Assembly (NCBI RefSeq): GCF_001458395.1
Contig: NZ_CYSR01000030.1
Span: 620,001-684,000 of the forward strand
DNA from: Leisingera aquaemixtae
GTDB taxonomy: Bacteria; Pseudomonadota; Alphaproteobacteria; Rhodobacterales; Rhodobacteraceae
Direction: 5' to 3'
DNA length: 64,000 nucleotides
Under the pieces are notes generated by a model. That model worked only from the letters and a program-made list of their open reading frames with translations. It did no database searches and had not been told where the DNA came from. Shown piece by piece: positions 1-64,000 of this stretch. The position numbers and the translations under genes are program-made. Every line of letters starts with the position of its first letter. Position 1 is the first letter of the stretch.

Positions 1-645
1 AAGCTGAGCTTCCAGTCCACGCCGGTTCTGCTGTTTCACCTGTGCCTGCTGATTGCCGCCACCGCCGTGCTGCTGCGCCGCCAGTCGCTGGAGGCCCTCT
101 ACCTCTGGACCGCGCTTTGGGCCGGGATGGCGCTGATGACGCTGCAGGTGCTGAAGCTGGGCGTGACGATCCCGGTGCGGGCCTTTCACTTCACCTGGAT
201 CATCTATGCGGTGCTGATCGTGCGGGCCGCGCAAGAGCTTAGCCGCGGCCCCGGCCTGCCCGGGCGGCTGGCGCGCAATGCGGTGCTGCTTGTTGCACTC
301 AGTTACCTGGTGCAGACCGCTGTGCAATTCACCCGCTTCCGCGACTGGCAGCACGAGACCCGCGCTATGGCAGCCGCCATTGCCGCGCAACCAGGGCCGG
401 TCTATGCCACTGGCAGCATTCTGGATTACCCGGCAGCGCGCAAGGCAGGCCTTCACCGGGCCAGCAGCCTGGCCAGCCGGCTGGAGCTTCTGACCGGGCG
501 CCAAGTCTCCCTGTGCGGGGCAATTCCCGAAGCCTGCGCGCATCTGCCGCCGGGGCTGACCAGCCCCGCGCCGGAGCCGCAGCCGCAAGCCCGGCTGGAA
601 CGTTTCAAGGGCGCAAACGTCCTTGTTTTCCCGCCGCGGCAATAG
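1..645 (+). CDS. C-terminal part of a polytopic membrane protein (partial)
   Basis: The reading frame is open from the first base of the window, so the true start lies outside it. The visible 214 residues begin with several hydrophobic stretches (roughly residues 8-25, 32-50, 60-78 and 95-110) followed by a soluble tail of about 100 residues rich in Pro and Ala, with two Cys. This layout, membrane helices then a C-terminal periplasmic domain, is like the end of glycosyltransferase-39-type or other sugar-transfer membrane proteins, but no catalytic motif is present in this part, so no function is claimed. It faces the sox operon tail to tail, with a shared hairpin terminator between them. Confidence 0.6.
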   Translation, partial: KLSFQSTPVLLFHLCLLIAATAVLLRRQSLEALYLWTALWAGMALMTLQVLKLGVTIPVRAFHFTWIIYAVLIVRAAQELSRGPGLPGRLARNAVLLVALSYLVQTAVQFTRFRDWQHETRAMAAAIAAQPGPVYATGSILDYPAARKAGLHRASSLASRLELLTGRQVSLCGAIPEACAHLPPGLTSPAPEPQPQARLERFKGANVLVFPPRQ

Positions 646-663
646 AAGCTTCGGCTCCCAAGC

Positions 664-688
664 AAAAAAAGGGCGCCTAAAGCGCCCT
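664..688 (-). terminator. Rho-independent terminator of the sox operon
   Basis: AGGGCGC (670-676), loop CTAAA, GCGCCCT (682-688). On the minus strand the hairpin is followed by a run of seven T (plus-strand A at 664-670), which makes a textbook terminator 26 bases after soxD. On the plus strand it is followed by a short CTCTTTC tract, so it may also work weakly for the gene ending at 645. Confidence 0.85.
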
Positions 689-713
689 CTTTCACCACCC
701 TTCAGGGCTGCGC

Positions 714-1892
714 CTACTGAGAATAGGACTGCAGATAGGCGATGACCGCCTCAATATCGCTGTCCTTCTTCAGCCCGGCAAAGGACATCTTGGTGCCCTT
801 CATGTACGACTTGGGCTTGGCCAGAAAGGCCGCCAGCTCAGCTTCGGTCCAGACCAGCCCGTCTTCCGCCGCGGCTGCCATCGCCTTGGAATACCGGAAC
901 CCCTCCGCATGGCCGGCCGGGGCGCCGACAATGCCGTTCAGCACCGGCCCGGTCTTGGACTTGGCGCCATCGCCCACCTGGTGGCAGGCCTTGCACTTCT
1001 TAAAGGTCTTCTCGCCCTGGGCCACCAGTTCCGGATCCAGAACCGCAGCCGTCTGCACCGGTTCCTCTGCGGGCTGTTCCGCCGCGGCGTCCTGCACCGG
1101 TGCAGCGTCCCCGGCCGGCGCCCCGGCAGGGGTCTCAGCAGCGGCCTCGGCACCTTCCTCCTCCGGCGTCACATCCAGCACCATGGCCCGCATGGTGATC
1201 TCGACGCTGTCCTTGCAGTTCTCCATGCAAGGCTCCGGGTTCCAGAAGTGCTTCTCCGCCTCCTGACGGTCGTCCAGGATAAAGCCGTCCGCATTCGGCA
1301 GCTCAACCTCCAGGAAGGTCTCGTCCGACAGCACGAACTCATCATCCACCAGATCGTTGGAATAGAGGATATAGGCCACGATGGCGTAAACCTCATCCGG
1401 CGTTAGCGACTGCGCGTTGCCAAAGGGCATCGACCGGTTCACATAGTCCCATGTGGTCGACAGATAGGGCCAGTAGCTGCCCACCGTCTTCAGCGGGTCC
1501 TCATGGTCCAGCGTGCCCTGCCCGCCTGCCAGCTTGGGCCAGTTGCCCACGCCCTCGGCAAAATCGCCATGGCAGACCGCGCATTTCTCGGCAAAGACCT
1601 CCTCGCCTGTGAACACATCGCCCGAGCCTGCGGGCAGGCCGGTGCCGTCGGAGGCCACGTCCAGGTCCCAAGCGGCGATTTCCTCCGGCAAGGCCGGACG
1701 GCCCAGGCCGAATTTCTCGGCCGCAACAGGCCCAGCACCCAGAGCCGTCAGCGATACAGCCAATAGAATGTTCCGCCCGGCCGACAGGCCGGGCAGCGCC
1801 CGTCCGCCCCCTTGGGCGGGCGCTTCGCTTTCCGCCCGCGGCCGGGCGCTGCCCTCTGCTCTGTTGTTCAGCCTGTTAGGAAACCTCGACAT
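714..1892 (-). CDS. soxD: SoxD, dihaem cytochrome c subunit of sulfane dehydrogenase SoxCD
   Basis: SoxD partners the molybdoprotein SoxC in the periplasm and removes six electrons from the SoxY-bound sulfane sulfur. The 392-residue product has two haem c motifs, CAVCH (residues 104-108) and CKACH (300-304), separated by an Ala/Pro/Glu-rich linker at about 246-284, as in dihaem SoxD. A hydrophobic signal core lies at about 41-58. The leader before it is unusually long because residues about 14-35 are encoded by a palindromic element (1791-1854). The ATG overlaps the soxC stop by 17 bases and has GGCGGAAA upstream. A downstream TTG at the start of the signal core is a less likely start. Last gene of the operon; no soxEFGH follow. 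Confidence 0.93.
   Translation of the reverse strand: MSRFPNRLNNRAEGSARPRAESEAPAQGGGRALPGLSAGRNILLAVSLTALGAGPVAAEKFGLGRPALPEEIAAWDLDVASDGTGLPAGSGDVFTGEEVFAEKCAVCHGDFAEGVGNWPKLAGGQGTLDHEDPLKTVGSYWPYLSTTWDYVNRSMPFGNAQSLTPDEVYAIVAYILYSNDLVDDEFVLSDETFLEVELPNADGFILDDRQEAEKHFWNPEPCMENCKDSVEITMRAMVLDVTPEEEGAEAAAETPAGAPAGDAAPVQDAAAEQPAEEPVQTAAVLDPELVAQGEKTFKKCKACHQVGDGAKSKTGPVLNGIVGAPAGHAEGFRYSKAMAAAAEDGLVWTEAELAAFLAKPKSYMKGTKMSFAGLKKDSDIEAVIAYLQSYSQ
1791..1854. repeat. REP-like mosaic palindrome inside the soxD leader
   Basis: Outer arms GGGCAGCGCCCG (1791-1802) and CGGGCGCTGCCC (1843-1854) are perfect inverted repeats. Inner inverted pieces include GGGCGGGCG (1814-1822) against CCGCCCGC (1832-1839). 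The element is translated in the soxD frame and gives a Gly/Ala/Arg-rich stretch between the initiator region and the signal-peptide core. The same GGGCAGCGCCC core occurs in intergenic hairpins near 53966-54009, which suggests a dispersed palindrome family. Confidence 0.65.
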
Positions 1893-3147
1893 TTTCCGCC
1901 TCCCCGTTTGCCTTGACCCACCAGGTCTGGATGGCGTTGTTGTGATAGATCGAATTCAAGCCCCGCACCTCGCGCAGCTGCGCCTTGGTGGGCTGCACAT
2001 AGCCTGAAGAATCCTTGGCCCGGCTTTGCAGCAGCATCTCCGAGCCGTCCCAATTGATATCCAGATAGAACCGGGTCAGCGCCTTGTCCGTTCCCGGAGC
2101 CGCCAGCCGCGCCTCGGTCCAGTTCTTGCCGCCGTCCAGCGACACATCCACACCGGTGACCGCACCGCGGCCCGACCAGGCCAGACCGGTGATCACCAGC
2201 GGCCCCGCGCCATGCTTAATGGGCGCCTGCGGGCTGGGGCTGGTGACGACGGATTTGGCATCCATCTCCCAGGTCCACTTGCGGCTGATGCCGTTGGCCA
2301 GCGTGTCGGTGTATTTCGAGGTCCCCTCGCGGCTCTCGACCGGCTGGTCCACCCCCTCGACCCGCCGCAGCCATTTGATCCACATGTTGCCTTCCCAGCC
2401 CGGCACCACCAGCCGCACCGGATAGCCATGCTCCTTGCGCAGCGCCTCGCCGTTGGCCTTGAAGGCGACCAGCACGTCGTCCATCGCCTTCTCCAGCGGG
2501 ATCGAGCGCCCGTTCGAGGACGCATCCGCCCCCTCCACATAGACCCATTTGCCCTCCGGCTTGACCCCGGCTTCCTCCAGCAGCGTCCGCAGGGACACGC
2601 CGGAATACTCCATGTTGTGGATCATGCCATGGGTGAACTGCGCGCCGTTCAGCTGCGCGCCGGCCCACTCCATCCCGGAGTTCGCCGCGCATTCGCAGAA
2701 ATAGACGCGATTCTCGCGCGGGAAGCGCTCCAAATCCTCGTATGTGAACACCAGCGGCGTCCCGACCAGGCCGTTGATCATCAGCCTGTAGTCTTCCTTG
2801 CGCAGCTCAATCGCGCCTGAATGATGGCGTTCAAACGCGCAGCCCTGCGGCGTGATCGTGCCGTCCAGCGCGTGGATCGGCGTGAAGTTGATCGAGCTGA
2901 TGGTGTCCGCCGTCAGCCACTCCACATTGCGGCGCACCACGTCGCTTTCGTATTTGATCGGCAGGCCGTAGGGCGTGGCATCCACCCCCTCGCCCAGACC
3001 GCTGGCCCAGTCCTGCACTTCGGTAATCAACGGATCGGGTGCGGCTGCCCTGGCAGCCCCGGCCGCCACCGCCCCTGCGCCGGCAGCTGCCGCGCCGGTC
3101 AGGAACTGACGGCGCGAAGGCGCCAGGCTCTTGGCGTCATCACTCAT
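1876..3147 (-). CDS. soxC: SoxC, molybdenum-cofactor subunit of sulfane dehydrogenase
   Basis: The 423-residue product belongs to the sulfite oxidase family of molybdopterin enzymes and works with SoxD in the periplasmic Sox complex. A Tat signal with twin arginines (SRRQFL, residues 11-16) fits export of a cofactor-loaded protein. The Moco-binding domain covers about residues 90-280, with the candidate molybdenum-ligand Cys in FCECAANSG (about 150-158). The C-terminal third is the Ig-like dimerisation domain of this family (VDVSLDGGKNW is typical). The ATG is preceded by an AAGGAGGCAAAG-like site (reverse strand, 3150-3162). A 116-base gap carrying a SoxR-type dyad separates it from soxB, so soxCD may have an extra promoter. 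Confidence 0.95.
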   Translation of the reverse strand: MSDDAKSLAPSRRQFLTGAAAAGAGAVAAGAARAAAPDPLITEVQDWASGLGEGVDATPYGLPIKYESDVVRRNVEWLTADTISSINFTPIHALDGTITPQGCAFERHHSGAIELRKEDYRLMINGLVGTPLVFTYEDLERFPRENRVYFCECAANSGMEWAGAQLNGAQFTHGMIHNMEYSGVSLRTLLEEAGVKPEGKWVYVEGADASSNGRSIPLEKAMDDVLVAFKANGEALRKEHGYPVRLVVPGWEGNMWIKWLRRVEGVDQPVESREGTSKYTDTLANGISRKWTWEMDAKSVVTSPSPQAPIKHGAGPLVITGLAWSGRGAVTGVDVSLDGGKNWTEARLAAPGTDKALTRFYLDINWDGSEMLLQSRAKDSSGYVQPTKAQLREVRGLNSIYHNNAIQTWWVKANGEAENVEVS

Positions 3148-3171
3148 TTTCTTTGCCTCCTTACATAGATA

Positions 3172-3189
3172 AATTCACGTTCGTGAATT
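3172..3189. promoter_or_regulatory. Candidate SoxR operator before soxC
   Basis: AATTCACG-TT-CGTGAATT has 8-base perfect arms and lies 25-42 bases upstream of the soxC ATG. It matches the ATTCA-N6-TGAAT pattern also seen before soxB, soxX and between soxV and soxS. The assignment to SoxR is inference from that repeated placement. Confidence 0.6.
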
Positions 3190-3263
3190 CAACTGCGCAA
3201 AATTTTTTCGATGGGCCCGCCGCCCGGGCGGGTGTGATCTGCCCCTGCCGGGGCGGGCGCTGA

Positions 3264-4961
3264 TTACGCGCCCGCCACCTGCACAGAGTTGTTGGGGTCC
3301 AGGGTCACGGTGCCAAGCTTGCGGATGTGATCCTCGACCACATCCCAGATCATCGGGCCTTCGGTGCCCTCGTTCACGCTGGCCCAGCCGGCCACCACAT
3401 AGGACTTCGCCGGATCGATCGCCTCGCCCGTTTTCAGCAGGGTCATCTCGCTGATCCGCTCGCCCTGCGGCTTGGTGATGTCGATGCGGTAGCCCATGCC
3501 GCCGATCCGCACCATGTCGCCGCCCTGCTGGTAATAGGGGTCGGGATTGAAGATGTTGTCGGCCACATCCTCCAGGATCACCTTGATGAACTCGCCGGTC
3601 ATTTCGCTCCGGTAGGCCTCGCCGTAGGACATCGAGGTCACGTTCCAGATTTCTTCGCGGGTGATATCGTCCCCGGGCACCAGCGACGGCCCCCAGCGCA
3701 CGCCGGGCGACATGGCGATATCCGCTTCCCGCTCGCTCAGCAGCGCGTCGCAGATCAGGTCGTCCCAGGTGCCGTTGAAATTGCCGCGGCGGTACAGCAG
3801 CGTATCGGTCTGGCCGATCACCTCCTCCAGCTGCGTTTTGTAGGGCGCGCGCTCGGCCTCGATCAGCTGCGCCACCGCAGGATCCGGCGCGATCACGTCC
3901 GAGAACACCGGGATCAGCTTATGCCGCAGCCCCATCAGCTGGCCGTCGCGCACATCCAGATCGACGCGGGAGACAAACTTGCCATTGGAACCCGACGCGA
4001 TGATATGGGTCTTGCCGACCAGCACCGGCTCCGGCAGCGCGTCATGAGTGTGGCCCGACAGGATCACGTCGATGCCCTGCACCTTGCCGGCCATCTTCTT
4101 GTCCACGTCAAAGCCGTTGTGGCTCAGTACCACCACCAGATCGGCGCCCGCCGCACGGACCTCATCCACCATCATCTGCATGTTCTCGTCGCGGATGCCG
4201 AAGGAGTACTCCGGGAACATCCAGCGCGGGTTGGCGATCGGCATGTAAGGGAACGCCTGGCCGATCACCGCCACATTGGCGCCGCCGCGCTCAAAGAACT
4301 TGTAAGGCTTGAACAGCTCCGCCGGCTCGTCCCATTCCGAGTCAAAGATATTTTGGCCAAGCGCAGCAAAGGGCAGGCCCTCGACGATCTCGTTGACCCG
4401 GCCGCTGCCCAGCGTGAACTCCCAGTGAAAGGTCATCGCATCCGGCTTCAGCGCGTTCATCACGTTGACCATGTCCTGGCCCTGGGTGTGATGGCAGGTA
4501 TAGGAGCCGTGCCAGGTGTCGCCGCCGTCAAGCAGCAGCGCATCGGGGCGGTCGGCGCGGATCGCGTTTATGATGGTCGACACCCGGTCCAGCCCGCCGA
4601 CGCGGCCATAGGCCTTGGCGAGCGCAGAGAAGTCATTGTAGGTCAGCGCATAGGCCGAAGGGCTGCCGTCGGCGATCCCATACACCTTTCGGAAGTCGGC
4701 GCCGGTAATGTGGGGCACGTGGCCCTTGTTCTCTCCGACCCCCAGGTTGACCGAGGGTTCGCGGAAATAGATCGGCTTCAGCTGGCCGTGAATATCGGTC
4801 ACATGGATCAGGCTGATATTGCCAAAGGTATCAAACTCCAGCAGTTGGTCCTGGGTCAGCGACTGCTGCGCAGCCAACCGCGCCCAATTGCCAAAGCCAG
4901 ACGCCCCCACCATGGCTGAGGCCGCCATGGAAACCTGCAGAAAATCGCGGCGCGAGATCAT
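3264..4961 (-). CDS. soxB: SoxB, dimanganese thiosulfohydrolase
   Basis: SoxB hydrolyses the terminal sulfone from the SoxY-cysteine S-thiosulfonate and releases sulfate. The 565-residue protein starts with a Tat signal (SRRDFL, residues 3-8). It then shows the metallophosphatase/5'-nucleotidase fold: HVTDIHG (53-59) and DGGDTWHG (about 146-153) for metal binding, LSHNGFD and LSGHTHD as later metal motifs, and a C-terminal nucleotidase-like domain. Length and motif order are those of SoxB rather than UshA; a true 5'-nucleotidase lies elsewhere in the window (36923-38503). The start sits 33 bases from a SoxR-type dyad, so soxB probably has its own promoter as well as read-through from soxA. 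Confidence 0.96.
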   Translation of the reverse strand: MISRRDFLQVSMAASAMVGASGFGNWARLAAQQSLTQDQLLEFDTFGNISLIHVTDIHGQLKPIYFREPSVNLGVGENKGHVPHITGADFRKVYGIADGSPSAYALTYNDFSALAKAYGRVGGLDRVSTIINAIRADRPDALLLDGGDTWHGSYTCHHTQGQDMVNVMNALKPDAMTFHWEFTLGSGRVNEIVEGLPFAALGQNIFDSEWDEPAELFKPYKFFERGGANVAVIGQAFPYMPIANPRWMFPEYSFGIRDENMQMMVDEVRAAGADLVVVLSHNGFDVDKKMAGKVQGIDVILSGHTHDALPEPVLVGKTHIIASGSNGKFVSRVDLDVRDGQLMGLRHKLIPVFSDVIAPDPAVAQLIEAERAPYKTQLEEVIGQTDTLLYRRGNFNGTWDDLICDALLSEREADIAMSPGVRWGPSLVPGDDITREEIWNVTSMSYGEAYRSEMTGEFIKVILEDVADNIFNPDPYYQQGGDMVRIGGMGYRIDITKPQGERISEMTLLKTGEAIDPAKSYVVAGWASVNEGTEGPMIWDVVEDHIRKLGTVTLDPNNSVQVAGA

Positions 4962-4981
4962 GAGTACCGGTATCCTGTATG

Positions 4982-5009
4982 TTCACGTGATATATTCACG
5001 TGAATGAAT
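4982..5009. promoter_or_regulatory. Candidate SoxR operator before soxB
   Basis: ATTCA (4994-4998), six bases, TGAAT (5005-5009). The same stretch has two copies of TTCACGTGA, at 4982-4990 and 4995-5003, 13 bases apart, and a perfect ATTCACGTGAAT palindrome at 4994-5005. It lies 21-48 bases before the soxB ATG in the soxA-soxB gap. Confidence 0.6.
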
Positions 5010-5060
5010 GTTTCAAAAGAGATACGCCCCGCACCTGGAAACAGGCGCGGGGCGCAAAGA

Positions 5061-5912
5061 TCAGTTGCGGACGGAGGGAGCTTCGACCGACAGGCCGTTG
5101 CCGCGCGAGGCGACATAGAGCTCCAGCGCGACAAACTCCGCAGAACCCGGCTTGTAGGTCTCGGCGCGGGTGTCGCGCACGCAGCCCTTGAACCGCGCGT
5201 GGGCGGTGTTCAGCTTGGTGTTCTTCAGACGGTACACCGGGAAGCCGTTGATCTGGCCCTGGCTCAGGTGGTCGGCGCGGATCATGTTGCCATAATTGTC
5301 TTCATGGCAGTTCGCACAGGACAGCTCCAGCTGACCGGTGCGCGTGTAGTACAGCTCCTTGCCCTTCTCCCAGGTCGCCTGGACCGGGCCGTCGATGGCG
5401 ACGTTCACCGGCAGCCCGCGCGACTGGACAGAGATCAGCGCCTCCATCGCGGCCATGTCGCCGCCGGAGTATTTCCACTTCTCCGCGCCCATCTGGTTTT
5501 CACGGCAATCGTTGATCTGCATGTTCAGGGTGCGGACCTCGCCGGCCTCTTCGTTCCACTTCGGGTACACCGCGCGTACGCCTGCCATGCTTTCCGCGGC
5601 ATCGCCGTGGCACGACGCGCAGGATTTGCCCTCGGACCCGTCGGCAGTGTCCCAGGCTTCCTGCGCCTGATCGACAAACACCATCGCCGGGTTCTCGAAG
5701 TCATCCATCTGCAGCGCTTGCGTCTCGTCCGAGCGGAAGTGCCAGCCCGACATCACCTCGTCCAGCACATCCGCCACATGGGCGGGCGCCGCGGCCTTGG
5801 TGATCATCTCGATGTCTTCGTTGACCACCAGCTTGTCGTCATCGGGGCCTGCGCCCGCCGCCATCGGCAGCGCCAGCACAGCGGCAATGGCTGTGATTGC
5901 CTTTTTGTTCAT
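5061..5912 (-). CDS. soxA: SoxA, catalytic c-type cytochrome of SoxAX
   Basis: SoxAX joins thiosulfate to the carrier SoxY by oxidative disulfide formation. This 283-residue form has a Sec signal (about residues 1-21) and two haem sites, CASCH (98-102) and CANCH (199-203), so it is a dihaem SoxA. The Cys in FKGCVRD (residue 244) is at the position of the active-site cysteine haem ligand; another Cys (NDCRE, about 136) may pair with a structural partner. I chose the ATG at 5912 because it has GGGAGGAAAAGG directly upstream and begins the signal peptide; an upstream ATG at 5951 would add 13 polar residues. It sits between soxZ and soxB in the usual XYZAB order. Confidence 0.95.
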   Translation of the reverse strand: MNKKAITAIAAVLALPMAAGAGPDDDKLVVNEDIEMITKAAAPAHVADVLDEVMSGWHFRSDETQALQMDDFENPAMVFVDQAQEAWDTADGSEGKSCASCHGDAAESMAGVRAVYPKWNEEAGEVRTLNMQINDCRENQMGAEKWKYSGGDMAAMEALISVQSRGLPVNVAIDGPVQATWEKGKELYYTRTGQLELSCANCHEDNYGNMIRADHLSQGQINGFPVYRLKNTKLNTAHARFKGCVRDTRAETYKPGSAEFVALELYVASRGNGLSVEAPSVRN

Positions 5913-5987
5913 TCCTTTTCCTCCCTTGGGTGCCTGCCCTGCCCGGTTCACACCGGACAGGACGCGTGCCTGAAGATCCGGAACGGA

Positions 5988-6317
5988 TCAGCCGATGGCG
6001 ATTTGCTTCTTGGTGTCGTAGACGGAGCCGTCGTCGTCATACCAGGTAAAGACGAACTCGCCCGCTTCCGGAACGGTCGCGTCGAATTCGAAATACGGGT
6101 TGGTGGAGATCGCGGGCTCCATCGCGACGTCCAGCACCATGGTGCCATTGAACTCGCAGGTGAAGCGGTTGATGATCGAGCGCGGGATCAGGTTGCCTTC
6201 CTTGTCCTTGCGCTGGCCGCTTTCCATCTTGTGGCTGATCAGCGTCTTGATGGTGACCGCCTCACCGGCAGCAGCGGACTTCGGGACCTTGACGCGGGGT
6301 TTAACACCGGATGCCAT
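5988..6317 (-). CDS. soxZ: SoxZ, sulfur-carrier partner of SoxY
   Basis: SoxZ forms the heterodimer with SoxY that carries the sulfur substrate through the cycle. The 109-residue product has no signal peptide, in keeping with co-export on the Tat signal of SoxY. It is a single Ig-like beta sandwich; conserved pieces include the start KPRVKVP, the Lys/Met-rich SHKMESGQR and the C-terminal FTWYDDDGSVY. It follows soxY by 44 bases in the expected order. Confidence 0.95.
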   Translation of the reverse strand: MASGVKPRVKVPKSAAAGEAVTIKTLISHKMESGQRKDKEGNLIPRSIINRFTCEFNGTMVLDVAMEPAISTNPYFEFDATVPEAGEFVFTWYDDDGSVYDTKKQIAIG

Positions 6318-6361
6318 GTCTTTAATTCTCCTTAAGAATTCCGTTCAGGGAGCGGGCAGCC

Positions 6362-6781
6362 TCAGCCACCGCAGCCGCCGATGGTGACTTTGACGGTGGC
6401 GCTGGCCTTGGCAAAAGAGCCGTCCGCCAGCTTGGCAACCGCAACCACGTCCTGGGTGCCCGCCAGGCGGATCCGGGTGGAGGCCGCCTGCTGCGCCGCG
6501 CCAGGGCCAAAGTTGAAGGTTGCCACCCCCGGTTCCGGGTTGCCGGCGGCCAGCACCAGGATCGCGGTGGCGCCCGGCGCCTCGACCGAAATCGGAACAG
6601 TGTTGCCGTTCTCGGCAATCTCCGGCGCGTTCAGGGTCACGCCCCCTTCGGCCATTTCGGCACCGCCGGTAAAGGCGGCAATCCGGTCATCCGCCGCCGC
6701 GCTCACGCGGAACGGCAGCACGGTAACCATGGCAGCGCCCAGGCCCATCGCCAGGGTCTCACGGCGTGAGAACTCCATCAT
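6362..6781 (-). CDS. soxY: SoxY, covalent sulfur-carrier protein
   Basis: SoxY carries all intermediates on the Cys of its C-terminal swinging arm. The 139-residue product ends in GGCGG (residues 135-139), the diagnostic carrier motif. It starts with a Tat-like leader (SRRETLAMG at about 5-13) that ends near Ala-Ala-Ala at 28-30. AAGGAGAGAT lies directly before the tandem ATG ATG at 6781/6778; either could be used. It is followed by soxZ and preceded by soxX with 54 bases between. Confidence 0.96.
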   Translation of the reverse strand: MMEFSRRETLAMGLGAAMVTVLPFRVSAAADDRIAAFTGGAEMAEGGVTLNAPEIAENGNTVPISVEAPGATAILVLAAGNPEPGVATFNFGPGAAQQAASTRIRLAGTQDVVAVAKLADGSFAKASATVKVTIGGCGG

Positions 6782-6835
6782 ATCTCTCCTTTGACTTCAC
6801 ATCGGTGCAGGGCGCTGAACGGCCCCGCCCGCGCT

Positions 6836-7312
6836 TTACTCTTCTTTCAGCGTCGCGAGGAACGCGACCACATCCTCGATCTCCTGCGCCGTCAGGATCG
6901 GCGGCAGCGGCTCAGCCCCGGCCTCGCCGGTGTAGGCATCGCCCGGTCGGATGAAGCCCTCGACCTTGTAAAAGGCCGGCATCATCGTGCCTTCGAATGT
7001 CATCTTGGCATTGGCGATCAGGCCGCGCAGCTCCTCCACGGTCCAGCGGTCGCCGGCGCCATCCAGCGACGGGCCGATCTCGCCATGGAACGGCACATCC
7101 GCCAGCGCGCTCACCTGGTGGCAGGCGACGCAGTTGCCCTTGGACTTGGAGCCGGCAACAATCGCCCCGTTGGCCGCATCGCCGGCCACGCCGGTCAGCG
7201 AGGCGGCAACCTCACCCGACTCGCCAAACTGCACCGCTTTCGGAGCAACCTCCCCGGCCAAAGCCGCAGTCCCGGCCAGGCTTAGCGCCAGTGTCAGAGA
7301 TGTAAGCTTCAT
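6836..7312 (-). CDS. soxX: SoxX, monohaem c-type cytochrome of SoxAX
   Basis: SoxX is the electron-accepting subunit of the SoxAX complex in the periplasm. From the ATG at 7312 the product has 158 residues, with a Sec signal (MKLTSL..., cleavage near residue 19), one haem motif CVACH (61-65) and a likely axial Met in GTMMPAF (about 108-114). I chose 7312 over the ATG at 7324 because GGGAGGAAAC, which overlaps the upstream ATG, is ideally placed for it. First gene of soxXYZABCD; a SoxR-type dyad lies 88-105 bases upstream. Confidence 0.94.
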   Translation of the reverse strand: MKLTSLTLALSLAGTAALAGEVAPKAVQFGESGEVAASLTGVAGDAANGAIVAGSKSKGNCVACHQVSALADVPFHGEIGPSLDGAGDRWTVEELRGLIANAKMTFEGTMMPAFYKVEGFIRPGDAYTGEAGAEPLPPILTAQEIEDVVAFLATLKEE

Positions 7313-7399
7313 GTTTCCTCCCATTGGCTGCCGCTGTTCCCGGGCGGCTTGCTTAGCTTTGCATACCGTAGGGCACAGCGCCCCCGATACGCAACAACA

Positions 7400-7417
7400 A
7401 ATTCATTATTGTGAATT
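7400..7417. promoter_or_regulatory. Candidate SoxR operator between soxW and soxX
   Basis: AATTCA-TTATTG-TGAATT: ATTCA at 7401-7405, TGAAT at 7412-7416. In Paracoccus pantotrophus SoxR is known to bind the soxW-soxX and soxS-soxV gaps, and this site is in the matching place. Confidence 0.7.
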
Positions 7418-7439
7418 TTTATAGATCGTGCGCAAAACG

Positions 7440-8021
7440 TCAGTCTGTCGACCCATTGTTGCGCTCTTGAATTCGGCGCGCGTGGTAGCGCTGGAAATCT
7501 TCCTCATTATCAAGCGCATACCGCTTTTCATTGACCCATGTAAACATGTCAAGCGTGGTGCCCGCACCAAATGCGCCAGGCATCACCGCCACCGCCGCCT
7601 CAGGCGCGGTGGCATCTTCGCCCACCTCTTCCGGCAGGAACAGAATCGTCGGCGTGAACAGCACCCGCCATTTGCGCGCCATGTCCTTTTCCGGCAGCGT
7701 TTCGCCGTCGAAATCCGTCACCTCCACGTCGCCGTGAAGGTTCAGCTGCACGACAAAGTAATTGTCCTCGATATACTGGCTGATCTCCGGGCGGGGAAAG
7801 ACCTCCTCATGCATCTTGGTGCAATAGACGCAGCCGCGCTGCTCAAAGATCAGCGCCAGCCGTTTGCCCTCGCCGTTGGCCTCTTCCAGATCCTCGCGCA
7901 GGTCCTTGAAGGTGTCCCGCATCCAGGACGTCTTGTGCAGCCCGTCGTCCCCCAGCTCCGCCGCAGCCAGCGGACCGGCAAGAACCGCAACCATTAACAG
8001 TTTTGCAATATTTCTCAGCAT
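7440..8021 (-). CDS. soxW: SoxW, periplasmic thioredoxin-like protein
   Basis: SoxW takes electrons from the membrane protein SoxV and keeps the Sox system reductively active. The 193-residue product has a Sec signal (about 1-20), a thioredoxin fold and the redox motif CVYC (residues 64-67), followed by VLFTPTILFL with the cis-Pro typical of the fold. The ATG at 8021 has GGGAGGTCAAC upstream and lies 19 bases after soxV, so both are cotranscribed. A soxX-directed operator follows its stop. Confidence 0.92.
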   Translation of the reverse strand: MLRNIAKLLMVAVLAGPLAAAELGDDGLHKTSWMRDTFKDLREDLEEANGEGKRLALIFEQRGCVYCTKMHEEVFPRPEISQYIEDNYFVVQLNLHGDVEVTDFDGETLPEKDMARKWRVLFTPTILFLPEEVGEDATAPEAAVAVMPGAFGAGTTLDMFTWVNEKRYALDNEEDFQRYHARRIQERNNGSTD

Positions 8022-8040
8022 GTTGACCTCCCAACCTCAC

Positions 8041-8778
8041 TTACCCGATTGCGCCGAACCCCGGCACCCAGCGGATCATCGCCTCGGCGATCAGCCGCAC
8101 CCCGCCCGTGGCGATCAATACCGCAAACAGCACCAGCATGGCGCCCATGCCCTTCTCCACCCAGGCAAAGGCGCTGCGGTGCCGCGCGACCCAGCCCAGG
8201 AACGGCTTGGCAAACAGTGCTGCAACCACAAAGGGCGCGGTCATGCCCAGCCCGTAGACCAGCAGCAGCAGCCCGCCGCGCCAGACGTCGCCCATGCCGG
8301 AGGCAATCATCAGGATCGACGCCAGCGCCGGCCCCACGCAGGGCGTCCAGCCGAACCCGAACGCCAGCCCCATCAGATAGGCGCCCAGCACGGTAGAGGG
8401 CTCCGCGCTGCTTTCCATCCGCGCCTCGCGGTACAGCAGCGGGATCTTCACCACGCCCAGGAAATGCAGCCCGAACAGCAGCAGCAGCGCCGCCGCGCCG
8501 TAGGACAGAACCTCCAGATACTGGCCGAACAGCTGCCCCAGCGCAGTTGCCCCCATGCCCATCAGCATGAACACCGTGGTGACCCCGGCAGCAAAACAGC
8601 CCGCCGACACCAGCAACCGCCGCTGCGCCCCGGCCTGAATCGTCCCGTCCCCGCGCAGCTCCGCCATCGACAGACCGCCCATGTAGGACAGGTAAAACGG
8701 CACCATCGGCAGGATGCAGGGGGTGAAAAAGCTCAGCAGACCTGCGATCAAGGCGCCGAACAGGGTAATTTCAAGCAT
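8041..8778 (-). CDS. soxV: SoxV, CcdA-type thiol electron transporter
   Basis: SoxV moves reducing power from cytoplasmic thioredoxin across the membrane to SoxW. The 245-residue product has about six membrane helices and the two CcdA Cys sites, FFTPCILPM near the start and WTPCVGPALA in the middle. I chose the ATG at 8778 with GGGGG seven bases upstream, since SoxV and CcdA normally begin just before the first helix. A GTG at 8835 would add 19 residues but lies inside the SoxR-type dyad. It is divergent from soxS and is followed by soxW. Confidence 0.92.
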   Translation of the reverse strand: MLEITLFGALIAGLLSFFTPCILPMVPFYLSYMGGLSMAELRGDGTIQAGAQRRLLVSAGCFAAGVTTVFMLMGMGATALGQLFGQYLEVLSYGAAALLLLFGLHFLGVVKIPLLYREARMESSAEPSTVLGAYLMGLAFGFGWTPCVGPALASILMIASGMGDVWRGGLLLLVYGLGMTAPFVVAALFAKPFLGWVARHRSAFAWVEKGMGAMLVLFAVLIATGGVRLIAEAMIRWVPGFGAIG

Positions 8779-8829
8779 CGCACCCCCAAAGAGGCCCCAC
8801 GCGAACGTTATCCGGGCCCGGCTTGTGTC

Positions 8830-8845
8830 ATTCACATATTCGAAT
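8830..8845. promoter_or_regulatory. Candidate SoxR operator between soxV and soxS
   Basis: ATTCA (8830-8834), six bases, CGAAT (8841-8845), one base off the ATTCA-N6-TGAAT pattern. It lies in the 101-base gap between the divergent soxV and soxS genes, where SoxR binding is known in Paracoccus pantotrophus. Confidence 0.65.
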
Positions 8846-8879
8846 TATGTTGTTTCTCACCGTACGGTCAACAGATGGA

Positions 8880-9272
8880 ATGACACCCATGCGCCCTTTC
8901 CGCCCCTTGGCCGCAGCTGCGGCCGCGGCTTTTGCAGCGCTGCCCGCCTGGGCGGCGGAACTGGTGATGGTCGAACAGCCGGGCTGCGAGTGGTGCGCCC
9001 GCTGGAACGCGGAAATCGCCCCGATCTATCCGAAAACGGCTGAGGGCAAGCACGCCCCTCTGCGCCGTGTGGACCTGCGCGCCCTGCCCGATGATCTGCA
9101 GGTCGCCCGCCGGGTCATGTTCACCCCCACCTTCCTGGTGGTCGAGGACGGAGAGGAACGCGCCCGGCTCGAAGGCTATCCGGGCGAAGATTTTTTTTGG
9201 CCTTTGCTCGCGGATTTGCTAAGCGCCCATACAGGGTTTGTTGATAATACGAACGCCACGGGCGGCAGCTGA
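8880..9272 (+). CDS. soxS: SoxS, periplasmic thioredoxin-fold protein
   Basis: SoxS is a periplasmic thiol protein that in Paracoccus is needed for full sox expression and reactivates SoxYZ. The product (130 residues from 8880, 127 from the ATG at 8889) has an Ala-rich Sec signal ending at AWAAE and a CEWC redox motif shortly after it, then VMFTPTFLVV with the cis-Pro of the thioredoxin fold. A still earlier in-frame ATG (8823) precedes the operator and is unlikely. It is transcribed with soxR, divergently from soxVW. Confidence 0.88.
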   Translation: MTPMRPFRPLAAAAAAAFAALPAWAAELVMVEQPGCEWCARWNAEIAPIYPKTAEGKHAPLRRVDLRALPDDLQVARRVMFTPTFLVVEDGEERARLEGYPGEDFFWPLLADLLSAHTGFVDNTNATGGS

Positions 9273-9300
9273 CCGCCCTGACGGGGCAAGAGAGAGGAGT

Positions 9301-9318
9301 GCGGCACCGCGGTGCCGC
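9301..9318. promoter_or_regulatory. 18-base perfect palindrome between soxS and soxR
   Basis: GCGGCACCG-CGGTGCCGC is fully self-complementary and ends two bases before the soxR ribosome-binding site (AGGAG, 9321-9325). A second hairpin, GGGCGG (9260-9265) with CCGCCC (9273-9278), spans the soxS stop. It may act as an attenuator, partial terminator or RNA-stability element that sets soxR level relative to soxS; no function is shown. Confidence 0.5.
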
Positions 9319-9332
9319 TCAGGAGACGGCAC

Positions 9333-9671
9333 ATGGCATTACCACAGTTCACAGCTGACATGGACCCGGAGGAGATGGACCGGATGGTCGAGAACGCGAC
9401 CAAAGCGTCCAATTTCCTCAAGGCGATCAGCCACGAAGGCCGGCTGATGATCCTGTGCCACCTGGTCTCCGGCGAGAAATCCGTGACCGAGCTGGAGGAA
9501 CTGCTGTCAGCCCGCCAGGCCGCCGTCTCGCAGCAGCTGTCCCGCCTGCGCCTGGAGGGGCTGGTCATTCCCCGCCGGGAAGGCAAGGCGATTTTTTACC
9601 GGCTGGCCGACGACAAGCCCCGCCGGATGCTGGAAGTGGTCTATGACCTGTTCTGCAAGGACGAAGGCTGA
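9333..9671 (+). CDS. soxR: SoxR, ArsR-family repressor of the sox genes
   Basis: This 112-residue winged-helix protein is the ArsR/SmtB-type SoxR that represses sox genes without thiosulfate. The recognition region is the SVTELEELL to AAVSQQLSRLR stretch (about residues 50-75), followed by the wing (RREGKAIFYRL). It has two Cys, C42 (MILCHL) and C108 (LFCKDEG). Their spacing equals that of the persulfide-sensing Cys pair in BigR and SqrR, so it probably senses sulfane sulfur by forming a polysulfide bridge (inference from family). I chose the ATG at 9333 because AGGAG is eight bases upstream; a GTG at 9312 lies in the palindrome. Confidence 0.92.
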   Translation: MALPQFTADMDPEEMDRMVENATKASNFLKAISHEGRLMILCHLVSGEKSVTELEELLSARQAAVSQQLSRLRLEGLVIPRREGKAIFYRLADDKPRRMLEVVYDLFCKDEG

Positions 9672-9692
9672 CGCCTGAATGAAATCCCCGCC

Positions 9693-10751
9693 ATGTTTGA
9701 CCTCCTGACAGAACACCAGCTGGCCGCCTGCATCGGGCTGCTGGGCGGTGTGCTGCTGGGGCTTGCCGCCCGGCTGGGGCGGTTCTGCACTTTGGGCGCG
9801 ATCGAAGATCTGCTCTATGGCGGCTCATCCCTCAGGATGCGGATGTGGGGCGTGGCGATCGGCGTGGCGGTCATCTCCAGCTTCGGCCTGATCGGGCTGG
9901 GTCTGGCGGATGCGGGCCAGTCCTTTTACCTCTCGATCCGCTGGATGCCCGCCGCCTCGATCCTGGGCGGGCTGATGTTCGGCTACGGCATGGCGCTCAG
10001 CGGCAACTGCGGCTACGGCGCCATTGCCCGGCTTGGCGGCGGCGACCTGCGTAGCTTCGTGATCGTGCTGGTGATGGGCGTCTCCACCTATGTGGTGCTG
10101 GCAGGCCCGCTTGCCCCGTTGCGCAATTTCTTCTTCGAACAGCAGGATGTCACCACGGAAATCCCGCCGGGCCTCGCCCATTATGCCGCCGCCTGGAGCG
10201 GGCTGCCGCTGGCCGCCACCGGCCTCGCCGCGGGCCTTCTGATCCTGCTGGCTTCCCTCGCCAGCGCCGAACTGCGCCGCGACAGGCAGGCGCTGTTCTG
10301 GTCGGCCGTGGTGGGGCTGGCGGTGGCCTCCGGCTGGGCCGGAACCACCTACCTCAACACCGCAGGGTTCGAGGCGCTGCCGGTGGTCTCCCACTCCTTC
10401 TCGGCTCCGTTGGGCGAGACCATCCTGTGGACCATGACCGGATCCCTGCGCCCCCTGTCGTTCGCCGTCGGCTCCATCGCCGGGGTCTGGACCGGCGCCT
10501 TCCTCGGCTCGCTGATCAAGGGCCATTTCCGCTGGGAGGCCTGCGAGGACCCGCGCGAGCTGCGCCGCCAGATCATCGGCGCCGCGATCATGGGCGCTGG
10601 CGCGGTGATTGCGATGGGCTGCACCGTCGGCCAGGGCCTCAGCGCGTTTTCGCTGCTGGCCGTCTCGGCGCCTGTCACCATGCTGGCAATTTTCGCCGGC
10701 GCCGCCATCGGGCTGCGGCAGCTGATCGAAGGCTTCCGGCCGGCAGAATGA
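9693..10751 (+). CDS. soxT: YeeE/YedE-family permease (SoxT-like, putative thiosulfate importer)
   Basis: A 352-residue protein with about nine or ten membrane helices and the three conserved Cys sites of the YeeE/YedE family: RFCTLGA (about residue 31), SGNCGYGA (about 106) and MGCTVGQG (about 309). In characterised family members such as TsuA these Cys relay thiosulfate through the membrane; sox-linked members are called SoxT. It starts 21 bases after soxR, so it is cotranscribed with soxSR. Thiosulfate or sulfite import as a signal for SoxR, or as a sulfur source, fits the context, but direction and substrate are inferred. Confidence 0.8.
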   Translation: MFDLLTEHQLAACIGLLGGVLLGLAARLGRFCTLGAIEDLLYGGSSLRMRMWGVAIGVAVISSFGLIGLGLADAGQSFYLSIRWMPAASILGGLMFGYGMALSGNCGYGAIARLGGGDLRSFVIVLVMGVSTYVVLAGPLAPLRNFFFEQQDVTTEIPPGLAHYAAAWSGLPLAATGLAAGLLILLASLASAELRRDRQALFWSAVVGLAVASGWAGTTYLNTAGFEALPVVSHSFSAPLGETILWTMTGSLRPLSFAVGSIAGVWTGAFLGSLIKGHFRWEACEDPRELRRQIIGAAIMGAGAVIAMGCTVGQGLSAFSLLAVSAPVTMLAIFAGAAIGLRQLIEGFRPAE

Positions 10752-10757
10752 ACGGGC

Positions 10758-10771
10758 GTCCCCGCGGGGAC
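10758..10771 (+). terminator. Possible terminator after the soxSRT operon
   Basis: GTCCCC-GC-GGGGAC, a perfect 14-base palindrome six bases after the stop of the permease gene. There is no T run after it, so it could be Rho-dependent or only an RNA-stability hairpin. Confidence 0.4.
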
Positions 10772-10839
10772 AGGCAGGAAAAAAGCAGCGGAGTCCGGAC
10801 TGGCCGCCCGGATGTGCAATTATGGTAAATTTTCGTTAA

Positions 10840-10857
10840 CGATTACAAGCCCGTTAC
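10840..10857 (+). promoter_or_regulatory. Candidate PhoB box before phoX
   Basis: CGATTAC (10840-10846) and CCGTTAC (10851-10857) are direct repeats 11 bases apart, the spacing of Pho-box half-sites, in the 181-base gap before the PhoX-like gene. The match to the CTGTCAT consensus is only partial. The regulatory role is inferred from position and the known phosphate control of phoX genes. Confidence 0.35.
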
Positions 10858-10932
10858 ACGCCGATCTTAAAAGACCCGGGAGGACGGACCCGCACCGCCG
10901 CCAGGACGCTTCCAAACACTCCGGAGACCGCC

Positions 10933-12966
10933 GTGAACCGCAAGCAGATCATCAAAGACCCGCACAATGGCAACAAGGCGGAGGCGTTTGAGGCATTTGA
11001 CGACATTCCCGCCAACCCGGCCACCAGCCGCACCATCGGCGATGTGATTGCCGCCCGCTACGGCCGCCGCGCGCTGCTGAAAGGGATGCTGGGCACCTCC
11101 GCCGCCACCGCCCTGTTCGGAGCCTCCGCGCTGGCCGCAGCGCGCCAGGCCAGCGCCGCAACACCTACATCAGCAAGCCGCTATGCCTTTGACGAGCTGG
11201 CCTCGGGCATCGACGAAACCCACCATGTCGCCCGGGGTTATGACGCCGATGTCCTGCTGCGCTGGGGCGATCCAATTTTCGCGGACGCCCCGGACTTCGA
11301 CGTGATGAACCAAAGCGCCGAGGCCCAATTGCAGCAGTTCGGCTACAACAACGACTATGTCGGCTTTCTGCCGCTGAACGCCGAGGGCACCCGCGGCCTG
11401 TTGTGCGTGAACCACGAATACACCAATGAGGAGGTCATGTTCCCGAACCTTGGCCGTCAGGACAAGGCAGAGTTTGCCGGCATGACCCTGGAACTGGCGG
11501 AGATCGAGATGGCGGCGCATGGCGGATCGGTTGTCGAGGTCGCCCGCGGCCCGGATGAAAAGTGGGCCGTGGTGCGCAGCGGCGCGCAGAACCGCCGCAT
11601 CTCGCCGCTGACCACCGCGATGGTCCTCGACGGCCCCGCCGCAGGCCACCCGCGGATGCAAACCAGCGCCGACCCCAGCGGCCTTGAGGTCATCGGCACC
11701 CTCAACAACTGCGCAGGCGGCATGACCCCCTGGGGCACGTGGCTGATGGCGGAAGAAAACTTTCACGGCTACTTCTGGACGGACAGGCTGGACTTCGATG
11801 GCGAACCGGACCTGTCCGGCCAGCCGGAGGCGGCGCAGATGGCGCGCTACGGCGTGCCCGGCATGTGGTACGCCTGGGGCAAGTACCACACCCGCTTCAA
11901 TATCGACGAAAACCCCAATGAAGCGAACCGCTTCGGCTGGGTTGTTGAGGTGGATCCGATGGATCCGCAGTCGAAACCGGTGAAACACACCGCTTTGGGC
12001 CGTTTCGCCCATGAGGGCGCGGAGACCACCCTGTCCAAGGACGGCCGTCTGGTAATCTACATGGGCGACGATGCGCGGTTTGAATATGTCTACAAATACG
12101 TCTCTCACGGTGTGGTGTCAGAGGACCGCACGGCCAATTCCCGGCTGCTGAGCGATGGCACCCTCTACGCGGCCCGGTTCGAGGCGGACGGCACCGTCCA
12201 CTGGCTGCCGCTGGTGCATGGCCAGGGTCCGCTGACGGCGGAGAACGGCTTTGCCAGCCAGGCGGATGTGCTGATTGATGCGCGGCTGGCGGCGGATGCG
12301 CTGGGGGCCACCCCGATGGACCGGCCCGAGGATGCCACGCCCCGCGGCGACGGCACCGCCTATGTGATGCTGACCAACAACTCCAGACGCAAGGCCGGCC
12401 AGACCGATGCCGCCAACCCGCGCCCGGTGTCTCGGTTCGGCCATATCATCGAAATCAAGGAGGACGGCGGCGACCATGCGGCGGCAAGCGGGCAGTGGTC
12501 GATCCTGGTCAAATGCGGCGACCCCGGCATTGCCGAAGTGGGCGCCGAATGGCACCCGGACACCTCGCAGCACGGCTGGTTCGGCTCCCCCGACAACAGC
12601 GCAATGGATGCAGACGGGCGGCTGTGGGTTGCCACCGACCAGGGCAGCAACTGGGGCCGGACCGGCAAATCGGACGGGCTTTACGGTGTGGAAACCGGCG
12701 GCGCCTTGCGCGGCCATTCCACGCTGTTTTTCCGCTGCCCCGTGGGGGCTGAGCTGTGCGGGCCGTATTTCACCCCGGATGGCGAGACGCTGTTCCTGGC
12801 CGTTCAGCATCCTGGCACCGACGGCACCAAAGACCTGAAAGGCTTCGGGCGCGCCTCGACGTTTGAGGACCCGGCCACCCGCTGGCCGGATTTCGACCCG
12901 CAGATGCCGCCGCGCCCCTCGGTCGTGGCGGTGACCAGACAGGGCGGCGGCAAGATCGCCAGCTGA
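10933..12966 (+). CDS. phoX: PhoX-family (DUF839) phosphatase, Tat-exported
   Basis: The 677-residue product is a PhoX-type calcium/iron-dependent alkaline phosphatase, which releases phosphate from organic esters outside the cytoplasm. A Tat-type leader (YGRRALLKGMLG, about residues 44-55) precedes an Ala-rich hydrophobic stretch. Family hallmarks follow: LLCVNHEYTNEE, NCAGGMTPWGTW, ENFHGYFW, YMGDDARFEYVYKYVS and, near the end, WVATDQGSNWGRTGKSDG and FTPDGETLFLAVQHPG. The start is a GTG (GTG AAC CGC) with GGAG about nine bases upstream. It is monocistronic, with a possible Pho box upstream. Some DUF839 proteins are not proven phosphatases, so activity is by family. Confidence 0.88.
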   Translation: MNRKQIIKDPHNGNKAEAFEAFDDIPANPATSRTIGDVIAARYGRRALLKGMLGTSAATALFGASALAAARQASAATPTSASRYAFDELASGIDETHHVARGYDADVLLRWGDPIFADAPDFDVMNQSAEAQLQQFGYNNDYVGFLPLNAEGTRGLLCVNHEYTNEEVMFPNLGRQDKAEFAGMTLELAEIEMAAHGGSVVEVARGPDEKWAVVRSGAQNRRISPLTTAMVLDGPAAGHPRMQTSADPSGLEVIGTLNNCAGGMTPWGTWLMAEENFHGYFWTDRLDFDGEPDLSGQPEAAQMARYGVPGMWYAWGKYHTRFNIDENPNEANRFGWVVEVDPMDPQSKPVKHTALGRFAHEGAETTLSKDGRLVIYMGDDARFEYVYKYVSHGVVSEDRTANSRLLSDGTLYAARFEADGTVHWLPLVHGQGPLTAENGFASQADVLIDARLAADALGATPMDRPEDATPRGDGTAYVMLTNNSRRKAGQTDAANPRPVSRFGHIIEIKEDGGDHAAASGQWSILVKCGDPGIAEVGAEWHPDTSQHGWFGSPDNSAMDADGRLWVATDQGSNWGRTGKSDGLYGVETGGALRGHSTLFFRCPVGAELCGPYFTPDGETLFLAVQHPGTDGTKDLKGFGRASTFEDPATRWPDFDPQMPPRPSVVAVTRQGGGKIAS

Positions 12967-13121
12967 CCCGGGATCGGCTGTTGTCAGGCGGAGCGCGCCC
13001 CATCCGGAGCGCGCGCAGGCTGCAGCCCTGGCGGGCCGGCGGCCGCCGGATGCACGCGATTGTGAAACCGCAAACGCCCGCCCTGCCCTAAAACCGGGAG
13101 AAACCCCTGCGGAGACCTGCC

Positions 13122-13592
13122 ATGCCCTTCAAACGCCTGACGGCCGCCCTGATCCTTGCCGCCTCTGCCGCCTCTGCCGGCAGCATCGCGCCGCGCGACG
13201 GCTGGGCGGTGCATGAGACCTCCAAACCCTATGCGCAGTTGATCGAGGACGTCAAAGCCGCCGCCAAGGCCGAAGGCCTGGGGGTCGTCACCCAGGCAGG
13301 CCCCACCGAGGCGGCGGCGGCCCGCGGCATCACCATTCCCGGCAACCGGGTCATTGGCCTCTTCAACAATGACTTCGCGGTGAAGATCCTCGCCCTCTCC
13401 ACCGCCGCGATGATCGAGGCGCCGGTGCGCATGTATGTGACCGAGGAGGCAGACGGCAGCGCCACCCTCTCCTACAAGCGGCCCACCCACGTCTTTGCGC
13501 CCTACGCAGAGGAAGGCGGCGCGGGACTGGCGGCCCTTGCAGGCCATCTCGACCGCCGCTTTGCGCTGATTGCGGAACGGGCACAGAAATAG
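13122..13592 (+). CDS. Secreted DUF302-domain protein
   Basis: A 156-residue protein with a Sec signal (about 1-19, ending ASAGS) and one DUF302 domain. The visible hallmarks are an early SYAQ-like amphipathic helix (KPYAQLIEDVKAAAKAEGLGV), the ...PGNRVIGLFNNDFAVKIL core and PVRMYVTEEADGSATLSYKRP. DUF302 proteins are small periplasmic or cytoplasmic proteins of unknown role. CATGCC at the start is preceded by GGAGACCTG. It stands alone between phoX and the ThDP enzyme gene with gaps of about 150 bases on either side, so the context does not help. Confidence 0.75.
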   Translation: MPFKRLTAALILAASAASAGSIAPRDGWAVHETSKPYAQLIEDVKAAAKAEGLGVVTQAGPTEAAAARGITIPGNRVIGLFNNDFAVKILALSTAAMIEAPVRMYVTEEADGSATLSYKRPTHVFAPYAEEGGAGLAALAGHLDRRFALIAERAQK

Positions 13593-13735
13593 CCGCTGGC
13601 GTCTTTCCGGTCTCTGCCCCCCTGCACGATTTACGCCGGATTCCGCCGCAGTTTTTCTCACACTGGCGTGAACGGGCTTGCGCGCGGGCGCAGCCTCGGC
13701 AATCTGGCGGCAATTCAACGGATTGGACGGACAAG

Positions 13736-15349
13736 ATGACAGAGACCCTGCGCGCAGCCGATGTTCTGGCCCGGCGGCTTTTTGAGGCAGGCTGCCGCCA
13801 CGCCTTCGGCATGCCCGGCGGCGAGGTGCTGACGCTGGTCGATGCGCTGACCAGGGCCGGAATCGCCTTTCACCTGGCCAAGCATGAAAACTGCGCCGGT
13901 TTCATGGGCGAAGGCGTCCATCACGCCGACGGCGCGCCGGTCATTCTCGTGGCCACCCTCGGCCCCGGCGCGCTGAACGGCGTCAATGTGGTGGCCAACG
14001 CCCACCAGGACCGGGTGCCGATGCTGGTGCTCACCGGTTGCGTCGACGCGGCAGAGGAGCAGAGCTACACCCATCAGGTGCTCGACCACCGCGCGGTTTT
14101 TGCCCCGATCACCAAGGCCACCTTCCGGCTGGATGCCGAAGGGGCGGACCTGATCGCAGACAAGGCGGTGGCCATCGCAACAGAACCCCGCAACGGGCCG
14201 GTGCATATTGACGTTCCGATCTCGGTGGCAGACGCGCCGGCCAGGGACCGCAACGTCCGCCGCGCGCCTGCAAGTGCCAGCGCGCCAAGCGGCGAGGCGC
14301 TGGCGCAGGCGCGCTCCTGGCTGGCGGCGACCACGCGCCCGGTGGCAGTGATCGGTCTCGATGCACTGCAGGAAAACGCCGGTGCCGCAATCCGTAGCTT
14401 TGTGGAAAAACACCAGATCCCTTTCATCACCAGTTACAAGGCCAAGGGCCTCCTCCCCGAAGACCACCCCCTTTGCCTCGGCGGCGCGGGCCTGTCGCCG
14501 CTCGCCGACAAGCACCTGCTGCCCTTGGTGCGGGAGGCCGATCTGGTGCTCTCTATCGGCTATGACCCGATTGAGATGCGCCCCGGCTGGCGCAATGTCT
14601 GGGACGTGAGCACCCAGAACGTGATCGACATCGCGCCGGAGGCCAACACCCACTACATGCATCAGGCACGCCTGAACTTCCTGACCGCGATTGCCCCCAC
14701 CCTTGCGGCGCTGTCGGAAGGCACCAAACCGCGCGGCACATGGCCCACTGGCCGCCCTGCCGCGGTCAAATCCGCACTGGCGGACGCCTTCCCGCGGGAT
14801 GAGGACTGGGGGCCGGCGGGCGTCATCGCCGAATGCCGCGCCACCCTGCCCCCCGAAACCCTTGCCACCGCCGACAGCGGCGCGCACCGCATTCTGCTCA
14901 GCCAGATGTGGGAGTGTTCCAGGCCGCGCGGGCTGATTCAGTCCTCGGGCCTCTGCACCATGGGCTGCGCGGTGCCGATGGCGATCGGGCGCAAGCTGGC
15001 ACAGCCGGACCGCCCGGTGGTCAGCTTTTCCGGCGATGCTGGTTTCCTGATGGTCGCCGGTGAACTCGCCACCGCGGCGGAACTGGGCGCAGCCCCCATC
15101 TTCGTGGTTTTTGCCGACGCCAGCCTCGCCCTGATCGAGCTGAAACAGCGCCAGCGCCAGCTTGCCAGCGGCGGGGTCGATTTCGCTGCGCACGACTTTG
15201 CCGCGATGGGCCGCGCCTTTGGCGGCAACGGGGTGACGGTCACAAACCGCACCGAACTGCGCGCCGCCCTGCAGGACGCGCTGAAAGCCGAAAAATTCAC
15301 CGTCATCTCGGCTGTGATCGACCGCGGAGGCTACGATGGCCGCATCTGA
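13736..15349 (+). CDS. Thiamine-diphosphate enzyme, acetolactate-synthase-like, substrate unknown
   Basis: The 537-residue protein has the three domains of the ThDP decarboxylase/acetolactate synthase family: PYR domain with the catalytic Glu (KHENCAGF, E51), a central Rossmann-like domain (about 190-330) and the PP domain. The cofactor/metal motif is altered: GDAGF at 433-437 replaces GDGxF, and the usual Asn-Asn 27 residues on is Ala-Asp (A460-D461, FADASLALIE). Asp could still bind the metal. The gene overlaps a family III CoA-transferase gene by 14 bases. That pairing is also seen for oxalyl-CoA decarboxylase with formyl-CoA transferase, so a decarboxylase acting on a CoA thioester or 2-oxo acid is possible. 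It is unlikely to be the biosynthetic acetolactate synthase. Confidence 0.75.
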   Translation: MTETLRAADVLARRLFEAGCRHAFGMPGGEVLTLVDALTRAGIAFHLAKHENCAGFMGEGVHHADGAPVILVATLGPGALNGVNVVANAHQDRVPMLVLTGCVDAAEEQSYTHQVLDHRAVFAPITKATFRLDAEGADLIADKAVAIATEPRNGPVHIDVPISVADAPARDRNVRRAPASASAPSGEALAQARSWLAATTRPVAVIGLDALQENAGAAIRSFVEKHQIPFITSYKAKGLLPEDHPLCLGGAGLSPLADKHLLPLVREADLVLSIGYDPIEMRPGWRNVWDVSTQNVIDIAPEANTHYMHQARLNFLTAIAPTLAALSEGTKPRGTWPTGRPAAVKSALADAFPRDEDWGPAGVIAECRATLPPETLATADSGAHRILLSQMWECSRPRGLIQSSGLCTMGCAVPMAIGRKLAQPDRPVVSFSGDAGFLMVAGELATAAELGAAPIFVVFADASLALIELKQRQRQLASGGVDFAAHDFAAMGRAFGGNGVTVTNRTELRAALQDALKAEKFTVISAVIDRGGYDGRI

Positions 15350-16535
15350 CATGCTCCCCCATGGCGCGCTCCAGGGCGTCAAGGTCCTTGACCTTTCCCG
15401 CATCCTGGCAGGCCCCACCTGCACCCAGCTTCTGGGCGACCTTGGCGCGACGGTGATCAAGGTGGAAAACCCCAAGACCGGCGGCGACGACACCCGCCAG
15501 TGGGGGCCGCCCTATGTGGTGGATGCGGACGGCAAGCAATCCGATCTCTCCGCCTATTTCATGGCCGCCAACCGCAACAAGCGCTCGGTCGCCATCGACA
15601 TCGCGACAGAGGACGGCCAGCAGGCGATCCGCCGGCTGGCGGCAGAGGCCGACATCCTGATCGAGAACTTCAAGCCCGGCGGGCTGGCCAAATACGGGCT
15701 GGACTACGCCAGCCTCAAGGACGATCTGCCGGGCCTGATCTACTGTTCCATTTCCGGATACGGCCAGACCGGGCCCAACAGCCACAAACCCGGCTATGAC
15801 ATCATGGCGCAGGGCTTCGGCGGCATCATGTCGCTGACCGGCGAGCCGGAGGGCCAGCCGATGAAGGCCGGCGTCGGCATCGCCGATGTGATGTGCGGCA
15901 TGTACGCCTGCATCGGCATCCTCAGCGCCCTGCACCACCGAGAGAAGACCGGCGAGGGCCAGCAGATCGACCTGGCCCTTGTGGATGCCCAGATCGCCTG
16001 GCTGATCAACGAGGGCGTTGCCTATCTGAACACCGGCCAGACCCCCAAGCGGCGCGGCAACGAACACCCCAGCATCGTGCCCTATGGCGTCTACGAAACC
16101 TCAGACGGCCATGTGATCCTGGCGGTGGGCAACGACAGCCAGTTCCGCCGCTTCATGGAATTCCTCAAGCTCGAAGGGCTGGCCGAGGACGCCCGCTTTG
16201 CCACCAACCCGGCCCGGCTGCAGAACCGCGACGCCCTGAACGCGATCCTGATCCCCGCGGTGCAGCGCTTCACCACCGGCGCGGTGCTGGCAGCGATGGA
16301 GGCGCGCAAGGTGCCGGCAGGCCCGGTGCAGACCCTGGACACCCTGTTTGCCAGCAGCCAGGTCGACGCCCGCAGCATGGCGATTGGCATGGACACGGCG
16401 GCCGGTCCGGTCAAGCTGCTGGGCAATCCGCTGAAATTCTCCCGCACGCCGGTGACATACCGCCACGCGCCGCCTGCCTGCGGCGAAAGCACCGTGGAGA
16501 TTCTGAGCGCAGAACACCCGTTTGAGCCGTCCTGA
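15336..16535 (+). CDS. Family III CoA-transferase (CaiB/BaiF type)
   Basis: The 399-residue product moves CoA between carboxylic acids. Family features are LSRILAGPTCTQLLGDLGA near the start, VIKVENP, the NRNKRSVAID strand and the catalytic Asp in KPGYDIMAQ (D155), which forms the aspartyl-CoA anhydride. The C-terminal part has the two-domain interlocked-ring layout (PSIVPYGVYET, then LGNPLKFSRTP). The ATG overlaps the preceding ThDP-enzyme gene by 14 bases, which implies translational coupling and a shared pathway. Substrate candidates are dicarboxylic or hydroxy acids; the sequence does not decide. Confidence 0.85.
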   Translation: MAASDMLPHGALQGVKVLDLSRILAGPTCTQLLGDLGATVIKVENPKTGGDDTRQWGPPYVVDADGKQSDLSAYFMAANRNKRSVAIDIATEDGQQAIRRLAAEADILIENFKPGGLAKYGLDYASLKDDLPGLIYCSISGYGQTGPNSHKPGYDIMAQGFGGIMSLTGEPEGQPMKAGVGIADVMCGMYACIGILSALHHREKTGEGQQIDLALVDAQIAWLINEGVAYLNTGQTPKRRGNEHPSIVPYGVYETSDGHVILAVGNDSQFRRFMEFLKLEGLAEDARFATNPARLQNRDALNAILIPAVQRFTTGAVLAAMEARKVPAGPVQTLDTLFASSQVDARSMAIGMDTAAGPVKLLGNPLKFSRTPVTYRHAPPACGESTVEILSAEHPFEPS

Positions 16536-16795
16536 TCCCACAGGGATGCGGCGGCTTTCCGCCATGTGTTACAGTTTCCGGCAATTCACCGCTAAATCCG
16601 CGGTGCTTTGCGCGTGCCTTAATCCTCCTTATTGCCAAAATTTCCCGGGAAATCCTACACATCCGCCATAGTTTCAATCCAGGCGCACACAGGCCATCAC
16701 CAAACCGCGAGCGGGGTTCGCCCGGAACATTCCGATGATCTACTCTTCAGCAGGACACGGAAACCGCTCTCGGATAAAACAAAGATTGGACTCTC
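16536..16795. promoter_or_regulatory. Intergenic region with a 14-base palindrome before the TPR-opg genes
   Basis: This 260-base gap holds the perfect palindrome ATTTCCCGGGAAAT (16640-16653), about 145 bases before the TPR gene, and an A/T-richer stretch to its 3' side. It is the only clear place for a promoter of the TPR-opgCGH series. The palindrome may be an operator; no family match is claimed. Confidence 0.4.
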
Positions 16796-18157
16796 ATGAC
16801 GCAAGATATCTTCGGCCAAGACAACAGCCTGACCGATGCAACTGCACAGCAGAATTGGAATGCCGTGCAGCTGGGAGTTCTTTCCCATGCCGCCGTGACC
16901 GCAGATCATCTGGGCGCGGTTCTGAAGGCCGCGCCGGAGTTTGCCCTGGCCCATGCGATCAAGGGGCTGTCACTGCTGATGCTGGGGCGTTCCGAGCTGG
17001 TGCCCACGGCGCGCGAGGCGCTGCGCGATGCCAGGGCCTTCTGCGAGGGCGCCCTCCCGCGCGAGCGCAAATATGTGGACGCGCTCGACTGCTGGCTGGC
17101 CGGCCGTCCCAGCCTGGCGATCCAGCGGATGGAGGAAGTGCTGGACGTCTTCCCTGAGGACACCCTGGCGATGAAGCTCAGCCACGGCATCCGCTTCATC
17201 ATGGGCGACCCGGCGGGGATGCGCGCCTCGGTCGAACGGGTGCTGCCGGCCTATGCGCCGGACCATGCCGGGCGCGGCTACCTCCTGGGCTGCCATTCCT
17301 TTGCGCTGGAGGAGACCGGCGAATATGAGCGCGCCGCCAATGCCGGCCGCCAGGCGCTGTGGATGGCGCCGGATGATGCCTGGGGCCTGCACGCCGTGGC
17401 GCATGTGCATGACATGACCGGCAACGCCCGATCGGGTCTCGACTGGCTGCACGGACGCGAGGAGGCCTGGGCGCATTGCAACAACTTCCGCTATCACGTC
17501 TGGTGGCACAAGGCGCTGATGCACCTCGATCTGGGCCAGATGGAGGAGGCGGTCACGCTCTATGACACCGAAGTGCGCAAGGACAAGACCGACGATTACC
17601 GCGACATTTCCAACGCCACCTCGCTGCTGATGCGGCTGGAGCTGGAAGGCGTTGACGTGGGCAGCCGCTGGGACGAGCTGGCGAATCTCTGCGCCGCCCG
17701 CACCGATGACGGCAGCCTGATTTTTGCCGATCTGCACTATCTCATGGCGCTGACCGGCCACCGCAAGGAGGACGCCCACCGGCTGGTGCAGCGGATTCAC
17801 GCCGATGCGGAACGGGGCGGCAGCGAGGCGCGCGCGCGGATGGCGGACCCCGGCTGTGCCGCCGCCGACGGGCTGGAAGCCTTCGGAGACGGTCAATACA
17901 TGGCTGCTTTCGCGCATTTGTCCGCAGCCCGGGCCACCCTGCAGCTGGCCGGCGGCAGCCACGCGCAACGCGATGTTTTTGAACGCATAACTATAGACGC
18001 GGGAATCCGCTCAGGCCAGCTTGACGAAGTCGAAGCAATCCTTGATGACCGCCGCGCCAGGCGGGGCGGCGCAGAGGACAACTACGCGCTGGCCCGCCGC
18101 ACCCTGATTTCCGAGGCCCGGAACCCGTCCGGTGCCAAAAGCGTACCTGCCGAGTAA
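16796..18157 (+). CDS. TTC38-like tetratricopeptide repeat protein
   Basis: A 453-residue soluble protein without a signal peptide, made of helix pairs throughout. Recognisable TPR units include LAHAIKGLSLLMLGRSEL, PSLAIQRMEEVLDVFPED, EYERAANAGRQALWMAPDD and the family-typical WGLHAVAHVHDMTGNARSG, which resembles the TTC38 family. No enzyme motif is seen. It ends 25 bases before the likely opgC start, so it may be the first gene of the opg operon and link glucan synthesis to another process, but the function is unknown. The start ATG follows an A/T-rich leader with a weak ribosome-binding site. Confidence 0.8.
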   Translation: MTQDIFGQDNSLTDATAQQNWNAVQLGVLSHAAVTADHLGAVLKAAPEFALAHAIKGLSLLMLGRSELVPTAREALRDARAFCEGALPRERKYVDALDCWLAGRPSLAIQRMEEVLDVFPEDTLAMKLSHGIRFIMGDPAGMRASVERVLPAYAPDHAGRGYLLGCHSFALEETGEYERAANAGRQALWMAPDDAWGLHAVAHVHDMTGNARSGLDWLHGREEAWAHCNNFRYHVWWHKALMHLDLGQMEEAVTLYDTEVRKDKTDDYRDISNATSLLMRLELEGVDVGSRWDELANLCAARTDDGSLIFADLHYLMALTGHRKEDAHRLVQRIHADAERGGSEARARMADPGCAAADGLEAFGDGQYMAAFAHLSAARATLQLAGGSHAQRDVFERITIDAGIRSGQLDEVEAILDDRRARRGGAEDNYALARRTLISEARNPSGAKSVPAE

Positions 18158-18182
18158 GACCCTCAAGGACCAGAAACCTCAG

Positions 18183-19445
18183 ATGTCCAGCGTTGCGCCC
18201 TTTCCCGGGCCTCAGAAAGACCCTGCTGCCGCCAACCGTGCAGTGCCCCCGCCGCAACCGGCCCAGCCGCGGCTGCGCGACCCGCGGCTCGACTTCTACC
18301 GCGGCATCGCCATGTTCATCATCCTGGTGGCGCATATCCCGGGCAACCGCTGGGCCGGCTGGATCCCGGCGCGGTTCGGCTTTACCGACGCGACCGAGAT
18401 CTTTGTGTTCTGCTCCGGCATGGCCTCGGCCATCGCCTTTGGCAGTTCCTTCGCCCGCCAGGGCTGGTGGCTGGGCACTGCCCGCGTGATCTTCCGCTGC
18501 TGGCAGGTCTACTGGGCCCACATCGGCCTGTTCTTCTTCCTCACCGCCTCCATGGCGGCGCTCGACCTCTATGGCGGCTTCGACAAAAGCTATATCGGCT
18601 CCCTGAACCTGCACTGGTTCTTCACCAACACCGTGCAGCAGCTGGTCGGGGTGATGACGCTGACCTATGTGCCGAACTACTTTGACGTGCTGCCAATGTA
18701 TCTGGGCGTGCTGGTCCTGCTGCCGCTGATGATGGGGCTGGAAAAGGCCGGGGTCTGGGCGGTGATCGCCGCCAGCGTCCTGATCTGGCTCACCGCCAAC
18801 CCCTACATGATCGGCCTCGGCCCCAATGGCATCTCCTTCCCGGCGGAACCCTGGTCGGACCGTGAGTGGTTCTTCAACCCGCTCGGCTGGCAGCTGCTGT
18901 TCTTCACCGGCTTTGCCTTCATGAAGGGCTGGCTGCCCGCGCCGCCGGTCTCAAAGGCGCTGGTGATCCTGGCCGCAGCCTTTGTGATCCTGTCCGCGCC
19001 GTTCGGCTCCTGGAAGGTCTTCCTCTGGGTGGAAGCGGCGAACAAGGATCTGGCCGCCCTGATCCGCCCGACCTGGGAAATCACCGCGGAATGGCGCGAA
19101 AAGACCGATTTCGGCCTGCTGCGCTATGCCCATTTCCTGTCGCTGGCCTATCTCGGCTGGGTGGCCGCGGGCGCAGGCGGCAAACGGCTCATTGCCTCCG
19201 GCCACTCGCTGGCCTCGCGCACCTGGGCGGTATTGCTGAAACTGATCACCAAGGTCGGCCAGCAATCCCTCGCAGTGTTTGTTTTTTCGATGGCGCTGGC
19301 CCGTTTCATCGGCTTTGCGCTTGACCAGACCGACCGCGCGGTTATGACCACGGCATTCGCCAACCTGGTTGGCTTTTTCCTAATTATCGTCTGCGCTTAC
19401 ACCGCAGCCTGGTTCAAGTCACAACCTTGGAGAGCCAAGAAATGA
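18183..19445 (+). CDS. opgC: OpgC, membrane acyltransferase for periplasmic glucans
   Basis: OpgC adds succinyl groups to osmoregulated periplasmic glucans. The 420-residue product has a Pro-rich cytoplasmic start, then about ten membrane helices. The family signature DPRLDFYRGIAMFIIL opens the first helix, followed by FVFCSGMASAIAFG. From 18183 the ATG has AAGGA at about 13 bases; an in-frame GTG at 18132 inside the TPR gene would add 17 residues and is less likely. The stop overlaps the opgG start as ATGA. The operon order opgC-opgG-opgH is common in alphaproteobacteria. Confidence 0.88.
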   Translation: MSSVAPFPGPQKDPAAANRAVPPPQPAQPRLRDPRLDFYRGIAMFIILVAHIPGNRWAGWIPARFGFTDATEIFVFCSGMASAIAFGSSFARQGWWLGTARVIFRCWQVYWAHIGLFFFLTASMAALDLYGGFDKSYIGSLNLHWFFTNTVQQLVGVMTLTYVPNYFDVLPMYLGVLVLLPLMMGLEKAGVWAVIAASVLIWLTANPYMIGLGPNGISFPAEPWSDREWFFNPLGWQLLFFTGFAFMKGWLPAPPVSKALVILAAAFVILSAPFGSWKVFLWVEAANKDLAALIRPTWEITAEWREKTDFGLLRYAHFLSLAYLGWVAAGAGGKRLIASGHSLASRTWAVLLKLITKVGQQSLAVFVFSMALARFIGFALDQTDRAVMTTAFANLVGFFLIIVCAYTAAWFKSQPWRAKK

Positions 19446-20950
19446 GCTCTTTTTCCCGCCGTTCCTTCCTCGCAGCCGCGCTTGGCAGCAGCGCCCTGTC
19501 CGCCCTGCCAGTTCTGGCGAGCGAAACCGAACCCTTCAGCCGCGGCGTGGTGGTGGCCAAGGCCCGCGCGCTGGCCGAGGAGGCCTACGCCGAACGCCCG
19601 TCGGTGCCGCAGGACTGGCTGGACCAGACTTACGACGACTACAAGGCACGCTGGTTCCGCAGTTCGGACGCGCTGTGGTCCGGCACCGGCCGCAGCTACA
19701 ATGTCGATTTCTTCCTGCCCGGCCTCTATTTTCCGCGCCCGGTGCAGATCAACACCGTGACCGCAGGCCAGGCGCAGCCTGTGCCATTCGACCTGACGCT
19801 GTTCGACAAAACCGACAAGGCGCCCGACCTCACCACCGACGGGCACCTGGGCTATTCCGGCCTGCGCCTGCGCACGGTTCTGGATAACCCCGCCCAGAAG
19901 AACGAATTCTGCGTGTTCCAGGGGGCCAGCTATTTCCGCGCCATCGGCATCGGCAACACTTACGGGCTGTCGGCCCGCGGCCTGGCGCTGAAAACCGCAG
20001 ATCCCGAGGGCGAGGAGTTTCCGGAGTTCATCGAGTTCTGGCTGGAGGCCCCTGCCCCCGGCCAGCGCTCCATGGTGGTCCATGCGCTGATGGACTCGCC
20101 CTCCGTCACCGGCGCCTACCGGTTTGTCATTACCCCCGGCAGCAGCACGGTGATGGATGTCGAGGCCACGCTGTTTGCCCGCGAGGAGCTGAACCACGCG
20201 GGCCTTGCCCCGCTCACCTCTATGTTCCTGTTCGATGCCACCAACCGCAGCCGCTTTGACGATTTCCGCCCGGCGGTGCATGACAGCGACGGCCTCCTGG
20301 TGGTCAACGGCAACGGCGAAACCCTGTGGCGGCCGCTGGCCAACCCCACCCGGCTGCAGGTGTCGTCCTTCCTGGATGAAAACCCCCGCGGTTTCGGCCT
20401 GATGCAGCGCGCGCGCAAGCTCTCGGATTTCAACGACCTCGAAGCCTTCTATCACAAGCGCCCCTGCCTGTGGGTCGAACCCCAGGGCGACTGGGGCCCG
20501 GGTGCCGTCACCCTGGTGGAAATCCCCGCCGACAAGGAGATCTACGACAACACCGTGGCCTACTGGCGCCCGCGCGAGCCCTACGCCGCCGGCGCGCAGG
20601 TCAGCCTCAGCTACCGCCTCACCTGGGGCGAGGAGCCAGAGCTGCCGATGCCGCGGGTGACCGACACCGCCGAGGGCGCGCGGATCTTTGGCGGGCCGGG
20701 CCGGATCGTCACCATCGACTTTGAGGCGCACCCGCTGTTCGATGACGGGCCAGAGGCCCTTGACGTGCACATCCACTCTCCCCATGTGGCGACGAGCGAA
20801 GGCGTGCTGCAGCGCAACCCGGAAACCGGCGGACTGCGGCTGGCCTTCAACTTCGATCCTGGCGATCAGGATTACATCGAACTTCGCGCCCAGCTCAGGA
20901 AAGACGGCAGCCCCGCTTCCGAGGTCTGGCTTTACAGGTGGACCGCATGA
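19442..20950 (+). CDS. opgG: OpgG, periplasmic glucan biosynthesis protein
   Basis: OpgG is a periplasmic protein needed to make and branch the beta-glucan backbone of osmoregulated periplasmic glucans. The 502-residue product begins with a Tat-type leader (FSRRSFLAAALG, residues 4-15). The body is the MdoG beta-sandwich: YNVDFFLPGLYFPRPV, ASYFRAIGIGNTYGLSARG, EFPEFIEFWLE, and the late VEPQGDWGPGAVTLVEIP are family stretches. I chose the ATG at 19442 (ATGA overlap with opgC, GGAGAG upstream) over an ATG five codons earlier. It is translationally coupled to both neighbours. Confidence 0.93.
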   Translation: MSSFSRRSFLAAALGSSALSALPVLASETEPFSRGVVVAKARALAEEAYAERPSVPQDWLDQTYDDYKARWFRSSDALWSGTGRSYNVDFFLPGLYFPRPVQINTVTAGQAQPVPFDLTLFDKTDKAPDLTTDGHLGYSGLRLRTVLDNPAQKNEFCVFQGASYFRAIGIGNTYGLSARGLALKTADPEGEEFPEFIEFWLEAPAPGQRSMVVHALMDSPSVTGAYRFVITPGSSTVMDVEATLFAREELNHAGLAPLTSMFLFDATNRSRFDDFRPAVHDSDGLLVVNGNGETLWRPLANPTRLQVSSFLDENPRGFGLMQRARKLSDFNDLEAFYHKRPCLWVEPQGDWGPGAVTLVEIPADKEIYDNTVAYWRPREPYAAGAQVSLSYRLTWGEEPELPMPRVTDTAEGARIFGGPGRIVTIDFEAHPLFDDGPEALDVHIHSPHVATSEGVLQRNPETGGLRLAFNFDPGDQDYIELRAQLRKDGSPASEVWLYRWTA

Positions 20951-22824
20951 CTGCACGTGATCTGATGCCTCCGGAACAGCCCCTGGCGATGCCGGAGCAG
21001 GACTTCAGCAAGGACTTCCGCGACGCCGCCGCCCCCGGCGATGCCGCGCCGCGCCAGGTGGCGCTGTGGCGGCTGCTGGCCTTTTCGCCCGCAATGGCAG
21101 CTACCGGCCTTCTGACCTGGGTGATGCAGGGCTGGTTCGCCGACGGCGGTTTTTCGGTGCTGGAGATGATCCTGCTGGCGCTGATCGCCTTCAACTTCTT
21201 CTGGATTGCCTTCACCGTCTCGACCGTGCTGCTGGGCCTCTATGGCCTGTCGCGCCGCGAGCGCACCGCCGCCCGCGGCGCCGCCCGGCCGATGAAGGTG
21301 GCGCTCTTGATGCCGGTCTACAACGAGGTGCCCTGGTATGTGCTGGGCAACGCCCAGACCATGCTGCAGGAACTGCACGGCCGCGGCGGCCTGCATGATT
21401 ACGCGATGTTCATCCTGTCGGACACCCGCGACGACGCGATTGCCGAACAGGAACGCGCCAGCGTCGAGGCGCTGCGCACCATGCTGCCGGAAGGCACCGA
21501 GCTCTACTACCGCCGCCGCGCCGACAATGAGGGCCGCAAGGTCGGCAACATCTCCGACTGGGTGCGCCGCTGGGGCGCGGGCTATGAGGCGATGCTGGTG
21601 CTGGACGCCGACAGCCTGATGACCGGCCGCGCCATTGCCCGGCTGGCCGACGCGCTGGCCCGCGACCCGAGCGCCGGCCTGATCCAGAGCTATCCGCAGC
21701 TCATCGGCGCGCAGTCGGTCTTTGGCCGCATGCAGCAGTTCGCCAACGGCGTCTATGGCCTCGCGCTGGCCGAGGGCCTGGCCCGCTGGGCCGGGCACGA
21801 GGGCAACTACTGGGGCCACAACGCCATCATCCGCACCCGCGCCTTTGCCGCCTGCGCGGGCCTGCCGCTCCTGCGCTCGCGCTTCGGCGGCGGCGATAAG
21901 CTGATCATGAGCCACGATTTCGTCGAGGCAGGCCTGTTGCGCCGGGCCGGCTGGTCGGTGCGCTTCCTGCCCCGGATCCGCGGATCCTATGAGGAAACTC
22001 CCGCCACCCTGATCGACCACATCTTGCGCGACCGCCGCTGGTGCCAGGGCAACCTGCAGCACCTCAACCTGCTGCATGCCAAGGGCTTCCGCGCGATCTC
22101 CCGCTTCCACCTGTTCGCGGGCGCCATCGGCTATCTTATGGCACCGGTGTGGTTCGCGCTCCTGGTGCTGTGGGCAGTGATCGGCCGCAGCGAAGAGGCG
22201 TCGGTGATCAGCTATTTCAGCGAGGCCAACCCCTTCCGCCCCAACTGGCCCGATATGTCCGAGCCCAAGCACGTGCTGGTGATCATCCTGATCTACGCCA
22301 TGCTGCTGGCCCCCAAGCTGCTGGCGGCGGCCGCGCTGCCGCTCACTGGCAGCCGGTTCTCGGAATACGGCGGCCCGGTGCATTTCGCGCTGTCCTTCCT
22401 GTCTGAGGTGGTGCTGGCGATCCTCTATGCGCCGATCCTGATGGTGCAGCAGATGATCGCGGTGTTCCGCACCGCCCTTGGCCTGCAGCGCGGCTGGGCG
22501 CCGCAGGCGCGCGATGGCGGCAGCTATTCCCTGCGCACGCTGGCGGCCTGCCACGCGCTGGAAACCGTCAGCGGCGTCGCGCTCTGGGCAGGCATCCTGA
22601 CCGGCACCGTGTCGCTGTGGCTGGCCCCGATCGCGCTGTCGCTGGTGCTGGCGGTGCCGTTGTCGGCGCTGTCGGGCGTCAAGACGGTGAACCGCATCCG
22701 CCACTGGATGGCCACGCGGGAGGAGTTCACCGAACCCCAGATCACCCGCGCCGCCCGTGCCGCCCGCGCCGAGCTGAAGGCGCTGCTGGACGGCAGCACC
22801 GTCCGCGGCACCCCGGCGGAGTAA
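20947..22824 (+). CDS. opgH: OpgH, membrane glucosyltransferase
   Basis: OpgH polymerises glucose from UDP-glucose into the linear glucan backbone and passes it across the inner membrane. The 625-residue protein has two N-terminal helices (about 38-60 and 70-95), a cytoplasmic GT-A domain (about 115-400) with LLMPVYNEVP, LDADSLMTG (the DxD-type metal site), SHDFVEAGLLRRAGW and DRRWCQGNLQH (the Q/RxxRW-type acceptor motif), then several C-terminal helices. The ATG at 20947 forms an ATGA overlap with the opgG stop; a GTG at 20938 is possible. It ends the operon; downstream is a 408-base gap. Confidence 0.93.
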   Translation: MTARDLMPPEQPLAMPEQDFSKDFRDAAAPGDAAPRQVALWRLLAFSPAMAATGLLTWVMQGWFADGGFSVLEMILLALIAFNFFWIAFTVSTVLLGLYGLSRRERTAARGAARPMKVALLMPVYNEVPWYVLGNAQTMLQELHGRGGLHDYAMFILSDTRDDAIAEQERASVEALRTMLPEGTELYYRRRADNEGRKVGNISDWVRRWGAGYEAMLVLDADSLMTGRAIARLADALARDPSAGLIQSYPQLIGAQSVFGRMQQFANGVYGLALAEGLARWAGHEGNYWGHNAIIRTRAFAACAGLPLLRSRFGGGDKLIMSHDFVEAGLLRRAGWSVRFLPRIRGSYEETPATLIDHILRDRRWCQGNLQHLNLLHAKGFRAISRFHLFAGAIGYLMAPVWFALLVLWAVIGRSEEASVISYFSEANPFRPNWPDMSEPKHVLVIILIYAMLLAPKLLAAAALPLTGSRFSEYGGPVHFALSFLSEVVLAILYAPILMVQQMIAVFRTALGLQRGWAPQARDGGSYSLRTLAACHALETVSGVALWAGILTGTVSLWLAPIALSLVLAVPLSALSGVKTVNRIRHWMATREEFTEPQITRAARAARAELKALLDGSTVRGTPAE

Positions 22825-23232
22825 CCCCGCGGCCAAGCGGCTCCCGCGCCTGCAGGATGCCCCGGCTGCACCGGGACACCCTTGGCAGCCTTGGGCCCGG
22901 CACCGCGCAGATGCGCGGTGCGGCCTGCGGCCCTCGCCAGGGCGCACCTGGACCCCTCCCTCACAACGACAGACCTGCCGCAGCGCGCCCGCGAGGGCGC
23001 GCTGCCCGGCCCAACGCTTTGGCCCGCAAATCCCTGGTTTGCGCGCCAAAGGGGCGGGAGCGCCCCGCATCCCCTAGTGATGACCCGGCGACGTCAGCGC
23101 ACCGGCGGCGGATCCCCGGCCCAATCCGCCAGCCTGCCCGCTTCGCCCCACCCGGGCACCGCACGGCCGCCGCCGAACAGCACCGCTGCCGCCGCCGTCA
23201 AGACGCCAGAGCGTCCGCTTTCAGGGCTGCCG
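22825..23232. other. 408-base gap rich in GC hairpins, no gene seen
   Basis: Between the convergent opgH and rhodanese genes I see no supported gene. The stretch holds several strong inverted repeats: GCACCGCGCA with TGCGCGGTGC (22900-22921), CAGCGCGCCC with GGGCGCGCTG (22981-23004, four-base loop), and GGGGCG with CGCCCC (23049-23064). They may be terminators for both genes or a decayed palindrome cluster. Open frames across it have no homology I recognise. Confidence 0.5.
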
Positions 23233-23706
23233 TTATCCTTGCCACCGGGCCACCGGCAGGTTGCCCGCGATCCAGCCCGGCCCCGCGGCAGAGCCCAGCA
23301 TGCCTTCGGGCACGTCGATCACATTGGTGAAACCTGCCTCTGCCAGCGCCAGCGTCAGCCGCGCCGAGCGCACCCCGCGGGCGCAGATCAGCGCCACCGG
23401 CACCGTGCGGTCCGGTCCCGCCACCGCCTGCAGGGCCGCCATGAAATCCCCGCGCCGCATGTCGATCTGATGGCTGCCCACCGGCACCCCGGACGCGCGC
23501 CATTCCTGCGGGGTGCGGATATCCACCAGGATGATGCCGCCGTCCCGGGCCGCCGCAAACGCCTCTGCCGCCGTCAGCCGCGGCTGATCATGCGCGGGCG
23601 GCTGGCGGCGGTGCCACCAGTAGCCAAAGCCGCCTGCCGCCGCGGCCCCGCCCAGCAGCATCAGCCGCCGCGTCAGGGTTGAATTGTCCGCCTGTGACCC
23701 GGCCAT
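23233..23706 (-). CDS. Membrane-anchored rhodanese-like protein
   Basis: The 157-residue product has a single N-terminal anchor (about residues 14-31, RRLMLLGGAAAAGGFGYWW) and one rhodanese domain facing the periplasm. The active-site loop is CARGVRS with the persulfide-bearing Cys at 108; DIRTPQEW and GSHQIDM are the usual rhodanese strands. Family members transfer sulfane sulfur, but the acceptor here is unknown. It might serve periplasmic sulfur handling, though it is 13 kb from the sox genes. I chose the ATG at 23706 because GGAGG lies six bases upstream; an open frame extends 60 codons further but has no good start. Confidence 0.82.
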   Translation of the reverse strand: MAGSQADNSTLTRRLMLLGGAAAAGGFGYWWHRRQPPAHDQPRLTAAEAFAAARDGGIILVDIRTPQEWRASGVPVGSHQIDMRRGDFMAALQAVAGPDRTVPVALICARGVRSARLTLALAEAGFTNVIDVPEGMLGSAAGPGWIAGNLPVARWQG

Positions 23707-23988
23707 GGTGCCTCCGCTGTTCGGTTTGCCGCCGCTGGATTGTGATCCTGCCCCAGATTTAGCAGCTTGGCAGCCTCCAATCACCAGAAATGCCCAGCAT
23801 AGGCCAGTCAAGTTCTTGTTATTGCGCGCAAGCCGCCCAAATATAGGCGCAACAATCGTACCAAATCTGTCCCGGAACTGCGGCATTCTTACGGTATCCG
23901 GGGCGGCGGGGGTGGTTCTGTGCTGAAAAATTGCTTAGCACTGGACTAAAAAAAATAACGACGCGCCAACCCGACAGGAGACCTGCAC

Positions 23989-26850
23989 GTGTCCCTATTC
24001 CTGATTGCGGCCCTGCCCTTTCTCGGAGCCGTCTTCCCAGCGCTTTTGATCCGCGCGGGACGCAATGCCGCGGCTTCGGCCGCCGGGCTGACCACGTTCC
24101 TCGCCTTCACCGGGCTGATGCTGCACATCCCCGCCATCTTCCGCGGCGAGACGGTCTTTGCCGCCGTGGACTGGCTGCCCGCCCTTGGCCTCAACGCCCA
24201 TTTCTTCCTCGACGGGCTGGGCTTCCTGTTTGCGGCGATGATCCTTGGCATCGGCCTCCTGATCATCCTCTACGCCCGTTTCTACCTGTCGCGCGAAGAC
24301 CCGATGGGCCAGTTCTACAGCTACCTGCTGCTGTTCCAGGGCGCGATGGTTGGCATTGTTCTGTCCGACAACATCCTGCTTTTGCTGGTGTTCTGGGAGC
24401 TTACTTCGCTCAGCTCCTTCCTGCTGATCGGCTACTGGAAGCACCTGCCCGAAGGCCGCCAGGGCGCCCGCATGGCGCTGGCCGTGACCGGCTCCGGCGG
24501 GCTGGCGATGATCGCGGGGATGCTGCTGCTGGGCCATATCGCAGGCTCCTATGACCTCAGCGTGATCCTGCAGAACAAGGAGGCTATTCAGTCCTCGCAC
24601 CTGTACCTGCCGGCGCTGATCCTGATCCTGATCGGTGCCTTCACCAAATCGGCGCAATTCCCCTTCCACTTCTGGCTGCCGCACGCGATGGCGGCGCCGA
24701 CGCCGGTGTCGGCCTATCTGCACTCCGCCACCATGGTGAAGGCCGGCCTGTTCCTGATGGCCCGCCTCTGGCCGGTTCTGGCCGGCACGCCGGAATGGTT
24801 CTACATCGTTGCCACCACCGGCCTCGTCACCATGCTGCTGGGCGCTGTGATTGCCCTGTTCAAGGACGACCTCAAGGCGCTCTTGGCGTTTTCCACCGTC
24901 AGCCACCTGGGCCTGATCACCATGCTCCTGGGGTTCGGCACCAAGTTCGCCGCGGTCGCCGCGGTGTTCCACATCATCAACCACGCCACCTTCAAGGCGG
25001 CGCTGTTCATGACCGCGGGCATTGTCGACCACGAGGCCGGCACCCGCGACATCAAGCGTCTGGGCGGGTTGCGCCACCTGATGCCCGTGACCTTCACCAT
25101 CGGCACGGTGGCGGCGCTGTCGATGGGGGGCATCCCGCCGCTGAACGGCTTCCTGTCCAAGGAGATGATGCTGGAGGAAGCCTCCCATACCCTCTGGAAC
25201 GGCTCGCATCTGATCGTGCCCGCACTGGTCACCGCAGCGGCGGTGTTTTCGGCCGCCTATTCCTTCCGCTTCATCGCCCATGTCTTCCTTGGCCCCAAGC
25301 GCGAGGATTACCCCGGCCACCCGCATGACCCGAACACCGGCATGTGGATCGGCCCGGCCTTCCTGGTGCTGCTGGTGGTGCTGATCGGCCTTGCCTCGGC
25401 CAAGATCGCAGGCCCGATGGTGGCCACCGCCGCCAGCGCGGTGATCGGCGGAGAGAAGCTGCCCTATTACTCGCTCAAGCTGTGGCACGGGCTGACCCCG
25501 GCGCTGTACATGTCGATTGCCGCGGTGATCGGCGGCGCGGTGCTTCTGGCGCTGCACAAGCCGCTGGCCCGCGTCTGGGACGCGGCCCCGCGGCCCGAGG
25601 CCAAGGTGATCTTCGAGGGCCTGATCGGCGCCTTCACCCGCCTCAGCCAGGCAGTGACCGGCGGCCTGCACAACGGCGCCCTCACCCGGTATTCCGCAGT
25701 GATGGTCGCCTTTACCGTGGTGATTGCCTACCTGGCCTATCGCGGCGGCACCCTGGGCGCGCCGACGCGCGCCTTGCAACAGCCCGGCCTGCTGCCTGTG
25801 ACCGGCTGGTTCGCCCTGGTGGTGGCCACGCTGTTCATCGTGGTGAAACACCGCAACCGGCTGCTGTCGCTGGTGCTGATCGGCGTGGTGGGCCTGGTGG
25901 TCTCTATGGCGTTCAACTACCTCTCGGCGCCGGACCTGGCGCTGACCCAGATCTCGGTCGAGGTTGTCACCATCATCCTGATGCTGCTGGCGCTGAACTT
26001 CATGCCCAAGGAAACCCCGGCCGAAACCCCGGTGCTGACCCGTATGCGCGACGGCGCGATTGCGGTGGTCGCGGGGCTTGGCGCAGGCGGGCTGATCTAT
26101 GCTCTGCTGATGCGCGACTTCGCCTTCCCGACCATATCGGACTTCCACCTCGCCAATTCCTACAAGGGCGGCGGCGGCACCAATGTGGTGAACGTGATCC
26201 TGGTCGATTTCCGCGGTTATGACACCTTTGGCGAGATCATCGTGCTGGGCATCGCCGCCATGGTGATCTTTGCCCTGACCGAGGCGGTGCTGGGCTCCCG
26301 CGTGCGAGCCTACCTGTTGAACCGCGAGCCGGACCTGCCGCGGGCAGGCGACAGCCACCCGCTGATGATGGTGGTGGCAACCCGGGTGATGATGCCGCTG
26401 GCGCTGATGGTGGCGGCCTATATCTTCTTCCGCGGCCACAACCTGCCGGGCGGCGGCTTCATCGCCGGGCTGGTCGCGGCAATTGCGATCATCATGCAGT
26501 ACATGGCCTCGGGCTTTGCCTGGGCGACCGAGCGGCAGCGCTATCCCTACCACGCCATCATCGGCTCCGGCGTGCTGATTGCCGCCTCCACCGGCATGGG
26601 CGCCTGGTTCAACGGGATGCCGTTCCTGACCAGCGCCTTCGGCTACATCCACTGGCCGCCGCTGGAGGAGTTCGAATGGGCCACTGCCGCGCTCTTTGAC
26701 CTCGGCGTCTTCCTGGCGGTGGTCGGCGCGGTGCTCTTGGCGCTGGAAAGCCTGTCGCGCTTTGCCTGGCAGCCAGGCATCAGCTCTGAACACGCGATGG
26801 ACATCAACCCGGCCCGCGAGGACGCGGCCAAGACCGGGACGGAGGGATAA
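23989..26850 (+). CDS. mrpA: MrpA/MrpB fusion subunit of the cation/proton antiporter
   Basis: Largest subunit of the Mrp (Mnh/Pha) antiporter, which exchanges sodium or potassium for protons and resembles complex I modules. The 953-residue protein has the NuoL-like proton channel (LTSLSSFLLIGYWK, AQFPFHFWLPHAMAAPTPVSAYLHSATMVKAG reduced here to its landmark FPFHFWLPHAM, and HIINHATFKAALFM), then an MrpB-like domain at about 790-950 (GHNLPGGGFIAGL). The A-B fusion is usual in alphaproteobacteria. The start is a GTG with AGGAGA upstream. It heads a tightly packed operon A-C-D-E-F-G with overlaps of a few bases. Confidence 0.95.
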   Translation: MSLFLIAALPFLGAVFPALLIRAGRNAAASAAGLTTFLAFTGLMLHIPAIFRGETVFAAVDWLPALGLNAHFFLDGLGFLFAAMILGIGLLIILYARFYLSREDPMGQFYSYLLLFQGAMVGIVLSDNILLLLVFWELTSLSSFLLIGYWKHLPEGRQGARMALAVTGSGGLAMIAGMLLLGHIAGSYDLSVILQNKEAIQSSHLYLPALILILIGAFTKSAQFPFHFWLPHAMAAPTPVSAYLHSATMVKAGLFLMARLWPVLAGTPEWFYIVATTGLVTMLLGAVIALFKDDLKALLAFSTVSHLGLITMLLGFGTKFAAVAAVFHIINHATFKAALFMTAGIVDHEAGTRDIKRLGGLRHLMPVTFTIGTVAALSMGGIPPLNGFLSKEMMLEEASHTLWNGSHLIVPALVTAAAVFSAAYSFRFIAHVFLGPKREDYPGHPHDPNTGMWIGPAFLVLLVVLIGLASAKIAGPMVATAASAVIGGEKLPYYSLKLWHGLTPALYMSIAAVIGGAVLLALHKPLARVWDAAPRPEAKVIFEGLIGAFTRLSQAVTGGLHNGALTRYSAVMVAFTVVIAYLAYRGGTLGAPTRALQQPGLLPVTGWFALVVATLFIVVKHRNRLLSLVLIGVVGLVVSMAFNYLSAPDLALTQISVEVVTIILMLLALNFMPKETPAETPVLTRMRDGAIAVVAGLGAGGLIYALLMRDFAFPTISDFHLANSYKGGGGTNVVNVILVDFRGYDTFGEIIVLGIAAMVIFALTEAVLGSRVRAYLLNREPDLPRAGDSHPLMMVVATRVMMPLALMVAAYIFFRGHNLPGGGFIAGLVAAIAIIMQYMASGFAWATERQRYPYHAIIGSGVLIAASTGMGAWFNGMPFLTSAFGYIHWPPLEEFEWATAALFDLGVFLAVVGAVLLALESLSRFAWQPGISSEHAMDINPAREDAAKTGTEG

Positions 26851-26852
26851 GC

Positions 26853-27206
26853 ATGGAACTTCTCGTCGCCTCGGCCGTGGGCATCCTGACTGCGGCCGGC
26901 ATCTATCTGATCCTGCGCCGCCGCAGCTTCCCGGTGATCCTGGGCCTGTCGCTGATCACCTATGCGGTGAACGTGTTTCTGTTCGCCTCCGGACGGCTGA
27001 TGACCGCCGCGCCGCCGATCCTCAACAAATACGAGGAGGTTGCCTATACCGATCCGCTGCCGCAGGCGCTGGTGCTGACCGCCATCGTGATCTCCTTCGG
27101 CATGACCGCGGTGGTGGTGATGATCGCGCTGGGGGCCTTCCTGTCCTCGCGCGATGACCGCACCGCCCTGCCCGCTGAGCCGGAAGGCGCAGGAGAGGAC
27201 GCATGA
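26853..27206 (+). CDS. mrpC: MrpC subunit of the antiporter
   Basis: A 117-residue protein with three membrane helices, homologous to NuoK. The helix stretches are at about 4-20, 28-47 and 70-95, with a charged tail. NuoK-like features include the small-residue-rich first helix and the SLITYAVNVFLF segment. It starts two bases after mrpA and overlaps mrpD by four bases (ATGA). Confidence 0.93.
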   Translation: MELLVASAVGILTAAGIYLILRRRSFPVILGLSLITYAVNVFLFASGRLMTAAPPILNKYEEVAYTDPLPQALVLTAIVISFGMTAVVVMIALGAFLSSRDDRTALPAEPEGAGEDA

Positions 27207-28744
27207 TGCAGCACCTTCTGATCGCGCCGGTGGTGCTGCCTGCCCTGGTCGCGCCGTTCATCATCATGGTGCTGCGCCACCACCTGGACCTGCAGCGGAT
27301 ATTCTCGGTCGCCAGCGCGGTGCTGCTGGCCGGCGTGACCCTGGCCCTGGCCGCCCAGGCGGCGGACGGCACCGTCAAGGTCTATGAACTCGGCGACTGG
27401 CCCGCACCCTTTGGCATCGTGCTGGTGCTGGACCGGCTGTCGGGGATGATGATCGTGCTGACCTCGCTGCTGGCGCTGCCGGTGCTGCTTTATGCCATCG
27501 GGTCGGGCTGGGACACCCGCGGCAGCAACTTCCACGCGCTGTTCCAGTTCCAGCTGATGGGCATTATGGGCGCCTTCCTGACCGGCGACGCCTTTAACCT
27601 GTTCGTCTTCTTCGAGGTGCTGCTGATCGCCTCCTACGGGCTGATGATCCACTCCGGCGGCACCCGACGGTTCCAGGCCGGGGTGCAGTATGTGGTGTTC
27701 AACCTCCTGGGCTCGACCCTGTTCCTGTTTGCGCTCGGCACGCTTTATTCGGTGACCGGCACCCTGAACATGGCCGACCTCGCGGTGAAGGTCTCGCAGA
27801 TCCCGGCCGAAGACACCGCCCTGCTGCGGGCCGGTGCGGTGATGCTGCTCCTGGTCTTTGCCATCAAGGCAGCGCTGCTGCCGCTGCATTTCTGGCTGCC
27901 CTCGGCCTATGCCAACGCGCCGATGCCGGTGGCGGCGCTGTTTGCAATCATGACCAAGGTCGGCGCCTATTCGATCCTGCGCATGTATACGCTGGTCTTC
28001 GGGCCTGAGGTCGCGGCGACCGCCGGGCTGACCGAAAACTGGCTGCTGCCCGCGGCGCTGCTGACGCTGATTGCCGGCGCAGTGGGCGTGCTGGGATCGA
28101 ACAAGATCGGCCGCCTGGCCGCCTTCGGCGCCATCGCCTCGATGGGCACGCTGCTGATTGCCGTGTCGCTGTTCACCCAGACCGCCACCGCCGCCGCGCT
28201 CTACTACCTGGTGCATTCCACCCTGGCCGCGGCGCTGCTGTTCCTGGTCGCCGATCTGGTGATGGAGCGCCAAGGCGGCTGGATCCTGCCGCAGCTGCCG
28301 ATGCCGCAGACCGGGCTGATTTCGGCGCTGTTCTTTGCCGCCGCCATCGCGCTGGCGGGGATGCCGCCGCTGTCGGGCTTTCTGGGCAAGCTGCTGGTGC
28401 TGGATGCCACCCGCGGCTCCGAGCTTGCCACCTGGATCTGGGCGGTGATCCTGACCGGCTCGCTGATCACCATCATCGGCATGGCGCGCGCAGGCTCGCT
28501 GCTGTTCTGGAAAGGCCACGGCCTGCCGCAGCAAAACACCGATACCAGCGCCGAACCGCCGCAGCAGAACCCGGCTGCCCGGCCGGCGCAACTGCCGTTT
28601 GTGGCCTGCTTCGGACTGCTGGCGGGGCTGGTGGCGCTCACCGTGTTTGCGGGCCCTGCCACCCGCTATGCCGAGGCCACCGCAGCGCAGCTCTTTCAGC
28701 CGCAGGCCTATATCGCTACCGTGCTTGGGGAGGAGGCGAAATGA
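27203..28744 (+). CDS. mrpD: MrpD subunit of the antiporter
   Basis: A 513-residue NuoN/NuoM-like proton channel subunit with about 14 membrane helices. Landmarks are the conserved Glu in FVFFEVLLIASYGLM, the Lys in FAIKAALLPLHFWLPSAYANAP and the second Lys in AIMTKVGAYSILRM. Its C-terminal part has a polar loop before the last helix. The gene overlaps mrpC and mrpE by four bases each, so the subunits are made together. Confidence 0.95.
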   Translation: MMQHLLIAPVVLPALVAPFIIMVLRHHLDLQRIFSVASAVLLAGVTLALAAQAADGTVKVYELGDWPAPFGIVLVLDRLSGMMIVLTSLLALPVLLYAIGSGWDTRGSNFHALFQFQLMGIMGAFLTGDAFNLFVFFEVLLIASYGLMIHSGGTRRFQAGVQYVVFNLLGSTLFLFALGTLYSVTGTLNMADLAVKVSQIPAEDTALLRAGAVMLLLVFAIKAALLPLHFWLPSAYANAPMPVAALFAIMTKVGAYSILRMYTLVFGPEVAATAGLTENWLLPAALLTLIAGAVGVLGSNKIGRLAAFGAIASMGTLLIAVSLFTQTATAAALYYLVHSTLAAALLFLVADLVMERQGGWILPQLPMPQTGLISALFFAAAIALAGMPPLSGFLGKLLVLDATRGSELATWIWAVILTGSLITIIGMARAGSLLFWKGHGLPQQNTDTSAEPPQQNPAARPAQLPFVACFGLLAGLVALTVFAGPATRYAEATAAQLFQPQAYIATVLGEEAK

Positions 28745-29238
28745 AACTGCTCAGACGGCTGCTGCCGCACCCCTATCTCACGCTGCTGCTGACCCTCACC
28801 TGGCTGCTGCTGGTCAACGGCTGGTCGCTGAACTCGCTGCTCTTTGGCTTTATGCTGGGGGTGCTGATCCCGTTCTTCACCCAGCCCTACTGGCCCAACC
28901 GGCCGCGGCTCGGCAAGCCGCTGAAGATTGCGGAATACATCCTTGTCGTGCTGATGGACATCGTGCAGGCCAATATCATCGTCGCCCGCATCGTGCTGTT
29001 CAAACCCAACGCCGACCGCCGCCCCAACTGGATCACCATCCCGCTGGACCTGAAAACGCCCGAGGCGATCACCGCCCTGGCCGGCACCATCACCATGACC
29101 CCCGGCACCCTGTCGGCGGATATCTCGGACGCAGGCCACGCGCTCTTGGTCCACTGCCTGGACGCGCCCAACCCGGACGCGGTGCGCGACGAGATCAAAC
29201 AGCGCTATGAGCGCCGGCTGATGGAGATCTTCGAATGA
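28741..29238 (+). CDS. mrpE: MrpE subunit of the antiporter
   Basis: A 165-residue protein with two or three N-terminal helices (about 12-45 and 60-85) and a cytoplasmic beta-rich domain with the family stretch TIPLDLKTPEAITALAGT and MTPGTLSADI. MrpE has no complex I counterpart and is needed for assembly and activity of the Mrp complex. ATGA overlaps on both sides. Confidence 0.93.
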   Translation: MKLLRRLLPHPYLTLLLTLTWLLLVNGWSLNSLLFGFMLGVLIPFFTQPYWPNRPRLGKPLKIAEYILVVLMDIVQANIIVARIVLFKPNADRRPNWITIPLDLKTPEAITALAGTITMTPGTLSADISDAGHALLVHCLDAPNPDAVRDEIKQRYERRLMEIFE

Positions 29239-29504
29239 TCGAAAACGCTGCCTATTTCGCCTTTGCCTGCTTCGCCCTGGCGATGCTGATGAACCTCTGG
29301 AAGATCGTCACCGCCCCGGACATCGCCGACCGTATCCTGGCGCTCGATACCATGTTCATCAACGCCATCGCCCTGATGGTCCTCTACGGCCTCGCGCTGG
29401 GGACCGAGATCTTCTTTGAAGCTGCGATGATCATCGCCATGCTCGGCTTTGTCTCCACCGTGGCCTATGCGCGCTTCATCCTGCGCGGCAACATCATCGA
29501 GTGA
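29235..29504 (+). CDS. mrpF: MrpF subunit of the antiporter
   Basis: An 89-residue protein with three membrane helices. The conserved Asp pair in TAPDIADRILALDTMFINAIAL, of which ADRILALDT is the family mark, lies between the first two helices. It overlaps mrpE by four bases and is followed nine bases later by mrpG. Confidence 0.92.
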   Translation: MIENAAYFAFACFALAMLMNLWKIVTAPDIADRILALDTMFINAIALMVLYGLALGTEIFFEAAMIIAMLGFVSTVAYARFILRGNIIE

Positions 29505-29513
29505 GGGGACAAG

Positions 29514-29912
29514 ATGGCAAGCCTGTTTGAATTCCTTGTTGCCGCGTTTCTGGTCATGGGCGGCGTCTTCGGCATCGTCGGCTCCTACGGGCTGATCAAG
29601 CTCAACGATCCGATGTCGCGTCTGCACGCGCCCACCAAGGCCACCACTCTGGGGGTCGGCGGGGTGCTGCTGGCCTCGCTGCTGCATGCGGCGGTGTTCG
29701 AGGAACATGTCTCGATCCATGAGCTGATGATCACCCTGTTTCTGTTCCTGACCGCGCCGATCACCGCGAATTTCATTGCCAAGGTGCATATTCACCGGCA
29801 AGAAACCCGCGAAACCATGCCCCCGGCGGGCGAGGATGACCATTGGGCCACCCATGACAAGCCGGAGGACGAGGAACGCAGAACCGCAGGCCGCCCGGAC
29901 GCCGCGCAATAA
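29514..29912 (+). CDS. mrpG: MrpG subunit of the antiporter
   Basis: A 132-residue protein with three membrane helices (about 5-25, 42-60 and 65-85) and an acidic hydrophilic tail of about 40 residues. LNDPMSRLHAPTKATTLG is the family signature. It closes the mrp operon; selD begins 48 bases on with no clear terminator between, so partial read-through is possible. Confidence 0.92.
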   Translation: MASLFEFLVAAFLVMGGVFGIVGSYGLIKLNDPMSRLHAPTKATTLGVGGVLLASLLHAAVFEEHVSIHELMITLFLFLTAPITANFIAKVHIHRQETRETMPPAGEDDHWATHDKPEDEERRTAGRPDAAQ

Positions 29913-29960
29913 GCACAGGCCCCAGCCCGAAACAGGCCCGCTGCAAAGACAGGACAGCAT

Positions 29961-32123
29961 ATGGACCCCTCCCGATTGCCGCTTACCCGCGATCTGGTAC
30001 TGGTTGGCGGCGGCCACACCCACGCGCTGGTGCTGCGCAAATGGGGGATGCGCCCCCTGCCCGGCGCCCGGCTGACGGTCATCAACCCCGGCCCCGCCGC
30101 GCCCTACTCCGGGATGCTGCCCGGTTTCGTCGCAGGCCATTACGCGCGCGCGGAGCTGGACATCGACCTGGTGCGCCTCGCCCGCTTTGCCGGTGCCCGG
30201 GTGGTGCTGGGCGCGGCGGAGCATATCGACACCGCAGCCCAGTTTGTGCATGTGCCGGGACGACCGCCGGTTGCCTATGACGTGGCCTCCATCGACATCG
30301 GCATCACCTCCGCCATGCCGGATCTGCCGGGCTTTGCCGAACACGGCATCCCCGCCAAGCCGCTCGGCCGCTTTGCCGCCCGATGGGCCGCCTTCCGCGA
30401 CGGCAGCGGCCCCGCCCATGCCGCCGTGATCGGCGGCGGGGTTGCCGGCGCGGAGCTGATCCTGGCCATGGCCTTTGCCCTCAAGTCCCGCGGCCGGCTG
30501 GCCCAGGCGACGCTGATCGACAGCGACCAGGCCTTGCGCGCGATCGGAGAGACCGCTCGCCAAAAGCTCCTGCGCGCCCTGGTCGAACACGGCGTCCGGC
30601 TGGAGGAGAACGCGCCGGTCGAACGGGTCGAGGACGGCTATCTCGTCCTGCAGGACGGGCGCGAGGTGCTGTCGGATTTCACCACCGGCGCCGCCGGCGC
30701 CCGCCCCTACGGCTGGCTCGCGGACAGCGGGCTTGACCTGCAGGACGGCTTCATCCGGATCGGCGAAACCCTGCAAAGCTCTGCGCCGAATGTCTTTGCC
30801 GCAGGCGACTGCGCCCATATGAACTTTGCCCCGCGCCCCAAGGCCGGCGTCTATGCGGTGCGCCAGGCGCCGGTGCTCTATCACAACCTGCGCAGCACCC
30901 TGACCGGCGACCCGCTGCGCAAGTACCGCCCGCAGAAGGACTACCTGAAACTGATCTCCATGGGCGCCAAGGAAGCCCTGGGGGAGCGGTTCGGCACCAC
31001 GCTGGCCGGTCCCTTGATGTGGAGCTGGAAAGACCGCATCGACCAGGCCTTCATGGAGAAATTCCGCGACCTGCCCGCGATGGATGCGCCGCCCCTGCCC
31101 GCCGAGCACACGCTGGGCATGGAGGAAGCGCTGGGCGACAAGCCCCTGTGCGGCGGCTGCGGCGCCAAGGTCGGGCGCGGCGCGCTGCTCGGCACGCTCG
31201 CGGGCCTTGGCACGGAGGAGCGCGCGGACATCACGCCGCTGCCCGGCGACGACGCCGCCCTGCTGACCACCGGCGGCGTCAAACAGGTGATCAGCACCGA
31301 CCATCTGCGCAGCTTCACCAATGATCCGGTGATCATGGCCCGCATCGCCGCCGTGCACGCGCTGGGGGACATCTGGGCAATGGGCGCTGAGCCTCAGGCG
31401 GCCACGGCCAACCTGATCCTGCCGCGGATGTCGCCCGCGCTGCAAAGCCGCACCCTGCAGGAAATCATGGCCACCGCCACGGAAGTCATGCACGCGGCCG
31501 GCGCCGCCATCATCGGCGGCCACACCTCGCTGGGCGATGAGCTGACCGTGGGCTTTACCGTCACCGGCCTCTGCCCCCGCCCCGCCATCACCCTCGCCGG
31601 CGCCAAACCGGGCGATGCGCTCCTTCTGACCAAGCCCCTCGGCTCCGGCGTGCTGATGGCCGCCGAAATGGCGGGGGAAGCCAGCGGCGGCTGGGTGGCC
31701 GCCGCGCTGGAACAGATGAGCCAGCCGCAGGACGAGGCCGCGCGCATCCTGCAGGACACCCATGCAATGACCGACGTAACCGGATTTGGCCTGCTCGGCC
31801 ATCTGCTCGGCATCTGCGAGGCATCCCGAACGGGCGCGGAGGTGTTCACCGCCCAGGTGCCCCTGATGCAAGGCGCCGCGGACCTGGCAGACAGCGGCAT
31901 CCGCTCCTCGCTGCTGGCCGCCAACCAGGCGGCGCTGCCGGAGCTGGAAACCACCGGCTGGCAGGATCTGCTGTTTGACCCGCAAACCGCGGGCGGGCTC
32001 TTGGCAGCGGTGGCCGCAGATCAGGCCGATGACCTGCTTACGCAGCTGCGCGCCGCCGGATACCCGGCCGCCCTCATCGGGAAGATCACAGAAGGGGCCG
32101 GTGCCATCACTCTCAGCGCATGA
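29961..32123 (+). CDS. selD: NADH-dehydrogenase-like/selenophosphate synthetase fusion
   Basis: The 720-residue protein joins two enzymes. Residues 1 to about 370 form an FAD/NAD(P) oxidoreductase of the NDH-2 type (LVLVGGGHTHALVL for FAD, AVIGGGVAGAELILAMA for NAD(P), NVFAAGDCAHM). Residues about 375-720 are SelD, which makes selenophosphate from selenide and ATP, with the catalytic Cys/Lys motif CGGCGAK (397-403; Cys rather than selenocysteine) and LPGDDAAL, IGGHTSLGDE and TDVTGFGLLGH. The fusion is known from several bacteria; the flavoprotein part may reduce a selenium compound to feed the synthetase. It converges on mnmH, so both selenium genes sit together. Confidence 0.93.
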   Translation: MDPSRLPLTRDLVLVGGGHTHALVLRKWGMRPLPGARLTVINPGPAAPYSGMLPGFVAGHYARAELDIDLVRLARFAGARVVLGAAEHIDTAAQFVHVPGRPPVAYDVASIDIGITSAMPDLPGFAEHGIPAKPLGRFAARWAAFRDGSGPAHAAVIGGGVAGAELILAMAFALKSRGRLAQATLIDSDQALRAIGETARQKLLRALVEHGVRLEENAPVERVEDGYLVLQDGREVLSDFTTGAAGARPYGWLADSGLDLQDGFIRIGETLQSSAPNVFAAGDCAHMNFAPRPKAGVYAVRQAPVLYHNLRSTLTGDPLRKYRPQKDYLKLISMGAKEALGERFGTTLAGPLMWSWKDRIDQAFMEKFRDLPAMDAPPLPAEHTLGMEEALGDKPLCGGCGAKVGRGALLGTLAGLGTEERADITPLPGDDAALLTTGGVKQVISTDHLRSFTNDPVIMARIAAVHALGDIWAMGAEPQAATANLILPRMSPALQSRTLQEIMATATEVMHAAGAAIIGGHTSLGDELTVGFTVTGLCPRPAITLAGAKPGDALLLTKPLGSGVLMAAEMAGEASGGWVAAALEQMSQPQDEAARILQDTHAMTDVTGFGLLGHLLGICEASRTGAEVFTAQVPLMQGAADLADSGIRSSLLAANQAALPELETTGWQDLLFDPQTAGGLLAAVAADQADDLLTQLRAAGYPAALIGKITEGAGAITLSA

Positions 32124-32126
32124 CCC

Positions 32127-32181
32127 GCTGCGCGCCAGCGCAGCGCCACGCCCAACGGGCGCGGGGCCTCGCAGAGGCCCC
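32127..32181. terminator. Hairpin cluster between convergent selD and mnmH
   Basis: GCTGCGC-GCCA-GCGCAGC (32127-32144) and GGGGCCTC-GCA-GAGGCCCC (32163-32181) are perfect hairpins in the 81-base gap, with a smaller GCGCC/GGCGC pair between them. No T runs follow. They probably stop transcription from both sides. Confidence 0.6.
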
Positions 32182-32204
32182 GGCGGCGGGCGGGAGAACT
32201 TCTG

Positions 32205-33257
32205 TCAAAGCCCAGACATGACCTCAGCCACCTGCGCGGCAGCCGCATTCAGCCCCGTATCATCCAGCGCATTCGCTTCCACCGTCGCCGCGACCTCCGC
32301 CCCGATCGCGGTCCGGGATTTGCGGTAGGCGGGATCGTAATGCTCCACCATCAGCGCTTCGGTCAGGCCAGCCTTGTCCCCGGCCTCGATGCTGGCGAAC
32401 CAGCCATCCACCACCGCGCCGGAGCGGTGGGCGCGCAGCGGCCCCAGCTTCTCGCGCAGCCGGTCCGCGTCCGACAGGATGTCGTCGTAGGCCTCAACCA
32501 GATAGCGGCAGCGCGCCGCCACCGGCACCTGCAGTTCGATCCTGGGGGCCTGCTTCATCGCGTCCCAGACCGCCGGCGGAATAATCCGCTGGCCGATCTT
32601 GCTCGACTCCGCCTCCACCAACACCGGCCGGGCCGGGTCCAGTTTCATCAGCGCGCCTGCCAAGGCGGATTCAAAGCCTTTCTGCGAGGGCTGCGGCGTC
32701 GGCATGTCTCCCAAGAGCGAGCCGCGGTGATTGGCCAGCCCCTCCAGATCCAGCACCTGCACGCCCAGTTGTCCTGCGCGTTTCAGCACCTCGGTCTTGG
32801 CCGATCCGGTATAGCCGTCCAGCGCCACCAAACGGTGCGGCAGCGCGGTCTGATAATGCGCCGCATTCACCAGCCGGCGGTAGCTCTGATAGCCGCCCTG
32901 CACCACCTCGGCGCGCCAGCCGATCTGCTGCAGCATCCAGGTGAACGAGCCCGACCGCTGGCCGCCGCGCCAGCAATAGACCAGCGGCTTCCAGCTGCCC
33001 TCGTGGTGGCTCAGGCTTTGCTCGATGTGGTTTGCGGCATTGCGGAACACCAGCGCCGCCCCCAGCTTGCGCGCCTTGAACGGGCTCTCTTGCACATAGA
33101 TGGTGCCGACCTCTGCCCGTTCCTCGTTGTCCAGAACCGGCAGATTGATCGCGCCCGGCACGTGGTCCTCGGCATATTCCGCCGGGCTGCGCACGTCGAT
33201 CACCGTGTCGAACCCGTGGGCATAGAACTCTTGCAGGGATGTGAATGTCAGCGCCAT
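32205..33257 (-). CDS. mnmH: tRNA 2-selenouridine synthase
   Basis: MnmH (SelU, YbbB) replaces the sulfur of 2-thiouridine at the wobble position of Lys, Glu and Gln tRNAs with selenium, using selenophosphate. The 350-residue protein has an N-terminal rhodanese domain with the active Cys in YCWRGGQRSGS (C95), then a P-loop-like motif DGYTGSAKT (147-155) in the C-terminal domain. The length is usual. Pairing with the SelD fusion gives a self-contained route for selenium into tRNA; no selA, selB or selC is in the window. It is divergent from the marR-like gene. Confidence 0.94.
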   Translation of the reverse strand: MALTFTSLQEFYAHGFDTVIDVRSPAEYAEDHVPGAINLPVLDNEERAEVGTIYVQESPFKARKLGAALVFRNAANHIEQSLSHHEGSWKPLVYCWRGGQRSGSFTWMLQQIGWRAEVVQGGYQSYRRLVNAAHYQTALPHRLVALDGYTGSAKTEVLKRAGQLGVQVLDLEGLANHRGSLLGDMPTPQPSQKGFESALAGALMKLDPARPVLVEAESSKIGQRIIPPAVWDAMKQAPRIELQVPVAARCRYLVEAYDDILSDADRLREKLGPLRAHRSGAVVDGWFASIEAGDKAGLTEALMVEHYDPAYRKSRTAIGAEVAATVEANALDDTGLNAAAAQVAEVMSGL

Positions 33258-33324
33258 GGCCCATGCCTACCGCGCCCCATGCGCAAGGAAAAGCCGCAAA
33301 CGGCCGGCCTGCGGCAATAATACT

Positions 33325-33339
33325 TGCGCGCACTGCGCA
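33325..33339. promoter_or_regulatory. Dyad between mnmH and a MarR-family gene
   Basis: TGCGC-GCACT-GCGCA, an inverted repeat in the 163-base divergent gap, 82 bases before the MarR start. MarR proteins often bind dyads beside their own gene, so it may be an autoregulatory site. Confidence 0.3.
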
Positions 33340-33420
33340 CAGGGCAGTAAGGCAAAACGGAGCGAACAGACCGGCCCGGGCAGAAGCCCCGCGGCGCCAC
33401 AGCGGCAAGGACCAGGACCG

Positions 33421-33912
33421 ATGGACACCGACCCTTTGGACATACACGCGCTGCCCGGCCACCTGATCCGGCGGCTGCACCAGATCTCCGTGGCCCAGTT
33501 CATGGAACGGATGGCGGCGGAAGGCGCCGACCTGACACCGGTGCAGTTTTCCGCCCTGGCCGCCATCTGCCGCCACCCCGGCATCGACCAGGCCTCTGTC
33601 GCGGGCCTCATCGCCTATGACCGCGCCACCTTGGGCAAGGTGGTGGACCGGCTGGTCGACAAGGGGCTGGTGGCGCGCCGGATCTCGGCTGCCGACCGCC
33701 GCGCCCGCGAGGTCAGCCTGACCCGCGACGGCGAGGCGCTGCTGAAGCGGATCCTGCCGGTGGTCCGGGCCGCGCAGCCCGCGATTTTCACCGGCCTCAC
33801 CGCGGCGGAGCAGGAAACCTTCGTGGCCCTGCTGCGCAAGGCAACTCTTGCCGCCAATGAGCTGAGCCGGGCGCCGCAGCGCGACCTGCCCAGCAGCCAG
33901 GCCGCCGAATAA
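33421..33912 (+). CDS. MarR-family transcriptional regulator
   Basis: A 163-residue winged-helix protein. The DNA-binding part is at about residues 40-105: GIDQASVAGLIAYDRATLGKVVDRLVDKGLV is the helix-turn-helix region (recognition part ATLGKVVDRL), followed by the wing RRISAADRRAREVSLT with the conserved Asp/Arg. The ligand is unknown. I chose the ATG at 33421 with AAGGACCAGGA upstream; the frame is open earlier but has no better start. It ends four bases before the convergent SRAP gene, so the target genes are not evident from the layout. Confidence 0.88.
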   Translation: MDTDPLDIHALPGHLIRRLHQISVAQFMERMAAEGADLTPVQFSALAAICRHPGIDQASVAGLIAYDRATLGKVVDRLVDKGLVARRISAADRRAREVSLTRDGEALLKRILPVVRAAQPAIFTGLTAAEQETFVALLRKATLAANELSRAPQRDLPSSQAAE

Positions 33913-33916
33913 ACGC

Positions 33917-34606
33917 TCAGATCAGGCGGCCGCGCGGGGTATCGCCCGCCTCAAACGGCTCGATCAGCTCCGGCCCCTCAGCCCGGTTTGAGTTCACCGC
34001 CGGATCAACCCGGTGATAGCCCAGCACGCCCTCCGCCCCCGGCTGCATCAGCGCCGCGGCGCCGTGGCCCGCCTCGCCCAGCCATTTGCCCCAGTCTTCC
34101 GGCTCCAGGATCAGCGGCATCCGGTGGTGGATCGCCGACAGCCCCTGATTGGCGGCGGTGGTGACAATCGCGCAGGTCTTGACCGGATCGTCCGTGCCCC
34201 AGCTCTGCCAGACGGCGGCAAAGGCAATCGGCGCGCCGTCGCTGCGGTAGATGTACCGGGGCAGCCGGGCGCCGTCCTCTGCCTTGGTCCATTCGTAAAA
34301 GCCGCTGGCCGGGATCAGGCAGCGCCGTTCGCGGGCTGCGGCGGCAAAGGCAGGCTTTTGCGCAATCGTCTCTGCCCGCGCGTTGATCAGCAGCGGCCCG
34401 GTGGTTTGCGTCTTGTACCAATGCGGCAGGAAGCCCCAGCGCATGGCAACCAGCTGCCGCCCGCCCTCGCCCGCCTGCACCGCATGCACCGGATTGGTCG
34501 GGCAGACGTTGAAGTCCGGAACCTTCGGCAGATTGTTGGCAGGCTGCGCCGCAAACAGCTGCGCCATTGCATCACTGGGCAGGGTTATGGCAAATCGTCC
34601 GCACAT
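33917..34606 (-). CDS. SRAP-domain (SOS response-associated peptidase, YedK/HMCES) protein
   Basis: The 229-residue protein starts MCGRF, with Cys2 as the catalytic residue that forms a thiazolidine crosslink to abasic sites in single-stranded DNA. NARAETI, RCLIPASGFYEW and the late HHRMPLIL (with the catalytic His) are the SRAP marks. HMCES-type proteins shield abasic sites from strand breakage during replication. The gene stands alone, convergent with the MarR gene and divergent from the TPR-sulfotransferase gene. Confidence 0.93.
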   Translation of the reverse strand: MCGRFAITLPSDAMAQLFAAQPANNLPKVPDFNVCPTNPVHAVQAGEGGRQLVAMRWGFLPHWYKTQTTGPLLINARAETIAQKPAFAAAARERRCLIPASGFYEWTKAEDGARLPRYIYRSDGAPIAFAAVWQSWGTDDPVKTCAIVTTAANQGLSAIHHRMPLILEPEDWGKWLGEAGHGAAALMQPGAEGVLGYHRVDPAVNSNRAEGPELIEPFEAGDTPRGRLI

Positions 34607-34696
34607 GCTGATTTCTAACCCAGGCTGCGGCGCATTTGCAAAGCCTCCCGCCGCCCCGGATTTTCAGCCGCCCTGACAGGATGATAGATAGGCCTC

Positions 34697-36445
34697 ATGA
34701 CTCTCCAGAACGATCTCCAGTCCGCCTTGGGTTTTCTCAATCAGGGCAAGTTCAAACAGGCGCTGAAGCAGTCCAAGGGCGGCATGAAACGGCACAAGAA
34801 CCACCCGGATTTTCCTAATATCGCCGGCATCTCCCTGTCGGGCCTGGGCAAGCACCGCGATGCCGTGCCCTATTTCAAAAAGGCGCTGGCGCTGGCCCCC
34901 GGCTTTCACGACGCCCGCAAGAACCTGGCGCAGACGCTTTTGTTCCTGCAGCAGGGCGAACCGGCAATGAAGCTGCTGGAGCGGGTGCTGAAAGACCAGC
35001 CCGGCGATCAGGCGGCACTCTATCTGCAGGCGCAGGCGCATCTGGTGATGAACGACGCGGAGGCCGCGATTGAGACCGCAACCGCCGCGCTGGCCCGCGA
35101 CCCGCGCCAGCCGCGGATGCTGCGGCTGCGCGCCACCGCCTGGAACACGCTGGGCGATGAAAAGGCGGCGCTGGCGGATTATCAGGCCGCGCTCAAGGTG
35201 AACCCCAACGACGCCGACGCGCTGCAGAACGCCAGCCTGCTGCTGGCCCGGCTGATGCGCCAGGACGAGGCCACCGAGGCCGCGCAAAGGGCCGTCGCCG
35301 TGGCCCCCCAGAACGTGGAGGCGCGCCGGCGCCTGGCCAGCCAGCTGATTTCCAACGGCGCAACCGCCGCCGCGCGCGAACACTGCCTGGCATTGCTGGA
35401 ACTGGACCCCAAGGACACCCAGGTGCTGGAGATGCTGGCCCGCATCAGCAGCCGCGAGCAGAACGCGGAGCTGCTGCCCATCGCGCAGAAGGCACTGAAA
35501 TCCGCCGCGCCCCGCTCGCTCGACCGCGCCAACGCCAGTTTCGCCCTCGCACGTATTGCCGATCAGGCCGGCGACAAGGAGGCCTTCGCCGCCCATAATG
35601 ACGAGGCGAACGCCTGCATGGCCGCCCAGACGCCCTATGACTACGAGGAAAGCGAGCGCCAGTTCAGCCGCATCATGGCCGCCTTCCCGGAGGCGGTCAC
35701 CCCGGTGGACACCGCGCCCCAAGGCCCCCGCCCGATCTATGTGGTGGGGATGCCGCGTTCCGGCACCACCTTGACCGAAACCGTGATCGGCCTGCACCCC
35801 GATGTGTTCCCGCTGGGCGAACGCGGCGTGCCGGCCTTCCTGCTGCATCCCTATCTGGACAAGGATCAGGACTTCACGCCAGAGGCCGCCCGCAATTTCG
35901 TCGCGGAGGACATCAGCCGCCTGCCCGAAATGCCCGAAGGCACGGCGGCCTATGTCGACAAGATGCCCGACAATTACCGCCTCTTGGGCCACCTTCTGAC
36001 CGCTTACCCGGATGCACGCTTTGTTCATCTTTGCCGCGACCCGCGCGATGTGGCGCTGTCGATCTGGCGCGGCTATTTCTCCGGCAGCTCGCTCACCTAT
36101 GCCTATGATTTGAAGGCGATGGCGCACCGCTTCAACCTCTATGGCCGCCTGATGCAGCACTGGCGGCAGGTGATGCCCGGCCGGATCTATGACCTGCGCT
36201 ACGAAGACTTCGTGTCCGATATCGAGGGCGAAAGCCACAAGCTCGCGGACTTCTGCGGGCTGGAGTGGGTCGAGGACATGGCCCACCCGGAACGGCACGA
36301 GGGCCAGGTTCTGACTCTGTCGAACACGCAAGTCAGGCAGACGGCGCACACCCGCTCGATCGGCAAATGGGAGAAATACGCCGACCTTCTGACGCCCTTC
36401 ATCGACGGGCTGGACCCGGAAATATGGCCGGAAATCAAAGGGTAA
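34697..36445 (+). CDS. TPR-sulfotransferase fusion protein
   Basis: The 582-residue protein has about seven TPR helix pairs in residues 5-300 (for example HRDAVPYFKKALALAPGFHDA and EKAALADYQAALKVNPNDADAL) followed by a PAPS-type sulfotransferase domain. The 5'-phosphosulfate loop is GMPRSGTTLTE at about 351-361, and the 3'-phosphate-binding stretch is FVHLCRDPRDVALSIW. No signal or membrane segment is seen. Family members sulfate sugars, peptides or small molecules; many are found in Roseobacters and the acceptor is unknown here. It converges on the DUF1992 gene with a six-base gap. Confidence 0.88.
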   Translation: MTLQNDLQSALGFLNQGKFKQALKQSKGGMKRHKNHPDFPNIAGISLSGLGKHRDAVPYFKKALALAPGFHDARKNLAQTLLFLQQGEPAMKLLERVLKDQPGDQAALYLQAQAHLVMNDAEAAIETATAALARDPRQPRMLRLRATAWNTLGDEKAALADYQAALKVNPNDADALQNASLLLARLMRQDEATEAAQRAVAVAPQNVEARRRLASQLISNGATAAAREHCLALLELDPKDTQVLEMLARISSREQNAELLPIAQKALKSAAPRSLDRANASFALARIADQAGDKEAFAAHNDEANACMAAQTPYDYEESERQFSRIMAAFPEAVTPVDTAPQGPRPIYVVGMPRSGTTLTETVIGLHPDVFPLGERGVPAFLLHPYLDKDQDFTPEAARNFVAEDISRLPEMPEGTAAYVDKMPDNYRLLGHLLTAYPDARFVHLCRDPRDVALSIWRGYFSGSSLTYAYDLKAMAHRFNLYGRLMQHWRQVMPGRIYDLRYEDFVSDIEGESHKLADFCGLEWVEDMAHPERHEGQVLTLSNTQVRQTAHTRSIGKWEKYADLLTPFIDGLDPEIWPEIKG

Positions 36446-36451
36446 CGGGGC

Positions 36452-36760
36452 CTACTTGGTATAGGCCTTGCGCGCGATCTCGATCCGCGCATCCATCATC
36501 GACATCTCTTTCAGGATCTCCTGCCGGCGGCTGCGGTCGCCGGCCTCGCGCAGTTCTTCCCGCAGGCGCTGCAGCTCACGCGACAGGCTGACGAACTCCG
36601 GCACCCCGCCGCTCTCACGCACCAGCCGGTTGACCAGCGCATTCTCCGGGTCGTCGCATTGCGGCAGCGGCTTGCCCGCGCCCTGCAGATTATCAAAGGC
36701 GCCGTCCTTCTCGGCGGCTTCGATCCGGGCATTGATGAGGTCGATCAGCGGGTGGTCCAT
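36452..36760 (-). CDS. DUF1992 (DnaJ-homologue C28-like) protein
   Basis: A 102-residue soluble protein that matches the DUF1992 domain: ARIEAAEKDGAFDNLQGAGKPL is the hallmark, of which GAFDNLQGAGKPLP is the best conserved, followed by a Glu/Arg-rich helix to the end. The domain is also found in the DNAJC28 family. Its role in bacteria is unknown. It is transcribed away from a 22-base perfect palindrome that lies 112 bases before its start. Confidence 0.85.
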   Translation of the reverse strand: MDHPLIDLINARIEAAEKDGAFDNLQGAGKPLPQCDDPENALVNRLVRESGGVPEFVSLSRELQRLREELREAGDRSRRQEILKEMSMMDARIEIARKAYTK

Positions 36761-36871
36761 GGCCGTATTCTGCCACGCGTTCTGACCGTGCGAAAGCCCC
36801 CGCCAGCCCGTTAACGAAGGGCCGGCGAAGGTTAAATATGCATAAAATTAATGCGGCAGCCCTCCTGCCCG

Positions 36872-36893
36872 AATGTTTCGCGCGCGAAACATT
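36872..36893. repeat. 22-base perfect palindrome between ushA-like and DUF1992 genes
   Basis: AATGTTTCGCG followed directly by CGCGAAACATT, with no mismatch and no loop. It is in the 162-base gap after the 5'-nucleotidase stop (minus strand) and before the DUF1992 start. There is no T run on either side. It looks more like a protein-binding site than a terminator. A second dyad, GGTCCG-GTC-CGGACC, lies at 36895-36909. Confidence 0.6.
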
Positions 36894-36922
36894 GGGTCCG
36901 GTCCGGACCTATGCGCCGCGGC

Positions 36923-38503
36923 CTATTTCACCTGCGCAATCCGCCCGTCGGTGTAGGGCGTATAGGGGCCTTGGGCGGCCAAGTATTCCGCCAGCACATC
37001 CGCCAGGTCCGGGCCGAAGTCATAGGCGTTCTTGTCGTCGCCTTCGAACATCGCATAACCGTCGCCGCCGTTGCGGACGTAGTCGTTGGTCACCACCACA
37101 TAGGTCTTGGCCGGATCAATCGGAACAAACCCGTCGCCCTCCGCCACCATCACTTCCTTGACCCGGCCCGCGTTCGGCGCGGCAGAGCTGTCCCAGCTGA
37201 ATTTCAGACCCGCCACCTGCGGGAAGCGGCCCTTGACGTCCTCCACCTGGCTGACTCCGTTCTCCAGCGCCTCGACCAGCGTTTTGCCGTCAATCTCAAA
37301 GGTCGACAGCGTGTTCTGGAACGGCAGGATGGTCAGCACCTCGCCCATGGTGACTTCGCCCGCATCCAGGCTGGCGCGAATCCCGCCGGAGTTGGCGATG
37401 GCAATGGTCACGCCCTGATCCTTGACCCGGTCGAGCATGGCATCGGCCACCAGATTGCCCATCTGGCACTCCTGCACGCGGCAGACATCGCGGCTGCCTT
37501 CGATGGGTTCAGCCGCTTCAGCAACAACCTTGTTGCGGATCTCGTCCAGCGGCTGCGCCAGTTCCGCGATCCGGTCCAGCGTGGCCGCATCTTCACTGAC
37601 GGCGGCATCCATGATCAGCGGCTCGCCGTCCGCGCGGATCACATTGCCCGCGTCGTCAAACGTCACGGTGAGTTCGCCCAGGAACTTGCCATAGGCATAG
37701 GCCTGCACGATCTGCACCCCGTTCACCACGGTGGGATACGGTCCAACAGCCTTGTCCGAGGTGTTGGACAGATAGGTGTTCGAATGCCCGCCCACGATCA
37801 CATCCACCCCTGTGGTCTCCGCCGCCACCCGCTGGTCCACGCCATAGCCGGAGTGGCTGAGGACCACGATCTTGTTCACCTCGTCGGCAGTCAGCCGGTC
37901 CACCTCCGCCTGCACCGCCGCCACGGGGTCGGAGAACTGCACGTTCTTGCCGGGGCTTGCCAGCTCATGCGTGTCCTCCGGTGTCAGGCCGATCAGGCCG
38001 ATCTTCTCGCCGCCGCGCTCGATCACGGTGGATTTCTTCAGCACATCCGCCAGCGCCGGTTCCGCGGACACATCCGCGTTGGACATCAGCACCGGAAACC
38101 CCACCGCATCCATGAACCCGCGCAGCACCTCCGGCCCGTCGTCGAATTCATGGTTGCCGACGGTCATCCCGTCATAGCCCAGCTTGGTCATGAACTCCGC
38201 CGCGGCCTTGCCCTTGTAGTAGGTATAGAACAACGAGCCCTGGAACTGGTCGCCGCCATCCACCAGGATCGCGTTTTCCGCCCGCGCCCGCGCGTCCGCG
38301 ATGGCAGTCACCAGCCGCGCGGTGCCGCCGAAACACTTTCCTTCCGCCTGATCCTCGGCATCGCAGGTGCTGTCGTATTTGTTGATCGGCTCAAACCGCG
38401 AATGAAAGTCGTTGGTGTGCAGGATGGTCAGCCTGTACTCGGCCGCCGCTGCACCGGCGGTCAGGGCCAGGGCTGCAACCGAAGTGAGAATGCGTGCAAT
38501 CAT
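36923..38503 (-). CDS. Periplasmic 5'-nucleotidase (UshA/NadN type)
   Basis: The 526-residue product has a Sec signal (about 1-20, ending AAAAE) and the two domains of 5'-nucleotidases. The metallophosphatase domain shows HTNDFHSRFEP (29-39), DGGDQFQGS, GNHEFDDG, VLSHSGYGVD and VGGHSNT for the two metals. The C-terminal nucleotide-binding domain contains NSGGIRASLDAG and NDYVRNGGDGY. It dephosphorylates extracellular nucleotides or related esters (UDP-sugars, NAD fragments); the exact substrate is open. It may supply nucleosides to the salvage genes at 60149-63764, but nothing links them in sequence. Confidence 0.9.
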   Translation of the reverse strand: MIARILTSVAALALTAGAAAAEYRLTILHTNDFHSRFEPINKYDSTCDAEDQAEGKCFGGTARLVTAIADARARAENAILVDGGDQFQGSLFYTYYKGKAAAEFMTKLGYDGMTVGNHEFDDGPEVLRGFMDAVGFPVLMSNADVSAEPALADVLKKSTVIERGGEKIGLIGLTPEDTHELASPGKNVQFSDPVAAVQAEVDRLTADEVNKIVVLSHSGYGVDQRVAAETTGVDVIVGGHSNTYLSNTSDKAVGPYPTVVNGVQIVQAYAYGKFLGELTVTFDDAGNVIRADGEPLIMDAAVSEDAATLDRIAELAQPLDEIRNKVVAEAAEPIEGSRDVCRVQECQMGNLVADAMLDRVKDQGVTIAIANSGGIRASLDAGEVTMGEVLTILPFQNTLSTFEIDGKTLVEALENGVSQVEDVKGRFPQVAGLKFSWDSSAAPNAGRVKEVMVAEGDGFVPIDPAKTYVVVTNDYVRNGGDGYAMFEGDDKNAYDFGPDLADVLAEYLAAQGPYTPYTDGRIAQVK

Positions 38504-38666
38504 GAGGAGCGCTCCCGTTGTTCTGTTTTAGAGAGAGCCTGCGCCCAAAGCCCGCGCCGGTCAAAGGGGAAAAGCCGGCCTGCCGCCTCCCCTTGCGTCA
38601 GCGTGACCAGCCGCCCCGCCTCCAATCCCCCTTGATTCCGCTGCAATCGCAGGGCATCAGGCGCTC

Positions 38667-39005
38667 ATGCTGATTTACAAGATTTTCCGGGCGGACGAAT
38701 GGGCCGCGCTGCAGGCCGAGGGCGAAACGCCCGGCGCGCCGATTGATGTTGCGGACGGCTACGTCCATTTCTCCACCGCCACCCAGGCGGCGGAAACCGC
38801 GGCCAAGCACTTTGCCGGCGCCGAGGGGCTGACCCTCTTGGCCTGCGATGCGGATGCGATGGGCGGCGATTTGAAATGGGAAGTGTCCCGCGGCGGCGGC
38901 GAGTTCCCGCATCTTTACCGCAATATCCGCATGTCGGACGTGGTCTGGGCCAAGCCGCTGCCGCTGGCGGAAAGAGTGCATCAGTTCCCCGAGGAGATGG
39001 CATGA
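38667..39005 (+). CDS. DUF952 family protein
   Basis: A 112-residue protein of the DUF952 family, whose marks are [10 protein letters not shown] at the start, [11 protein letters not shown], and the HLYRNI segment near the end. The family fold resembles ADP-ribosyltransferase-like or tRNA 2'-phosphotransferase-type folds, but the function is unproven. The stop overlaps the pyrD start as ATGA, so it is translated with pyrD. Confidence 0.88.
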
Positions 39006-40060
39006 AGCTGACGGAGAAGCTGGCCCTGGCGGCAATGCACCGGATTGATCCAGAGGCCGCGCACGGGCTGTCAATCAAGGCGCTGACCACGGGGCTGGCC
39101 CCGGCCCCCGGCCCAGTCACCTCATCCCGGCTCAGGACCACGCTGGCGGGGATTGAGCTGCCGAACCCGGTGGGCCTCGCCGCAGGCTATGACAAGAACG
39201 CCGAGGCGCTGGCGCCGCTGGCGAAGTCCGGCTTCGGCTTCATCGAGGTTGGCGCCGCCACCCCGCGCCCGCAGCCCGGCAACCCCAAGCCGCGCCTGTT
39301 CCGCCTGACCGAAGACAAGGCGGCGATCAACCGTTTCGGCTTCAACAACGAGGGCATGGAGGCGATTGGCATGCGCCTGTCGCAGCGGCCGCGCGATGCC
39401 GTCATCGGCTTGAACCTCGGCGCCAACAAGGACAGTGCCGACCGCGCCGCGGATTTTGCCAAGGTGCTGGCCCACTGCGGCGCGCATCTGGATTTCGCCA
39501 CCGTCAACGTGTCCTCCCCCAACACCGAGAAACTGCGCGACCTGCAGGGCAAGGCGGCCTTGTCCGCGCTGCTGGCAGGCGTCATTGAAACCCGCGACAG
39601 CCTCAGCCGCCGGGTGCCGGTTTTCCTGAAAATTGCCCCGGATCTGGACCGCGCAGGCATCGAGGACATCGCCGCCGTCGCGATGGAAAGCGGCATCGAC
39701 GCGGTGATTGCCACCAACACCACCCTCTCGCGGGACGGTTTGCAAAGCGCGCATAAGGACGAGGCCGGCGGCCTGTCCGGCGCGCCGCTGTTTGAAAAAT
39801 CCACCCGGGTTCTGGCGCAGTTGTCGGACCTGCTGGACGGCACCGTGCCGCTGGTCGGTGTCGGCGGCATCAGCACCGCGGAGCAGGCCTATGCCAAGAT
39901 CTGCGCCGGGGCCAGCGCCGTGCAGTTCTACACTGCCATGGTCTATGGCGGGTTGTCGCTGGCCGGTGACATTGCCCGCGGTCTGGATGAATTGCTGGCA
40001 CGCGACGGGTTTGACAATGTGGCGCAAGCGGTTGGAACAAAACGGAAGGACTGGCTGTGA
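39002..40060 (+). CDS. pyrD: Dihydroorotate dehydrogenase, class 2 (quinone)
   Basis: PyrD oxidises dihydroorotate to orotate in pyrimidine synthesis and passes electrons to quinone. The 352-residue product has the N-terminal amphipathic membrane-binding helices of class 2 ([20 protein letters not shown]), then the TIM barrel: [50 protein letters not shown] with the catalytic Ser of class 2, and GVGGIST for FMN phosphate. The ATG at 39002 with GAGGAGATGG upstream gives the usual length. It lies between the DUF952 and arsC-like genes with four-base overlaps. Confidence 0.96.
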
Positions 40061-40398
40061 TCACCTACTGGCATAACCCCCGCTGTTCGAAATCCCGCGC
40101 AGGCCTGGCGCTGCTGGAAGAACGCGGCGCTGACGTGCAGGTGCGGCTCTACCTGCAGGATGCGCCTTCGGTCGCGGAGATCAAGGCGGTGCAGGCGGCG
40201 CTTGGCGTTTCTGCGGTTCAGATGATGCGGACGGGCGAGAAGGTCTTCAAGGACCTGGGCTTGAGCAAGGGCAGCGCCGAGGAAGACCTGCTGGCGGCGA
40301 TGGCTGCGCATCCGGTCTTGATCGAGCGGCCGATTGCGATCAAGGACGGCAAGGCTGTGATCGGGCGGCCCACCGAGGCGATTGAAACGCTGCTGTAA
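40057..40398 (+). CDS. arsC: ArsC-family reductase (arsenate reductase-like)
   Basis: A 113-residue thioredoxin-fold protein with the ArsC mark [14 protein letters not shown], where the Cys (residue 10) is catalytic, and a late [19 protein letters not shown]. It fits glutaredoxin-dependent arsenate reductase or the related YfgD group. No ars operon is nearby, so arsenate reduction is only the family default. The start is a GTG overlapping the pyrD stop by four bases. Confidence 0.82.
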
Positions 40399-40504
40399 CC
40401 GTTTCCCGGCGCGGGAAACGGCCAAAAATCCTGCGAGGATTTTTTGGCGCGGAGCGCCTGTTTTCCGCGCCGGAAAACGGGCCGGAATTCCCGCGGAATT
40501 CCGG
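40399..40504. repeat. String of five adjacent perfect hairpins
   Basis: In 106 bases there are five inverted repeats end to end: CCGTTTCCC/GGGAAACGG (40399-40421), AAAAATCCT/AGGATTTTT (40424-40444), GGCGC/GCGCC (40446-40458), GTTTTCCG/CGGAAAAC (40460-40478) and CCGGAATTCC/GGAATTCCGG (40482-40504). Loops are three to five bases. The first and fourth resemble each other. It fills the gap between the convergent arsC-like and MATE genes and must act at least as a transcription end; the AGGATTTTTT arm supplies a T run on the plus strand. Confidence 0.8.
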
Positions 40505-40509
40505 GCGGC

Positions 40510-41829
40510 TCAGGTGCCCACCTGCGCCTCCAGCCGCGGATAGCGCAGGCCCAGGGTCACCCCGCGGGCGATGTTCAGCACCATCAGCGACGCCCAGAGC
40601 CCGTGATTGCCGAACACCGGCACCAGCACCAGCAGCGCCAGCACGTAGACGCCCACCGCCTGCACCATCGCCCGGCGCATCTCGCGGGTCCAGGTGGCGC
40701 CGATATAGATGCCGTCAAACATGTAGCTCGCCACACTCAGCACCGGCGCCAGCACCACCCACAGCAAATAGGCACGGCCCGCGTCGCGCACCTCGGGCGC
40801 GGTGGCCATCAGGTCGATCACCGCAGGTCCGGCCAGGGCAAACCCCGCCCCCAGCAGCAGCGCGCCGCCGGTGCTCCATTGCGCGGCAATCACCGCTGCC
40901 CGGCGCAGCCGGGCGCGGGCGCGGGCGCCGACCGCCCCGCCCACCAGCGCTTCGGCGGCAAAGGCAAAGCCGTCGAGCGCAAAGGCGGTGACCGACAGGA
41001 ACTGCAGCAGGATCTGGTTGGCGGCCAGGTTCACGTCGCCGACGCCGGAGCTGATGAACAGGAAGGTGGTGAAAGACCCCGTCAGCAGCACCGAGCGCAC
41101 CATGATGTCGCCATTCACCCGCACCATCCGCTTGAGCCGCGCCGCGTCAAACACCCGCGCCCAGTCGCGCCACTGCTCGCCCGCAAAGGCATCGCGGCAC
41201 AGGTACAGCCCCAGCGCCAGCCCGGTCCATTCGGCAATCAGCGTGGCCAGGGCGACACCTTCGACGCCCCAGCCGAAGCCCAGCACGAACCACAGGTCCA
41301 GCACGATGTTCAGCCCGTTCATCCAGACCTGCAGCAGAAACACGCCGCGGGTGCGCTCCACCGCGATCAGCCAGCCGGTCACGGCATAAAGCGCAATGGT
41401 GGCGGGCGCGCCCCAGATGCGGATTTCCAGATAGGCGCGGGCCAGGCTTTCGACCTCGGGACTGGCAGGCGCCAGCGCAAAGGCGCCCCAGAACACTCCC
41501 GCTTGGGTGATGACAAAGACAGCCCCTGCGGCAAAACCCAGAAGCAGCCCGCGCATCAGCAGGGCGCCGGTTTCGGCCCAGTCCCCGGCCCCGCGCGCCT
41601 GAGCGGCCATGCCGGTGGTGCCCATGCGCAGGAAACCAAAAATCCAGTACACCGCCGCCAGGATCGCCGCGCCAATGCCGACGGCGCCGATCGGTGCGGC
41701 CTGCCCCATCTGGCCGACCACGCCGGTGTCTACGGCGCCCAGGATCGGCACGGTGGCATTGGACAGGACAATCGGCAAGGCGATCCTGAGCACCCGGGTG
41801 TGGGTGATCCCGGTGTCGGCGCTGGTCAT
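40510..41829 (-). CDS. MATE-family efflux transporter (DinF-like)
   Basis: A 439-residue membrane protein with twelve helices in two bundles. It has the MATE features ALPIVLSNATVPILGAVDTGVVG in helix 1 (landmark PILGAVDTGVVG) and GNxxxQxxAG-like small-residue segments. The drug or metabolite exported is unknown. Family members use proton or sodium gradients. It ends five bases before the hairpin string and begins five bases after the downstream thioesterase gene, so it is probably in one transcript with the two thioesterases. Confidence 0.9.
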   Translation of the reverse strand: MTSADTGITHTRVLRIALPIVLSNATVPILGAVDTGVVGQMGQAAPIGAVGIGAAILAAVYWIFGFLRMGTTGMAAQARGAGDWAETGALLMRGLLLGFAAGAVFVITQAGVFWGAFALAPASPEVESLARAYLEIRIWGAPATIALYAVTGWLIAVERTRGVFLLQVWMNGLNIVLDLWFVLGFGWGVEGVALATLIAEWTGLALGLYLCRDAFAGEQWRDWARVFDAARLKRMVRVNGDIMVRSVLLTGSFTTFLFISSGVGDVNLAANQILLQFLSVTAFALDGFAFAAEALVGGAVGARARARLRRAAVIAAQWSTGGALLLGAGFALAGPAVIDLMATAPEVRDAGRAYLLWVVLAPVLSVASYMFDGIYIGATWTREMRRAMVQAVGVYVLALLVLVPVFGNHGLWASLMVLNIARGVTLGLRYPRLEAQVGT

Positions 41830-41833
41830 GAAA

Positions 41834-42352
41834 TCAGCCTTCGCCGTTCGCGTCCTGCGGCATCAGGAAGTGGCCGGTGGCCTGGGCAAACAGCTTGTCC
41901 TTGTGGTCCTGCCAGGCCTCCACATGCACCGAGGCGTAGCGGCGGCCGGAGCGGTTCACCCGCGCCCGGGCATAGGCGTCGCGCGGCAGGCCGGAGCGCA
42001 GGTAGTCGACGGTAAAGTCGATGGTCTTGGGCTGGCGCGGCAGGTTGCCCTTGGCCATCTCGGCCGGGTCCAGATCGCCGGATTCGATGCGCGGCCACAG
42101 AAACGACCAGTTGAGCGTGATCATCGCCGTGATCTCCAGAAACGCCGCGGTCACGCCGCCGTGGATGGCCGGCAGAAACGGGTTGCCGATCAGCTTGTCC
42201 TCGAAATTCAGCTGCGCCGTCAGCTCATCGCCGCGTCGGTCGAAGGTCACGTTCAGAAAACGGATGTAGGGCACCGAATCCACCAGCGCCGACAGCGCGG
42301 CATCGCGGCGCTGCTTGACCACCTGGATCGGTTCGGGACGGGGGCGGCTCAA
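41834..42352 (-). CDS. PaaI-type hotdog thioesterase (second copy)
   Basis: The 172-residue product has a hotdog fold of the PaaI group, with the [15 protein letters not shown] helix (landmark [12 protein letters not shown]) that carries the catalytic acidic residue and a FTVDYLRSG strand. I chose a TTG at 42352 that overlaps the TGA of the upstream copy (TTGA); a GTG at 42322 is the other option. The frame is open upstream but is then antisense-like Arg/Pro-rich sequence and not coding. It likely cleaves acyl-CoA esters formed in the neighbouring acyl-CoA oxidation block. Confidence 0.78.
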
Positions 42353-42771
42353 AACTTCTTCTCCACGGTAAAGGCGCCTGCGGCGGTGGCGACGGGGCGG
42401 TCCGCGTCCTCGTCCATCGCCACGGCGCGGACAAAGGCGACGGAGCGGGTGATGTGGTGGCAGGTGGCGCGGGTGGTGATTGTCTGTCCCGGCGTGGCAG
42501 GGCGCATGTAGTCGATGCGCAGGTCGATGGTGGCGGTGCCGCCGGGGGCCGAGGGGTGGCTCATCACCGCCGCGCCGCAGCATGTGTCCATCAGGGCTGA
42601 GACCGCGCCGCCGTGAATCACCCCGGTCGCCGGGTCGCCGATCAGCTTTTCGTCATAGGCCATCCGGATCTCTGCGGTGCCGTCGCCGATCTCTGTCAGC
42701 TTCATGCCCAGTTGCTTGGCATGGGGAATGGCTTCGATGAACTGGCGTGCGAGCTGGGTCTTGTCGGCCAT
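42349..42771 (-). CDS. PaaI-type hotdog thioesterase (first copy)
   Basis: A 140-residue hotdog-fold protein. [17 protein letters not shown] carries the PaaI-family acidic residue (Asp) on the central helix, followed by [12 protein letters not shown]. It should hydrolyse aryl- or acyl-CoA esters and recycle CoA. The ATG at 42771 has AAAGGGAC upstream; the frame is open 50 codons further but overlaps the divergent regulator promoter. It is the first gene of a minus-strand operon with the second copy and the MATE pump. Confidence 0.85.
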
Positions 42772-42847
42772 GGGGCTGTCCCTTTGAAATCTCTGCCCTA
42801 TCTTTGGCCGCGGCCCGGCGAAAGCGCAAGTGTGCCGCCACGGAGGT

Positions 42848-42869
42848 TGCACTGTTCGCTGCAAGTGCA
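42848..42869. promoter_or_regulatory. Dyad between the thioesterase and first MerR genes
   Basis: TGCACT (42848-42853), ten bases, AGTGCA (42864-42869), in the 124-base divergent gap. MerR proteins bind long-spaced dyads at their own promoter, so this may be its operator. Weak evidence. Confidence 0.35.
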
Positions 42870-42895
42870 TAGGTTCCCGCCAAGGGAGAAGACGG

Positions 42896-43264
42896 ATGAC
42901 CGACAACAAATTGTCATTCAAGGAAATGTGCGCTGAGTTCGACGTGACTCCGCGGACGCTGCGCTATTATGAATACATCGAATTGCTGCAGCCGGACCGT
43001 GAGGGCCGCTCGCGCTATTACGGTGCGCGGGAGCGTGCCCGGATGAAGCTGATCCTGCGCGGGCGCAAGTTCGGCTTTCAGCTGGAAGAGATCCGCCAGT
43101 GGCTGCTGATCTATGAGGAAGAGGGCAACGACGCCCAGAACCATGCCTTTATGGAAATGGCCGACCGCCAGCTAGGGGAGCTGGAAAAGCAGCGCGAACA
43201 GATCAACGAAGCCATCGAAGAGCTGAGCGCCCTGCGCGCCAGCACCAAGGCACTGCTGAAGTAG
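42896..43264 (+). CDS. MerR-family regulator (first of a tandem pair)
   Basis: A 122-residue protein with an N-terminal MerR winged helix ([20 protein letters not shown] at about 9-28) and a C-terminal coiled coil (about 75-118). It has no metal-type Cys. It is close in sequence to the second MerR gene 405 bases on; this subtype often controls fatty-acid and branched-chain acid breakdown genes in proteobacteria. AAGGGAGAAG precedes the ATG at 42896. The divergent thioesterase-MATE operon and the downstream acyl-CoA genes are the likely targets (inference). Confidence 0.85.
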
Positions 43265-43668
43265 CCCCCGCGGCGCCGGCGCACTGGCGCTGCGCTGTCT
43301 GGCAAGGTGCAGCAAACCTGCCAGCCGCCTCTGATTTCTTGAAAACTTTTCAGCCGCCACGCGCCTGCGCGCGGGTGCAGCCCTGCCACTATCCTGGCGG
43401 GGCGGCCCGGTGTGCCGCGCGGTGCCGCCCGCGGCTTGCGGGACTCCGGATCAGCAGATTCGCCCCTTGCGCCCCGCCGGCCGCCGGGGCGCGCGGCCTG
43501 ATGCCCACTCTCCAGAACATTACGTTACGTCAATATATGTTCGTTTTGCGAACTACTGCCGCGTTCAAAGTGACGCAACGTACAACTTACGTAAACGTAA
43601 AGTCAGTCTTGATCGAAACGCGAACTGCGACCAGCTTGGTGCTGCACCAAGCCGTAAGAGTGACGACG
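43265..43668 (+). other. 404-base gap before the second MerR gene, regulatory
   Basis: No gene is supported here. The first 230 bases are GC-rich without clear structure; an open frame that joins the MerR gene from 43339 is Arg/Pro-rich and not credible. The last 170 bases are A/T-richer and hold three ACG-type dyads (43520-43603), which mark this as the promoter region of the second MerR gene. Confidence 0.55.
43520..43603. promoter_or_regulatory. Three ACG-type dyads upstream of the second MerR gene
   Basis: TTACGTTACGTCAA (43520-43533), TGACGCAACGTACA (43571-43584) and TTACGTAAACGTAAA (43587-43601, inside ACTT...AAGT at 43585-43603). All share ACG-N2/3-ACGT. The third resembles the type of operator reported for LiuR-like MerR regulators of acyl-CoA catabolism. 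They probably bind one or both MerR proteins. Confidence 0.55.
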
Positions 43669-44070
43669 ATGACCGAAGAAACCATGACCATCCGCGAGAT
43701 GTGCGAGGCCTTTGACGTGACGCCCCGCACCCTGCGGTTCTACGAAGCCAAGGAACTGCTGTTCCCGATCCGCGACGGCCAGAAGCGGCTGTTCACCAAG
43801 CGCGACCGGGCCCGCCTGAAGCTGATTCTGCGCGGCAAGCGGTTCGGGTTCAGCCTGGAGGAAATCCGCCAGCTGCTGGATCTGTACCATGTCGGCGACC
43901 AGCAGGTGACGCAGCTGACCAAGACATTCGAGATTGCCAAGGACCGGCTCGACGACATGGAGCGCCAGCGCGAGGAGCTGACCGAGGCCATCGAGGATCT
44001 GAAAGACCAGCTCGCCTGGGGTGAAAAGATGATCGCCTCAATGCGGGCCCAGAAAAAGGCTGCCGAATAA
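43669..44070 (+). CDS. MerR-family regulator (second of a tandem pair)
   Basis: A 133-residue protein with the MerR helix-turn-helix ([20 protein letters not shown], about 7-26) and a coiled-coil tail (about 80-128). It is a paralogue of the protein at 42896-43264: both keep the [13 protein letters not shown] core and the RARxKLILRGxxFGFxLEEIRQ helix. No Cys-based metal site. It lies 75 bases before a long acyl-CoA dehydrogenase gene, and three candidate operators lie upstream, which points to control of the acyl-CoA oxidation block and of itself. The ATG at 43669 has only a weak ribosome-binding site. Confidence 0.88.
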   Translation: MTEETMTIREMCEAFDVTPRTLRFYEAKELLFPIRDGQKRLFTKRDRARLKLILRGKRFGFSLEEIRQLLDLYHVGDQQVTQLTKTFEIAKDRLDDMERQREELTEAIEDLKDQLAWGEKMIASMRAQKKAAE

Positions 44071-44144
44071 GCAGCCGCCCTGCCCCATCTGCCGGCCTGC
44101 CCGGCACCTGATCAAGTCCAACAAGACCCCCGAAGAGGACCCTA

Positions 44145-45926
44145 ATGCCTTCTTATACAGCCCCCGCAAAAGACGCCCAGTTTATTCTGCATGATGTCCT
44201 GAAGGTCTCGGCCCAGGATATCCCCGGCTACCCCGAACTGGAGCCGGATTTCACCGGCGCCGTGCTGGAGGAAGCAGGCAAGATCGCCAGCGAAGTGCTG
44301 CACCCGCTGAACGTGGTGGGCGACCAGGAGGGCTGCCGTCTGGAAAACGGCGTGGTCTACACCCCCAAAGGGTTCAAGGACGCCTTTGAGCAGGTCAAGG
44401 AAGGCGGCTGGCCGGGCATCGACATGCCGGAAGAGTTCGGCGGCCAGAACATGCCTTATGTAATCGGCACCGCTGTGGGCGAGTTCTTCTCGGCCGCCAA
44501 CCAGGCCTTCACCATGTATCAGGGCCTGACCCATGGCGCGGCCTCGGCGATCCTGGCGCATGGCACCGACGAGCAGAAGGCAACTTATCTGCCGAATATG
44601 GTCAGCTGCCAGTGGACCGGCACCATGAACCTGACCGAACCGCATTGCGGCACCGACCTGGGCCTGATGCGCACCAAGGCGGAACCGCAGGATGACGGCA
44701 GCTTCCGCATCTCCGGCCAGAAGATCTTCATCTCCTCCGGCGATCACGACATGGCGGAAAACATTGTGCACCTGGTGCTGGCCAAGATCCCCGGCGGCCC
44801 CGAGGGCATCAAGGGTGTGTCCCTGTTCATCGTGCCGAAGTTCCTGGTGAACGCGGACGGCTCCGTGGGTGAGCGCAACGGCGTTTCGGTCGGCAAGATC
44901 GAAGAGAAGATGGGCATCCACGGCAACTCCACCTGCGTGATGAACTATGACGGCGCGGTTGGCTGGCTCTTGGGCGAAGAGCACAAGGGCATGCGCGCAA
45001 TGTTCACCATGATGAACGAAGCCCGCGTGGGCGTCGGCATGCAGGGTCTGGCGCAGGCCGACGCCGCCTATCAGAACGCGCTGGAATACGCCAAGGACCG
45101 GCTGCAGGGCCGCGACGTGACCGGTGCCAAGAACCCGGACGGCCCGGCCGATCCGCTGATCGTGCACCCCGACATCCGCCGCTCGCTGATGGATCAGAAA
45201 AGCTTTGCCGAGGGCGCGCGCGCGTTCCTGCTGTGGGGCGCCACCCTGATCGACCAGGCGCACCGCGCCGGCGACAAGGATGCCGACGGCCTGATCTCGC
45301 TGATGACGCCGGTGATCAAGGGCTTCCTGACCGACCAGGGCTATGACATGACCGTGCAGGCGCAGCAGGTCTATGGCGGCCATGGCTACATCGAGGAATG
45401 GGGCATGTCGCAATACACCCGCGACGCCCGCATCGCGATGATCTACGAGGGCGCAAACGGCGTGCAGGCGCTGGACCTGGTGGGCCGCAAGCTGGGCCAG
45501 CACGGCGGCAAATACGTTCTGGCGTTCTTCGACATGGTGAAGAGCTTCTGCCAGGAAAACAAAGACGTCTCGGACGATTTCACCAAGGACTTCATCAAGC
45601 CCCTGCAGGCGGCCTCCAAGGATCTGCAGGCGGCCGGCATGTTCTTCATGCAAAGCGGCATGAAGGACCCCAATCAGGCGCTGGCGGGTTCTTATGACTT
45701 CATGCACCTGTTCGGCCACGTGTGCCTGGGCCTGATGTGGGCCCGGATGGGCAAGGCGGCGCAGGAAGCGCTTGACGCGGGGGCCGGTGACGCGGCGTTC
45801 TATGAGACGAAACTCGCTACCGGCCGGTACTATATGGCACGGCGGCTGCCCGCGACCAAACTGCACCTGGCCCGCATCGAAAGCGGCGCGGAGACAGTGA
45901 TGGCGCTGGACGCAGACGCCTTCTGA
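44145..45926 (+). CDS. Long-form acyl-CoA dehydrogenase (FadE/DmdC-like)
   Basis: The 593-residue flavoprotein has the short N-terminal segment [16 protein letters not shown] of the long acyl-CoA dehydrogenase form, the FAD-binding core ([29 protein letters not shown]), the helical C-terminal part with the catalytic Glu region ([20 protein letters not shown]) and an extra C-terminal domain. This layout is shared by fatty-acyl-CoA dehydrogenases and by DmdC, which oxidises methylmercaptopropionyl-CoA in DMSP breakdown. Without other dmd genes here, chain-length and substrate stay open. GAAGAGGACC precedes the ATG. First enzyme of the oxidation block. Confidence 0.9.
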
Positions 45927-45933
45927 CGCCTGA

Positions 45934-45956
45934 GGGCGCCCCATCGCGGGGCGCCC
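45934..45956 (+). terminator. Hairpin after the long acyl-CoA dehydrogenase gene
   Basis: GGGCGCCCC-ATCGC-GGGGCGCCC, a nine-base perfect stem seven bases after the stop. No T run follows, so it may only attenuate or protect the upstream message before the small gene at 46000. Confidence 0.5.
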
Positions 45957-45999
45957 GATACAGCCCCGGCCGGTGCCTTGACATGCAAAGGACCCGCAT

Positions 46000-46212
46000 A
46001 TGCCGAAACGCTTCCGCCTGACACGCCGCTTCCCCGTCGCAATGACCGAGGACGGCTACCGCAAGCTCAGGAAATTTGCCCGGGAGGCGGGGCTGGACGA
46101 GGGAGAAGCGCTGTCATTCCTGTTCGAGCATTTCGACAGTGTGACAGACCAAGAAAACCTGACCCACCGGCTGCGGCTGTTCAACGCCGAGCTGGAGGCG
46201 CGCAAGAAGTAG
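46000..46212 (+). CDS. Conserved-looking 70-residue basic protein of unknown function
   Basis: The small product has a basic start ([12 protein letters not shown]) followed by two helices, [21 protein letters not shown] and [13 protein letters not shown], and a charged tail. The first part, a short strand and two helices, is loosely like ribbon-helix-helix proteins. AAAGGACC lies eight bases before the ATG and codon use matches its neighbours, so I take it as real. It lies between two acyl-CoA dehydrogenase genes and 26 bases before the second, so it may be a small regulator or an adaptor for them. I do not recognise a family. Confidence 0.65.
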
Positions 46213-46238
46213 GCCCGACCGCGGCCAAGGGGAGAGAA

Positions 46239-47387
46239 ATGACCACCACGCAGTCCGCATGGATGACGGAAGAGCACCAGATGCTTGCCGAAATGACGGC
46301 CCAGTTCATCACCAATGAATGGGCGCCCAAATTCGAGACCTGGCGCAAGCAGGGCATGATGGACCGCGGGACCTGGCAAGAGGCCGGCGAGCTGGGCCTG
46401 CTGTGCCCCTCGGTGCCCGAGGCCTACGGCGGCGCGGGCGGCGATTTCGGCCATGAGGCGGTGATCCTGATGGAAGGCAGCCGCGCCAATCTGGCCAGCT
46501 GGGGCCACGGCATCCATTCGGGCATCGTGGCGCATTACATCCTGGCCTACGGCACCGAAGAGCAGAAACAGCGCTGGCTGCCGAAGATGGTGACCGGCGA
46601 GCTGGTCGGCGCGCTGGCGATGACCGAGCCTTCGACCGGCTCCGACGTGCAGGCGATCAAGACCAAGGCGGTAAAGGACGGCAACGCCTACCGGCTGTCG
46701 GGGCAAAAGACCTTCATCACCAACGGCCAGCACGCCAACCTGATCCTGGTCGCCGCCAAGACCGACCCTTCGGCAGGTGCCAAGGGCGTGTCGCTGGTGG
46801 CGGTGGAAACCGACGGCGCCGCGGGCTTCAGCCGCGGCCGCAACCTCGACAAGATCGGCTGCCATGCGGCGGACACCTCGGAGCTGTTCTTCAGCGATGT
46901 GGAGATACCGCCGGAAAACATCCTGGGCGGCGTTGAGGGTCAGGGGTTCTACCAGATGATGCAGCAGCTGCCGCAGGAGCGGCTGATCATCGCCTGCGGC
47001 GCGGTCGGCGCAATGGAAGGCGCGGTGGAGCGCACCGTGGCCTACTGCAAGGAGCGCGAGGCCTTTGGCGGCCCGCTCCTGCAATTCCAGAACACCCGCT
47101 TCAAGCTGGCCGAATGCCTGACCAAGACCAAGGTTGCGCGCGCCTTCCTCGACGAATGCATCGCCGAGCACCTGGAGGGCCAGCTGACCGTCGAGAAGGC
47201 GGCGATGGCGAAATACTGGATCACCGACACCCAAGGCGAGGTGCTGGACGAATGCCTGCAGCTGCACGGCGGCTATGGCTACATGCAGGAATATGCGGTG
47301 GGCGAAATGTGGGCCGATGCCCGGGTGCAGCGGATCTATGGCGGCACCAACGAGATCATGAAGGAGCTAATTGCGCGGTCGCTGTAG
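46239..47387 (+). CDS. Acyl-CoA dehydrogenase, short form
   Basis: A 382-residue FAD enzyme with the three-part fold of medium- or long-chain acyl-CoA dehydrogenases: [18 protein letters not shown] and [18 protein letters not shown] at the FAD site, then [42 protein letters not shown] (landmark [12 protein letters not shown]) at the C terminus. It catalyses the first step of beta-oxidation. The catalytic Glu cannot be placed with certainty from the sequence alone. GGGGAGAGAA precedes the ATG at 46239; the frame is open upstream but overlaps the small gene. Part of the oxidation block. Confidence 0.92.
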
Positions 47388-47432
47388 GCGCAGGGGCCGC
47401 GGCGGCGACGCGGGAGGCCGATGATGGATTTT

Positions 47433-47609
47433 GAGTATTTGGGGAAAGATGAAGCACGGGCAGTGTCCCTGCCCCCAAGCCTTCGCCAAATGGGCAGGGA
47501 CGTCTTCACCTTTCACGGCCATCGGCTCTCCAGCCTGTACCGCAGGACCAGGGTAGCACGCCGCGCGCAGACGCGGGTTAATGCCCCATCATCTTTCCAA
47601 AAATACTCC
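47433..47609. repeat. Inverted pair of GAGTATTT-type repeats
   Basis: GAGTATTTGGGGAAAGATGAA (47433-47453, stated as landmarks GAGTATTT and AAAGATGAA) faces an inverted copy ending AAATACTCC (47587-47609). Between them GTCCCTGCCC and GGGCAGGGAC (47465-47501) form a further stem. The same repeat pair occurs at 53873-53936. No gene is seen in this 278-base gap. Confidence 0.65.
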
Positions 47610-47665
47610 ACGGGGGCGCGGGGGTGTGAAACCCCCGCTCCGCCAGCAGACACAGGGAGCAACAT

Positions 47666-48298
47666 ATGACACTCAAACTGCATTGCTTCGGCGAAAGCGG
47701 CCATTCCTACAAGGCGGCCCTGGCGCTGGAGCTGTCGGGCCTCGCCTGGGAGCCGGTTTTTGTCGATTTCTTCGGCGGCGCGCACCGCAGCGACGACTAC
47801 CGCGGCCTCAACGTGATGGCGGAGGCGCCGGTGCTGGTGGACGGTGATGTGCGGTTGTCACAGTCCGGGGTGATCCAGCAGTATATCAGCGACAAGACCG
47901 GCAAGTTCGCAGGCCGCCCGGAGGACAAGTACGAAGTCCTGCGCTGGATCCTGTGGGACAACCACAAACTGTCCAGCCAGGCCGGCATGACCCGCTTCCT
48001 GATGAATTTCATCCCCGAGGACAAGCGCCCGCAGGAGGTGATCACCTTCATGCAAGGAAGGCTGAAGGCTGCCTTCAGCACCCTGAACACCCATTTGCAG
48101 GGCCGTGAGTGGATCGTGGGCGATGGTCTCACCAACGCCGATCTGACCTGCTGCGGCTACCTGTTTTACCCGGAGCCTTTTGGCTTCGACCGGGCCGATT
48201 GGCCCCATATCGACGCCTGGCTGGACCGCATCAGCGCCCTGCCCGGCTGGAAACACCCCTATGACTTGATGCCCGGCAACCCGTCGGACCGGGCCTGA
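47666..48298 (+). CDS. Glutathione S-transferase-like protein
   Basis: A 210-residue protein with an N-terminal thioredoxin-like glutathione site (FGESGHSYKAALALELSG; the Ser in ESGHS is the likely catalytic residue) and an alpha-helical C-terminal domain (LTNADLTCCGYLFYP is the N-capping region). It sits 10 bases before the thiolase gene and so is cotranscribed; such GSTs often conjugate or isomerise reactive acyl compounds, but its substrate here is unknown. Confidence 0.87.
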   Translation: MTLKLHCFGESGHSYKAALALELSGLAWEPVFVDFFGGAHRSDDYRGLNVMAEAPVLVDGDVRLSQSGVIQQYISDKTGKFAGRPEDKYEVLRWILWDNHKLSSQAGMTRFLMNFIPEDKRPQEVITFMQGRLKAAFSTLNTHLQGREWIVGDGLTNADLTCCGYLFYPEPFGFDRADWPHIDAWLDRISALPGWKHPYDLMPGNPSDRA

Positions 48299-48308
48299 GG
48301 AGAGCACG

Positions 48309-49520
48309 ATGACAGACGCATATATCTACGACGCGCTGCGCACCCCGCGCGGCAAGGGACGCAAGGACGGCTCCTTGCATGAGGTGACCTCGGTCCGCCT
48401 GTCCGCCCTGACGCTGAACGCGATCAAGGAGCGCAACAACTTGGAAGGCCATGCGGTCGAGGACGTGATCTGGGGCAACGTGACCCAGGTTATGGAACAG
48501 GGCGGCTGCCTGGCGCGCTCTGCCGTGCTGGCCTCGGACCTGGATGAGCGCATTCCGGGCCTCGCCATCAACCGTTTCTGCGCCTCCGGCATGGAAGCGG
48601 TGAACCTGGCGGCGAACCAGGTGAAGGGCGGCGCGGGCGATGCCTATATCGCGGGCGGCGTGGAGATGATGGGCCGGGTGGCCATGGGCAGCGACGGCGC
48701 GGCAATTGCGGTTGATCCGAGCCTCGCGATGGAAACCTATTTCGTGCCGCAGGGCATCTCCGCCGACATCATCGCAACCGAGTACGGCTTTACCCGCGAC
48801 CAGGCCGATGCGCTGGCGATGGAATCGCAGCGCCGTGCCGCCAAGGCGTGGGAAGAGAAACGGTTCGAGAAGTCGGTGATCACCGTCAAGGACCAGAACG
48901 GCCTGCCGATCCTGAGCCATGACGAATACATGCGCCCCGGCACCGACATGCAGACGCTCGGCTCGCTGAACCCTGCGTTCCAGATGATGGGCGAGCAGAT
49001 GCCGGGCTTTGACAAGGTCGCCATGCTGAAATACCCGCACCTGGAGCGGATCAACCACATCCACCACGCGGGCAACTCCTCTGGCATCGTCGACGGCGCG
49101 GCGGCGCTGCTGATCGGCAACAAGGCGTTCGGCGAGAAGCACGGCCTGAAGCCGCGCGCGCGGATCAAGGCCACCGCCAAGATCGGCACCGATCCGACCA
49201 TCATGCTGACCGGCCCGGTGCCGGTGACCGAGAAGATCCTGGCCGACAACGGCATGACCATCGGCGACATTGACCTGTTTGAGGTGAACGAGGCCTTTGC
49301 CTCTGTCGTGATGCGCTTCCAGCAGGCGTTTGACGTCGATCCGGAACTGGTGAACGTCAACGGCGGCTCCATCGCCATGGGCCACCCGCTGGGCGCCACC
49401 GGCGCGATCATTATCGGCACCCTGCTGGATGAGCTGGAGCGTCAGGACAAGCAAACCGGCCTCGCCACCCTGTGCATCGCCTCGGGCATGGGCGCAGCAA
49501 CGATCATCGAGCGGGTCTGA
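48309..49520 (+). CDS. fadA: Acetyl-CoA C-acyltransferase (thiolase)
   Basis: The 403-residue product carries the thiolase catalytic set: Cys in FCASGMEAVN (C91), His in GGSIAMGHPLGATGA (about 357) and Cys in LCIASGMGAATI (about 389). It cleaves 3-ketoacyl-CoA to acetyl-CoA and a shorter acyl-CoA. It is cotranscribed with GST-, cupin- and FadB-like genes, so it belongs to the beta-oxidation set rather than to polyhydroxybutyrate synthesis. Its stop overlaps the cupin start (TGATG). Confidence 0.93.
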   Translation: MTDAYIYDALRTPRGKGRKDGSLHEVTSVRLSALTLNAIKERNNLEGHAVEDVIWGNVTQVMEQGGCLARSAVLASDLDERIPGLAINRFCASGMEAVNLAANQVKGGAGDAYIAGGVEMMGRVAMGSDGAAIAVDPSLAMETYFVPQGISADIIATEYGFTRDQADALAMESQRRAAKAWEEKRFEKSVITVKDQNGLPILSHDEYMRPGTDMQTLGSLNPAFQMMGEQMPGFDKVAMLKYPHLERINHIHHAGNSSGIVDGAAALLIGNKAFGEKHGLKPRARIKATAKIGTDPTIMLTGPVPVTEKILADNGMTIGDIDLFEVNEAFASVVMRFQQAFDVDPELVNVNGGSIAMGHPLGATGAIIIGTLLDELERQDKQTGLATLCIASGMGAATIIERV

Positions 49521-50005
49521 TGCCGAAGCTGGACCTATCCCAACTGCCCTGGCGGACCGGATCGGGTTACCCCGGCAAGCTGGCGGAGGCCTGCAAGGGC
49601 CGCAGCGTGCAGCCGCTGGGGGATCCGGGCGGGCTCAGCCAGTTCGGCGTCAACATCGTGCGGCTGGAGCCCGGCGCGATGTCGTCGCTGCGCCATTACC
49701 ATATGGAGCAGGACGAGTTCGTGATGGTGACCGAGGGCAGCTGCACCCTGATCGACGATCAGGGTGCGCATGAAATGCAGCCCGGCGATTGCGCCGCCTT
49801 TCCGGCGGGCGAGGAGAACGGCCACCACCTGGTGAACCGTTCGGACAAGCCCGCGGCGTTTCTGGTGGTAGGGACCCGCACTTCGACCGAGACCGGCTAT
49901 TACAGCGATTTGGACATGATGGTGAAATTTGCCGAAGGGCAGTTCACCTTCACCCGTAAGGACGGCAGCCCGCTGACGGCTGACCAGACTGGAGAAGATA
50001 CATGA
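49520..50005 (+). CDS. Cupin-domain protein in the fad operon
   Basis: A 161-residue single cupin. The first motif is LRHYHMEQDEFVMVTEG (His-His-Glu metal set in HYHMEQDE), and the second is PGDCAAFPAGEENGHHLVN with a further His. Metal binding looks intact. The protein is coupled to thiolase by a TGATG overlap and to fadB by a four-base overlap. The role is unknown: it may be an isomerase or a sensor of an acyl intermediate. Confidence 0.85.
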   Translation: MPKLDLSQLPWRTGSGYPGKLAEACKGRSVQPLGDPGGLSQFGVNIVRLEPGAMSSLRHYHMEQDEFVMVTEGSCTLIDDQGAHEMQPGDCAAFPAGEENGHHLVNRSDKPAAFLVVGTRTSTETGYYSDLDMMVKFAEGQFTFTRKDGSPLTADQTGEDT

Positions 50006-52203
50006 GCGATTTCAAATACAACGTGGACGCAGACGGCGTCGCAATCATCACCTGGGACGCCGAAGGCAAGTCCATGAACGTCCTCACCCGCGAGGCCTTT
50101 GGCCTGGTGGAGGAATACGTGGACCGGGCGCTGGCGGACGAGGCCGTCAAGGGCATCGTGATCACCAGCGGCAAGAAGGACTTTGCCGGCGGCATGGACC
50201 TCAATGTGCTGGCCACCATCCGCGAGGAGTCGGGCGAGAACCCGGCCCAGGGCCTGTTCGACTTCACCATGAGCGGCCACCGCATCCTGCGCAAGCTGGA
50301 GCTGGCGGGCATGGACCCCAAGACCAAGAAGGGCGGCAAGCCGGTGGCCTGTGCGATCAACGGCACCTGCGCCGGCATCGGCACCGAGATTGCGCTGGCC
50401 TGCCATCACCGGGTGATGACCGATAACCCGAAGGCCAAGATCGGCCTGCCGGAAATCATGATCGGCATCTTCCCCGGCGGCGGCGGCACCACGCGGTACT
50501 CCCGCATGGTGGGCGCGATGGCGGCGGCTCCGGTGCTGCTGGAAGGCAAGATGATGGACCCGAAGAAGGCCAAAGGCGCGCAGCTGATCGACGCCGTGGC
50601 CGCGGATCCGCTGGCCGCGGCCAAGGAGTGGGTGCTGAACGCCAAGGACGCCGATCTGGTCAAGCCTTGGGATGCCAAGGGCTACAAGATGCCGGGCGGC
50701 GCACCCTATCACCCCGCTGGCTTCATGACCTTTGTTGGCGCCTCCGCGATGGTGCATGGCAAGACCCAGGGCGCCTTCCCGGCGGCCAAAGCGCTGCTGT
50801 CCTCAATCTATGAGGGCGCGCTGGTCGATTTCGACACCGCGCTGAAGATCGAAGCGCGCTGGTTCACGAATGTGCTGATGAACCCGTCGTCCTCGGCGAT
50901 GATCCGCAGCCTGTTCCTGAACAAGCAGGCGCTGGAAAAAGGCGCGGTGCGGCCCGCCGGCGTGCCGGACCAGTCGGTGAAGAAGATCGGCGTGCTGGGT
51001 GCCGGCATGATGGGTGCGGGTATTGCGCTGGTCTCGGCCCAGGCGGGCATGGAAGTGGTTCTGATCGACCGCGACCAGGACGCCGCCGACAAGGGCAAGG
51101 CTTATTCCGCGGCCTACATGGACGCCGGCATCAAGCGCGGCAAGGCGACCGAGGAAAAGAAAGAGGCTCTGCTGGCGCAGATCACCGCGACTCCGGACCT
51201 GGACTCTCTGAAGGGCTGCGACCTGATCATCGAGGCGGTGTTCGAGGATCCGGGTGTCAAGGCCGAGATGACCCAAAAGGTCGAGGCGGTCATCCCTGAA
51301 GACTGCATCTTTGCCTCCAACACCTCCACCCTGCCGATCACCGAGCTGGCCAAGGCCTCCAGCCGTCCGGAGCAGTTCATCGGCATCCACTTCTTCTCGC
51401 CGGTCGAGAAGATGTTCCTGGTGGAGATCATCAAGGGCAAGGAAACCGGCGACCGCGCGGTGGCCAAGGCGCTGGACTATGTGCGCCAGATCCGCAAGAC
51501 GCCGATCGTGGTCAACGATGCGCGCTTCTTCTACGCCAACCGCTGCATCATCCCCTACATCAACGAAGGCATGCGGATGATCACCGAGGGCGTCAGCCCG
51601 GTGCTGATCGACAACGCCGCGCGGCAGCTGGGCTTCCCGGTCGGGCCGGTGCAGCTGACCGATGAGACCTCGATTGATCTGGGCGCCAAGATTGCCCGGG
51701 CCACCAAGGCGGCGATGGGCGATGCCTATCCGGAAAGCCCGGCGGATGACCTGATCTTCTGGATGGAGGACCAGGGCCGTCTGGGGCGCAAGGCCAATGC
51801 CGGCTTCTTCGAGTATGACGACAAGGGCAAGCGCGCCGGATACTGGAAGGGCCTGCAGGAGAAATACCCGCTGGCCGCTGAGCAGCCCGATCTGATCGAG
51901 GTGCAGGAACGGCTGATGTTCGCGCAGGTGCTGGAAGCGGTGCGGGCGCTGGAGGAAGGCGTGCTGATGGACATCCGCGAGGGTGACGTGGGCGCGATCC
52001 TGGCCTGGGGCTTCGCGCCCTGGTCGGGCGGGCCGCTCAGCTGGCTCGACATCCTGGGCACGCCCTATGCCGCCGAGCGCTGCGACAGCCTGACGGAGAA
52101 GTTCGGCGAGCGCTTCTCCTGCCCGGCGCTGCTGCGCGAGATGGCGGAGAAGGGCCAGAGCTTCTACACCCGTTTCGCCCCGGAAAAATCCGCGGCGGCC
52201 TGA
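50002..52203 (+). CDS. fadB: FadB-like enoyl-CoA hydratase/3-hydroxyacyl-CoA dehydrogenase
   Basis: The 733-residue fusion has an enoyl-CoA hydratase domain (about 1-190; SGKKDFAGGMDLN for the first oxyanion stretch and INGTCAGIGTEIALACHHR for the second), a linker, then the NAD-binding domain (GVLGAGMMGAGIAL, about 331-344) and helical dimer domain of 3-hydroxyacyl-CoA dehydrogenase (HFFSPVEKMFLVEII). It carries out the middle two steps of fatty-acid beta-oxidation, with the thiolase gene just upstream. The ATG has GGAGAAGATAC upstream. A strong terminator follows. Confidence 0.95.
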   Translation: MSDFKYNVDADGVAIITWDAEGKSMNVLTREAFGLVEEYVDRALADEAVKGIVITSGKKDFAGGMDLNVLATIREESGENPAQGLFDFTMSGHRILRKLELAGMDPKTKKGGKPVACAINGTCAGIGTEIALACHHRVMTDNPKAKIGLPEIMIGIFPGGGGTTRYSRMVGAMAAAPVLLEGKMMDPKKAKGAQLIDAVAADPLAAAKEWVLNAKDADLVKPWDAKGYKMPGGAPYHPAGFMTFVGASAMVHGKTQGAFPAAKALLSSIYEGALVDFDTALKIEARWFTNVLMNPSSSAMIRSLFLNKQALEKGAVRPAGVPDQSVKKIGVLGAGMMGAGIALVSAQAGMEVVLIDRDQDAADKGKAYSAAYMDAGIKRGKATEEKKEALLAQITATPDLDSLKGCDLIIEAVFEDPGVKAEMTQKVEAVIPEDCIFASNTSTLPITELAKASSRPEQFIGIHFFSPVEKMFLVEIIKGKETGDRAVAKALDYVRQIRKTPIVVNDARFFYANRCIIPYINEGMRMITEGVSPVLIDNAARQLGFPVGPVQLTDETSIDLGAKIARATKAAMGDAYPESPADDLIFWMEDQGRLGRKANAGFFEYDDKGKRAGYWKGLQEKYPLAAEQPDLIEVQERLMFAQVLEAVRALEEGVLMDIREGDVGAILAWGFAPWSGGPLSWLDILGTPYAAERCDSLTEKFGERFSCPALLREMAEKGQSFYTRFAPEKSAAA

Positions 52204-52220
52204 CGGCAGATCTGAAAATC

Positions 52221-52254
52221 AAAAACGGCCGGGGTTTTCCCCGGCCGTTTTTTT
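52221..52254 (+). terminator. Rho-independent terminator after fadB
   Basis: ACGGCCGGGG (52225-52234), loop TTTT, CCCCGGCCGT (52239-52248), then TTTTTT. The stem is also preceded by five A, so it is bidirectional and can end the convergent Hint gene. Confidence 0.92.
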
Positions 52255-52275
52255 GTTTCGTCCAGCTGCCGCGGC

Positions 52276-52956
52276 TCAGCTCAGCGGTGGCTGATACTCC
52301 GCCCCGGCCAATGCGGCAGCGGGGGCGGTCCAGTGCTCATCCTCGGCCATCAGCGACAGCACAAGCCCGCGCGCCTCTTCCGGCGGCAGCACCCTGTAGG
52401 CGCTTTCCTCCTGATAGACCCGGCCGCACATCAGGTCGCGCGGGGCAGCGGAAAATCCCAGCATCCCGGCCTCCAGATAAATCACCTGATCCTGGGCAAA
52501 CCGCGGCGTGACCAGATCCAGCTGCGCGCCCGGATGCATCCGGCGGATGCCGCGGTAGCCCTCCAGCGCGCAGGCCGGCACCACCGCAAAGGGGTCGCCC
52601 AGGGCGTCCTCCACCAGCTCGCTCTCCAGCAGCACGCCCTGATCCGGCATCAGCCACAAGGGCACCCGGTTCATCAGCGCATCACGCGGCACCAGCAGCG
52701 GGCAGCGGGCCGGTTCCAGCTCACCCTCGCCCGGCAGAATGGTTTCGCGCTGCAGTTCCACGATGGTCTGCATCCCGTGATCGAAGGTCAGCACCTTGTC
52801 GCCCGCCATCAGCGCCTCCACCGGGCGCCAGCCCAGGCTGGAGGCCACATGGGTGCCCGCCAGAAAACCGCCCTGCCCCACGGGAATCAGGGGAAACCCG
52901 CTGTTCATGGCCCGCCCCATCGGGGTTTGCGAGCGTTTCAGAAGCCAGTCCAGCAT
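52276..52956 (-). CDS. Hint-domain protein without the splicing nucleophile
   Basis: A 226-residue protein with a Hint_2-type domain: GGFLAGTHVASSLGWRPVEALMAGDKVLTFDHG at about residues 29-61 (landmarks FLAGTHVAS and AGDKVLT) matches the usual Cys-Phe-xx-Gly-Thr start, but the Cys is Gly here (G30). The C-terminal part is not an intein-type His-Asn end. It therefore cannot self-splice by the normal route. Such degenerate Hint proteins recur in Roseobacters with unknown function. The ATG at 52956 has AAAGGAA upstream. It is transcribed after the sulfotransferase gene. Confidence 0.78.
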   Translation of the reverse strand: MLDWLLKRSQTPMGRAMNSGFPLIPVGQGGFLAGTHVASSLGWRPVEALMAGDKVLTFDHGMQTIVELQRETILPGEGELEPARCPLLVPRDALMNRVPLWLMPDQGVLLESELVEDALGDPFAVVPACALEGYRGIRRMHPGAQLDLVTPRFAQDQVIYLEAGMLGFSAAPRDLMCGRVYQEESAYRVLPPEEARGLVLSLMAEDEHWTAPAAALAGAEYQPPLS

Positions 52957-53136
52957 CCGCGTTCCTTTCCTGCGGCCCGGGCAGCGCGCCCGTTCGGCCC
53001 GTTCCGGATCTGCCTTCACCCGCGGCGGCAACAGCACGCAAACGCGGCAAAATCCGGTCAATGTTCACGTCCCTGCGCCAATCTGCCTGCGCCCCCAGGA
53101 TTGATCCCGGGCCGGCAGATCCGGCGCTGTTTCCTG

Positions 53137-53802
53137 TCATTGGGATAGGAGAGAATCGTTAAAAGAGTATTCAAATTGCGCGATATCCTGCGCGCAGGCT
53201 TTGGCCACCGCCTCCGCCGCGGCCGTGTCGTAATAGGGCCGCCAGTCCCGCTGCCGCCCGCTTTCATTGACCCGGGGCAGCTCCAGCGAAAACCCGAGAT
53301 GGTCAAACAGCGGCCGGGCATCGGTTTGAAACCGCTCCAGCCGGATATAAAGCTGGCACTGCTCCGCCCCGTCGGCATGGCGCATGTAGGAGACCGCGGG
53401 GCTGGCCCGGAAAGCGTTGATGACCTGCGGATGCTGCACAAAGGCGCGGAACGCCAGGCTCTGCGCCAGGGCGACGGCGGGATGATCGAAGTTCTGCGTC
53501 CGCAGCCAGTGGTAATAGCTCACCGCCCGGTCCCAGGGATTGCGCACCAGGGTGAAAGCAAACAGGCCGCGCAATTGTTCCTGCGGCAGCAGCCCGTCGA
53601 TATCGGCCAGGGTGGAGTGCTTCCACAGCCGTCCGCGCGCCTGTGCTCCCTTCAGGCGGCGGCGGCGCTTCAGCGCCTTGGGGGTGTCGCCCAGCATCAT
53701 GTCATCCGCCATCGCACGCGCCTCCAGCGCCAGCGCCAGCGCGGTGCCGCCGGTCTTGGGGATATGAATAAAGACGTATTGGCGGCCTTGCGACAGGATC
53801 AT
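53137..53802 (-). CDS. Sulfotransferase family 2-like protein
   Basis: A 221-residue protein of the sulfotransferase superfamily: FIHIPKTGGTAL (residues 11-22) is the 5'-phosphosulfate-binding loop, and TLVRNPWDRAVSYYHW (about 83-98) the 3'-phosphate-binding stretch. No signal or membrane anchor is seen. The acceptor is unknown; related proteins modify surface glycans. It is followed 180 bases on by the Hint gene on the same strand. Confidence 0.85.
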   Translation of the reverse strand: MILSQGRQYVFIHIPKTGGTALALALEARAMADDMMLGDTPKALKRRRRLKGAQARGRLWKHSTLADIDGLLPQEQLRGLFAFTLVRNPWDRAVSYYHWLRTQNFDHPAVALAQSLAFRAFVQHPQVINAFRASPAVSYMRHADGAEQCQLYIRLERFQTDARPLFDHLGFSLELPRVNESGRQRDWRPYYDTAAAEAVAKACAQDIAQFEYSFNDSLLSQ

Positions 53803-53844
53803 GCGCCGACCCTAGGATATTGATCCGCACATGGAAATGCAGAT

Positions 53845-53936
53845 CTGCACCTTGCGGTGCAGGCCTCCGGCGGGAGTATTTGGGGAAAGATGAAAGCGCC
53901 GCGCGCCCCGCCCTTTCACCTTTGCGCAAATACTCC
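53845..53936. repeat. Second locus of the GGAGTATTT inverted repeat pair
   Basis: GGAGTATTT...AAAGATGAA (53873-53894) pairs imperfectly with CTTTCACCTTT...AAATACTCC (53913-53936). A small hairpin CTGCACC-TTGC-GGTGCAG (53845-53862) precedes it. The 22-base repeat unit is nearly the same as the one at 47433-47453. Confidence 0.65.
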
Positions 53937-53944
53937 GGGGTGAA

Positions 53945-54014
53945 TTGGCCCCGTAGGGCCAAGAGGGGCAGCGCCCCTCTTCCAACATTAACCTGCGGGG
54001 CAGCGCCCCTCTCT
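53945..54014 (-). terminator. Triple hairpin after the EamA gene
   Basis: TTGGCCC-CGTA-GGGCCAA (53945-53962), AAGAGGGGC-AGC-GCCCCTCTT (53961-53981) and GGGGC-AGC-GCCCC (53997-54009). The last two are near-copies with the GGGGCAGCGCCCCTCT core, next to the stop of the minus-strand transporter gene. They probably end its message and may belong to a repeat family. Confidence 0.6.
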
Positions 54015-54015
54015 T

Positions 54016-54939
54016 TTATCTTGAGCGCAGCGCGATGGTGGTCCCGGCGGTGATGATCAGCGCGATCCCCAGCATCTGCCAGATGTTCAGCGTCTGCCCC
54101 CAATAGGCCCAAGCAACGCCGGGGCCGACGATCATCACTGAATACTCAAAGACCGCGACATAAGACGCCTCGCCCAGTTGATAGGCCTTGGTGATCAGGA
54201 ACACGCCGCCGACCGCGGCGCAGCCCTGCAGCAGGATCAGGTGGGAGATCTCCCACAGCGGCCAAACCCAGCCGCGGGTGACAAAGCCATCCGCACCCGC
54301 GGGCACGGCCTGCGGCCAGATCTCCAGCCCCGCCAGCAGCATCGCGCCCAGCAGCCCCTGCACCAGCAGGTAGACAAACAGCATCGCCACCGTGCTTTCG
54401 CCCTGGCAGTAAAGCCCTGTCGCCAGGGAGCCGAGCGCATAGAACAGCCCGCCCGCCACCGGCACCAGGATCAACCAGTCAAAGGCTGCCGGGTCCGGCT
54501 GCAGCACCATCAGGACGCCGGCAAAGCCGCACAGCACCGCGGCAATCCGGATCCAGCCGATCCGCATCCTCAGGAAAAGGACGGAGATCACCACGATCAG
54601 GATCGGCGAGGTGAACAGCCCCGCCAGCGCCTGGGCAATCGGCATCAGCGCCACCGCGGAGAAGTAGAACACCATCGACACCGCCACCAGCACCGCCCTG
54701 AGCAGCACCGCGCCAAAGTTCCGGGGGCTGAGCCCGCCCAGCCCGGCGCGCGCCATCAGCCACAGGAACGGCAGCGCGACAAATGTGCGCAGCAGGTAGA
54801 ACTGGCCCAGCCCGATGGTCTCCGCCAGCAGCGGCACCGCATTATCGGTAATGCCGATAATCAGCATGGCGGCCAGCATGCACTGGGCGGCAGCGGCCTG
54901 GCTGCCGCCTTCATGGCTGAGGGTTGCTGTTTGTTTCAT
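54016..54939 (-). CDS. EamA-family (DMT) permease
   Basis: A 307-residue membrane protein with ten helices in two EamA repeats (about residues 20-140 and 165-300). PVLL-type helix 1 to 5 includes FYLLRTFVALPFLWLMARAG and the ALMPIAQALAGLFTSPI stretch typical of the family. The metabolite carried is unknown. I chose the ATG at 54939 with GGGAAGGGT before it; the frame is open 18 codons further. It is divergent from the acyl-CoA ligase gene, with 76 bases between. Confidence 0.85.
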   Translation of the reverse strand: MKQTATLSHEGGSQAAAAQCMLAAMLIIGITDNAVPLLAETIGLGQFYLLRTFVALPFLWLMARAGLGGLSPRNFGAVLLRAVLVAVSMVFYFSAVALMPIAQALAGLFTSPILIVVISVLFLRMRIGWIRIAAVLCGFAGVLMVLQPDPAAFDWLILVPVAGGLFYALGSLATGLYCQGESTVAMLFVYLLVQGLLGAMLLAGLEIWPQAVPAGADGFVTRGWVWPLWEISHLILLQGCAAVGGVFLITKAYQLGEASYVAVFEYSVMIVGPGVAWAYWGQTLNIWQMLGIALIITAGTTIALRSR

Positions 54940-55015
54940 ACCCTTCCCATTGCCCGCAACTTTCCGCAATATCTGTCCCCTAAGCGACACCAAAGTGATT
55001 CAGGGGAGGAAACTG

Positions 55016-56644
55016 ATGGGGTGGATGGCGGATGAAACCGGTCTGGAGAAGACCGCCGCAAATTATGTGCCGCTGACGCCGCTGTCGCATCTGCAGCGGG
55101 CGGCGCAGGTGTTTCCGGACCATCTGGCGGTCAGCTATGGCAAGCACCGCAAAACCTATGCCGAGTATCATGAGCGCTGCACCCGCCTGGCCTCCGGCCT
55201 GGCAACGCTGGGGGTGAAGCCCGGCGATGTGGTCGCGACCTTGCTGCCGAACATCCCCGCTCAGGCGGAGGCGCATTTCGGCGTGCCGGCCTGCGGTGCG
55301 GTGCTGAACACCATCAACACCCGGCTGGACGTGGGCACGGTCGCCTATATCTTTGAGCATGGCGGGGCCAAGGCGGTGCTGGTCGATCCGCAGTTCCTGG
55401 AGCTGGCAGAGGCCGCCGTCGAGGAAATGGAAGGCCCTGCCCCGGTCCTGGTCGAGGTGGCCGACGACCAGGCAACCTGGCACGCCACCGGCCGCCATAT
55501 GGAATACGAGGCGCTGCTGGCCAGCGGCGATCCGGAGTTTCAATGGATCATGCCCGAAGACGAATGGGAGAGCCTGGCGCTGAACTACACCTCCGGCACC
55601 ACCGGGCGGCCCAAGGGCGTGGTCTATCACCACCGCGGCGCCTATCTGATGACCATGGGCACGGTGGTGTCCTGGCGGATGGTGCTGCATCCGGTCTATC
55701 TGACCATCGTGCCGCTGTTCCACTGCAATGGCTGGAACCACACCTGGATGATGCCGCTGATCGGCGGCACCCTGGTCTGCTGCCGCGATATCAGCGCGCA
55801 GAACATCTACAACGCCATCCATTACGAGGGCGTCACCCATTTCGGCGGCGCGCCGATCGTGCTGAACATGCTGGTCAACGCGCTGGACGAGGAACGCCGC
55901 ACCTTCGGCCACACGGTGGAGGTCTTCACCGCGGGCGCCCCGCCTGCCCCGGCGACACTGTCGAAGATCGAAAACCTCGGCTTTAACATCACCCATGTCT
56001 ACGGGCTGACCGAAACCTTCGGCCATGTCACCGAATGCTACTGGAAGGCGGGGGAATGGGACGGGCTGGACAAGGCGGGCATTGCCGCCAAGAAATCCCG
56101 CCAGGGTGTTGCCATGCCGATGCTGGAGCCGGTGGTGGTGCGCGACAGCGAGCACAACGTGCTGCCGATGGATGGCCAGAGCCAGGGCGAAATTGCGCTG
56201 CGCGGCAATGTGGTGATGAAAGGGTACCTCAAGAACCCGGAGGCCACGGCCGAGGCCTTCAAGGGCGGCTATTTCAACTCCGGCGACCTCGCGGTGCAGC
56301 ACCCCGACGGCTATATCCAGATTGCGGACCGCGCCAAGGACATCATCATCTCCGGCGGCGAGAACATCTCCTCTGTCGAGGTGGAGGGCGTGCTGATGGC
56401 GCATCCGGATGTGCTGCTGGCCGCGGTCGCGGCGATGCCGGATGAGAAATGGGGCGAGGTACCTTGCGCCTTTGTCGAGCTGAAGCCGGGCGCCAGCACC
56501 GACGAGGCGGCGCTGATCGCCTTCTCGCGCGAGACGCTGGCCGGCTTCAAGGCGCCGAAGAAAGTGGTGTTTCAGGAGCTGCCCAAAACCTCGACCGGCA
56601 AGATCCAGAAGTTCGAGCTGAGAAAAATCGCAAAGAACCTGTAA
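55016..56644 (+). CDS. AMP-forming acyl-CoA synthetase
   Basis: A 542-residue adenylate-forming ligase that activates a carboxylic acid to its CoA thioester. The motifs are YTSGTTGRPKGVVYHH (P-loop), VYGLTETFGH, GYFNSGDLAVQHPDGYIQIADRAKDIIISGGENISSVEVE (landmark RAKDIIISGGENIS) and the catalytic Lys in PKTSTGKIQKFELRK. It resembles medium-chain or short-chain fatty-acid ligases. It is 2.8 kb from fadB and may feed the acyl-CoA oxidation genes, although it has its own promoter and terminator. GGGGAGGAA lies six bases before the ATG. Confidence 0.92.
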   Translation: MGWMADETGLEKTAANYVPLTPLSHLQRAAQVFPDHLAVSYGKHRKTYAEYHERCTRLASGLATLGVKPGDVVATLLPNIPAQAEAHFGVPACGAVLNTINTRLDVGTVAYIFEHGGAKAVLVDPQFLELAEAAVEEMEGPAPVLVEVADDQATWHATGRHMEYEALLASGDPEFQWIMPEDEWESLALNYTSGTTGRPKGVVYHHRGAYLMTMGTVVSWRMVLHPVYLTIVPLFHCNGWNHTWMMPLIGGTLVCCRDISAQNIYNAIHYEGVTHFGGAPIVLNMLVNALDEERRTFGHTVEVFTAGAPPAPATLSKIENLGFNITHVYGLTETFGHVTECYWKAGEWDGLDKAGIAAKKSRQGVAMPMLEPVVVRDSEHNVLPMDGQSQGEIALRGNVVMKGYLKNPEATAEAFKGGYFNSGDLAVQHPDGYIQIADRAKDIIISGGENISSVEVEGVLMAHPDVLLAAVAAMPDEKWGEVPCAFVELKPGASTDEAALIAFSRETLAGFKAPKKVVFQELPKTSTGKIQKFELRKIAKNL

Positions 56645-56666
56645 TTTCCGGCTGTGAAGGCGATCC

Positions 56667-56698
56667 GGGGCGGCAAAGCAAATTGCCGCCCCTGTTTT
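56667..56698 (+). terminator. Rho-independent terminator after the acyl-CoA ligase gene
   Basis: GGGGCGGCAA (56667-56676), loop AGCAAA, TTGCCGCCCC (56683-56692), then TGTTTTAT. Strong stem with a T-rich tail. Confidence 0.9.
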
Positions 56699-56747
56699 AT
56701 GTGATTATTCTGGCGGCAATGATAATCACGGGGGCCGGGCGGGCTGC

Positions 56748-57758
56748 ATGACGGCATTAAAGGAATTCGAGCGGCTGGAGGCTGCGGGCTTGTGGCGCGC
56801 AGATCCGGAGGCGCAGCGGCGGGATGTGATCATCTCGCTGGGCGATGCGACGCTGACGATTGCCAGCATGAACGACCGGCCGCTGGCGCATTGGTCGCTG
56901 GCGGCGGTGGAGCGTGCCAATCCAGGAGAATTCCCTGCCCTGTTCCACCCCGATGGCGACCCCGGCGAGACGCTGGAAATCGCCGAGGACGAAACCGCCA
57001 TGCTGGAGGCGATTTCCCGGGTGCAGAACGCCATCGGCCGCTCCCGCGCGCGGCCCGGGCGGCTGCGGGCGGTCAGCATCCTGGGCATGCTGGCGCTGGT
57101 GATAGCGCTGCTGGTGCTGTGGCTGCCCGGCGCCGTCACCCGCCACGCGGTCAGCGTGGTGCCTGAGATCAAGCGCAAGGCCATCGGCCAGGCGCTTTTG
57201 GGGCGGATCGAGCGGGTCTCCGGCCCGGCCTGCGCCACACCTGAGGCGGCGCCGATCCTGAAGACCCTGGCACAGCGCACCGGGGTGCGGCAGCTGGCGG
57301 TCCTGCGCTCCGGTATTCCCGGCAGCCTGCATCTGCCCGGCGGCATCGTGCTGCTGAACCGCGCCTTTGTGGAGGATTTCGAGGATCCGGCGGTGGCGGC
57401 CGGCGCAATTCTGGCGGAACGCGCCCGCGCGGAGGCCAGCGACCCGATGTTTGAGCTGTTGGAGGCGGGCGGGGTTCTTGCCACCTTCAAACTGCTGACC
57501 ACCGGCGATGTGGACCGCTCCACGCTGGACGCCTATGCCGAGGCCACCCTCGCCAGTCCGCGGCCTGCGCTTAGGGACCAGGTGCTGCTGGCGGAATTTG
57601 CGCGCGCCGCCCTGCCCTCCTCGCCTTATGCGTATGCGCTGGATATCACGGGTGAATCGGTTCTGGGGCTGATCGAAGCCGACCCGATGGCCGGCCGCGA
57701 GCTGGAGCCAGTGCTGAACGACCGCGACTGGGTGCAGCTGCAAAACATCTGCGGCTGA
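56748..57758 (+). CDS. Degenerate M48-like membrane protein without a zinc site
   Basis: A 336-residue protein with one membrane helix at about 109-127. After the helix the layout is that of M48-type peptidases: a substrate strand and LPGGIVLLNRAFVED (196-210), then the position of the zinc helix. Where active enzymes have AGVLAHEIGH, this one has AGAILAERAR (219-228), so HExxH is lost. I infer an inactive relative that may bind or regulate. The N-terminal 100 residues are unassigned. It follows a terminator and is monocistronic. Confidence 0.6.
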   Translation: MTALKEFERLEAAGLWRADPEAQRRDVIISLGDATLTIASMNDRPLAHWSLAAVERANPGEFPALFHPDGDPGETLEIAEDETAMLEAISRVQNAIGRSRARPGRLRAVSILGMLALVIALLVLWLPGAVTRHAVSVVPEIKRKAIGQALLGRIERVSGPACATPEAAPILKTLAQRTGVRQLAVLRSGIPGSLHLPGGIVLLNRAFVEDFEDPAVAAGAILAERARAEASDPMFELLEAGGVLATFKLLTTGDVDRSTLDAYAEATLASPRPALRDQVLLAEFARAALPSSPYAYALDITGESVLGLIEADPMAGRELEPVLNDRDWVQLQNICG

Positions 57759-57869
57759 TCCCGTCCTCGGCCCTCCGGCCCGCTGCCGAAACCCTGCCAA
57801 TCGCCCAAATGCGCCGGATCTGCTAGGATCGTCAAATCTGCGCAAACGCGAGTTCAGGGGGGATGGGCC

Positions 57870-58682
57870 ATGCCGGAGACTGCAGCCAGCTTTACGGGGG
57901 ATATTCCGGGCTTTTACGACAGGGGCCTGGGGCCGGCTATTTTTTGTGACTATGCGGATGACCTGGCCGCACGGTGCCGCGGCCACAGCCCGCAAAACGT
58001 GCTGGAACTGGCGGCGGGAACCGGCATTGTCTCGCAACGGCTGAGGCGCAGTTTGCCGCCGGACTGCAAGCTGACTGTCACCGACCTGAATGAACCGATG
58101 CTGGCCCTGGCAGAGGCGAAACTGTCCGGCGCCGCCAATGTTACCCTGCAAGCCGCCGATGCGATGGCGCTGCCCTTCGACGATGGCAGCTTTGACCTGG
58201 TTGCCTGCCAGTTCGGGGTGATGTTCTTTCCCGACAAACCCGCCGCCTTCCGGGAAGCCGCGCGGGTGCTGAAGCCCGGCGGGCGGTATGTCTTCAGCGT
58301 CTGGGCGCCGATGGCGCAGAACCCGTTTGCCGAAATCGCCGACAGCGAGGCCGCCCGGTTTTTCCCGGATGATCCGCCGGGGTTCTACAAGGTTCCGTTC
58401 CATTACGGCGACCCCGAAGCGGTGAAGGCGGATCTGAATGGCGAGGACTGGGACGGCACCGGCCATGAAGAGGTTACGCTGGATAAGGCCCTGGATGATC
58501 CAGAGGCCTTTTCGGAAGCGCTGGTCTATGGCAACCCGTTGATCGAGGAAATCCGCAGCAGGGGCGGCGTGGATCCCGACGAGGTTGCAAGCGCCATTCT
58601 GGACGCCCTGCGCACCCGCCTGGGGCCGCCGCCGCTGCGGATGCCCCTGGCTGCCCATGTCTTTACCTGCCGGCGGCAGTAG
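57870..58682 (+). CDS. SAM-dependent class I methyltransferase
   Basis: A 270-residue protein with a Rossmann-like SAM domain: VLELAAGTGIVSQ is motif I, LTVTDLNEPML motif II and DAMALPFDDGSFDLVACQFGVMFF motif III-IV (landmark FDDGSFDLV), then VLKPGGRYVFSVW. It fits UbiE/COQ5-like or small-molecule methyltransferases; the C-terminal part is variable and gives no substrate. It begins 111 bases after the previous gene and stands alone. Confidence 0.85.
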   Translation: MPETAASFTGDIPGFYDRGLGPAIFCDYADDLAARCRGHSPQNVLELAAGTGIVSQRLRRSLPPDCKLTVTDLNEPMLALAEAKLSGAANVTLQAADAMALPFDDGSFDLVACQFGVMFFPDKPAAFREAARVLKPGGRYVFSVWAPMAQNPFAEIADSEAARFFPDDPPGFYKVPFHYGDPEAVKADLNGEDWDGTGHEEVTLDKALDDPEAFSEALVYGNPLIEEIRSRGGVDPDEVASAILDALRTRLGPPPLRMPLAAHVFTCRRQ

Positions 58683-58727
58683 CGCCCGGGTCCGGGCCGT
58701 CATCGGGCGGCACCCGGGCAGGCAATG

Positions 58728-58754
58728 GAAAAAGGCCGGGCAGCAGCCCGGCCT
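58728..58754 (-). terminator. Terminator of the SPOR-protein gene
   Basis: AGGCCGGGC (58733-58741), loop AGCA, GCCCGGCCT (58746-58754). On the minus strand the stem is followed by TTTTTCC. It ends the minus-strand gene that stops at 58779 and may work in both directions. Confidence 0.75.
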
Positions 58755-58778
58755 GTTCATCCGCTTGCCCGCAGGACG

Positions 58779-59969
58779 TTATTTGCTGAGCCGGGCGCCG
58801 TTGAAACCGGCTTGCTGCGCCTTGGCCAGCGCGGCGGCAGCCTGGCCCTCGTCCCGGTACGGTCCCGCTATCACAACCTTGTAGGGCTGACCCTTGCGGC
58901 TGACAGTTCCCAGACGCACCGGCAGCCCCGTTGCGGCCAGCTTGCGGGCCGCGGCGCGGGCCTGGTCCGCGTCTGCATAGGTCGCGGCCCGGACATAGCG
59001 CGGTGCCGCGGCGGCGTGGTCCGGTGCCTTTGCGCCCGGTGCCGAGCGGGTGGACAGGCGCAGCCCGGTTTCCTTTGCCTCAGCCGGGCTGCGGCGGGCG
59101 TTGCGCGGCAGTCTTACCGTGGGACGGTCCAGCGGCAGCTGCACCAGGCGGCGCGGCACCCCGTCGTTCCAGACCCGCGCCATCTGCGCGTCCCCCTGCG
59201 GCGAGCGCAGGCCGCGCATCGGGTTCAGGCGGCCGTCTTCGCGCTCAACCCTCAGATAGCCGGGCGGGACCTGGGCCGCGCCGGTTACCACCGCAGGCCG
59301 CACCGTGCGCACCGCGCGCTGCGGATTGAGGCGGCCGTCGGTCCAGACCGGCCGGTAGCCCGGGGGCACCTGGAAACTGTTGCTGAGGCGGCGGTCCTGG
59401 TAGATGTGGGTCTGCACCACCCGGGTATTCGGTGTCAGCGCCACGGAGGACTGCGGCACAGCGGCGGCGGGCACCGGGGCAGCTTGCACCACTTTCCTGA
59501 CCGCGGGCGCAGGCGCAGCAGCGGCAGGCACCGGGCGGGCGCTGGCGGTTTGCGGTGTGCGGCGCGGTTTGGCGGTGGCCGCCACCTGGGGCGGCGGGCT
59601 GGCCGCAGGCGGTGCGGAAGCGCCCGGCGCGGGGTCTGCCGTCTGTGCGGGCTGCTGGCTGGGCTCCAGCGTGATCAGCTCCGGTGCTGCGGCGCGCGGC
59701 TGCTGCTGGGTGGTTCCGGCCAGCTGGGTCGGCTGGAAGCCGCAGATCTGCTTGCGCGAGCGCGTCACCTGCGGCACCCAGGTCACGTTGCCGTCAATGC
59801 CTGCCCGGATGTAGACGCAGCCGCGGCTGTCGACAAATTGCCGCCCGTCGTAGGAGGCCGGCGGATATTCGGCGGGCGGGCTGGTTGGGCGCAGGGTTTG
59901 TGCCTGTACCCCTGCTGCGCCTGAAGCCCCCGCGATGATGGCCAGTGCAATAATTCTAGTTATTTTCAT
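58779..59969 (-). CDS. SPOR-domain periplasmic protein with a Pro/Ala-rich linker
   Basis: The 396-residue protein has a Sec signal (MKITRIIALAIIAGASG, cleaved near AQT), a Cys-containing conserved head (SRGCVYIRAGIDG), a long Pro/Ala/Gln linker (about 85-185), and a C-terminal SPOR domain (RYVRAATYADADQARAAARKLAATGLP..., landmark YVRAATYADADQA) that binds denuded peptidoglycan at division sites. A motif VPPGY...DGRLNP is repeated twice in the linker. The ATG at 59969 begins the signal peptide; an upstream frame reads into non-coding sequence. The role is probably in cell-wall or division processes. Confidence 0.85.
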   Translation of the reverse strand: MKITRIIALAIIAGASGAAGVQAQTLRPTSPPAEYPPASYDGRQFVDSRGCVYIRAGIDGNVTWVPQVTRSRKQICGFQPTQLAGTTQQQPRAAAPELITLEPSQQPAQTADPAPGASAPPAASPPPQVAATAKPRRTPQTASARPVPAAAAPAPAVRKVVQAAPVPAAAVPQSSVALTPNTRVVQTHIYQDRRLSNSFQVPPGYRPVWTDGRLNPQRAVRTVRPAVVTGAAQVPPGYLRVEREDGRLNPMRGLRSPQGDAQMARVWNDGVPRRLVQLPLDRPTVRLPRNARRSPAEAKETGLRLSTRSAPGAKAPDHAAAAPRYVRAATYADADQARAAARKLAATGLPVRLGTVSRKGQPYKVVIAGPYRDEGQAAAALAKAQQAGFNGARLSK

Positions 59970-60112
59970 TCCTGAGCCCCACAAAATATGGCTGCAGGAT
60001 GCCTGACTCTGGCTTGTGAGTAAAGATTTTGCGGCAACAATACGGCTGCACCCGGGCAATTTTCGCGCCAATTGGAGCAAAGGGTTGCAGGGGCCGGGTC
60101 TGCCGGAAAGCG

Positions 60113-60138
60113 GCCAAGGCGCGCTGGGGCGCCTTGGC
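60113..60138 (-). terminator. Hairpin after upp
   Basis: GCCAAGGCGC (60113-60122), loop, GCGCCTTGGC (60129-60138), ten-base perfect stem 11 bases after the upp stop. On the minus strand it is followed by CGCTTTCC, with only a weak T tract. Confidence 0.6.
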
Positions 60139-60148
60139 GCGGAGGCGG

Positions 60149-60781
60149 TTACTTGGTGCCGAACATCCGGTCGCCGGCATCGCCCAGGCCCGGCAGGATA
60201 TAGCCCTTGGCATTGATTTCGCGGTCCAGCGACGCGGTGACGATCGGCACATCCGGGTGCGCCTCTTTCATCCGGGCAACGCCTTCGGGCGACGCCAGCA
60301 GGCACAGAAAGCGGATGTTGTTGGCGCCGGCTTCCTTCAGCAGGTCGACGGCCGCGGCAGAGCTGTTGCCGGTGGCCAGCATCGGGTCCACCGCGATCAC
60401 CAGACGGTCCTTCAGCCCTTCGGGCGCCTTGAAGTAATACTGCACCGGCTCCAGGGTTTCCTCGTCGCGGTAAAGGCCGACAAAGCCGACGCGGGCCGAG
60501 GGGATCAGCTCCAGCACGCCGTCCAGCATGCCGTTGCCCGCCCGCAGGATCGACACCAGCGCCAGTTTCTTGCCGGCCAGGATCGGCGCCTCCATTTCCT
60601 CCATCGGGGTTTCGATGGTGGTGGTGGTCAGCGGCATCTCGCGGGTGATTTCATAGGCCAGAAGCTGGGTGATCTCGCGCAGCAGGCGGCGGAAGCCCGC
60701 GGTGGACGTGCCCTTGTCCCGCATCAGGGTCAGCTTGTGCTGCACAAGCGGGTGATCAACAACGGTCAGGTGGTCGGTCAT
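60149..60781 (-). CDS. upp: Uracil phosphoribosyltransferase
   Basis: Upp converts uracil and PRPP to UMP in pyrimidine salvage. The 210-residue protein has the PRPP-binding motif [11 protein letters not shown] and the uracil-site [14 protein letters not shown] region, and ends ...[11 protein letters not shown]. It is the last gene of cdd-deoA-deoB-upp. A TTTGACC-N4-GGTCAAA dyad straddles the deoB stop 63-80 bases upstream, so it may also be transcribed alone. Confidence 0.95.
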
Positions 60782-60843
60782 GGGACACTCCTCAGATTTG
60801 GTTGCAGCGCTTTTACGGGCTTGGCCGCGGCAGGCAAGCGGGT

Positions 60844-60861
60844 TTTGACCATGAGGTCAAA
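60844..60861. promoter_or_regulatory. TTGACC-N4-GGTCAA dyad before upp
   Basis: TTTGACC-ATGA-GGTCAAA (60844-60861) overlaps the last codons and stop of deoB. The same dyad with one mismatch lies before cdd (63781-63796), so one regulator probably controls both sites. Confidence 0.55.
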
Positions 60862-62068
60862 GAAAACTTTTGCCCGGGCCTTGGGCCGGGACGTTCAGAT
60901 GGGCCGCGACAGAGACGCCCACATCGGCGAATTTGACCTGCCCGATGGGGCCTGCGTCAAGCCCTGCGAACAGAACCGGCACCTGTTCACGCGTATGGTC
61001 GGAGCCGGGCCAGCTGGGATCGTTGCCGTGATCGGCAGTCAGCAGCAGCATGTCCCCCTTGCGCAGCTTGGGTAGCAGGCGGCCCAGTTCGGCGTCGAAC
61101 CACTCCAGCGCCCGGGCGTAGCCGGAGATGTTGCGGGTGTGGCCGTAGAGGCTGTCGAACTCGACGAAGTTGGCGAATGTCAGGCTGCCGTCCTCCGCCG
61201 TCTCCACCGCGTCAAACAGATGCTCCATCAGCTTGGCATCAGAGCCTTTTTTCAGGGTGTCGATGCCGGACATGGTGAAGATGTCGCCGATTTTACCGAT
61301 ACCGTGAACCTTGCCGCCCGCGTCCTGCACCCAGTTGGTCAGCACAGGGGCTGGCGGGGTGATGGCATAATCGCGGCGGTTGGTGGTGCGGGTGAAGCCT
61401 TCTTCTGCCGAGCCGATGAAGGGGCGCGCAATGACCCGGCCCACCTTCATCGCGTGCAGCCGCGGGGCAATCGCTTCGCACAGCTTCAGCAGGCGGTCGA
61501 GGCCGAAAGTTTCTTCATGTGCGGCGATCTGAAACACACTGTCGGCGGAGGTGTAGCAGATCGGCTTGCCCGTCCGCATGTGTTCGGCGCCGAGGTCGCT
61601 GATGATCACCGTGCCGGAGGCGTGGCAGTTGCCGAGGATACCATCGGTGCCTGCCTGTTCCGCCACAAAGGCGCTCAGATCCTCAGGGAAGGAGGGCGCC
61701 TGATCGGGGAAGTAGTGCCAGTCCCAGGGCACCGGCAGGCCCGCCAGCTCCCAATGGCCTGAGGGCGTGTCCTTGCCGCGGCTGAGTTCGCGGGCGCAGC
61801 CCCAGCGGCCCTGGGGTTCGGCGTCCAGGCCCGGGAACGGCACCGAGGACGCCAGCCGCATCGCAGCGCCAAGGCCAAGCCGTTCCAGGTTCGGCACGTT
61901 CAGCGGGCCGCTGCGGCCCTCGTCCGCCTTGCCGGCGGCGCAGGCCTGGGCGATGTGGGCCAGCGTGTTGGCGCCAAGGTCCGGCAGGTCGCCGTTGAAG
62001 AAGGTCCCGGCATCCGGCGCGCCGCCGATGCCGGCGGAATCCATCACCACAAGGAAGGCACGGGGCAT
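60857..62068 (-). CDS. deoB: Phosphopentomutase
   Basis: DeoB converts (deoxy)ribose 1-phosphate to the 5-phosphate. The 403-residue metalloenzyme has the alkaline-phosphatase-fold metal sites: FLVVMDSAGIGGAPDAG at the start with the metal Asp, SGHWELAG (the catalytic Thr region DTPSGHWE), and LLLTADHGNDPSWPGSDHTREQVP with the Asp/His metal ligands. Its ATG overlaps the deoA stop by one base (TGATG). Third gene of the nucleoside salvage operon. Confidence 0.96.
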   Translation of the reverse strand: MPRAFLVVMDSAGIGGAPDAGTFFNGDLPDLGANTLAHIAQACAAGKADEGRSGPLNVPNLERLGLGAAMRLASSVPFPGLDAEPQGRWGCARELSRGKDTPSGHWELAGLPVPWDWHYFPDQAPSFPEDLSAFVAEQAGTDGILGNCHASGTVIISDLGAEHMRTGKPICYTSADSVFQIAAHEETFGLDRLLKLCEAIAPRLHAMKVGRVIARPFIGSAEEGFTRTTNRRDYAITPPAPVLTNWVQDAGGKVHGIGKIGDIFTMSGIDTLKKGSDAKLMEHLFDAVETAEDGSLTFANFVEFDSLYGHTRNISGYARALEWFDAELGRLLPKLRKGDMLLLTADHGNDPSWPGSDHTREQVPVLFAGLDAGPIGQVKFADVGVSVAAHLNVPAQGPGKSFL

Positions 62069-63375
62069 CAGCAGATCCTTTCGTGAACCAGCGGCGGCAG
62101 GGACCGGGGCGCTTCGCCGATGGAGATTGCCGCGAGAAAGGCCGCCTCCGCCGTCTCTGCCGCATCATCGCTGGCTGCGTGGATGCGGGCAAGGGTGTCC
62201 CCTGCCCCGACCTGCTGGCCCAGGCGGACAATGTCCGAAATCCCGACGCCCGGGTGGATGCGGTCGCTTTCCACCATGCGGCCGCCGCCTAGGGCGACAA
62301 CCGCCAGGCCAAGCGCCTCGCCGTTCATGGCTGCGATATGCCCCGTTGAGGGCGCCTTGACCTCGCGGATGACTCCCGCGCCGGGCAGATGGTCTTGCCA
62401 GCTGCCGGCGAAATCCGCGGGCCCGCCCAGGGCGGTGATCATCCGGGCAAAGCGGTCAGCCGCGCGGCCATCTGCAAGGGTCGCGGCAATCTTGGCCGCG
62501 CCCTCCGCCGCATCTGCGGCGAGGCCCGCGTGGGCCAGCAGCTCGCCGCCCAGGATTGCGGTGATCTCTGCCAGCGGCCCGGACGCATCGCCGGTCAGCA
62601 CCCGCATCACCTCCGCCACCTCCAGCGCGTTGCCAAGCGCGGGCGCCAGCGGCTGGTTCATGTCGGTGATCAGCGCCGAGGTGCGGCAGCCGGCGGCATT
62701 GGCGGTGTCGCACAGGGATTGCGCCAGCGCACGGGCCTCATCGGCGGTTTTCATAAAAGCGCCGGAGCCGATTTTCACGTCCAGAACCAGCGCGTCCGGG
62801 GACGCCGCGAGTTTCTTGGACAGGATTGAGGCGGTGATCAGATCGAGGCTTTCGACGGTGCCGGTCACGTCGCGGATCGCATAAAGCCGCTTGTCCGCAG
62901 GCGCGATCTGCGCGGTGGCGCCAACAATGGCGCAGCCGACGTCCTGCATCATGCCCCGCAGATGGTCTTCGCTGACGTTGATGGAGACGCCGGGAATGGC
63001 CTCCAGCTTGTCCAGCGTGCCGCCGGTATGGCCCAGCCCGCGGCCCGAAATCATGGGCACATAGGCACCGCAAGCCGCCAGCGCAGGCGCCAGCAGCAGC
63101 GAGACGCAATCGCCCACGCCGCCGGTGGAATGCTTGTCCAGCACCGGGCCGTCCAGATCCCACCTCAGCACATCGCCGGTGTCGCGCATCGCCAGCGTCA
63201 GCGCGCGGCGGCCCTCGACGCTGAGGCCCTGCAGGCAGACCGCCATGGCAAAGGCCCCGGCCTGCGCGTCCGAAACCGCGCCGCTGGCCAGGCCATCGGC
63301 AAACCAGCGCATATCCGCCTCGCCGGGGGTTTCGCCGCGCCGGAGCTTTGCATTGATGGCGCGGGCGTCCATCAC
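62068..63375 (-). CDS. deoA: Thymidine phosphorylase
   Basis: DeoA cleaves thymidine to thymine and deoxyribose 1-phosphate. The 435-residue protein has the family motif KHSTGGVGDCVSLLLAPALAACG (landmark DKHSTGGVGD), a Gly-rich phosphate-binding loop, and LVLDVKIGSGAFM. The length and fold are of the pyrimidine-nucleoside phosphorylase group. It overlaps cdd by four bases and deoB by one, so all three are translated together. Confidence 0.95.
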   Translation of the reverse strand: MMDARAINAKLRRGETPGEADMRWFADGLASGAVSDAQAGAFAMAVCLQGLSVEGRRALTLAMRDTGDVLRWDLDGPVLDKHSTGGVGDCVSLLLAPALAACGAYVPMISGRGLGHTGGTLDKLEAIPGVSINVSEDHLRGMMQDVGCAIVGATAQIAPADKRLYAIRDVTGTVESLDLITASILSKKLAASPDALVLDVKIGSGAFMKTADEARALAQSLCDTANAAGCRTSALITDMNQPLAPALGNALEVAEVMRVLTGDASGPLAEITAILGGELLAHAGLAADAAEGAAKIAATLADGRAADRFARMITALGGPADFAGSWQDHLPGAGVIREVKAPSTGHIAAMNGEALGLAVVALGGGRMVESDRIHPGVGISDIVRLGQQVGAGDTLARIHAASDDAAETAEAAFLAAISIGEAPRSLPPLVHERIC

Positions 63376-63764
63376 TTGCGCTCCAAATGGTCCGTGTCAA
63401 AGGCGCCCGGCAGCAGCTCGCCAACGGTCGATTCCCGTTCGGCGCCATCGGTGGTGGCCATGGTCACCTTCACGTCATTGCCGGCGAATTCCTTGATCTT
63501 CTGGCGGCAGCCGCCGCAGGGCGGGATTGGCGAAGGGCAATCGGCAATCACATAGACCTCGGCCAATTCCGTCTCGCCCGCGGCCACCATCGCGGCGATG
63601 GCGCCCGCCTCAGCACAGGTGCCTTCGGGATAGGCCACGTTTTCGACGTTGCAGCCCACGTAGATCTGGCCGGAGGCGGAGCGCACGGCAGCGCCGACCT
63701 TGAATTTGGAATAAGGCGCGTGGGCGTTTTCCCGGACCGCGGCGGCGGCGTTTCTGAGGCTCAT
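63372..63764 (-). CDS. cdd: Cytidine deaminase
   Basis: Cdd turns cytidine and deoxycytidine into uridine and deoxyuridine. The 130-residue zinc enzyme has CAEAGAIAAM (catalytic Glu) and PPCGGCRQ (zinc Cys pair). The ATG at 63764 (MSLRNAAAA) has GGGGAA upstream; an earlier ATG at 63788 gives eight extra residues but lies in the operator. First gene of cdd-deoA-deoB-upp. Confidence 0.94.
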   Translation of the reverse strand: MSLRNAAAAVRENAHAPYSKFKVGAAVRSASGQIYVGCNVENVAYPEGTCAEAGAIAAMVAAGETELAEVYVIADCPSPIPPCGGCRQKIKEFAGNDVKVTMATTDGAERESTVGELLPGAFDTDHLERK

Positions 63765-63780
63765 GGCGATTCCCCGTTTT

Positions 63781-63796
63781 TTGATCATCTGGTCAA
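63781..63796. promoter_or_regulatory. TTGATC-N4-GGTCAA dyad before cdd
   Basis: TTGATC-ATCT-GGTCAA, 17-32 bases before the cdd ATG and within the likely promoter. It matches the dyad before upp in arm sequence and spacing. Confidence 0.55.
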
Positions 63797-63811
63797 GATG
63801 CCGCAGGATAG

Positions 63812-63854
63812 CGGAAACGGCCCCGGGAGCGAAAGCCCCCCGGGTAAGGTTCCG
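63812..63854 (-). terminator. Possible terminator of the cupin gene
   Basis: CGGAA (63812-63816) with TTCCG (63850-63854), and two CCCGGG pieces (63822-63827 and 63839-63844) that can pair inside it. It directly follows the cupin stop on the minus strand. No T run. Confidence 0.4.
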
Positions 63855-64000
63855 TCACTGCCCCAGCGTGGTATTGAACACGCCGGGCAGGGTCACCTCC
63901 AGCAGTTCAACGTCCTGCGACGGATCACTGAGGCGGGTCTTCATGCCGGGCGGGATGACAAAGGCGTCGCCCTGTTCCAGCCGGTACGGCTCGCGGCCCT
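63855..64000 (-). CDS. Cupin-domain protein, C-terminal part (partial)
   Basis: The reverse strand is open from the window edge to a TGA at 63855-63857. The 48 visible codons read as the end of a small beta-barrel: YRLEQGDAFVIPPG is the second cupin motif (Gly-Asp...Pro-Pro-Gly), then ELLEVTLPGVFNTTLGQ. The rest, including the metal motif, lies outside. It runs in the same direction as the cdd-deoA-deoB-upp operon, with about 90 bases and a dyad between. Confidence 0.6.
   Translation of the reverse strand, partial: GREPYRLEQGDAFVIPPGMKTRLSDPSQDVELLEVTLPGVFNTTLGQ

Follow-up and report, generated by a model that had tools for sequence, protein, structure and literature searches.

Layout of the sox cluster and its dyads

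Is a roseobacter sox cluster transcribed as one operon, or is it split into several units that obey one repressor? The question is raised by a cluster in the window, i.e., the whole 64-kb stretch of DNA analyzed here. Its genes are arranged in the order D, C, B, A, Z, Y, X, W, V on the minus strand, with soxS, soxR, and a YeeE/SoxT-like gene on the plus strand. A preliminary description had placed four dyads of the ATTCA-N6-TGAAT type in this cluster, and all four are located in the sequence, as listed here with the genes and the proposed units.

714-1892, minus strand: soxD, named by position and cytochrome c matches
1876-3147, minus strand: soxC, passes the NCBIfam sox model
714-3147, minus strand: proposed unit soxCD
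3173-3188, minus strand: SoxR/SqrR-type dyad before soxC, plus strand ATTCACGTTCGTGAAT, coding strand ATTCACGAACGTGAAT, 25 nt to the ATG
3264-4961, minus strand: soxB, passes the NCBIfam sox model, proposed unit by itself
4994-5009, minus strand: SoxR/SqrR-type dyad before soxB, plus strand ATTCACGTGAATGAAT, coding strand ATTCATTCACGTGAAT, 32 nt to the ATG
5023-5056, minus strand: terminator-like hairpin between soxA and soxB, 15 pairs and a T-rich tail
5061-5912, minus strand: soxA, passes the NCBIfam sox model
5988-6317, minus strand: soxZ, passes the NCBIfam sox model
6362-6778, minus strand: soxY, passes the NCBIfam sox model
6836-7312, minus strand: soxX, passes the NCBIfam sox model
5061-7312, minus strand: proposed unit soxXYZA
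7401-7416, minus strand: SoxR/SqrR-type dyad before soxX, plus strand ATTCATTATTGTGAAT, coding strand ATTCACAATAATGAAT, 88 nt to the ATG
7440-8021, minus strand: soxW, named by position and family match (ArsR, DsbD, and thioredoxin among R, V, W, and S)
8041-8778, minus strand: soxV, named by position and family match (ArsR, DsbD, and thioredoxin among R, V, W, and S)
7440-8778, minus strand: proposed unit soxVW
8830-8845, minus strand: dyad between the divergent soxV and soxS, plus strand ATTCACATATTCGAAT, 51 nt to the soxV start and 43 nt to the soxS start
8844-8871, minus strand: soxV promoter-like TTGACC-N16-CATAAT, 10 of 12 consensus bases
8889-9272, plus strand: soxS, thioredoxin-like, named by position, family match below the Pfam cut-off
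9333-9671, plus strand: soxR, ArsR-family repressor with Cys42 and Cys108, named by position
9693-10751, plus strand: YeeE/SoxT-like gene

At ≤1 mismatch, ATTCA-N6-TGAAT occurs in the window at these four positions only (expected 0.71, SD 0.82). The published SqrR consensus, ATTC-N8-GAAT, is present in four exact copies, which are the four dyads and no others. The 4.61-Mb genome contains four perfect ATTCA-N6-TGAAT sites, three in the sox cluster and the fourth 29 nt before an unlinked soxH; the chance that three of four randomly placed sites fall into one given 9 kb is about 3e-8. One-mismatch sites, the soxS–soxV dyad among them, number 40 genome-wide, which is about chance level (about 51). 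The assignment of the four dyads as putative operators of the SqrR/SoxR class is supported by these sequence matches.

The TTGAC and CATAAT of the putative soxV promoter are conserved in the alignment of relatives. The soxV–soxS dyad overlaps its −10 box, the first two bases of the dyad being the last two of the box. Sigma-70–like promoter hexamers were also looked for before soxX, soxB, and soxC in the window, and none were found.

Conservation of the dyads in relatives

ATTCA-N6-TGAAT was scored by mismatches in each intergenic gap of 193 relatives. Before soxX (W–X and V–X gaps), 144 of 167 relatives have the dyad with no more than one mismatch. Before soxB, it is found in 57/192 at ≤1 and in 148/192 at ≤2 mismatches, and before soxC in 46/181 at ≤1, being missing in the other 135. 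The held-out part of the relatives alone gives 79/112 for soxB at ≤2 and 20/105 for soxC at ≤1 mismatch. The two internal dyads, whose conservation the preliminary description had proposed to examine, thus recur: the soxB site is widely kept, and the soxC site is kept in about a quarter. The arrangement in the window is common in part to many related marine bacteria. In the soxS–soxV gap, most relatives have a sequence related to but different from the dyad of the window; herein, the ATTCA-N6 form is found in 8 and ATTC-N8-GAAT in 58 of 163 relatives (both at ≤1 mismatch).

The control gaps of the same clusters (V–W, X–Y, Y–Z, Z–A, C–D, R–S, and yeeE–R; 89.7 kb vs 25.5 kb of soxA–soxB gaps) contain the ATTCA-N6 dyad in 0 of 1048 cases at ≤1 and in 22 at ≤2 mismatches. 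An exhaustive scan of 15,360 dyads puts ATTCA-N6 at the top before soxX and before soxC; at one mismatch, it takes second place before soxB. Four sites at ≤1 mismatch did arise in 1 of 100 shuffles of the window, as would suit a chance similarity among A+T-rich intergenic DNA. Chance is nevertheless contradicted as the origin of the dyads by the control gaps and the exhaustive scan, and the three of four perfect genomic sites within the cluster likewise leave it a vanishing probability.

The final counts rest on gap limits for which each gene was extended by the query ends, and they exclude gaps of <30 or >4000 bases (padding included). Because soxC and soxD overlap, most C–D gaps are uncounted under this filter (47 counted). 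Thirteen gaps of rare gene order (D–W 5, D–yeeE 3, yeeE–V 2, R–yeeE, S–R, and Z–B) stand outside the control sum, and none contains the dyad. The exhaustive scan, the gap-folding z-scores, and the tree comparison used first, rough limits. Both sets of limits agree for soxA–soxB; for soxB–soxC at ≤1 mismatch, the counts are 26/76 and 21/108 under rough and 26/76 and 20/105 under final limits. A single R–S control match (one mismatch) under the rough limits is absent under the final ones.

The soxA–soxB hairpin and the soxB–soxC gap

The soxA–soxB gap contains a G+C-rich stem that is stable and covaries, and a T-rich tail comes after it; this is the form of an intrinsic terminator. Among relatives, 97.2% of the cells of this stem are paired, 8 of 10 pairs are changed on both sides, and the covariation amounts to 0.514 vs 0.192 when shuffled; the hairpin with its T-rich tail is also seen in the roseobacter consensus. 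By a simple rule, 56 of 80 soxA–soxB gaps are terminator-like vs 0–11 in each other gap (68–79 loci). The hairpin resembles a stop signal, which suggests a candidate intrinsic terminator. Most relatives have a degenerate form of the neighboring soxB site: exact ATTCA-N6-TGAAT is present in only 9 of 192, and the usual ending is GCGCAT or GCGAAT, not TGAAT.

Terminators before soxC find no support as a general feature, with only 5 of 26 dyad-bearing gaps positive by the simple rule. Stable hairpins (z below −2, against shuffles that preserve base composition only) are found in 11 of 38 gaps before soxC; the soxB–soxC gap of the window has a raw folding energy of −29.3 kcal/mol. In four loci (L049, L053, L067, and L157), 1.1–3.2 kb with opposite-strand ORFs separate soxB from soxC, and the dyad is retained 27–70 nt before soxC despite the insert. 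None of the nine loci whose soxB–soxC gap measures 466–515 nt has the soxC site. On a FastTree phylogeny of SoxB, at least 31 changes of the soxC site are counted. Independent pairs on this tree (rough gap limits) show gap length and soxC site changing in the same direction in about 5 of 20 cases and never in the opposite one (median p 0.06); the trend is not decisive.

SoxR, its paralogue, and soxH

SoxR of the window has the ArsR/SmtB fold. It scores above the cut-off for Pfam HTH_5 and, with 99 bits, below the cut-off of 155 for the NCBIfam BigR model. Its top PDB match (13ct/6o8l, E 4e-35) is listed as ArsR family and is, we presume, SqrR. Both cysteines of the pair Cys42 and Cys108 are present in SoxR of 155 of 160 relatives. 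The genome encodes a paralogue (C10:179103-179402) with 56% identity, which has this cysteine pair as well and a putative recognition helix resembling that of SoxR. Thirty genomes were searched for family members because they have a soxB site with no more than one mismatch (29 of 30 such held-out genomes and G008); in 7 of them, the SoxR of the sox cluster is the sole one found at E ≤ 1e-12.

The unlinked soxH shares 72% identity with the corresponding gene of the Paracoccus pantotrophus sox locus. All 10 of 10 orthologues from the same genus (≥89% identity, the genome's own included) have the dyad directly before them with no more than one mismatch, and the 16-mer ATTCACACATGCGAAT of the soxB site also precedes soxH in some same-genus genomes. 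Six loci contain soxV, with no soxR found within the stretch examined. The sites before soxX and soxB are both gone in L222 and L245 and both kept in L160, L188, and L193, where the L193 stretch begins inside soxV and the L188 genome has two family members elsewhere; L162 has a soxX site at two mismatches and no soxB site. The association of soxR absence with site absence is hence mixed.

A probable single repressor over several units

A dyad of identical type precedes each unit, which is most simply read as a set of transcription units that share one repressor. Probably, the dyads are operators of SoxR and split the cluster into coregulated units, with soxH in trans. A single SoxR would repress soxVW (with the divergent soxSR), soxXYZA, soxB, and soxCD together, and the unlinked soxH would be a further member of its regulon. 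Herein, the soxA–soxB hairpin may end or weaken the upstream transcript, and transcription would restart at soxB, controlled by the SoxR site that precedes this gene. As long as sulfur is absent, SoxR in its reduced form would occupy the dyads; sulfane sulfur would bridge its two cysteines and remove it from the DNA, so that all units are made. The genomes display the sites, where these lie and how widely they are kept, the hairpin with its conservation, and the cysteine pair; the binding and repression by SoxR, the separate starts of soxB and soxC, and the release by sulfur are inferred. The preliminary description had gone further and suggested separate control of the SoxAX/YZ, SoxB, and SoxCD parts, of which the several units stand, and independent control is too strong. 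Thiosulfate raises all sox genes in the roseobacter strain M382, although its sox genes are not arranged in the usual order (PMC10090131, in excerpt).

The internal dyads might instead act as SoxR roadblocks to elongating polymerase on one long transcript from before soxX (or soxV), with a hairpin that merely stabilizes or attenuates the mRNA. This is rather unlikely, even though the search for sigma-70–like hexamers before soxB and soxC was negative, two-thirds to three-quarters of relatives lack the soxC site and mostly have short soxB–soxC gaps, and inspection by eye shows a soxA–soxB hairpin with no clear T-run in Paracoccus loci that are dyad-free there. A roadblock fits poorly with the four genomes that keep the site just before soxC behind kilobase opposite-strand inserts, and with the T-rich tail in roseobacters and the concentration of terminator-like gaps between soxA and soxB. 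About as unlikely is a graded set of operators, with soxX nearly invariant, soxB degenerate, soxC optional, and soxH in trans, that would set the order or ratio of induction: SoxAX and the carrier would lead, SoxB would follow, and SoxCD would come last. Roseobacters would then have rebuilt the sox operon as a multiunit SoxR regulon, and the pathway would be tunable between partial and full thiosulfate oxidation.

Two further alternatives concern the protein that binds, and both are still less probable. The SqrR-like paralogue could occupy the sites, alone or with SoxR, given its identity, cysteine pair, and recognition helix. The deduced site of SqrR is indeed ATTC-N8-GAAT, and in Hyphomicrobium, sHdrR and SoxR bind to common probes (PMC12423496, in excerpt). 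It remains a poor candidate, as the sites concentrate at sox genes and the second family member is not found (E ≤ 1e-12) in 7 of the 30 soxB-site genomes. Similarly improbable is that the soxB element is the operator of another regulator, CACAT-N4-ATGTG overlapping the dyad, and that the SoxR match is partial or accidental. CACAT-N4-ATGTG is the commonest exact dyad in soxA–soxB gaps (38/192 vs 9/192 for ATTCA-N6), and the usual endings in relatives also point this way. The soxB dyad of the window is perfect, however, exact ATTC-N8-GAAT occurs in 50 of 192 soxA–soxB gaps vs 0 of 1048 controls, and the recurrence of the 16-mer before soxH speaks for SoxR.

The gene soxB is a widely used marker, and SoxCD determines whether oxidation runs to completion or sulfur is stored. 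If soxB and soxCD start separately, the roseobacter sox cluster would not be one operon, soxB would report its own promoter, the logic of polar mutants would fail, and SoxCD could be uncoupled from the other parts. The changes of the soxC site on the SoxB tree offer a natural series for studying operon splitting. Roseobacters are proposed as the main thiosulfate oxidizers in marine biofilms (PMC10090131, in excerpt).

Comparison with known systems

In Paracoccus pantotrophus and Pseudaminobacter salicylatoxidans, SoxR reportedly represses the sox genes (Rother 2005, Mandal 2007). The SoxR of P. pantotrophus also controls the soxW–soxX gap. The preliminary description had named the soxS–soxV and soxW–soxX gaps for this SoxR; the window has dyads in both. 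Excerpts of the literature describe SoxR as the repressor in the two species (PMC5748708, PMC11582611) and locate SoxR-regulated promoters between soxS and soxV (PMC5748708). Both systems resemble the window in an ArsR-family SoxR beside soxS, control at soxS–soxV, and the same gene order, and the soxS–soxV gap of P. pantotrophus contains CATAATTTGAACATAGGAAT, close to the roseobacter element at the same place. Unlike the window, the loci of P. pantotrophus, P. versutus, and P. denitrificans have no perfect ATTC-N8-GAAT and no dyad at ≤2 mismatches before soxB or soxC, and Paracoccus SoxR has Glu or Gly at the position of Cys108. A search of open papers in PMC listed none that describes roseobacter SoxR sites ahead of soxB or soxC, though one may be in print; PMC9995734 contains none of the motif terms.

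Rhodobacter SqrR and Escherichia coli YgaV belong to the same protein family and share the recognition sequence ATTC-N8-GAAT (PMC9774250, in excerpt), whereas their target genes are others and include no sox cluster. In Hyphomicrobium denitrificans, one sulfur-oxidation locus has several SoxR-bound regions, with four of five probes bound (PMC10451225, in excerpt), which resembles the several putative SoxR sites of the window. The SoxR cysteines are 66 residues apart in both (50/116 and 42/108; PMC10451225, PMC12423496, in excerpt), and release of this SoxR from DNA by sulfur is reported (PMC10451225, in excerpt). Unlike in the window, soxXA is divergent from soxYZB, and the bound probes described in these excerpts (soxT1A–shdrR, lipS1, dsrE3C, and soxA–soxY) include none directly before soxB or soxC. 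The sox cluster of the window is a known kind of regulatory system in an apparently new arrangement.

Dyads in the sox cluster and elsewhere in the genome

The preliminary description had claimed four ATTCA-N6-TGAAT dyads in the window, and each of them is present as described. They lie within the sox cluster soxRSVWXYZABCD:

3173–3188, dyad before soxC
4994–5009, dyad before soxB
7401–7416, dyad before soxX
8830–8845, dyad between soxS and soxV

The fourth dyad deviates from the motif by a CGAAT half. It is nevertheless no exception, since all four are perfect against ATTC-N8-GAAT, which PMC9774250 gives as the recognition sequence of SqrR; the window holds no other perfect copy. The 4.61-Mb genome contains four perfect ATTCA-N6-TGAAT dyads: three lie in sox, and the other stands upstream of an unlinked gene (contig C2:336825), 29 nt from its ATG. 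Within the genus, ten sox-bearing genomes contain two to six perfect dyads each, and five genomes without SoxB contain 0, 2, 1, 0, and 2. Two features outside the window are referred to below:

C2:336780–337772 (L016:4781–5776), unlinked SoxH-like gene preceded, 29 nt from its ATG, by a perfect dyad of its own
C10:179103–179402 (L150), second SoxR/SqrR-type repressor, which shares 56% identity and the cysteine pair with SoxR

The product of the C2 gene is 72% identical to a protein whose gene lies downstream of soxD in the sox locus of P. pantotrophus and, by the position and family resemblance of this counterpart, is predicted to be SoxH. A search of 41 genomes gave 14 matches. A dyad (≤1 mismatch) directly precedes the gene in the ten same-genus matches (identity ≥89%, own gene included); the four more distant ones (38–65%) carry none directly before the gene, and three of these (L107–L109) have one with ≤1 mismatch about 940 nt upstream instead.

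Conservation among relatives

Set one comprised the best 80 loci by SoxB, 62 of them with the gene order of the window. For the held-out set two, SoxB was found at E ≤ 1e-200 in 181 of 295 genomes from one sample of the family; 129 loci were taken and 16 duplicates of set one removed, leaving 113.

Relatives with a dyad, by gap between sox genes. Controls are V-W, X-Y, Y-Z, Z-A, C-D, R-S, and yeeE-R.
Gap; ATTCA-N6-TGAAT ≤1 mismatch; two mismatches; ATTC-N8-GAAT exact; one mismatch
W-X and V-X (before soxX); 144/167; –; 140/167; 156/167
A-B (before soxB); 57/192; 148/192; 50/192; 140/192
B-C (before soxC); 46/181; –; 44/181; 54/181
S-V; 8/163; –; 4/163; 58/163
Controls; 0/1048; 22/1048; 0/1048; 10/1048

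Of the internal dyads, from which separate control of soxB and soxCD had been proposed, the soxB site is thus conserved, mostly in degenerate form, and the soxC site only partially. In set two, the soxB site (≤2 mismatches) follows SoxB identity (59/71 at ≥80%, 13/19 at 76–80%, 7/22 below). It also goes together with the soxX site (≤1): both occur in 119 loci, soxX only in 25, soxB only in 8, and neither in 15, as raw counts that include relatedness.

In an unbiased test, 1024 five-base half-sites with 15 spacers (15,360 dyads) were scored per gap. In both W-X and B-C, ATTCA-N6 tops the ranking, whether no mismatch or one is allowed. In A-B, CATTC-N8, which is this dyad moved over by one position, leads at one mismatch with 59, ahead of ATTCA-N6 in second place with 57; without mismatches, ATTCA-N6 ranks fourteenth with 9, and CACAT-N4-ATGTG is at the top with 38. 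ATTCA-N6 is not enriched in Z-A, R-S, or S-V (8/163); the best S-V dyad is ACATA-N7-TATGT, in 84/163 at one mismatch. This well-conserved dyad (L017–L096) differs from the ATTCA dyad and spans the soxV −10 region. In relatives, sequences resembling TTTGTTGTTG and TTTGATGATG stand immediately 3' of the soxX and soxC dyads (window 7388–7400; soxB–soxC gaps).

Boundaries of the proposed transcription units

SoxR operators would divide the cluster into soxVW, soxXYZA, soxB, and soxCD, with soxH unlinked. These units are best supported by the soxA–soxB hairpin together with four split clusters; the case is weakest at soxB, whose site is degenerate. The hairpin has a T-rich tail, and 3' of it lies the soxB dyad, whose median distance to soxB is 30 nt. 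Across 40 sequences, that of the window and those from 39 among 69 candidate loci, pairing holds in 97.2% of cells, both sides change in 8 of 10 pairs, and covariation is 0.514 versus 0.192 when shuffled and ≤0.159 when slid. Folding z falls below −2 in 146/148 loci at soxA–soxB, in 11/38 before soxC, and in 12/69 before soxX.

The soxC site lies 18–32 nt before soxC in 42/46 loci and is found in 41/71 soxB–soxC gaps of at least 75 nt and in 5/110 shorter ones. In L049, L053, L067, and L157, 1.1–3.2 kb separate soxB from soxC; by reading, the recurring long ORFs are on the opposite strand, and overlapping plus-strand ORFs are also present. The site before soxC is kept in all four, and L053, L067, and L157 have two tandem dyads 40 bp apart, downstream of the inserted ORFs. 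Nine loci with a 466–515-nt gap have no site at ≤1 mismatch; a same-strand ORF, found in all three translated, is probably the DsrE-family orf between soxB and soxC that PMC11034169 reports for Sulfitobacter.

The soxV dyad overlaps the −10 of TTGACC-N16-CATAAT, which would be a fitting place for the predicted repressor. Similar hexamers were not found before soxX, soxB, and soxC, so repression at a promoter there is inferred.

Candidate regulators

SoxR of the window has Cys42 and Cys108, both kept in 155/160 relatives. Three Paracoccus (L111, L114, L115) have Glu or Gly in place of Cys108, and hence their sulfur sensing may differ from a two-cysteine bridge. The dyads could also be bound by the C10 repressor, the only SoxR paralogue in the genome; no recognisable sulfur gene was seen by eye in its 3.3-kb neighbourhood, and in seven of 30 genomes selected because they carry a soxB site (≤1 mismatch), the sox-cluster SoxR is the only family member at E ≤ 1e-12. 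In relatives (e.g., L026, L039, L072), CACAT-N4-ATGTG overlaps the soxB dyad with a shift of about 4 bp and may represent either another regulator or a second register. For Bradyrhizobium, PMC5748708 reports that thiosulfate raises soxS, V, W, and Y1 50–4500-fold and that this factor falls to about 1 when soxR is deleted.

Comparison with known systems

In roseobacter M382, whose sox genes are arranged differently from the common pattern, expression of every sox gene increases with thiosulfate, that of soxC by more than 14-fold (PMC10090131). This is consistent with a single repressor of all units, yet it is no demonstration of separate starts. A Ruegeria plasmid has an exact soxX site and a soxB site at two mismatches. 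Sox clusters in records titled Nocardioides, Flavobacteriia, and Enemella (L018, L046, L050) encode SoxB 85–94% identical to that of the window; these assemblies are probably mislabelled or contaminated. Perfect ATTC-N8-GAAT is found in 0/6 sox stretches of P. pantotrophus, P. versutus, P. denitrificans, Rhodobacter CZR27, Ciceribacter, and Paracoccus SMMA_5, and no dyad (≤2 mismatches) precedes soxB, or soxC where the gap is long enough to scan (about 20 nt in CZR27). On this evidence, the internal sites are a roseobacter-side feature, by which the window differs from the sox loci of P. pantotrophus, P. versutus, and P. denitrificans.
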